From: a virus
Direction: 5' to 3' (one strand)
Length of the DNA: 25,495 nt
IMG/VR virus record: IMGVR_UViG_3300032265_000206
Location: 1 to 25,495 of that record
Part shown: piece after piece, positions 1 through 25,495 of the stretch
How positions within the stretch are numbered: the stretch's first letter is position 1
How the letters are laid out: every line of letters begins with the position of its first letter
Made by a program: the position numbers and the translations under genes
Notes under the pieces: model-generated
The model's database searches: none
What the model was told of the DNA's origin: nothing
The model's input: only the letters and a program-made list of their open reading frames with translations

Positions 1-1285
1 CATTTAAAGCATTTTGTAAATCAGTTTGATTAGCTAACGTTCCTGTGATGCCACCCCATATAGTTCCAACTGAAGGAGAAACTTCAATATAAGTAGTTCC
101 AGACCAACGATAAATCTTATTGGTATCTAATGCAACATAAATTTTACCTGTTGTTCCACTTACAGGAAAACTCGCAAGATTTGTATATTCTAAGACATCA
201 TCAACATAAGATGGTAATTGACTTGCAGGTATTAAACCACCTCCATCAAGACTTGCATATCCATTTGCATTACCTTTATTTGCACTATTTTCTGGTGTGT
301 AACCTAAAGCAGATGTAATTTGTCCACTTGTAATTCCAGTAATATAACCACTTGGATTAGTTGCATTATATGGTGTATAGCCTAAAGCAGTTGTTACATT
401 ACCACTTGTTAATGATAATGTACCTCCTAATGTAAGATTTCCACTTGTTGTAACAGATCCACTTAAACTTAAACCACTAACCGTACCTGTACCTACAACA
501 CTTGTTACAGTTCCTGTATTATTTGTATAACCACTTGGATTAGAAGCATCATATTTTAAGTTTAAAGCACTTTGTGTCGCAGTACTAATTGGCTTTAATA
601 GATCCGTAGTATTATCAACGTTTCCAAGACCAACCATTGATTTAGTAATACCAGAAACCGTACCGGTAAAAGTAGGTGAAGCCAAAGGTGCTTTAGTATC
701 TAATGCAGTTTGAGTTGCTGAACTAATTGGCTTATTAGCATCTGTTGTGTTATCAACATTACCCAATCCTACCATTGCCTTAGTAATTCCACTAACCGTT
801 CCTGTAAAAGTAGGTGATGCAATATTTGCCTTAAAGTCTAATGCAGTTTGTGTAGCAGAAGAAACAGGTTTATTTATATCACTTGTATTATCTACATTTG
901 ATAAACCAACCATTGATTTGGTTATTCCACTAACCGTTCCTGTGAAAGTAGGTGATGCTAATGGTGCTTTTGCATTTAAAGCAGATTGTAAATCTGTTTG
1001 ACTTGATAATGTACCTGCAATAGTTCCCCAAGATGTAACTGAATTAACTTGTGTATAAGATGATCCATTCCAACGATACATTAAACTTGTATCATTAGTT
1101 ACATATAAAGTTGTTGTATCACCTACAACTGGTAATGCTCCATAAGAACTTGATAAATAATAATTTGATCCAATGATATTCCCACTTGTATTAGAAACAT
1201 TTATTGAAACTAAATTTGGAGTTGCATTAATTTGAACATTGTCCGAATTATCCGTAACAACTATCCCTATAATATCGTTTGCCAT
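1..1285 (-). CDS. Tail fibre / receptor-binding protein, C-terminus beyond window
   Basis: The frame is open from an ATG at 1285 to the left edge (428 codons, no stop), so this is the N-terminal part of a longer protein. The start overlaps the stop of the upstream gene by one base (TAATG), which suggests coupled translation. After a ~100-residue head there are three tandem 46-residue units with the core SPTFTGTVSGITK.MVGLGNVDNT, a pattern common in phage tail fibres. These are followed by GYTPYN/GYTPEN motifs and a NANGYASLDGGGLIPASQLPS segment, also typical of fibre shafts. The block WGTIAGTLSSQTDLQSALNA near residues 85-104 recurs in altered form at the window edge. It probably forms the trimeric distal fibre contacting the host surface. 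Receptor and C-terminal tip are not visible. Confidence 0.85.
   Translation of the reverse strand, partial: MANDIIGIVVTDNSDNVQINATPNLVSINVSNTSGNIIGSNYYLSSSYGALPVVGDTTTLYVTNDTSLMYRWNGSSYTQVNSVTSWGTIAGTLSSQTDLQSALNAKAPLASPTFTGTVSGITKSMVGLSNVDNTSDINKPVSSATQTALDFKANIASPTFTGTVSGITKAMVGLGNVDNTTDANKPISSATQTALDTKAPLASPTFTGTVSGITKSMVGLGNVDNTTDLLKPISTATQSALNLKYDASNPSGYTNNTGTVTSVVGTGTVSGLSLSGSVTTSGNLTLGGTLSLTSGNVTTALGYTPYNATNPSGYITGITSGQITSALGYTPENSANKGNANGYASLDGGGLIPASQLPSYVDDVLEYTNLASFPVSGTTGKIYVALDTNKIYRWSGTTYIEVSPSVGTIWGGITGTLANQTDLQNALN
557..973 (-). repeat. Three tandem 138-bp repeats in the tail fibre gene
   Basis: The segment taggtgatgc or taggtgaagc occurs at 673, 811 and 949, exactly 138 bp (46 codons) apart, and flanking sequence is also shared. 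Copies differ at scattered, largely synonymous or conservative positions, so they are old or under selection rather than freshly duplicated. In the protein they give repeated shaft units. Confidence 0.9.
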
Positions 1286-1623
1286 TATCTTGTAATTTCT
1301 TGGGTGATTGAAAAGATTCCTTGAACGTATGTTTTAACCGTATTGTCGGCAAACTTAATTTCTATATCATATTGATAATCAAAAACAGGTATATCAATAA
1401 TTTGAGCATTAATTTTAAATAATCCAGTAGAAGGTGATGTGATTGTAATTCCAGCACCACTAACAGATGTCAATGATAATGCTGGTGTAACATCATTTGC
1501 ATTTGTTCTTAATTGCATCCGTATAATTGCACCTGTAAGATTCTTTGCTACTCCATTGATCTTCAATTCAAAATTGACTTGATCAAAAGTATCTGCTTTT
1601 ATATGACTAAAATTAAGACTCAT
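1285..1623 (-). CDS. Small Ig-like baseplate/fibre-associated protein
   Basis: This is a 112-residue protein without membrane segment or Cys. The middle (FELKINGVAKNLTGAIIRMQLR) and end (YDIEIKF..NTVKTYVQGIFSI) read as a beta sandwich and resemble the N-terminal domain of BppU-type baseplate upper proteins. This is a fold-level impression only. It lies between the head-tail connector gene and the tail fibre gene and is coupled to the latter by TAATG. That context fits a protein connecting the fibre to the baseplate. The 53-bp gap upstream (1624-1676) is A/T-rich and carries TATATTTA on the minus strand about 20 bp before the ATG, a weak match to a -7 element. Confidence 0.6.
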   Translation of the reverse strand: MSLNFSHIKADTFDQVNFELKINGVAKNLTGAIIRMQLRTNANDVTPALSLTSVSGAGITITSPSTGLFKINAQIIDIPVFDYQYDIEIKFADNTVKTYVQGIFSITQEITR

Positions 1624-1676
1624 TTTCTATTTTTTTTAAATATACTTTTAATTTCTTAACGTTTTCTTTTTTGGGT

Positions 1677-2177
1677 TTATAACACCCAACCAATGAAATC
1701 TGCTTCTTTGCTTGGGAATACATCTGAATTGCTATTAGTGTTATATTCTGGATACAAATTATTATTAAAACTCATGTAATTAGTAAATCTCCTTGTGTAA
1801 GATTGAGCAATAGATCTTTCTTTTTCTACTAAAAAATCAATTTCAGACTTATCTACATTAGAACTATTTTCAGAACCATGCTTATAAACTCCTTTATTTG
1901 CAATTGTATATGCTGCAAATGGTAAATATTCTACCATTGACCAATGGATTAACATTGGTTTGATATAAACATTTAAAAGCATTAAATAATTACCTGATAA
2001 TGTATTTGCAACTATATCTGCATTAATTTTATTAAATAATTTAGTCCCTAAATAATTCTGTATGTGAATATCCTGTGCCAACTTAACCCATTGAATAAAA
2101 TTATCAGTATCTATATTGCCATTCAATGCAGTATATTTAATTAATTCATCCCTACTTATTAACAATGCAGTAGCCAT
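1677..2177 (-). CDS. Head-tail connector (adaptor) protein
   Basis: The protein has 166 residues. The N-terminal half is mostly helical (LISRDELIKYTALNGNIDTDNFIQWVKLAQDIHIQNYLG), followed by a conserved-looking stretch around KPMLIHWSMVEYLPFAAYTIANKGV. Proteins of this length and pattern sit directly after the portal in Bacteroidetes siphophages and match the gp6-like head-tail adaptor in size and helical content. It starts 3 bp after the portal stop with an A-rich leader. The assignment rests on pattern and position; no catalytic motif is expected. Confidence 0.6.
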   Translation of the reverse strand: MATALLISRDELIKYTALNGNIDTDNFIQWVKLAQDIHIQNYLGTKLFNKINADIVANTLSGNYLMLLNVYIKPMLIHWSMVEYLPFAAYTIANKGVYKHGSENSSNVDKSEIDFLVEKERSIAQSYTRRFTNYMSFNNNLYPEYNTNSNSDVFPSKEADFIGWVL

Positions 2178-2180
2178 ATT

Positions 2181-3962
2181 TTATTTTGGTAAAAATCCTT
2201 TATTTGGCATATCAATAGGCTTTGTATAAACCAATTGACTATCTTTTTTAAATCCTTTACCATCTGTTTTATCAAATGGATTTGGTAATATTTCACCTGC
2301 TTTTCTTGCTTGTGCTGGTGATATTTGCTCACTTCCTTTTCTTCTTGGATCAGTAAATCTCTTATATGTTTCTCTTGTCCAAAAATGATGACATGCACCA
2401 CCACCTTTATATAAGAATATGTCGTAAGTATCTGCACCTTTAGGACCAAATCCTTCATTAACCGGTTGTTGACTCATGCGCATTATATCTTCTTTACGAT
2501 ATAACTTATTTGCAGCAGTCATTTTCTTGCAAAATATTCTACTTTTATCAGTTGTATTACCAGAATATCTATATCTTGACATATATAATCTACCATCTTG
2601 TTCAGATTTAATGTCTGGTCTTGCAACTCCTGTGCTTACAAACTCATAAATTTTTGACATCAATGACTTTTTAGGGTTATTTAATGCTTCTAATTCTGCA
2701 TCTAATTGATCTTCTAACTCTAAATCAACTATTCTACTATCAATTAATTCCCACTCGTTTAAATCAATATCTTCGCCAAATTCTTCAACGTTTAATTCAT
2801 CAATATGTGAAGATAAAGCAACACCTGTTTTTTCTTGTAATTGTTGTTTACTTACATTAGGATTTAAATCAATAAACTCCAAAGGTTGTAAAGTTTTAAA
2901 ATAAAGATTTAAACTAATTTTGTTATAAGCCAATACCTTATCAATTCCATCAAGGAATGTATCTTGAAAATATCTAATTACCATATTATCAAATAAAGTA
3001 ATTGCATTCTTTAATTCATCTGCATTAGAACTAAATCCACCTGCACTTGGAATACCAAATTGCAATCCACTTACTACTCCATGTCCTAAAAGTATCTTTG
3101 TTTTGGATTCCTCTGACAAATACTCATAATGTTTTGGTGCTTCGTTTAAAGGAACAGAATCAATAGTAGTTTTTTTAGTTTCATCATTGTTAAATGAAAC
3201 AACTACTTTTTTACCTTTAGATCCGGTAAGAGTTTTTGTAACCTGTCTTGAAATTAATTCTCTTTTTTCTTCATCAGGTATTCCATTATTAAAGTTAACA
3301 ATGCTTGTAGGACTAAATCCATTTTGAACATCATTAATTAAATAATCTGCTATTTCTTCTTCAAGTTTAGCATAAGGAATACAACCAATATAGTCAACAT
3401 TAGAATAATATTTTTGTCCTACTGTATAATTACCTACATAAAGAATCTCTAAAGTTTTATCACCAAATCCAAATGCTGGAATACGTTTTGGAATAAAATT
3501 CTTAGTATCTTCCCAGTTATCACTAAAATAATAAGCCTCTACTTCACCTTTTGCATTACATTTTTCTGCTCTTAAAAGTTGTACTGGTATGTGTTCAACT
3601 CTTATAATTTCAGTTTTTTGCTTATTATATATTAATTGATAAGCATATTGACCTAATAATTTTAAATCAGAAATACCTTTTTTAACAACATCTTTTCTGA
3701 ATAGCATAATCATTTGTGCATATTCATTAGGTTTTTTGCTTGAATCAGTTGCATCTAAACCACGACCATAAATCAACTTAATAATGTTATTTATTACTGC
3801 ATTATTAGTAGTAGATCCATTGTATCTATCTATTAAAAATTGAAAAAAGTTGTTATTTTCTCCAAATTCAACCCACTTATCTCGATTAGATTCAATTATT
3901 TTAGGTTGTGAGTATGCCTCCAACTGAATAAAATGTGAATTTAAATGATCTTTCTTATTCAT
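2181..3962 (-). CDS. Portal protein with C-terminal MuF-like domain
   Basis: The protein has 593 residues. Residues 1-430 look like an HK97-type portal: NAVINNIIKLIYGRGL near 55-70, a helical stem/wing region, then LGHGVVSGLQFGIPSAGGFSSN (292-313) and NAITLFDNMVIRYFQDTFLDGIDKVL (319-344). Portals of this type usually end near 400-480 residues. Here residues about 455-535 add a second domain with SRIFCKKM (474-481), YRKEDI, and YKGGGACHHFW (518-528). This matches the C-terminal core of MuF minor head proteins (R.FC ... GG..C.H.W). No separate MuF gene is seen, so portal and minor head protein appear fused. The gene overlaps the upstream ORF by 8 bp. The portal would form the dodecameric DNA gate; the MuF part would face the head interior. 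Confidence 0.85.
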   Translation of the reverse strand: MNKKDHLNSHFIQLEAYSQPKIIESNRDKWVEFGENNNFFQFLIDRYNGSTTNNAVINNIIKLIYGRGLDATDSSKKPNEYAQMIMLFRKDVVKKGISDLKLLGQYAYQLIYNKQKTEIIRVEHIPVQLLRAEKCNAKGEVEAYYFSDNWEDTKNFIPKRIPAFGFGDKTLEILYVGNYTVGQKYYSNVDYIGCIPYAKLEEEIADYLINDVQNGFSPTSIVNFNNGIPDEEKRELISRQVTKTLTGSKGKKVVVSFNNDETKKTTIDSVPLNEAPKHYEYLSEESKTKILLGHGVVSGLQFGIPSAGGFSSNADELKNAITLFDNMVIRYFQDTFLDGIDKVLAYNKISLNLYFKTLQPLEFIDLNPNVSKQQLQEKTGVALSSHIDELNVEEFGEDIDLNEWELIDSRIVDLELEDQLDAELEALNNPKKSLMSKIYEFVSTGVARPDIKSEQDGRLYMSRYRYSGNTTDKSRIFCKKMTAANKLYRKEDIMRMSQQPVNEGFGPKGADTYDIFLYKGGGACHHFWTRETYKRFTDPRRKGSEQISPAQARKAGEILPNPFDKTDGKGFKKDSQLVYTKPIDMPNKGFLPK

Positions 3963-4305
3963 AGAATATTATTGAATCGCTATTATTTACATATGTACCT
4001 GAATTAATTGAATAATCATCGATAACTTGATTAGTACAAAAAACTTTAATGTTATTAACTAAGTGATAATCTAATTTATTATCAATTACTCCATAATATT
4101 TGATTTTAAATGAATAGAAATGCCCTTCTTTTAAATCAAAAACCATTTTAAACGTAGTAAAAAAACTCTTTTTCTTGCAATTTATCTTATAAGATGTTTC
4201 AACATTAGTTGTTTCATTCTTAATAAATAAATAATTAGCATCACCTACTCTTGTAGGTATAAATGATACTTCTTGATTGCTTGTTGTAGATTTTAAAACG
4301 ATCAT
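3955..4305 (-). CDS. Conserved-type small phage protein before portal, function unknown
   Basis: The protein has 116 residues and is beta-rich, with no signal peptide or catalytic motif. The C-terminus (YSINSGTYVNNSDSIIFYE) is of a type I associate with small proteins in Bacteroidetes phage structural clusters, where the role is unknown. It is the first gene after a strong terminator, its ATG lies 3 nt after the repeated ACGTTTATAC motif, and it overlaps the portal gene by 8 bp. It therefore opens the portal-connector-fibre transcription unit. A virion or connector accessory role is inferred from place only. Confidence 0.6.
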   Translation of the reverse strand: MIVLKSTTSNQEVSFIPTRVGDANYLFIKNETTNVETSYKINCKKKSFFTTFKMVFDLKEGHFYSFKIKYYGVIDNKLDYHLVNNIKVFCTNQVIDDYSINSGTYVNNSDSIIFYE

Positions 4306-4308
4306 AGT

Positions 4309-4319
4309 GTATAAACGTA
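4309..4319 (-). promoter_or_regulatory. Repeated gene-start motif, copy 1
   Basis: On the minus strand the sequence reads TACGTTTATAC, then ACT and the ATG at 4305. The same element with the same 3-nt gap precedes the genes starting at 7371 and 16447. It lies 29 bp after a terminator, so a new transcript probably starts here. TACGTTTA is one base from the Bacteroidetes -7 consensus TAnnTTTG. Confidence 0.55.
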
Positions 4320-4347
4320 AAAAAGTCTTTTTGTTTTCTTTTTAACG

Positions 4348-4369
4348 AAAAAAGGGAGCATCTGCCCCC
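4348..4369 (-). terminator. Rho-independent terminator after tail tube gene
   Basis: On the minus strand GGGGGC, loop AGAT, GCTCCC (5 Watson-Crick pairs and one G-U) is followed directly by six T. It lies 28 bp after the stop of the gene at 4398-4925. Confidence 0.85.
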
Positions 4370-4397
4370 TAATTTCAACCCAAACAAACAAAATTTA

Positions 4398-4925
4398 TTA
4401 AACTCCAGATGTAACTGTTACTCCAGCAGCAGTTAAGGTAGTTGAAATAAAGTTTGCAGGTACTGGTTCCATTCCGACAATTGTTAAGGTATAGCCAGAT
4501 AAATCTCCCATTGCTGCACCTGTAACTATTGTACCTCCTGTAACATCAAGACCATTTTTTAATCCACAATAGAAAAAGTTTCCATTGTTATCTTCAACGA
4601 TTGCTTGTGGTCTACCATAGGCAAGTAATTTAATTTGCTTATGGTCCTTGATTGTTAATTGCTTTAAACTTAAATTTAAAGTTTGTGTAAAAAAAGTAGT
4701 TCCGTTTTCTCTTGATGAATTGATCGTTTGCTCAAATGAACTAGATCCTTTCAAATCATATTTAAAACCAATTGGAGTTCCTGCAATAGCAGTAATTGCA
4801 TCTGTATTAGTTACATCATAAGTAACACCAGTTGCATCTCCTTCAGTCATAAAATAAACTGCTTTTAATCCACCAACACTTGTTTTGCAGGGTTCTAATC
4901 TCCCCAAAGAAATATCGCAAGCCAT
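4398..4925 (-). CDS. Probable major tail (tube) protein
   Basis: The protein has 175 residues and begins MACDISLGRLEPCKTSVGGL. Beta-strand-rich segments follow: KYDLKGSSSFEQTINSSRENGTTFFTQTLNLSLK in the middle and TIVTGAAMGDLSGYTLTIVGMEPVPANF near the end. This pattern recurs next to the capsid gene in Bacteroidetes siphophages. Size, beta content and its own transcript between two terminators next to the capsid gene fit an abundant structural protein, most likely the tail tube. A head decoration protein is the main alternative. I see no diagnostic tube-protein motif, so the product name is an inference. Confidence 0.55.
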   Translation of the reverse strand: MACDISLGRLEPCKTSVGGLKAVYFMTEGDATGVTYDVTNTDAITAIAGTPIGFKYDLKGSSSFEQTINSSRENGTTFFTQTLNLSLKQLTIKDHKQIKLLAYGRPQAIVEDNNGNFFYCGLKNGLDVTGGTIVTGAAMGDLSGYTLTIVGMEPVPANFISTTLTAAGVTVTSGV

Positions 4926-4945
4926 ATTGATTGAATTTAAAAGGT

Positions 4946-4976
4946 AAAAATAAGCACCCTAAATTAATAGGGTGCT
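4946..4976 (-). terminator. Rho-independent terminator after major capsid gene
   Basis: A perfect 9-bp stem AGCACCCTA / TAGGGTGCT with a 6-nt loop lies 8 bp after the capsid stop. On the minus strand it is followed by TATTTTTA. Being leaky, it could set the ratio of capsid to tail tube transcript. Confidence 0.85.
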
Positions 4977-4983
4977 ATTTAAA

Positions 4984-5937
4984 TTAGTTAGCAGTATTTG
5001 TAATACCGTAAGTAACAATATCAGAAGCAAATCCGTACTGAACACCAGCAGTCATTCTCATGATAATTCTAGCATTTTGAGAACCATCAATGTCTGACAT
5101 ATCAATAACTTTTACTTGTGTCAAATCAGAAATTAGACCTGTACCAAAGTATAAGTTAGATTTAGTAGTTGCAATTGCTTTAGTAGATGCTAAACCATCA
5201 GCAACAAAAATCTTGATACCATCAAAAGAAAGAGATCCATTATTGTACCATTGAGTTCCCATTGAGTTAGTACCTGAAGCACCTAATCCAGATGCACCAA
5301 ATCCACCTAAAGCACGAATGTAAGAACGAGCAATTGATTGAGATACATAAAGATATAAATCATCTTTAGTATATAATGAAGCAGGAATAGCATCGGCAAT
5401 TTTACCTAGTTCAGCAATAACATTAGAAGCAGTAACAGTAGTACCTACAACTTCTTGAGATGTCGGTAAAGCAGCATCAGTAGTTAATAAAGTAGTGATA
5501 CCGTTAAATTCTCCAGCATTAGCAGTTACACCTTCCCAAATATTAGTTTCATTTTTTGCAGCAACTTTAGCAGCAACATGTGCAACTAAAAAGTCAGCAA
5601 AAGACTTAGGTAAAGTTTTGAAAGCAGAATAACCTTGCTCAACAGTTAACCAATCAGAATAATAATCTTTCTTACATAATTGTAAGTTAACTTGAAATTC
5701 TTCTGGTTGTAAAATCTTTTCAGTCAACGTAATTGTTGATTGAGCATCAAAATCACAAGTAGCATCTTTTAAAATTGCATCAGTTGCAACTCTTTTGATA
5801 ACTTGCTTGTAACGAACATTTGGTTTTACTTCAATTCCACCACGATCAATGGTAGGTGAAGAAAGCAATGAAGCCGCAATAATTTTATTTGCGTATTCAC
5901 CGGCATACGATGTGGTAATACTTGTAGTAGTTGCCAT
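4984..5937 (-). CDS. Major capsid protein (HK97 fold)
   Basis: The protein has 317 residues, the usual size for a small HK97-type capsid subunit. It starts MATTTSITTSYAGEYANKIIAASL and continues with an N-arm/E-loop-like region, then SFADFLVAHVAAKVAAKNETNIWEG, typical of the spine helix. Later segments DDLYLYVSQSIARSYIRAL and YFGTGLISDLTQVKVIDMSDIDGSQNARIIMRMTAGVQYG match the P/A-domain end of Bacteroidetes phage capsids. There is no N-terminal delta domain, so the scaffold is a separate protein, and the adjacent gene (5955-6599) fits. Base composition is less AT-rich than its neighbours, as is common for highly expressed genes. The ATG at 5937 has an A-rich leader. Confidence 0.88.
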   Translation of the reverse strand: MATTTSITTSYAGEYANKIIAASLLSSPTIDRGGIEVKPNVRYKQVIKRVATDAILKDATCDFDAQSTITLTEKILQPEEFQVNLQLCKKDYYSDWLTVEQGYSAFKTLPKSFADFLVAHVAAKVAAKNETNIWEGVTANAGEFNGITTLLTTDAALPTSQEVVGTTVTASNVIAELGKIADAIPASLYTKDDLYLYVSQSIARSYIRALGGFGASGLGASGTNSMGTQWYNNGSLSFDGIKIFVADGLASTKAIATTKSNLYFGTGLISDLTQVKVIDMSDIDGSQNARIIMRMTAGVQYGFASDIVTYGITNTAN

Positions 5938-5954
5938 TTTTTATTTAAATTAAT

Positions 5955-6599
5955 TTAGTTGAACATTTTTTCAAAAACTTTATCTTGGATTGTTTCAGGT
6001 CTGTTTTGACCATAAGTAAATCCTTGTACTTTTTCTGCTGATTCTGGATTATGAACAATTGGTTCAGCGCCTTCTTCTTGAGAATTTAATTTAACTTCTA
6101 ATGCTTCTTTTTCTAATTTTAAAGATTCATTTTCTGCTTTAACTTCATTAATCTGTAATGATAATTCAGTTCTCAATTTCTCAATTTCTGCAAAGAAAGT
6201 TTCCTTGCTAACTGATTCAACAACTCGCTTTGCTTGTACCGGTTGTGGACTAGCAGATGGTTGTGCTTTACCTGCAGGCTTAGGTTTAGCTACAGGTTGT
6301 GGTTCTGTTGCTTCTGCATTTGGATGGTCCATTTCAGGCATATTTTCTTCTTGTGCTTCTGGAGCAACTGATTGAATAATACCTTCTGTTTCAACAACCA
6401 ATACATTACCATCTTCTAATGTGTACTCACCTATAGGCATAGGTACAACACCATCAGCAGTAACTATACCAACAGAATAATCAGGTGCAAATTCTTCAGC
6501 TTCAATGATAGTAATACCATCATCTAACTTCATCTGCGCCAAATTAATCTGAAAGCCTAATGCTGCTTTAACTCGATTTTTTGTGCTTTTGTATTCCAT
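5955..6599 (-). CDS. Scaffold-like head protein
   Basis: The protein has 214 residues. Residues 1-80 form a beta-rich head containing PIGEYTLEDGNVLVVETEGII. Residues 85-125 are a Pro/Ala/Gln-rich linker. Residues about 130-175 are a heptad-like coiled coil (EIEKLRTELSLQINEVKAEN...), and the tail ends KVFEKMFN. The coiled coil, acidic content and place between the protease and capsid genes fit a capsid scaffold. The linker would let the head bind another component. Family-specific motifs were not recognised. Confidence 0.7.
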   Translation of the reverse strand: MEYKSTKNRVKAALGFQINLAQMKLDDGITIIEAEEFAPDYSVGIVTADGVVPMPIGEYTLEDGNVLVVETEGIIQSVAPEAQEENMPEMDHPNAEATEPQPVAKPKPAGKAQPSASPQPVQAKRVVESVSKETFFAEIEKLRTELSLQINEVKAENESLKLEKEALEVKLNSQEEGAEPIVHNPESAEKVQGFTYGQNRPETIQDKVFEKMFN

Positions 6600-6611
6600 A
6601 TATTTATTTTG

Positions 6612-6800
6612 TTAATTACTCGTGTTTACTATTGTTCTAGTTTCATTAGTATTAACTACACTTGTAGTAACACTTTGAACTAATGATCCTACTCCTTGTG
6701 ATTGTAATTCACCATCACAACAATCTTTACTATATGTACCATTTGGGCATAAACATGCACGATTTCCTCCTAGTGGACTTGATGTTTTATCTCTACTCAT
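6612..6800 (-). CDS. Small Cys-cluster protein in head module
   Basis: The protein has 62 residues with four Cys in RACLCPNGTYSKDCCDG (C-x-C ... C-C), then a Ser/Thr/Val-rich tail. The Cys spacing could bind a metal or form disulfides. Similar mini-proteins occur in Bacteroidetes phage head clusters but I know of no function. It overlaps the end of the protease gene by 8 bp and ends 12 bp before the scaffold-like gene. Confidence 0.6.
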   Translation of the reverse strand: MSRDKTSSPLGGNRACLCPNGTYSKDCCDGELQSQGVGSLVQSVTTSVVNTNETRTIVNTSN

Positions 6801-7371
6801 TTTCTATTGTTTTTATTATTTGATTAACTAATTCTTCATCAGTAATTTCTGGCATTACTTTCAAAGATAATTTATCAGCAAAATATCCTTCTATTGAAAA
6901 CCCTTTAATCTCACCACTTTTTGCTTTTGACCAAATTTCTTGATTGTCTGCTTTCATTGATACCATCCAAGTTCCTTTTGGTAAATTAAACCCATAAGAT
7001 TTAGATTTATCCATTGCAGGATCAGTAATTATCCATGATTCAACTAATGACATCCCATCAACTTTTGTTTGATGTTGTAATGTTGCATTTGATTGATTAC
7101 CATTTTGCAAATACATTTGACTTGCTAATTCAACTGTTTGTTCACTAAAGAAAACTTGATATTTTGTATCACCATCTTTACGGAAAATCATTTTATTAGG
7201 AATCAATGCTGGTCCCATTAAAATTTTCTTTTCAGTATCTACTTCAGCTAAATTCATTTCATACTCTTTTGCCAAAGTAATAAAATTACTTTCAATTGCA
7301 GGTTTATCCACTAAACTAATAGCTTCTATACCATCTTCAATATTTGAAATTACAAGTTCTATAATCTTCAT
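6793..7371 (-). CDS. XkdF-like prohead protease (S78_2 type)
   Basis: The protein has 192 residues. GPALIPNKMIFR (53-64), KYQVFFSEQTVELASQMYLQ (70-89), TLQHQTKVDGMSLVESWIITDP (97-118), YGFNLPKGTWMVSMKADNQEIW and GEIKGFSIEGYF (153-164) match the XkdF/Peptidase_S78_2 family. H100 and S159 are the likely catalytic residues. The enzyme would trim scaffold and capsid proteins during head maturation. The gene precedes the scaffold-like and capsid genes. Its ATG follows the ACGTTTATAC motif by 3 nt, so it may begin a head transcript. Confidence 0.82.
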   Translation of the reverse strand: MKIIELVISNIEDGIEAISLVDKPAIESNFITLAKEYEMNLAEVDTEKKILMGPALIPNKMIFRKDGDTKYQVFFSEQTVELASQMYLQNGNQSNATLQHQTKVDGMSLVESWIITDPAMDKSKSYGFNLPKGTWMVSMKADNQEIWSKAKSGEIKGFSIEGYFADKLSLKVMPEITDEELVNQIIKTIENE

Positions 7372-7374
7372 GGT

Positions 7375-7384
7375 GTATAAACGT
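7375..7384 (-). promoter_or_regulatory. Repeated gene-start motif, copy 2
   Basis: On the minus strand the sequence reads ACGTTTATAC, ACC, then the ATG at 7371. Spacing to ATG is identical to copies at 4309 and 16451. There is no hairpin terminator in the 40-bp gap behind the tape measure gene, so here the motif lies inside a possibly continuous transcript. Confidence 0.5.
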
Positions 7385-7410
7385 TAATATTTTATTTTGT
7401 TACATTTTCA

Positions 7411-8907
7411 TTATCCTAAACTTGCACTCATAATTTTATTTCTGTCTAAAGATTGTTGTGAACTTATTTCAGATGAAACAACATAAGCCTTTACTGGTTC
7501 CTGATTTTGACCTACTGCCTGTGCAATTTGATTAATACCACTTGTTCCAACTACATTAAATGTTGGAGATTTAGAATAACTAGCAGTCATTTGAGTATTT
7601 CCAAAAGACATATCACTACCACTTGCTTTTCCTGATTGAATATCTGAAATTCCTTTTGCTCCTGCTGCAATAGCAGATAATCCTGCTGCAATTGATCCAG
7701 CTAATCCAATCCATGCTAAAGGACTTGTAACACCACCATCTTTAACGAAATTCTTTTGAGCATTTATAGCAATACTTGCAACGGCAGCAGATTGTTCTAA
7801 TATAATTCCTGCAATAGCTAATTCCTTATTTTCTCCAGCAATTTGTCTTAAGCCTTGTCCAAGTTGAATAGCACTTGAAATATATGCTTGTTTCATTGCT
7901 AATTTAGCATCATCTTCAGATTGTTGTTGATTTAATAAATCTTCAGATTTCTTTTTTTCTAATGCTATTTCACCATCAATTCTATCTGTTAAATTTTTAA
8001 ATAATACTTTAGTAACATTTTTTTGATTTTCTTCTAATTTACCTATATAATGAGTTCCTAAATAATCAACATTTGAAATACGTTTATTATAAACTGCTTC
8101 TTCATCTGCTTTTGCTTTATCAATTAATTGTTGCCCATGTTCTAATAATTTTTTAATTTCTTCATCTTCTCTTTTACTTGCTTCAATTCTTGCTAACCTT
8201 CTTTTTTCACCTTCTTCTTTTTCAGTCTTAGTTAATTCTTTTGTTCCTTTATTAAATCTTTCTATTGAAGCATCATAGTTTTTACTGAAATCATTAACAG
8301 AAGATTTAGCATCTTTCCAAGCACCACTAAAATCACCTGATATTAATTTTTTTATTGAACTTCCAAGCATTCCAAGTGATTGAAATACCGCAGTTACTGA
8401 ACTATAAACAACACCAAATGCTTCTGAAACCATTGGTAATGCACTTGTTGCTAAATCAACTAATGTATTAAATAATGGTTCAACTGCATTAAATACTCCT
8501 TGAAATATTTTGGTTAATCCTGTTAATAATGGTTGTAGTTTTTTTGTTGCTTTTTCTGAATTATTAAATGCAGCAACTAATCCACCAACTAAAGAAACAA
8601 TTAATCCAATACCAGTTGCTTTTAAAGCACCACCAAATGATTGAGTTGCTACCTTTACTTTATTTAATGATGCTCCTAATGCACCAACTGGACCACCAGC
8701 CATTTCTAAAGTGTCTACCCAATCAGATGATACATTTTTAGCAGATTTAATCTTATCTTCTAAATCATCAATTTGATTGTAAAGATTTTTAAATGCTTCC
8801 GTTCCAACTTCAGTACTTTTTAATTCTTTTTTTAATTCTTTTAGTTGTTTAATAGATCCACCTATATTATTAGATACATTTAAATCAACTTCTATTTCTG
8901 TTGCCAT
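7411..8907 (-). CDS. Tape measure protein
   Basis: The protein has 498 residues. It starts with a helical coiled region (IKQLKELKKELKSTEVGTEAFKNLYNQIDDLEDKIK), followed by a Gly/Ala-rich hydrophobic stretch (residues about 70-115). A second hydrophobic helix region lies near 130-180, and a charged coiled coil at 230-345. Near 355-420 lies a small-residue hydrophobic segment of the kind seen in tape measure proteins (AGIILEQSAAVASIAINAQ ... IGLAGSIAAGLSAIAAGAKG). At ~1.5 angstrom per residue the length predicts a short tail of roughly 75 nm. The order is unusual: tail-tip genes come before it and head genes after it. Confidence 0.78.
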   Translation of the reverse strand: MATEIEVDLNVSNNIGGSIKQLKELKKELKSTEVGTEAFKNLYNQIDDLEDKIKSAKNVSSDWVDTLEMAGGPVGALGASLNKVKVATQSFGGALKATGIGLIVSLVGGLVAAFNNSEKATKKLQPLLTGLTKIFQGVFNAVEPLFNTLVDLATSALPMVSEAFGVVYSSVTAVFQSLGMLGSSIKKLISGDFSGAWKDAKSSVNDFSKNYDASIERFNKGTKELTKTEKEEGEKRRLARIEASKREDEEIKKLLEHGQQLIDKAKADEEAVYNKRISNVDYLGTHYIGKLEENQKNVTKVLFKNLTDRIDGEIALEKKKSEDLLNQQQSEDDAKLAMKQAYISSAIQLGQGLRQIAGENKELAIAGIILEQSAAVASIAINAQKNFVKDGGVTSPLAWIGLAGSIAAGLSAIAAGAKGISDIQSGKASGSDMSFGNTQMTASYSKSPTFNVVGTSGINQIAQAVGQNQEPVKAYVVSSEISSQQSLDRNKIMSASLG

Positions 8908-9044
8908 TTTATTAATCTTTTGATTTGTCTATATCCTTTTTTCCAAGTCTTTGGAATTTCATTTATACCTTTTGCAATCTCTATTGATTCATGTTTTCTG
9001 TAATGATCTGTGACCATTAATAAATCTAATATATTCTTTATCAT
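8892..9044 (-). CDS. Small basic protein overlapping tape measure start
   Basis: A 50-codon ORF starts MIKNILDLLMVTDHYRKHES and ends KRLIKWQQK. It is basic, helical and without Cys, and fills the only gap between the glycosyltransferase and tape measure genes. Its stop lies 16 bp inside the tape measure gene, which suggests coupling. The repeated motif overlaps its ATG, so an internal start at M10 (MVTDHYRK) is possible if the motif is a promoter. No family recognised. Confidence 0.5.
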   Translation of the reverse strand: MIKNILDLLMVTDHYRKHESIEIAKGINEIPKTWKKGYRQIKRLIKWQQK

Positions 9045-9051
9045 AAACGTA
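9042..9051 (-). promoter_or_regulatory. Repeated gene-start motif, variant copy
   Basis: On the minus strand TACGTTTATG, preceded by AAGACAAAAACAAACAA, the same upstream tract found before copy 16451. The last bases form the ATG of the small ORF, so spacing differs from the three strict copies. Confidence 0.4.
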
Positions 9052-9068
9052 TTTTGTTTGTTTTTGTC

Positions 9069-9992
9069 TTATAATAATGGAGAATTTAACCCTGCTTTTT
9101 GTACTTCGTTATAATAATAATAACTACTTCTATTCTTATCTAATTCTAAATAAGTATTATAAGGTAATTTATTTACATATTCTCCTTTAAAAAACATTCC
9201 ACTATTGGAATCTGCTACACCTGCATTGTGAAGAATCTTATATTTAACTGAATCTGATATATCACTTGTGGACCATCCAAAATCTAGTTCCTTAACTACC
9301 TTTGTTTGATGTCCAAAAAACCAAGCATTGTAAAGCAATGACCACATACCAGCAGTCCATTTTTGTATTGGATAATCATTTTCATATTTAGGAACATAAT
9401 AAGGTTCTTTATTTATGAAATACTGATATAAACTAATTGAATCCTTTTCTACCTTATCCCAAAAAATAAAATTTGTTCCCTTTACTATGTATTGTGCGCC
9501 TCCACTATGATCATTCATTAGTTTAGGAATCATAGTATCAATACCAACTATTCTACACATATCGATTAATAAATCTTCACCCTTTTGCATGATATAATCA
9601 TAGTTAATATAACTATTTGTATCACTTAAATACCATACTTTGTCTTTTTCAAACTTAGAATAATCTGGTGTACCGGTGAAAACTATATCTGAATCATGCA
9701 AAAATAAAGTTTCATCTTTTAATGCAGGATTAGATGCAAGATGTTGTTTCATTAAATTAAAATAAATAGAAGGAATATAACTTGTATTTTCTCTTGTGTC
9801 TTTATAAAAGAAAAATCTAATATTTGAATAATGCTCTTGCAAAATTCTCCATTTAGTTAAATTTTCATTATTAAATCCTAATACTATATCTATTTGATTA
9901 GCATTTATTCCATGCGACATGAAATTATTTATGACAGTTTCTACTTGCCATAAATAATAATCATTCGCAGGTTGACAACAGATATATCTCAT
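9069..9992 (-). CDS. Glycosyltransferase, GT-A fold, probable virion-modifying enzyme
   Basis: The protein has 307 residues. The start MRYICCQPANDYYLWQVETVINNF has a nucleotide-sugar-binding first strand. LFLHDSDIVFTG (96-107) carries a D-x-D motif (D100, D102) for metal and sugar nucleotide. SGGAQYIVKGTNFIFWDKV (163-181) is the acceptor-side GGAQY motif common to GT-A enzymes. The opening QP...YYxWQ and the overall order remind me of plant peptidyl hydroxyproline/serine glycosyltransferases, an impression that needs a profile search. There is no signal peptide or membrane segment, so it acts in the cytosol. It begins 7 bp after the stop of the poly-Thr tail protein and lies inside the tail operon. 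I infer that it O-glycosylates the Thr linkers of that protein. Modification of another virion protein or of a host glycan is possible. Confidence 0.75.
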   Translation of the reverse strand: MRYICCQPANDYYLWQVETVINNFMSHGINANQIDIVLGFNNENLTKWRILQEHYSNIRFFFYKDTRENTSYIPSIYFNLMKQHLASNPALKDETLFLHDSDIVFTGTPDYSKFEKDKVWYLSDTNSYINYDYIMQKGEDLLIDMCRIVGIDTMIPKLMNDHSGGAQYIVKGTNFIFWDKVEKDSISLYQYFINKEPYYVPKYENDYPIQKWTAGMWSLLYNAWFFGHQTKVVKELDFGWSTSDISDSVKYKILHNAGVADSNSGMFFKGEYVNKLPYNTYLELDKNRSSYYYYNEVQKAGLNSPLL

Positions 9993-9999
9993 ATTTATT

Positions 10000-12900
10000 T
10001 TAGCATGTACCTACTTGAGATGTACCACCATTTCCACTTGTTATATAAACACTAGAAGGTCTTGCACAAATACTTCCAACTGGTCCAGAATTTCCATAGA
10101 ATGAGAAATTATCTGAATAACCTGCACAATTTGTATAAGTACCTGAAACATATTCACCATCATTGTAAGCAATTATTTGATAAGTATAACATGTTGGTGC
10201 AGCAGTAGTAGTTGTTGTTGTAGTTGGTACAGTAGTAGTTGTCGTAGTTGTTGGTGCTACATAACCACATGCCGGATCATTAAAAGCAATCACAGATGTA
10301 TATGATCCACAAGAACCATCAGCAAAAACCCCAATCTTATTATGATTTACAGTATCACAATACTCATATAAATAAGTTCCATATGGTTGACATGTAGTAG
10401 TTGTAGTTGTTGTTGGAGTACATGTTCCACCTGCAATACTATTTATTTGATTAGTAAAATTACTATGACTTGTTCTAGATAAATACCTTAAAGTACCTTC
10501 ACCATTTAAGTAATAGAATCCAGAAGAATAATTGGTATATGCCCAGAAAGGAATTGGATTATAAGTTGAGCAATCTCCATTATTTACATCATATCGTAAG
10601 AAAGTATAAACTGGTGTAGCAGTTGTTGTTGTAGTTGTAGTTGGTTCAACATATCCACAAGCAGGATCATTGTATGCAATTACAGATGTATATTCTCCAC
10701 ATGATCCATTTGCAAATACTCCGATTTTATTATGATTTACAGTATCACAATATTCACGAATGTAAGTACCATAAGGTAAGCAAGTAGTAGTAGTAGTTGT
10801 AGTTGTTGCGCAACTTGAATCAATAATAGTATTAATCTGATTTGTATAATTAGTATGACTTGCACTTGTTAAATACCTTGTAATTCCATCTCCATTAATA
10901 ATCTTAAATCCATTTGCATAAGATGTATAAGACCAGAAAGGAATTGGATTAGATTGTGAACAATCATAACTACTAACATCCCAACGATAATAAGTAAATC
11001 TTGGAGTAGCAGTAGTTGTAGTAGTTGTTGTAGTACTTGTTGTAGTAGTTGTGGTAGTTGGAGCAGTTGTAGTTGTAGTTGTACATTCTCCAATAAATGT
11101 TAAATAAGATGCACCTGTACCACTTAATGTTTCATATTGCGCACAAATGGTTGCACCATTACCAATACTAACATTAGTAAATATAACACCATCACATCTT
11201 GTATAACTAACTGTTCTTGGACTACCTGATTGATTTTGATAATTCTCACATGGGAATGTAGGTCTTGCAGTTGTTGTTGTTGTTGTAGTACAATATGATG
11301 CAAAGAAAATCATTGTATGATCAGTATATGCTGAACAATTATTACCATTATAAACTCGAACTGTATAACTTTTAGATGCAGTTTGATTTATATAACCTGT
11401 ATTATAGTAAGCTGATCCACTTGTAATATATCCAGATGGACTACTACATCCATCATTTGTACATGTAAATGTATCACCTTCACAAACTTTATATCTATCT
11501 CCATTAACTACACTTGAAAGTATTAAAACACCTGCTTGATTTGTATCACAATTAGGTGTAGTACTTCCTAAATTAAATGTAGGATTAGGTATAGCAGTAG
11601 TTGTACTTGTAGTTGTACTGGTAGTTGTAGTACTTGTAGTTGTAGTACCACTTAAATTTATTGTTCTAAAATCAGACATTAATTCAAGACTTGTTTCACC
11701 AGTAGTTAATTCTGTTGAATATGAATTAATAATATATCTCTTATCCCTAATTACTATTTTATCATTTAAATTAAGTTTTGATAATAGAAAAATAGGTAAA
11801 ATTGCTTTTAATTTCATTAATCTTGACTTTTGATTAAATGTATTTGAAATATATGCTGAATAATAATTATTAAATAATCCATTAGTTTCTACTTTATCAG
11901 TATAGCTTGATTGTTCTGCTCCCCAATTTATAGTATTAATAACAGATGATACTAAAGTATCTTGACCAAATAAATTATAAGTTGTATTACTTGATATAGT
12001 AGTTTCTTCAGAAAATTTAAATACTTGACTTGAAGATAATGTTTGAATAGTTCCATAATCATAAAGTATTACTGGTTTGGGAATGTATGCAGTATAATCT
12101 GCTCTTATTGAATATCCAATTTGTAAATTAGTATTAGTGAATTTAGTAAACGGCATATTTTCAAAAGGTAATTCAATTGAATATTGTTCACCATCATTAT
12201 CAACATCATATTTTAAATCTCCATAAGGAATATCTGATCTAGAAAGAAAAGCAGTTGCCAATAAATTTTCACAATCTTCATGTTTGAAATTAATTGTTTT
12301 ATATGGTTTTACTCTTTCTAAATCTATGTCATCTGATTGACAATATTTTGATATATCATAAGTTTGTCCTTCTGAATACCAATCTTCAAGTTGTTGAATT
12401 TTATATGTGATTCCATCAGATGAAAAGCATGTAAGATTAAACATCTTTAATATTCCACTAAAGAAATCTTCTGCTTTAATCTCTGGCATATATTCAGAAA
12501 CATTCAAAGTTATAACTGGACTTTGTGATGTGCTTTGATTTGCTAAAACATCTGCAACTACTGAACTTCCATTATTAATTTCAAAATGATAAACAGATGT
12601 ATAAATAATTGATTCAGTTGATGACATATTAAAAGAATATTTGCCTGAATCAACTAAAGGAATATTTAATGTTAATGGTGATGCTGAAGGTGTAGTATAA
12701 TTTGATTGTGTACTTATCTTAACACCATTTTTAAATACTGAAAAAGTAAATGGTCTACCAAATATATTATCTGGATCTGTAAAAGTTAATACGATATAAG
12801 AACTACTTACATAATTAGGTGATGTTGGTTGTGTAAAATTTAATGAATCAGTAGTTAAATCAAATAAACTTTCTGTTCCTACTGTACTTGATTTAGATTG

Positions 12901-13653
12901 GAAATCTATTTTATCACTTTCATTTTTCAATTCAAATTTATCTGTATTCTTCAACCAAAGAAAAGCAGATGTAAATTTAGGATCTGATAAAAATGAACCA
13001 GTAAATGTTATTCCTAATTGAGTTGCAATAGATTGTAATATTTTACTTACTCTCATTGCAGGAAATAATTCGTTATAATAAATTGGTGTAATAGATTTAC
13101 TTATATCCCAATTTGTTGCATTTGTCCCATTAGTATTATATTGCCATATGTTTTTAGATGATATTAAAGGAAATTTTACATCATTACTTACGGATCCTGT
13201 AACTCTTGCTTTAACAACTGAACCTGAATAAACAAAATTATAAATTGAATAATCAAAATCTCTTAAAAATCTATTTGAAAATTTATCTTTTAAAGATATT
13301 AATGATCCAAAGAAAGTTAATGAATAATTATCAATAGCACCTTTTTTATAACTGGCTTTTTCTAATTGTATCTTTCCTTTTCTAAATGTTAATGTATCTA
13401 ATTCGATATAAGCATCTTTTCTTTTAGTAGCATTAAATCCACTATCTAAAGAATTTTCATACCAATGTTTAAATATTGCATTATTATTTTTTGTTGCAGG
13501 AATAGTAAATGATTGTGTAAAATCAGTAAAGACTTTAGAGATATCATTTATATTTTGAATACTACTGGTGATTGAAATATTTTCATCCTGAAATAATTCA
13601 AGTCTTTTAGCCAATCCATCATCACCATAAACAAAAACTGAAACATTTATCAT
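10000..13653 (-). CDS. Tail-tip protein with poly-Thr-linked C-terminal modules
   Basis: The protein has 1217 residues. Residues 1 to ~669 are a tail-tip/baseplate body starting MINVSVFVYGDDGLAKRLELF, with ITSSIQNINDISKVFTDFTQSFTIPATK, a pattern found in Bacteroidetes siphophage tail proteins. KAEDFFSGILKMFNLTC suggests a hub-like domain. From T670 on the protein is a string of ~50-100-residue modules, most with two or more Cys, separated by runs of mostly 6-8 Thr (some with Ser, Ala or Pro). Linkers lie near 670-687, 788-795, 858-880, 946-953, 1002-1009, 1076-1083 and 1132-1149. A 63-residue module (PIPFW.YT.Y..GF) and a 48-residue module (YCDTVNHNKIGVFA.GSCG.YTSVIA.NDPACGYV) each occur twice. 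Thr codons mix ACT, ACA and ACC, so the runs are kept at protein level. The modules probably form extended receptor-binding or glycan-binding arms; the linkers look like O-glycosylation sites. The start overlaps the upstream stop (ATGA). Confidence 0.82.
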   Translation of the reverse strand: MINVSVFVYGDDGLAKRLELFQDENISITSSIQNINDISKVFTDFTQSFTIPATKNNNAIFKHWYENSLDSGFNATKRKDAYIELDTLTFRKGKIQLEKASYKKGAIDNYSLTFFGSLISLKDKFSNRFLRDFDYSIYNFVYSGSVVKARVTGSVSNDVKFPLISSKNIWQYNTNGTNATNWDISKSITPIYYNELFPAMRVSKILQSIATQLGITFTGSFLSDPKFTSAFLWLKNTDKFELKNESDKIDFQSKSSTVGTESLFDLTTDSLNFTQPTSPNYVSSSYIVLTFTDPDNIFGRPFTFSVFKNGVKISTQSNYTTPSASPLTLNIPLVDSGKYSFNMSSTESIIYTSVYHFEINNGSSVVADVLANQSTSQSPVITLNVSEYMPEIKAEDFFSGILKMFNLTCFSSDGITYKIQQLEDWYSEGQTYDISKYCQSDDIDLERVKPYKTINFKHEDCENLLATAFLSRSDIPYGDLKYDVDNDGEQYSIELPFENMPFTKFTNTNLQIGYSIRADYTAYIPKPVILYDYGTIQTLSSSQVFKFSEETTISSNTTYNLFGQDTLVSSVINTINWGAEQSSYTDKVETNGLFNNYYSAYISNTFNQKSRLMKLKAILPIFLLSKLNLNDKIVIRDKRYIINSYSTELTTGETSLELMSDFRTINLSGTTTTSTTTTSTTTSTTTAIPNPTFNLGSTTPNCDTNQAGVLILSSVVNGDRYKVCEGDTFTCTNDGCSSPSGYITSGSAYYNTGYINQTASKSYTVRVYNGNNCSAYTDHTMIFFASYCTTTTTTTARPTFPCENYQNQSGSPRTVSYTRCDGVIFTNVSIGNGATICAQYETLSGTGASYLTFIGECTTTTTTAPTTTTTTTSTTTTTTTTATPRFTYYRWDVSSYDCSQSNPIPFWSYTSYANGFKIINGDGITRYLTSASHTNYTNQINTIIDSSCATTTTTTTTCLPYGTYIREYCDTVNHNKIGVFANGSCGEYTSVIAYNDPACGYVEPTTTTTTTATPVYTFLRYDVNNGDCSTYNPIPFWAYTNYSSGFYYLNGEGTLRYLSRTSHSNFTNQINSIAGGTCTPTTTTTTTCQPYGTYLYEYCDTVNHNKIGVFADGSCGSYTSVIAFNDPACGYVAPTTTTTTTVPTTTTTTTAAPTCYTYQIIAYNDGEYVSGTYTNCAGYSDNFSFYGNSGPVGSICARPSSVYITSGNGGTSQVGTC
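10259..11038 (-). repeat. Two tandem ~390-bp units in the tail-tip gene
   Basis: Sequence beginning acataaccacat at 10259 recurs as acatatccacaa at 10649, 390 bp (130 codons) on, and similarity continues through a 48-residue module, a Thr run, a 63-residue module and a second Thr run. Copies are clearly diverged at DNA level but aligned along the unit, indicating an older duplication of a two-module cassette. Confidence 0.85.
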
Positions 13654-14720
13654 AGTACATTATTTAATAAATTATAAGCATATTCAAAATCTATGGTATA
13701 ATTTATATTTTTATCTTGTAAAATAGTTTTTAAATCTGTTTGAGTAGTTTTTAAAGTTACAGGTTTATTATCTAATAAGACAACTTCACTTAACATTAAA
13801 TCTTGAATCAAATCTGAATAATTTTGAGGAACAAAACCAGTATTTAAAGTTACGGTTTGTCTTGCATTAAAATTAAATGCTTTAGTTTGTCCTCTATAAG
13901 CATTGTAGTTATAAGCACTTGGAAGCAAGTTATACATTGTACTTGAAACCATAAATTGATTTATCTGTGCTTTAAAAAATGTAAGGAACTGCCAACCTCC
14001 ATAACGATTAATAAATGAACATACTACTGGTGTATATTTATTTTCACAAATAGGATTTACATTAAATACAGAAGAATAAGTCAATGTACCACCTACATAA
14101 TACTTTAAAGTAGTGATTGTACCATCATTATAGTTTGCACTTGATGTTGTTAATGGAACTTTATACATGTATTTACCTGCACTTACTCCTGTTCCAAAGA
14201 TAGTTGTAGTAATTACATTATTATTACGAATATCTTTGTACTCTACATCTAATTTATCTCCTGTTGCATTGTTAATTAATACGTTTACAAAGGGAATATT
14301 ACCCAAATTGTATTGAATTTCTTTAGAATTATCACCTAAAAGACAGTAATTATTTAACGGATTTGTCTGATTATTGCCACCAATATAGTTAATATAGCCA
14401 TCTACACCTGCATAAGTTGTCGTATCAAGCAAAGAATATACTGTTGAAGATGTTTCTTTGTATCTTTTTATCGATATGTTACACCATTGGTTGTCTGTTC
14501 CATTACTTGAAACAATATTATTGATATATTCTCTTATATAAGGTGATATATTATAGATATTAGACCTCTGATCATTAGATGCTACCTTTTTAGAAAGAGT
14601 ATAAGTTGGAGTTGAAGGTATTGAGTTAGGACTATTCCAAAAAAATAATTCTATTTTACTTCCAACTTGTGATGTTTCATTGATCTCTATGGTATAAGGA
14701 GATCGAGCATATATTATCAT
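13650..14720 (-). CDS. Tail-associated protein of Bacteroidetes siphophage type
   Basis: The protein has 356 residues and is beta-rich with many Asn, Tyr and Thr. The N-terminus (SPYTIEINETSQVGSKIELFFWNSPNSIP) reads as an Ig- or fibronectin-like strand pattern, followed by NIYNISPYIREYINNI. The C-terminal part (LNTGFVPQNYSDLIQDLMLSEVVLLDNKPVTLKTTQTDLKTILQD) is the most distinctive. Position between tail completion genes and the tail-tip protein, with 4-bp overlaps on both sides, supports a distal tail or baseplate component made in equal amounts with its neighbours. I do not recognise a named family. Confidence 0.6.
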   Translation of the reverse strand: MIIYARSPYTIEINETSQVGSKIELFFWNSPNSIPSTPTYTLSKKVASNDQRSNIYNISPYIREYINNIVSSNGTDNQWCNISIKRYKETSSTVYSLLDTTTYAGVDGYINYIGGNNQTNPLNNYCLLGDNSKEIQYNLGNIPFVNVLINNATGDKLDVEYKDIRNNNVITTTIFGTGVSAGKYMYKVPLTTSSANYNDGTITTLKYYVGGTLTYSSVFNVNPICENKYTPVVCSFINRYGGWQFLTFFKAQINQFMVSSTMYNLLPSAYNYNAYRGQTKAFNFNARQTVTLNTGFVPQNYSDLIQDLMLSEVVLLDNKPVTLKTTQTDLKTILQDKNINYTIDFEYAYNLLNNVL

Positions 14721-15259
14721 TTTATTTTCTTTAATTCGTAATCAACAATATAATCTACATCTAATGCAAATGCTTTTCCTAATTCACTATCAATGTATTT
14801 CTTCTTAGCAGCTTCAAATGGTTTTGTAAAAAATAAACTAGGTCTTAATCCAGTTTGATAAATACTTCTAGTAATAATAAATGCAGTAGATTGATATGAT
14901 ATAAATTTACCACTTTCTTTATCTCTAAATTGTATTCCTTTTTGTTTTACCCATCTTTCAATACCTTTTGTTAATCCACCTTTTTGTCCACTACCTGTTC
15001 CAAATTTAAATGGACTATTAGGTGCTTTCCTTGAATTAATTTTACCTTTAACACCTTGATCTTGAAACATTCCATAGTCAGCCATTTTAAAACCAACTAT
15101 TGAATAATCTTTTTCAGTTACAATTTCTCCTTTTAAACTATTATATAACTCCTTTGTGTTGTTCTTTCTACTCTTAGATAGGTTAGACCTTGACTGCTGA
15201 ATTACATAGTCCCTAAATCGTTTTATTAAAGCCTCTGTGTTCTTTAGTTGCATTAGCAA
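14717..15259 (-). CDS. HK97 gp10-like tail completion / neck protein
   Basis: The protein has 180 residues. The basic N-terminal helix (LIKRFRDYVIQQSRSNLSKSRKNNTKELYNSL) precedes a small beta region. Then MADYGMFQDQGVKG and SPFKFGTGSGQKGGLTKGIERWVKQKGIQFRDK match the pattern of gp10-like neck proteins in Bacteroidetes phages. TAFIITRSIYQTGLRPSLFFTKPFEAAKKKY near the end is the usual motif placing such proteins at the head-tail joint. It overlaps neighbours by 7 bp and 4 bp. Confidence 0.65.
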   Translation of the reverse strand: MLMQLKNTEALIKRFRDYVIQQSRSNLSKSRKNNTKELYNSLKGEIVTEKDYSIVGFKMADYGMFQDQGVKGKINSRKAPNSPFKFGTGSGQKGGLTKGIERWVKQKGIQFRDKESGKFISYQSTAFIITRSIYQTGLRPSLFFTKPFEAAKKKYIDSELGKAFALDVDYIVDYELKKIK

Positions 15260-15708
15260 ATAGTCATTTCATTAGGTACAATAATATCAAATGTTAAGGT
15301 CCATCCTGCTACCTTATTTTCAAATCTATCTGTAAAAGGTTCACATAATGGATCACCATCAATTTGAATTAAATTACTAAATAGATCACCTCGTTTTAAA
15401 CTACTAACTAATCTTTGAGCAATAGTAATTTGATCGTTTAATATGTCTAGCATATTGGTATTATTATCAAATAGATTTACCGGAATATCTTTGCTTATTT
15501 CTACTATATCCATAAATAAAATAGAAATATTATAAGATGTTACAAATTCCTTTGGACTTGCATTATTTACAATGATATGTGATAATGGATAAATAGTTTG
15601 TTTAACTAAATCAACTTCAAATATGTCACCAGTACTAACTGAATTAATAAATCCTGTTTCTTTAATATAATCCCTTAATTTATGTATAACGTAATAAAAT
15701 CCGTTCAT
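15253..15708 (-). CDS. Probable tail terminator protein
   Basis: The protein has 151 residues. It opens with a helix (MNGFYYVIHKLRDYIKETGF), followed by strands containing DIFEVDLVKQTIYPLSHIIVNNA and YNISILFMDIV. The C-terminal DPLCEPFTDRFENKVAGWTLTFDIIVPN is the strongest family-like signature. Size, alpha/beta order and place directly after the tail chaperone fit a gpU-like tail terminator; a head-closure role is the alternative. Start and the GT-frame stop share a base (TAATG). Confidence 0.55.
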   Translation of the reverse strand: MNGFYYVIHKLRDYIKETGFINSVSTGDIFEVDLVKQTIYPLSHIIVNNASPKEFVTSYNISILFMDIVEISKDIPVNLFDNNTNMLDILNDQITIAQRLVSSLKRGDLFSNLIQIDGDPLCEPFTDRFENKVAGWTLTFDIIVPNEMTIC

Positions 15709-16447
15709 TATCTATTTTGTTTTATCATTTTCATTTCTAATTCATTCTTTTGTTTTTCAAAACTTAAAAATGTTAAGCATTGATTAATGGGTAGTTTGGT
15801 AATTTCATCAAATCTTCTAACATCGCCTTGTGATAAGGCATAGATTGAAGAATACCAACCCCATCTTTTTCCAAATTGTGCTTGCTCGCTGAAATCATTG
15901 GTTTGCTCTCCTCCAAAAAGTCCATCGTACTTTTCAATAATTCTCGACCTAAAGTCCAAAAAAAAACCTTACTGCTTAATACAACATCCATTGGAGCATC
16001 AAGCATTTGTTCTGAATACTTATCACTTCCTTCGTAGTCCTCAATTAAATATTTTTTACCTAATCTTTGTTTAATAGGTCTATAAAGAACTGCTAAACTT
16101 TTATGACTATCTTCCCAATCAACTATGTATCCATCTAGATCCATATATTCACCAGATGACATATCACTTAAGTTAGGTATAAATCCAAACTCTATTCCAT
16201 TTAAAGTAAACTTTGTTACTAACTCTGGAATCTTTTTAAATAATTCTGCTATTTGTGTTACTGCATAATTTAAATCTTGTTGCTTCATTTTTGCCACCAC
16301 AAATAAATCTACATTACAAAATATCTGAACCATCTTTTGGTTTAGAAATGTACCTTCTTCATTTTCATTTGCTATTTTAACAAACTTCTGATATTGGCTT
16401 AATTTTACTTCGTTTAATGTCGTTGGGATTGAAATTTTTACTTTCAT
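15708..16447 (-). CDS. Tail assembly chaperone GT, -1 frameshift product
   Basis: The 0 frame starts at 16447. At codons 161-163 (GTT TTT TTT, part of a T9 run) a -1 slip would enter the frame encoding LDFRSRIIEKYDGLFGGEQ ... FGKRWGWYSSIYALSQGD ... CLTFLSFEKQKNELEM, ending at 15708. The fusion would be 246 residues (163 + 83). In the -1 frame the ORF has no ATG near its beginning (only TTG), so a frameshift explains its expression better than independent initiation. The GKRWGWYSSIY segment is a signature I associate with the T part of tail chaperones in Bacteroidetes phages. Known behaviour in lambda G/GT is a -1 slip giving a few percent fusion, with both forms assisting tail tube polymerisation on the tape measure. 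Confidence 0.78.
15773..16447 (-). CDS. Tail assembly chaperone G
   Basis: This is the non-shifted product, 224 residues: MKVKISIPTTLNEVKLSQYQKF at the start, then ELFKKIPELVTKFTLNGIEFGF and DMSSGEYMDLDGYI, and an ending with its own well-formed sequence (LGRELLKSTMDFLEESKP ... GVGILQSMPYHKAMLEDLMKL). The last 61 codons share DNA with the GT frame, and both translations look protein-like, so this stretch appears to code in two frames. The gene follows the large terminase after a 31-bp gap carrying the repeated start motif. Confidence 0.78.
   Translation of the reverse strand: MKVKISIPTTLNEVKLSQYQKFVKIANENEEGTFLNQKMVQIFCNVDLFVVAKMKQQDLNYAVTQIAELFKKIPELVTKFTLNGIEFGFIPNLSDMSSGEYMDLDGYIVDWEDSHKSLAVLYRPIKQRLGKKYLIEDYEGSDKYSEQMLDAPMDVVLSSKVFFWTLGRELLKSTMDFLEESKPMISASKHNLEKDGVGILQSMPYHKAMLEDLMKLPNYPLINA
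15958..15967 (-). other. Slippery site for -1 frameshift (G-T9)
   Basis: On the minus strand GTTTTTTTTT lies in the 0 frame as GTT TTT TTT T. It contains the heptamer T TTT TTT, the X XXY YYZ form for -1 slippage. I did not find an obvious downstream stem. Confidence 0.75.
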
Positions 16448-16450
16448 AAT

Positions 16451-16461
16451 GTATAAACGTA
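16451..16461 (-). promoter_or_regulatory. Repeated gene-start motif, copy 3
   Basis: On the minus strand TACGTTTATAC, ATT, then the ATG at 16447. It is preceded by AAGACAAAAACAAACAA, shared with the copy at 9042. It may start transcription of the tail genes or set translation of the chaperone. Confidence 0.55.
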
Positions 16462-16478
16462 AATTGTTTGTTTTTGTC

Positions 16479-17684
16479 TTAATAAATATGATAGTTACCT
16501 TGATTTGGGTTATCTAAATGGTAGATGATGTTGTATCTAATCGCATCTATTATATGATTCCAAGCATCAAGATATAGTTTTGATGCCTTATTTAAATAAA
16601 CATAGTTGTTAAATTCTTTGGCAATGTTTTGAGATTGTGGATCTACAATGATTTGATAGTCTTGCATTCTTACTATACCAGATTCAATAGTACCTTTCTT
16701 AACCGGTTGAATATTTATTCCTTGATAACGTAAGTCATCTATTAGTCTTGGCTCTGCTGAATCAGCAATGATTAAACCATTATTACATTTTTCTTTAATT
16801 AATGATGCAAGGATATGTGTTTTTAATCCTCTCTCATAAATAACCTCCTTAACGTAAATTATCTTTCTTGCTTTATCAATGGCTACTTCTGCTAAAGCAT
16901 CAGGGTCAATAGAAAATCCAAAGTCCATACCAAATGATGTCTGTAATTGATTAGGATTAAACTCCCCAAACTTCCAATTGGTAAACACAACACCTTCAGC
17001 CTTATCTAACCATCCACCTAATATTGTATGTTCATATTTTTTAGGATTAGTTTCTTGAAGATTTTTAATTTGATTTATAAATGAATCAGATAAATACTTT
17101 TGATTATCTTTGTAAGTTGTGTGAATATATGTAGTATCTTTTTTTACTAATGAGGATCCGGCATCAACACCTTTATTCTCAAAGAATCTTTTATATATAA
17201 AATGTTCTTTAGTTACAGGGTTTAATATTAGAATTACTCTATTCTGCTTTGTATTATGCCTAACAGATAAATCAATCTTATCAAAAACATCTTCATCAAC
17301 TAATTCTTCTGCTTCATCTAAAACAAATGTAGTAACTCCAGCCAATGATTTTAGGTTAGCAGTTTGAGTTCCACTACTTGTTTTAATTCCCTTAAAAATT
17401 ATCCTTGAATTAGTTTGTGTATTTATTATCTCATCCTTTGTGATATAGAAATGGTCCTGCAATCCTGCCGTTTCTATTTTGTCTGTAAACTCTGGAATAA
17501 TTGACACATGAGCAGATGTTAATGTGTACCTTGTAAATAGTATCACATGCCCAACTTCGTATGTTAAAAGCAAAAGAAATGAGTTTAAAGCATACGATTT
17601 ACCAGAACCACGACCACCAGTTATTACATAGTATCGAGAATCAGAATAAAATAACGGCTTATATTTATCATTTAAACTTATCAC
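16479..17684 (-). CDS. terL: Terminase large subunit (PBSX/Terminase_3 type)
   Basis: The protein has 401 residues, close to the PBSX-type terminase length. Walker A is GGRGSGKS at 23-30, Walker B is TTFVLDEAEELVDED with adjacent acidic residues, and the coupling motif region ILNP follows. The nuclease domain shows MDFGFSIDPDA, ADSAEP and DAWNHIIDAIRY, whose Asp residues would bind metal. It is the packaging motor, cutting concatemers and pumping DNA through the portal. The start overlaps the small terminase stop by ATGA. Confidence 0.95.
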   Translation of the reverse strand: MISLNDKYKPLFYSDSRYYVITGGRGSGKSYALNSFLLLLTYEVGHVILFTRYTLTSAHVSIIPEFTDKIETAGLQDHFYITKDEIINTQTNSRIIFKGIKTSSGTQTANLKSLAGVTTFVLDEAEELVDEDVFDKIDLSVRHNTKQNRVILILNPVTKEHFIYKRFFENKGVDAGSSLVKKDTTYIHTTYKDNQKYLSDSFINQIKNLQETNPKKYEHTILGGWLDKAEGVVFTNWKFGEFNPNQLQTSFGMDFGFSIDPDALAEVAIDKARKIIYVKEVIYERGLKTHILASLIKEKCNNGLIIADSAEPRLIDDLRYQGINIQPVKKGTIESGIVRMQDYQIIVDPQSQNIAKEFNNYVYLNKASKLYLDAWNHIIDAIRYNIIYHLDNPNQGNYHIY

Positions 17685-17962
17685 TCAAATTTCACAATAT
17701 CTTTTATGTCGAAATCGTTAATCGTATGTGTATTGTTTTGATCTATGACTTGCTTTGGCATACCATACCTGTACTTATAAAACAATTCTATTGCCCATTT
17801 TTCTCCTTCTTTAATTGCTTGTGCATGCTTTGATATTGCTTCTTCTGTAAATGGTTCTAATCTCTCATGAATAGCCTGTAAATCAGTTTTAGCAACTAAT
17901 CTTAAATCAGTATCTCGAATTGGTTTTGTACTATGACCACCATTATTTTTTCTCTTATCCAT
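17681..17962 (-). CDS. terS: Terminase small subunit
   Basis: The protein has 93 residues. NNGGHSTKP at 6-14 is a frequent opening of Bacteroidetes phage small terminases. A helical middle follows (EEAISKHAQAIKEGEKWAIELFYKYRYGMPKQV), then an acidic tail. It would recognise the packaging site and regulate TerL. No classical N-terminal HTH is obvious, so the call leans on position (4-bp overlap with terL) and the GGHSTKP pattern. Confidence 0.75.
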   Translation of the reverse strand: MDKRKNNGGHSTKPIRDTDLRLVAKTDLQAIHERLEPFTEEAISKHAQAIKEGEKWAIELFYKYRYGMPKQVIDQNNTHTINDFDIKDIVKFE

Positions 17963-17989
17963 ATTAATACAAATTAATCAATTAATTTT

Positions 17990-18421
17990 TTAAAATTTAA
18001 TTCCTACTGCATTTGTATTCTTATCAATTAAATCTAATTCTTGTTGATTATTATCATAATGAATATCAATACCTAATCTTTTAACCGTTTCCCATTTCAT
18101 CTTGCCATTAGTGAAATGTACTTTTGAATGATTAATACCTAACTCATCTGCAACTTTATAAACTCCAGCAGATGCTGATTCTTGCCTCCTTGTAATAATA
18201 TAAACATCCTTTCCTTGAGTTATTAATCTCTTGGCTAATGTTTGACCTCTCTTAGTAGATAAAGTGTCATCAAAATCAAATGAAACCTTATTTGCCTGTG
18301 CAGCATATTCACCTTTAGAAATTATTGCAACATATACTTCTGTTGCTTTTTCTTTGGTATCATAGATACATTGACCTGTTCCTACTCTCCATTTTCCATT
18401 ACTACATTGAATTACTGGCAT
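17990..18421 (-). CDS. HAD-fold phosphatase with N-terminal Cys mini-domain
   Basis: The protein has 143 residues. Residues 1-35 (QCSNGKWRVGTGQCIYDTKEKATEVYVAI) form a two-Cys mini-domain seen as a separate module in phage proteins. Residues 45-143 are a compact HAD domain: nucleophile motif DFDDT (49-53), Thr/Ser motif IITRR (75-79), Lys of motif III probably K107 or K109, and HYDNN (121-125) as the acidic motif IV. No large cap is visible, as in capless HADs that act on nucleotides or DNA/RNA ends. Substrate unknown. It is coupled to the gene before it by TAATG and sits 27 bp ahead of terS. Confidence 0.75.
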   Translation of the reverse strand: MPVIQCSNGKWRVGTGQCIYDTKEKATEVYVAIISKGEYAAQANKVSFDFDDTLSTKRGQTLAKRLITQGKDVYIITRRQESASAGVYKVADELGINHSKVHFTNGKMKWETVKRLGIDIHYDNNQQELDLIDKNTNAVGIKF

Positions 18422-18609
18422 TATATTTTTATTAAGTACAATTCCTCTTTAACTAACTTCCAATAGATTTTATCATCAATCTTTAGTTTCTGCTCAATTA
18501 TCATTTGAACAATATACAATGCACATTGAATAGCCATTGTCTTAGTGCCTGTGTAATACAGACAATTAATATACATTACTCTTGCCCTTTGATCAGGCTT
18601 CATTATCAT
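18421..18609 (-). CDS. Small helical protein, unknown
   Basis: The protein has 62 residues, basic at the N-terminus (MIMKPDQRARVMYINCLYYTG) and then an amphipathic helix AIQCALYIVQMIIEQKLKI. It overlaps the upstream gene by 17 bp and shares one base with the next start. A start at the internal ATG (residue 3, 18603) is equally possible. Function unknown. The tight overlap and coherent amphipathic helix support it as a real gene. Confidence 0.5.
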   Translation of the reverse strand: MIMKPDQRARVMYINCLYYTGTKTMAIQCALYIVQMIIEQKLKIDDKIYWKLVKEELYLIKI

Positions 18610-18967
18610 GCTCCATGTAGACTTTGCGCAATTTACTTATTGTATCTCTCCAGCATGAATCACAACTTGTTTGTTGTAAAGTTATATTAAATACATTAGA
18701 ATAGATTTCAGCCAATTCAGCCTGAATCATTGGTGTAATTGTTTCGTGATTATCTGCAAAGAATTTTGTTAAATAATCGTAGTCCTCTATTGATAAACAT
18801 TCAGGATTGTTATAAGGAAATAATTTATTTAATATTTCCTTTCTTTTATCACATCCACAATCAAAACCTATTGCTTCTGATAACTTTTCAACACCAGCTT
18901 TAATACCGGTTGCTTCTGTGAATTTCTCTATTGAATCCCCAAGTCCTTGTGATTTTCTTTTGCCCAT
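18593..18967 (-). CDS. Cys-motif protein of Bacteroidetes phage type, unknown
   Basis: The protein has 124 residues. KGxGD-type opening (GLGDSIEKFTEATGIKAGVEKLSEAIG) leads to DCGCDKRKEILNKLFPY (37-52), then a helical C-terminal part with CDSCWRD (about 101-107). Two C-x-C/C-x-x-C pairs could bind a metal. Such proteins with GFDCGCDKR are common near the terminase genes of Bacteroidetes phages and have no established role. Overlaps the sigma-like gene by 40 bp. Confidence 0.62.
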   Translation of the reverse strand: MGKRKSQGLGDSIEKFTEATGIKAGVEKLSEAIGFDCGCDKRKEILNKLFPYNNPECLSIEDYDYLTKFFADNHETITPMIQAELAEIYSNVFNITLQQTSCDSCWRDTISKLRKVYMEHDNEA

Positions 18968-19407
18968 TGTCGTAATTTGTTTTTACAATTTTTAATTGTG
19001 TTATAAATTGATGTAAATGAAATGCCTGATTCTCTAGACATCTTTCTCATTGATATTCCTTTTTTTAAATAAACTGAAAATAGCATTTGATCGTAATAGT
19101 CCCAAGTTGCTATGTAATCAAAATAAGGTTTAGTTGATTCTATAATTAAATCTTCTCTTTCATATTCAGAAATTAGATATTCAATTTCTTTTGTAAACTC
19201 TACCTTTATTATTTTTACTCTTGATAAATCAGCAGTTAGGCTACGTAATGTATAATAGAAATAAGCCTCATTAATCTCTTTGTTTTTATCTAAAATCTTA
19301 ATATATGCTTCCTGAACTATATCTTCAGCATAAACCACCTCGCCAAACTTTCTGACAATATTAATCCAATGTCGATGTCGTTTAACAAGATGATCTATAC
19401 CGTTCAC
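18928..19407 (-). CDS. Sigma-70-like factor (region 2 and 4)
   Basis: The protein has 159 residues. Region 2 reads HRHWINIVRKFGEVVYAEDIVQEAYIKIL, containing the E-D-[IL]-V-Q-E-A-[YF] signature that binds core polymerase and the -10 element. Region 4 is QMLFSVYLKKGISMRKMSRESGISFTSIYNTIKNCKNKLRQW, a helix-turn-helix. The start is GTG at 19407, overlapping the previous stop as GTGA, which favours it over other starts. Position just before the terminase and structural genes suggests a late-transcription factor, and the repeated TACGTTTATAC element is a candidate target. This target is an inference. Confidence 0.75.
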   Translation of the reverse strand: MNGIDHLVKRHRHWINIVRKFGEVVYAEDIVQEAYIKILDKNKEINEAYFYYTLRSLTADLSRVKIIKVEFTKEIEYLISEYEREDLIIESTKPYFDYIATWDYYDQMLFSVYLKKGISMRKMSRESGISFTSIYNTIKNCKNKLRQWAKENHKDLGIQ

Positions 19408-19499
19408 TCTTTATTTTTTAGAACTAGGACTATGTAAATCAATATAAAAATTATTTCTAAGATACCTACAAAAATACCAGTAATGACAAGATTATCCAT
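19404..19499 (-). CDS. Predicted 31-residue single-pass membrane peptide
   Basis: MDNLVITGIFVGILEIIFIL continues with IYIVLVLKNKE. It is an almost wholly hydrophobic ~22-residue span with a charged end, typical of a single-pass inner-membrane peptide. The ATG at 19499 overlaps the DUF3310 gene by 8 bp and its TGA overlaps the GTG start of the sigma-like gene. That operon fit argues for a real gene. A holin- or anti-host-membrane role would be speculation. Confidence 0.5.
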   Translation of the reverse strand: MDNLVITGIFVGILEIIFILIYIVLVLKNKE

Positions 19500-19707
19500 T
19501 ATATTTTAAAAGTTCGTGATTAATATACCATAATGCTTTTTGTAAATCTTGCTTTCTATTTCCTTTCTTGTCTGCTCTTAAAATATATTTGATTGAGTTA
19601 CCAAGATTAAAATTAAGATTAAAAGAATCAATAATATCTATTACTTCAATACTATCACTTTTATAATGTTCTGGATGATCTATAAGGTTTTCATTATTCA
19701 TGCGCAA
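19492..19707 (-). CDS. DUF3310-type protein (phage nucleotide kinase-like)
   Basis: The protein has 71 residues. HPEHYKSDSIEVIDIIDSF, then FNLGNSIKYILRADKKGNRKQDLQKALWYINHEL are the family's hallmarks (HPxHY ... GNxIKYxxRxxxK ... DLxKAxxYI). The family is widespread in phages and has been linked to nucleotide metabolism by name only (SaV-like). Confidence 0.85.
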   Translation of the reverse strand: MRMNNENLIDHPEHYKSDSIEVIDIIDSFNLNFNLGNSIKYILRADKKGNRKQDLQKALWYINHELLKYNG

Positions 19708-19718
19708 AGTTTAGTAAA

Positions 19719-19928
19719 TTAATCTTGTAATTCCAAATAATCTTTTATTTTTTTTGTTTGTCTGTATGCAGAATATGTAGAACCATTCTGCATTAGTATT
19801 CTATTCTTGTTAATTTCTAATGAATAATTTAAATCATGATAAGTTTCGCAACCAATTTTTATTTGCTTTGTTGGATTTTCTAACATTTTATCAATCCATT
19901 TAATTGCATTTAAATGATTATCTTTCAA
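19719..19928 (-). CDS. Small hypothetical protein
   Basis: The protein has 69 residues, with an N-terminal helix (AIKWIDKMLENPTKQIKIGCETYHDLNY) and a C-terminal YSAYRQTKKIKDYLELQD. No family recognised. Its start overlaps the VRR-NUC stop by 4 bp (ATGA), and it is 11 bp from the DUF3310 gene, so it lies inside an operon. Confidence 0.6.
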   Translation of the reverse strand: MKDNHLNAIKWIDKMLENPTKQIKIGCETYHDLNYSLEINKNRILMQNGSTYSAYRQTKKIKDYLELQD

Positions 19929-20281
19929 ATCTCATTTGCTTTAAACTTCTTTATTAAAATTTCGCAGTCATCTATGGATCTAACTATTGCATAATAATAC
20001 TTATGTGCTAATGCTATTGCTTGAAATGCTTTCTGGTTTGGTTGCTGGCTTCCCTTGTCAATCTTAACTTCTACGAATAAACCATTCCAATTATTGTTGT
20101 GAACCATCCAAAACATATCTGCCACTCCTGCTTTTGCACCTTCCATTTTTAATTTAATTGCCACAAGTCTATGTCTTGCACCTCCATTTGGTATTGAGTA
20201 ATAGTAGAAATCTTGTGTTAAATCTAACCATTTGACTATGGCAACTTGGAGTTTATGCTCGTGTTCGTTTCTCATTTTCAA
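19925..20281 (-). CDS. VRR-NUC domain nuclease
   Basis: The protein has 118 residues. SIPNGGARHRLVAIKLKMEGAKAGVADMFW (29-58) and GLFVEVKIDKGSQQPNQKAFQ (67-87) are the stand-alone VRR-NUC fold (PD-(D/E)xK). The acidic residues D55 and E71, K73 and Q83 form the active site. In phages these enzymes act on branched or flapped DNA, for example in recombination or resolution before packaging. It is the first gene after the repeat-rich gap 20282-20437. Confidence 0.85.
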   Translation of the reverse strand: MKMRNEHEHKLQVAIVKWLDLTQDFYYYSIPNGGARHRLVAIKLKMEGAKAGVADMFWMVHNNNWNGLFVEVKIDKGSQQPNQKAFQAIALAHKYYYAIVRSIDDCEILIKKFKANEI

Positions 20282-20308
20282 GTTATAGATTTACTTTTTA
20301 TATAAATT

Positions 20309-20387
20309 TGTCAAGTTATACCTTAACTTTGTGACATATTTTGTCGGATATTACCCTCACTATGTGACATTTTCTTATTTAATGTCG
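20309..20387. promoter_or_regulatory. Cluster of TGTC/GACA half-sites, candidate operator or origin element
   Basis: In this 156-bp gene-free gap five half-sites alternate: TGTCA (20309), TGACA (20332), TGTCG (20342), TGACA (20365), TGTCG (20383). They form two small palindromes, GACA-5 nt-TGTC and GACATT-9 nt-AATGTC, and a longer one, AAGTTA-TACCT-TAACTT, at 20313-20329. Both GTGACAT...TGTCGGAT units are direct repeats of each other. A minus-strand TATGTTTA (20408-20415) with TTTG 15 nt before is a weak promoter candidate. Confidence 0.55.
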
Positions 20388-20437
20388 GATTTTAACATCA
20401 ATAACATTAAACATATTTTACATTTTACTGCAAATTG

Positions 20438-20650
20438 TTAATCGTGTTTATTGTTATGCAGATATTCTTCAATCACCTCAGCCTCATCAATAATCCAATG
20501 CTCAAATTGAGTTTCACTAAACGTTGCCCCAACCATTAAAGTTTTAAATGCCTGAAAGTAATCAGCCAAATCAACATCTATATGGTCAAACTCAATTGTA
20601 ATTGTTGAACCATCAGTTTCTAGGCTTAACTTTGTTTTTTTATTGCTCAT
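20438..20650 (-). CDS. Small acidic hypothetical protein
   Basis: I choose the ATG at 20650 (MSNKKTKLSLETDGSTITIEF, 70 residues). The frame is open farther upstream to 20734, but that extension lies inside the preceding gene and looks non-native. The protein is acidic and contains DVDLADYFQAFKTLMVGATFSE, a pattern seen in small Bacteroidetes phage proteins. The start overlaps the upstream stop by 11 bp. Function unknown. Confidence 0.6.
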   Translation of the reverse strand: MSNKKTKLSLETDGSTITIEFDHIDVDLADYFQAFKTLMVGATFSETQFEHWIIDEAEVIEEYLHNNKHD

Positions 20651-20879
20651 TGTCTTGTTGTTTATAAGTTTCGTTGTAATATTGTTCTCCACCACCATTA
20701 AATAAGTCATAACTATAACCTTTATCAAAAGCATTCATTATCTGCTCTTTCTCCATTTTTTTGGCTTTATTGTAAGCATCAACCATAAGCAAATTTTGAA
20801 AAGCATCTGTATTAACTATTCCAATAATATCGCTCATTTCTTTTAAAAGGAAATCTACTGCCATTTGTTTATTTCTCAT
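20640..20879 (-). CDS. Small Bacteroidetes phage-type protein
   Basis: The protein has 79 residues. AVDFLLKEMSDI at the start and AKKMEKEQIMNAFDKGY ... GEQYYNETYK at the end form a pattern often found in Bacteroidetes phages, with no role assigned. It overlaps both neighbours by 11 bp. Confidence 0.65.
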   Translation of the reverse strand: MRNKQMAVDFLLKEMSDIIGIVNTDAFQNLLMVDAYNKAKKMEKEQIMNAFDKGYSYDLFNGGGEQYYNETYKQQDNEQ

Positions 20880-21072
20880 TGCTATTATATTTTAATCTTC
20901 CGTGACTTGTGTATAACCTTAAATCAATTGTGTCCGTGTAGATATCCTCAGATTCTGAAATCCCGAATACCCACTTTGTATTAGGTTTTTGTTCAACTAC
21001 TTGATTATTATTTAAATGATAAATTAAAGATATTGAAATTAATGCAGTTAATAAAATTAGTTTCTTTTTCAT
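20869..21072 (-). CDS. Small exported or membrane-anchored protein
   Basis: The protein has 67 residues. MKKKLILLTALISISLIYHL is a positively charged start followed by a hydrophobic helix, either a signal anchor or an uncleaved signal peptide; no lipobox Cys is present. The remainder is polar (KWVFGISESEDIYTDTIDLRLY). It starts 1 bp after the methyltransferase C-terminal frame ends. Function unknown. Confidence 0.6.
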   Translation of the reverse strand: MKKKLILLTALISISLIYHLNNNQVVEQKPNTKWVFGISESEDIYTDTIDLRLYTSHGRLKYNSNEK

Positions 21073-21073
21073 A

Positions 21074-21689
21074 TTATTTACAAGATTTTAAAATTTCATA
21101 GCACAATAGTCTTGGTATCTTGCTTCTTTCATAGGCATTAGATAATCCTTGTGTCCCTGTTCTTGAACCTCTTGGTGCTTCATCATGACAAGCCTCTCCA
21201 TTTTTGCAAATATGTCTTGGATTCCAAAATATATTATTAGTCCAAATATCTGTTGGTTTCATTCTGTTATCTCCATATTGACAATAACTAATTGTTTGTC
21301 TTGGAAAATTTTTCATAAAATCCATTTTTCTTAATAATCCTCTTGGATTCTCAATAAAATAATATTTTGGTTTATAAAAATTAATTATTTCAATGGTCTT
21401 TTTAGCAATTTCAATTCCAAGTTTAGCACTATCAGTTTTTGGTATATAGGCTTTGTCCCCCCCCCCCCCAATGATGACCTAATGATGCAACACTAAATGC
21501 AGTACATGGTGGAGATGCCCAAATTATATCTGGAATAAAATTTATTTCATTAGGATCAAATTCTAATATATTTTTAACATAATGAATATTTTCAAAATCA
21601 TTAATATCACTTGATAAAACTTCAAATCCCATACGTTCAGCAATTTTTCCAATTGACCTACTTCCAGCAAATAATTCTAAAATTTTCAT
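21074..21689 (-). CDS. C5 cytosine DNA methyltransferase, frame broken at G13 tract
   Basis: The N-terminal frame gives MKILELFAGSRSIGKIAERM (SAM-binding motif I), D29 region and ASPPCTAFSVASLGHHW (catalytic Cys C62). It then enters a run of 13 G (minus strand) and reads to a stop at 21432. Beyond the run another frame continues as DKAYIPKTDSAKLGIEIAKK, then IIN and YYFIENPRG (motif VI-like ENP), then FPRQTISYCQYGDNRMKPTDIW to the stop at 21074. With 12 or 15 G the two halves join into one protein of 204-205 residues; with 13 it is off. The gene is small, with little room for a target recognition domain. It would methylate phage DNA, probably against host restriction. The tract may be a phase switch, a fixed mutation or a homopolymer sequencing error. 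The start overlaps the stop of the upstream gene by 4 bp. Confidence 0.8.
21457..21469 (-). repeat. Homopolymer G13 (C13 on plus strand)
   Basis: Thirteen consecutive C on the plus strand in DNA that is otherwise very AT-rich. The run lies in the coding region right after the catalytic PPC motif of the methyltransferase. Length 3n would restore the frame. Confidence 0.9.
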
Positions 21690-22435
21690 ATCTCATTAGG
21701 TTTAATAGTTCCATCTTGATTAATATAGCAATCAAAATTTACTAATGAGTTTATAAATTTAATGTACCCTTGTGTTTTGCAATATAGTTTACGTTCTTCA
21801 ATATCTTTAATACCTGAATACTTTTCCCAAAGTTCAAATCTTTCTTCTTTTGATATAGTTTGTATTTTGAACTGTTCTAAATAATCAAATAGAATTGATA
21901 AGCCTCCAGCAATAAACGTAAACTTCTTATCGTTCTTCTCGCAGTATCTAATCTGATTAGCATATTCGTTAGCCGTGTCAATTGCCTGCTTCTTTAATTC
22001 TTGATCACTTGGCTTTTCTTTCACTTGTTCGATTGGTTTAGGTAAGTTTTTGATTTCTTGTCTTGCAAATTCTAAATAAGCATTCATTATTCTACCAAAG
22101 TATTCACAAGAAAAGTTTTCATAGCATTTAGCATCTACTTGTAATTTACCAGCAACTGCCATTTCAAATGCAATCTTAATTTCTTCTGGAGTTTGATTAC
22201 CAAAATTAGATCTAACAAAATTAGTTAGTACAAATTTTTCTTCTTCAGTCGGTAGATTGTTTCCTCGTAAGCCAACCAAAAGCATCGAATAACGTAATAC
22301 CTCCTTTATGTCTTCTTCATTCCTTACACGCAAACTATTGGTACTCTGTGCCTGTTGTATTGCTATTGCATTACCACTTCCTAAGTGCTTCCATTCTTGC
22401 GGCACTTGTTCCGAGTTTCTCAGTATTATTTCCAT
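21686..22435 (-). CDS. Replication-linked protein of Bacteroidetes phage type
   Basis: The protein has 249 residues. EEDIKEVLRYSMLLVGLRGNNLPTEEEKFVLTNFVRSNFGNQTPEEIKIAFEMAVAGKLQVDAKCYENFSCEYFGRIMNAY is helical and recalls proteins placed after DUF4373 genes in Bacteroidetes phages. The position suggests a helicase loader or primosome accessory role, with no Walker motif seen. The start lies 65 bp inside the preceding gene; the chosen ATG at 22435 gives MEIILRNSEQVPQEWKHLG.... A later start at M51 is possible. Confidence 0.6.
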   Translation of the reverse strand: MEIILRNSEQVPQEWKHLGSGNAIAIQQAQSTNSLRVRNEEDIKEVLRYSMLLVGLRGNNLPTEEEKFVLTNFVRSNFGNQTPEEIKIAFEMAVAGKLQVDAKCYENFSCEYFGRIMNAYLEFARQEIKNLPKPIEQVKEKPSDQELKKQAIDTANEYANQIRYCEKNDKKFTFIAGGLSILFDYLEQFKIQTISKEERFELWEKYSGIKDIEERKLYCKTQGYIKFINSLVNFDCYINQDGTIKPNEI

Positions 22436-23027
22436 TATTGTTAAATTTGGTTTTATTATTAATCCAAGTACTTATTCTTCTTTCAATATTAAAGAATTTT
22501 TCTAACTCCCATCTTTCCTTTCCAGATTTATTTTGCTCTGTCCAATAAGATAAAAAATTATCGTATTCATCACCTAATAGAAAAATGTGTGGAGTTAATA
22601 TATCACTTAACTTTACTTTACTTTCTTTTACTTTACTTAACTTTACTTTATCAGCGTTACGAACAGGTTCTGAACGTGTTACATTTTCGCTAACTGATTG
22701 ATTTTCACGCCATTCAGAAATACGTTTTGCGTTTTTTTCTTTAGAAACTTGATACTTTTTACTAAAGTTTAGCAATTGTTTGTTAAAAGTTTCACCATTA
22801 TTTGTAGAAATCAAATCAATTTCTTCAATAAAAGTCCAACATTTCTCCAATTTTTTACCAACATTTAGTTGATGTTTAAGAACTTTTGTCTTAATTGGCT
22901 TCTCTTGTAGTGCAAGTTTTTCCAATATTGTGTAGAATAATCCCAGTCCCTCATATCCATATTCAAGATATAGTTCGGTAATTTTTTCATCATTAAATGA
23001 ATTGGAATCGTGTAAGTAGTATTTCAT
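22371..23027 (-). CDS. Replication initiation protein, DUF4373/Lin1244-like
   Basis: The protein has 218 residues. The N-terminal domain (MKYYLHDSNSFNDEKITELY ... GYEGLGLFYTILEKLALQEKPIKTKVLKHQLNVG) is the DUF4373 winged-helix type found in phage replication proteins. A low-complexity linker KVKLSKVKESKVKLS (near 128-142) follows, then a helical part with NFLSYWTEQ-like DnaD features, ending TSAARMEALRKW. It would recognise the origin and help load the replisome. It sits 14 bp downstream of the terminator-like leader RNA, so expression may depend on read-through. Confidence 0.75.
   Translation of the reverse strand: MKYYLHDSNSFNDEKITELYLEYGYEGLGLFYTILEKLALQEKPIKTKVLKHQLNVGKKLEKCWTFIEEIDLISTNNGETFNKQLLNFSKKYQVSKEKNAKRISEWRENQSVSENVTRSEPVRNADKVKLSKVKESKVKLSDILTPHIFLLGDEYDNFLSYWTEQNKSGKERWELEKFFNIERRISTWINNKTKFNNNGNNTEKLGTSAARMEALRKW
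22605..22650. repeat. 16-bp direct repeats in replication gene, possible origin iterons
   Basis: ACTTAACTTTACTTTA occurs at 22605-22620 and 22635-22650, exactly 30 bp apart, with further CTTTACTT-like copies between. They encode the KVKLS/KVKES linker. Origins in initiator genes are common in phages. Confidence 0.6.
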
Positions 23028-23035
23028 TTTAAAAT

Positions 23036-23073
23036 AAAAAAAGCCAGTCTGCGTAGGAGTGCAAATCTGGCTT
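23036..23073 (-). terminator. Terminator hairpin inside the leader RNA
   Basis: On the minus strand AAGCCAG / CTGGCTT (7 bp plus inner TGC/GCA) is followed by TTTTT (seven T including the stem end). It lies ahead of the replication gene ATG at 23027, so it would block or meter its transcription. Confidence 0.75.
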
Positions 23074-23126
23074 TGGTTATTTAACCTATTAAATTACCTA
23101 AGAACTCCTACCCTCTTAGTTAATTG
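23036..23126 (-). ncRNA. Candidate kissing-loop leader RNA before replication gene
   Basis: Reading the minus strand from the expected start near 23126, hairpin 1 is CTAAGA-GGGTAGGAGT-TCTTAG (23119-23098). Hairpin 2 is GGTT-AAAT-AACC (23086-23075). Hairpin 3 is AAGCCAG-ATT-TGC-ACTCCTAC-GCA-GA-CTGGCTT (23073-23041), followed by T-rich sequence. The 8-nt loop of hairpin 3 is fully complementary to 8 nt of the 10-nt loop of hairpin 1 (GTAGGAGT / ACTCCTAC), so the loops can kiss. The unit has its own promoter and ends in a terminator 14 nt before the replication gene. It could be an attenuator, a riboswitch-like switch or a free ~90-nt RNA. I do not recognise it as a known family. Confidence 0.6.
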
Positions 23127-23130
23127 TTCT

Positions 23131-23162
23131 CAAATATAACTATTTTAAACCGATTTGCACAA
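23131..23162 (-). promoter_or_regulatory. Bacteroidetes-type promoter
   Basis: On the minus strand TTG (23162-23160), a 21-nt spacer, then TATATTTG (23138-23131), a perfect TAnnTTTG -7 element. The -33 part lies in the end of the upstream gene. The transcript would start near 23126 and enter the kissing-loop leader. Confidence 0.75.
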
Positions 23163-23411
23163 TCTTTTAGTAAAATATCCACTATAAATTGGATGATCTA
23201 ATTCAAACATTCTTGCATAATCAGATGTGTAGTTGTTATTCAATTTGTACTGGTCATTTCCAGATATCATTGTTTGCCATCTAATGACTTCAAATATCTG
23301 TTTTGATCCTAATCTTACATAACCTCTGTTGATTAGTTGAAATGCCAGTCTTTTAAATTCCGAGTAAACCTGTGGATTATCGAGATGATATTGTTTGAAA
23401 CTTGTTCTCAT
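23145..23411 (-). CDS. Conserved-type phage protein, unknown
   Basis: The protein has 88 residues. YHLDNPQVYSEFKRLAFQLINRGYVRLGSKQIFEVIRWQTMISGNDQYKLNNNYTSDYARMF is a pattern shared by small proteins in many phages, found close to replication genes. Basic and helical, possibly DNA-binding. Its 3' end carries the -33 element of the next promoter, so gene and promoter overlap. Confidence 0.65.
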   Translation of the reverse strand: MRTSFKQYHLDNPQVYSEFKRLAFQLINRGYVRLGSKQIFEVIRWQTMISGNDQYKLNNNYTSDYARMFELDHPIYSGYFTKRLCKSV

Positions 23412-23508
23412 TTTTTTGTCTTTTAGGTATTAAGTAAAGTTTTTTACGATCTAATTCTAACTGTTTTGTTATATGGGCTTGCCATTGATTAAAGGTTAAT
23501 TCTTTCAT
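23377..23508 (-). CDS. Small basic 43-residue ORF
   Basis: MKELTFNQWQAHITKQLELD continues to a stop at 23377, overlapping the next gene start by 35 bp. The ATG overlaps the stop of the membrane peptide before it (ATGA). Basic and helical; no family. The tight coupling on the upstream side is the support. Confidence 0.42.
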   Translation of the reverse strand: MKELTFNQWQAHITKQLELDRKKLYLIPKRQKNENKFQTISSR

Positions 23509-23585
23509 TGATTATAAAGTTTAGTAATAAGTTCAACAACTATTGCAAATATCCAACAACTAATTATTCCTACTATTCCAACCAT
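23505..23585 (-). CDS. Predicted 26-residue membrane peptide
   Basis: MVGIVGIISCWIFAIVVELI then TKLYNQ. It is one hydrophobic span with a polar end. ATG at 23585, TGA overlapping the next ATG. It fills the gap between two genes; real status is uncertain at this size. Confidence 0.42.
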   Translation of the reverse strand: MVGIVGIISCWIFAIVVELITKLYNQ

Positions 23586-23595
23586 AGTTAAAAAT

Positions 23596-23853
23596 TCAGA
23601 TGTTTGATTCGAATGCAATCTTTTTCCTTGATTCTTCATATTCTTGAATTAATTTACGTTTAACTTCTACCCATTCTGTTAAAACTTCTGATTCGTGCAT
23701 TGAAAAATATTCCTTATGCTTATGCTCGAATTTATTAATAATGCCAGTAACATTATCAATCGTATATTCTCTTGCAGAAAAAGGAATTATTCCCTTTTCT
23801 TTTAAATTATTTGTAACTAATTGATATGCTTCTCTTTTTTTAAATTGTTTCAT
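23596..23853 (-). CDS. Small charged helical protein, unknown
   Basis: The protein has 85 residues, rich in Lys and Glu (MKQFKKREAYQLVTNNLKEK ... EVLTEWVEVKRKLIQEYEESRKKIAFES). It is mostly helical. No family recognised. It begins one base after the stop of the gene at 23855-24046, consistent with an early operon of small host-acting or accessory proteins. Confidence 0.6.
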   Translation of the reverse strand: MKQFKKREAYQLVTNNLKEKGIIPFSAREYTIDNVTGIINKFEHKHKEYFSMHESEVLTEWVEVKRKLIQEYEESRKKIAFESNI

Positions 23854-23854
23854 T

Positions 23855-24046
23855 TTAATTTTTATTAAGTTCTATTTCCATTTCTTCAGTAATAATTAAA
23901 TCTTCACCATATTCTTCAAGTTCACTCCACTTCAATTTTACTTTTAAATATGGTTCAATTTCATACTCTGAAAATATTCTCCTTTCGCAATATCTTGATC
24001 TATCTAATAAATCTATCCACCTAAATAAATATGCTTTCTTTTCCAT
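23855..24046 (-). CDS. Small acidic protein, unknown
   Basis: The protein has 63 residues with an aromatic/Arg-rich start (KAYLFRWIDLLDRSRYCERRIFSEYEIEPYLKVKLKW) and an acidic tail. No family. Two bases separate it from the SSB-like gene upstream. Confidence 0.55.
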   Translation of the reverse strand: MEKKAYLFRWIDLLDRSRYCERRIFSEYEIEPYLKVKLKWSELEEYGEDLIITEEMEIELNKN

Positions 24047-24048
24047 GA

Positions 24049-24321
24049 TTAAAATGGTAAATCTTTTTTAGGTTCTTGTGTTTTATATGTCATTGCTCCG
24101 GATCCAGTTGACTTTGATTCCCATGTATCTAATTCAACATAGTACTTTCCATTCTGTGCTTGATTAATCTTTAAATTAATCCAACCATTCTTTGAGTTTG
24201 CTGCAATAAAATCTGCTGCATCTTTAGAGTTAAGAGATAAATTACCAATTACAAATGTTGGTGCATTTTCATTTCTTTTGAAGATGAAACCTTTTGCAAA
24301 TACTTTTTCTGTCTTTTCCAT
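24049..24321 (-). CDS. SSB-like single-strand DNA binding protein
   Basis: The protein has 90 residues. KGFIFKRNENAPTFVIGNLSLNSKDAADFI ... NGWINLKINQAQNGKYYVELDTW reads as a small beta-barrel of OB type, and the end KKDLPF resembles the C-terminal acidic tip (DLPF/DDIPF) used by SSBs to recruit partners. It follows the ERF annealing gene by 2 bp, which fits a recombination pair. Confidence 0.7.
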   Translation of the reverse strand: MEKTEKVFAKGFIFKRNENAPTFVIGNLSLNSKDAADFIAANSKNGWINLKINQAQNGKYYVELDTWESKSTGSGAMTYKTQEPKKDLPF

Positions 24322-24323
24322 TT

Positions 24324-24896
24324 TTATTTATTAATTGTGAAACTTAATTTTTTTGTAGTTAATAATGGTAATATATTAGGATTTAATTGAATTTCAGATA
24401 AATTATCATTGTAAAATGACATACATCCTTCAATTGAATCAAGACTATCAATTATAGTTTTATAATATTGTAATGGCTTATTAGTTACTTGAATAATTTT
24501 AGGATCATCTTTTCCATGAGTATTAGTAGCATCAGAATCTTTTGTATCATCCAATGCAAATAGTCCATTAAGTGCATACTTCCGAGCATAAGAACTACTC
24601 GCCCCAGTAACCTGACTTCCATCCATTCCTTTTTTGCTTTCTTCTTCTCTTGCATATCCATCTGTTGACCATGATTCTTTTCCGTTTGAGAGAGTTGCAG
24701 TTGCTTTTATATAATATCTATCACCTACGTTAATTATCGTGTCGGAAATCGTAATTGAGTAACCCATTGGATTAACTACTTGCTTAACTGCTTCAAGTAT
24801 ATCTTCAGCACTTCGATAGTTGTATTTACCGAATGAATTAAATTGTCCTTTAGGTGCTTTAACCTTTGCTTGAATTTCTGCTAATTTGTTTTCCAT
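24324..24896 (-). CDS. erf: ERF-family single-strand annealing protein
   Basis: The protein has 190 residues. FGKYNYRSAEDILEAVKQVVNPMGYSITISD, DRYYIKATATLSNG and GYAREEESKKGMDGSQVTGASSSYARKYALNGLFALDDTKDSD are the ERF core (GMDxxQxTGxxSSYARKYAL). The protein anneals complementary single strands for recombination, circularisation or replication-linked repair. The C-terminus, about 60 residues after the core, is poorly conserved. It leads a module with the SSB-like protein. Confidence 0.93.
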   Translation of the reverse strand: MENKLAEIQAKVKAPKGQFNSFGKYNYRSAEDILEAVKQVVNPMGYSITISDTIINVGDRYYIKATATLSNGKESWSTDGYAREEESKKGMDGSQVTGASSSYARKYALNGLFALDDTKDSDATNTHGKDDPKIIQVTNKPLQYYKTIIDSLDSIEGCMSFYNDNLSEIQLNPNILPLLTTKKLSFTINK

Positions 24897-24897
24897 T

Positions 24898-25044
24898 TTA
24901 GTCTTGGTTTATTTCAATGAATTTAGATTTGTAAACTCTTTCTTCTTTGGCAACTTTTGCCCAAAGGTCTTCGATTGTATCGAATGAAAAGGTATAAAAA
25001 TAATACCCAGCTTGATCCTTAAATTTTATTTTAATAGTTTCCAT
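24898..25044 (-). CDS. Small 48-residue ORF
   Basis: METIKIKFKDQAGYYFYTFS ... IEDLWAKVAKEERVYKSKFIEINQD. It ends 1 bp before the ERF start and overlaps the previous ORF by 14 bp. Beta then helix, no Cys. Function unknown; operon fit supports it. Confidence 0.5.
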   Translation of the reverse strand: METIKIKFKDQAGYYFYTFSFDTIEDLWAKVAKEERVYKSKFIEINQD

Positions 25045-25171
25045 GTCCTGTGATTATTGGGATAATGTGACAATAAAGAATGTAAATAAAAATTGTGATG
25101 GTAATCATACCAAACAAACCTTCTCGATCTGTTTGATAAAATTCTTTGAAAAATTTAATGATTTTGTTCAT
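25031..25171 (-). CDS. Predicted 46-residue membrane protein
   Basis: MNKIIKFFKEFYQTDREGLF, then a hydrophobic span GMITITIFIYILYCHIIPII and the end TGHGNY. It is a basic amphipathic start with one membrane helix. It is the first gene after the promoter and palindrome at 25190-25220. Confidence 0.5.
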   Translation of the reverse strand: MNKIIKFFKEFYQTDREGLFGMITITIFIYILYCHIIPIITGHGNY

Positions 25172-25189
25172 TATATTAAGGTTTAAGAA

Positions 25190-25205
25190 ATAGCATCGTT
25201 GCTAT
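25190..25205. promoter_or_regulatory. Palindrome, candidate operator
   Basis: ATAGCA-TCGT-TGCTAT, a perfect 6-bp dyad placed at about the expected transcription start downstream of the -7 element at 25213-25220. It may bind a repressor as DNA or fold at the 5' end of the transcript. Confidence 0.5.
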
Positions 25206-25212
25206 CTTGATT

Positions 25213-25220
25213 CAAAGATA
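25213..25220 (-). promoter_or_regulatory. Promoter -7 element, recombination operon
   Basis: On the minus strand TATCTTTG, an exact TAnnTTTG. The -33 region is T-rich without a clean TTG, so the match is half complete. It precedes the membrane ORF, the 48-residue ORF, ERF and SSB genes. Confidence 0.55.
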
Positions 25221-25280
25221 AAACTAATATTTGAAATAAAAAAACTTTATATAAAATTATTTTAATTGTTTATTAGTCAT

Positions 25281-25311
25281 AAAAAATCCCCACCGATAAA
25301 ATCAATGGGGA
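25281..25311 (-). terminator. Rho-independent terminator after the right-edge gene
   Basis: On the minus strand TCCCCA ... TGGGGA (6 bp, 13-nt loop), then TTTTTT. It lies 54 bp after the stop of the partial gene at 25365. The remaining 25312-25364 is AT-rich with nothing I can name. Confidence 0.75.
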
Positions 25312-25364
25312 AATTGTCTTAACCCTTAAACCTATTTAACTAATTATGAAAAACAAATGTAATA

Positions 25365-25495
25365 CTAATTTATTATTTTACCATCTCTTATTTGAATATT
25401 ATGGACCTTTGATTTACCATCATTAATTTCAACTATTGCAAAACCATGATTATGCATACTAAATGGCATATATTTAGGACTAAGTACTGTTAAAC
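25365..25495 (-). CDS. C-terminal 42 codons of a gene cut by the window edge
   Basis: The frame is open from the right edge to a TAG at 25365, ending ...SPKYMPFSMHNHGFAIVEIN then DGKSKVHNIQIRDGKIIN. Beta-rich end; MHNHGF is the only notable segment. The family cannot be told from this part. The terminator downstream supports it as a real gene end. Confidence 0.6.
   Translation of the reverse strand, partial: LTVLSPKYMPFSMHNHGFAIVEINDGKSKVHNIQIRDGKIIN

Follow-up and report, generated by a model that had tools for sequence, protein, structure and literature searches.

A kissing-loop RNA leader with a predicted terminator at the head of replication operons in viruses of Bacteroidota

A leader of ~90 nt is found, at the level of sequence, directly 5' of the DNA-replication genes in many viruses of Bacteroidota. 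Comparison of homologous loci establishes its hairpins, a complementarity between two of its loops that is kept by compensatory change, its place at the operon and a near-fixed spacing of the complementary strands. The leader is probably an RNA element that controls viral replication and has so far gone unrecognised, and we favour, with slightly better than even confidence, its action as a structured, cis-acting transcription attenuator of the phage replication operon. The first-pass annotation had described a self-contained leader in front of a replication gene and had offered three readings for it, an attenuator, a ligand-sensing switch and a small RNA acting in trans. That interpretation holds in part: the self-contained leader upstream of the replication gene stands and the attenuator is the best supported of the three readings, while the ligand switch is not retained.

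The window analysed here, that is, the whole 25.5-kb viral record (25,495 nucleotides), carries its main genes on the minus strand, among them a terminase, an ERF recombinase and a Lin1244/DUF4373-type initiator-like gene, and all leader coordinates refer to this strand. The window also encodes a protein of 1217 aa in which long tracts of threonine separate repeats that contain cysteine (10000-13653, minus strand). Direct reading of the minus strand gives, in order, a TTG, 21 nt, TATATTTG, three hairpins, a T run and an ATG; this reading and the fold confirm the promoter followed by three hairpins that had been annotated, the promoter as a consensus match only. TAnnTTTG at -7 with TTTG near -33 is the primary-sigma promoter consensus of Bacteroidota (PMC7366714), and the window matches it exactly in the -7 box TATATTTG (23131..23138), while the -33-like element, 21 nt further 5', is TTG only (23160..23162). 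Hairpin H1 (23092..23125), backed by the fold and by pairing in homologues, consists of the P1 stem (23125-23114 / 23103-23092; 12 positions with one A.G mismatch) and a loop (23113-23104) that displays the first kissing strand, GUAGGAGU, with the variable core AGG (23104..23111). The fold places the small hairpin H2 at 23075..23086 (GGUU 23086-23083 / AACC 23078-23075), and a GGU...ACC hairpin is, by eye, usual at this place in homologues. H3 and its T run (23036..23074; stem 23074-23061 / 23052-23040), identified by direct reading and folding, form a GC-containing hairpin followed by a U run and are predicted to be an intrinsic terminator, likewise a consensus match only; the loop of H3 is the second kissing strand, ACUCCUAC (23053..23060). 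The two 8-nt loops are perfect reverse complements, just as had been claimed for the terminator loop and that of the first hairpin.

Folding of 23127-23036 yields exactly H1, H2 and H3 with both 8-nt loops unpaired (MFE -27.4 kcal/mol, z -4.1, 0/200 shuffles as good, MFE identical to the centroid). When the input is lengthened to take in promoter bases, H1 folds differently, so that the fold depends on the transcript start. The T run extends to 23036 and the ATG lies at 23027-23025, 8 nt past the T run and ~13 nt past the stem; the T run is thus shortly 5' of the replication gene, as annotated, and the distance of 14 nt given for it is to be corrected accordingly. The ATG opens the first gene of the operon (22371..23027, minus strand), whose 218-aa product is replication-initiator-like, with a Lin1244/DUF4373 N-terminal domain (PF14297, E 4.6e-5, 24.5 vs 25 bits, just below the curated cut-off; PHROG 2562, replication initiation, E 1.9e-4). 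Upstream, an 88-aa gene of unknown function (phrog_13625; 23145..23411, minus strand) ends within the promoter region. Type I and type II leaders alike are preceded by a similar end of a reading frame, suggesting that leaders are exchanged at one place.

Viral contigs scanned for the exact loop pair yielded a family of leaders with varied stems. Since such a scan selects for the loops themselves, loci were fetched with four initiator proteins instead; the loci analysed thus go back to two kinds of query, the loop pair and the four initiators, in collections biased to environmental contigs, and the host range covered is that of Flavobacteriia-type phages. When H1 and the terminator were picked upstream of initiator genes by stem strength alone, loop complementarity of at least 7 nt appeared in 153 of 166 loci, against ~36 with shuffled partners, the 13 remaining loci being mostly cases in which the wrong H1 was picked. 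With only GU...AG and CU...AC as anchors and the three central loop bases left free, complementarity was kept in 135/135 distinct leaders (row L323 of 136 was left out as an indexing artefact). Eight variants occur in this set (AGG, GAG, CGG, GGU, CGC, CAG, GGA and CGU), and a ninth, UGC, was seen in the gene-tree analysis, giving nine GUNNNAG/CUNNNAC pairs in total. All nine are within the 30 most stable of the 64 possible, with a mean of -9.3 kcal/mol vs a median of -7.1 kcal/mol (P about 0.004).

In 81 unique rows, the seven kissing pairs are held in 567/567 cells, all of them Watson-Crick, and three of the seven vary, with 3, 2 and 4 pair types; the invariance of the outer pairs GU..AG / CU..AC is partly due to their having served as the search anchor. 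Sliding by 1-3 nt lowers pairing to 33-55%. The P1 stem is paired in 897/972 cells, vs 556 after shuffling, and compensatory as well as G-U pairs are numerous in it. No G-U is found in the 567 kissing cells, although G-U is frequent in P1. Outside paired positions there is little conservation, the invariant positions being mostly the kissing strands and the T run, and the hairpin followed by a T run recurs in homologous leaders. Thus, in the covariation check proposed with the annotation, homologous leaders were found to keep loop complementarity and to covary in P1, rather than keeping neither. On four initiator-gene trees the loop variant changed at least 12+13+18+13 times, at least 56 in all, part of which may reflect exchange of leaders between phages and not point changes. 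A control scan of 2.65 Mb of viral DNA gave 254 distinct terminator-like hairpins; those with a kissing partner of at least 7 nt were nearly all replication leaders, with ~7 AT-rich chance pairs. Together with the compensatory changes, this bears out the claim that the pairing exceeds chance.

The leader is more general than this single window, as it is spread over several initiator types. It adjoins the first ORF of operons with initiators of at least five types, comprising two DUF4373 groups, a group that we take to be DUF6291, replisome-organizer/DnaD-like proteins and an HTH replication protein. The initiator is the first or second gene of the leader-headed operon, followed in some by a DnaB helicase or a primase, and where a small ORF is inserted the leader remains at the operon head. 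Loop 3 is separated from the ATG by 19-30 nt in 128/129 leaders. A strict TAnnTTTG occurs at a near-fixed place in 86/129, vs 2.4% of random 33-nt windows, and TTG stands 17-23 nt 5' of the -7 box in 67 of the 104 homologous leaders with such a box. The type I span, from the first to the last kissing base, is 55-63 nt. Records matching the covariance model R1 contain one copy each, apart from weak mirror hits on the opposite strand at the same place; the model served only for these copy counts, and it missed H3 because MAFFT misaligned that hairpin between subgroups. The 59.3-kb contig IMGVR_UViG_3300027969_000114 (L138, L258) presents two leaders and two initiator types, and is twice as long as two ~29.6-kb contigs of another sample (L139, L257); its two leaders and doubled size could mean that assembly fused two phages. 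L012, L013, L031, L032, L036 and L037 carry GTAGGAGT in tandem around CTCCACCTAC; these repeats are conserved from contig to contig and are unrelated to the leader.

Some 51 initiator loci are devoid of a type I leader. Many of those inspected have, in the stretch from the -7 box to the ATG, a different scaffold built to the same plan, and some show none. L355 and L359, whose IMG/VR names suggest genome projects, are DUF6291-like loci with no kissing leader upstream, possibly in prophages. The common plan is an early segment complementary to the terminator loop, with a strand-to-strand span of 52-64 nt throughout, and a stem directly 5' of a U run recurs in these scaffolds too. Type II scaffolds have reversed polarity, CU..AC first and GU..AG second (CUCACUAC/GUAGUGAG, CUCUCGAC/GUCGAGAG, CUUCUCAC/GUGAGAAG and CUCCUUAC/GUAAGGAG). 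Further scaffolds use AUGGUAC/GUACCAU, GUCGCAU/AUGCGAC with GUCGUAU/AUACGAC, AACACAC/GUGUGUU and GUUGCAG/CUGCAAC. The candidates AAATGCCT, ACCGCTAAA and AAACGCGTT were rejected as kissing pairs, being terminator stems or chance matches; at those loci the true pairs are CUCACUAC/GUAGUGAG, CUCUCACAA/UUGUGAGAG and AUGGUAC/GUACCAU.

The same plan, in other sequences, lies 5' of replication genes in four lineages of cultured Flavobacterium and Cellulophaga phages: elemoA/elemoB, 11b, the mumin group (tooticki, stinky, hemulen, hattifnatt and lillamy, with identical leaders) and Cellulophaga phi19:3/phi13:2. In the latter pair the 5' partner is a tail segment with no clear hairpin loop, and phi19:3 shows its kissing strands in reversed orientation, like type II. 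The plan was not seen in three leaders of cultured-phage DUF4373 relatives, those of EF62phi, a Porphyromonas phage and Flavobacterium phage 1/32, and blastn of the leader region against cultured phages gave no match. Among 84,980 genomes of bacteria and archaea, the exact type I pattern in its AGG variant was hit only twice, once in a cyanobacterium and once in an acidimicrobial MAG, and both hits are taken as chance.

For the favoured attenuator, RNA polymerase would start a few nt before H1 from the leader's own putative promoter, and because transcription would begin just before H1, this hairpin would form first and expose its loop. H2 and then the terminator H3 would fold, and the H3 loop would pair with the H1 loop of the same molecule through 7-8 Watson-Crick pairs; the transcript would thereby be tied into a compact knot with the U run at its end. 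Part of the transcripts would stop at H3 as a ~90-nt RNA, and the rest would read through into the initiator gene, whose ATG follows the hairpin after ~13 nt. The loop-loop pairing, in stabilising the folded terminator, would set the split between stop and read-through in favour of termination, and something during infection would presumably shift this split; no trigger relieving termination emerged from the comparative evidence. The fixed place at the operon, the predicted terminator and the limited freedom of the span point to control in cis over transcription entering the replication genes, the near-constant span in particular being consistent with an intramolecular contact. In each scaffold the loop sits on a folded hairpin inside the terminator or as the terminator, so the pairing more probably maintains the terminated fold than blocks it: that H3 stays folded while kissing fits boosting of termination better than blocking, the direction itself not being readable from sequence. 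The geometry would be tight, since by a rough estimate ~33 stacked pairs would have to be spanned by about 13-20 nt within which H2 must also fit, and a contact in cis may therefore need a bend or an open H2.

RNAs also recognise each other in trans through the loops of folded hairpins, and a trans-acting role is the main, though an unlikely, alternative to cis attenuation. The terminated RNA would accumulate and pair through its loops with those of further leaders, whether nascent or complete; in this way the number of phage copies, or a second infecting phage that shares the loop code, would shut down or turn on the replication operon by a logic like that of P4 CI RNA or of plasmid antisense control; leader dimers may also form. 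Such a role is favoured by the leader's own predicted promoter and terminator, by the display of the loops on hairpins, and by a plan that fits the description of P4 CI RNA (PMC4825925). The 7-mer and its complement occur in the window only within the leader, so the only phage target seen is another leader copy, and the same loop variants stand 5' of different initiators, hence shared codes would exist. On the other side, the near-constant span (52-64 nt) is not needed for pairing in trans, the leader stays tight to its operon, and loop pairs are replaced at about the same rate as stem pairs, so that diversifying selection on the loops is not supported. Besides, tooticki6-1 is described as a lytic phage (PMC7077304), which removes lysogenic immunity as the reason there. 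A bolder proposal, which we hold to be quite unlikely, is that the matching 7-8 nt code of the 5' hairpin or segment and the terminator loop provides replication control independent of scaffold across Bacteroidota phages, as an RNA compatibility tag acting in trans between phages with a common code; if true, such a tag would set replication timing and the competition of co-infecting phages without an antisense gene.

That the leader instead serves translation or mRNA stability, the knot shielding the 5' end, the U run being no real terminator and a U/A-rich unstructured start region being left for the ribosome, appears decidedly doubtful. H1 does start within a few nt of the expected transcript start, and the distance from H3 to the ATG is short and nearly constant; however, other scaffolds, too, have a U run immediately after a stem, and a plain protective hairpin needs no covarying loop-loop contact with near-fixed spacing. 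It is highly improbable that GTNNNAG and its inverted copy act in the DNA as two half-sites bound by an initiator or repressor and lie in loops by chance: they are perfect inverted repeats with G-U in 0/567 cells, and iterons and operators are common near initiator genes, but both sites fall in stem loops, P1 covaries as RNA with G-U pairs, the orientation is reversed in type II scaffolds and phi19:3, and the window contains no further copies. A ligand-binding riboswitch can hardly be entertained: a leader with a pseudoknot-like contact and a terminator would suit it, but Rfam gives no match, little is conserved outside the pairs and no pairing-independent ligand-binding core is seen, many unrelated scaffolds replace one another at equivalent places while the plan stays, and the downstream genes serve replication, not metabolism or transport.

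In the open-licence papers searched, replication control in Bacteroidota phages is little described. With the leader, an RNA element heading the replication operon becomes open to experiment in several initiator types and four cultured phage lineages, and its naturally varying loop pairs already amount to compensatory mutants. The leader further suggests that a loop-loop helix can anchor a terminator to the 5' end of the transcript it belongs to, and Rfam gave no match for this arrangement. When Rfam 15 was searched with the whole window at the gathering threshold, no family matched; at a loose E-value the best hits of the leader element were irrelevant, and 14 loci, most with other scaffolds, returned only a tRNA. 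These results are in agreement with the earlier remark that the architecture was not a recognised one, and a search of open-licence papers found no description of this kissing-loop leader.

Among known systems, lysine and purine riboswitches use intramolecular kissing loops to shape a ligand pocket of conserved bases. The present leader shares with them a loop-loop contact within one leader, but it shows no conserved pocket, and the loop engaged as partner belongs to the terminator. In ColE1 RNA I/RNA II and CopA/CopT, ~7-nt loops on folded hairpins kiss as they would here; those loops belong to RNAs of opposite strands, whereas both are here on one strand and in one transcript. Attenuation of pT181 repC and pIP501 repR relies on a terminator in the leader immediately 5' of the initiator gene (PMC5703833), a position shared by the predicted terminator here. 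Those systems require an opposite-strand antisense RNA, while an antisense -7 box of the TAnnTTTG type, the only type considered, was not enriched on the other strand in the 180 nt downstream (19/129, 14.7%, vs 12.6% background). In satellite phage P4, CI RNA pairs with seqA and seqC in its own transcript and stops expression of the replication genes (PMC4825925). The P4 system differs in using a processed small RNA with seqA/seqC, where the present leader has two hairpin loops, one of them the terminator's own, and at least one phage with the present plan is described as lytic. Both have an untranslated leader with internal complementarity 5' of replication genes, and premature termination before those genes, the outcome in P4, is predicted here. 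The precedent named in the annotation was P1 C4 RNA; by its published description (PMC4825925) P4 CI RNA would be the closer match in logic.
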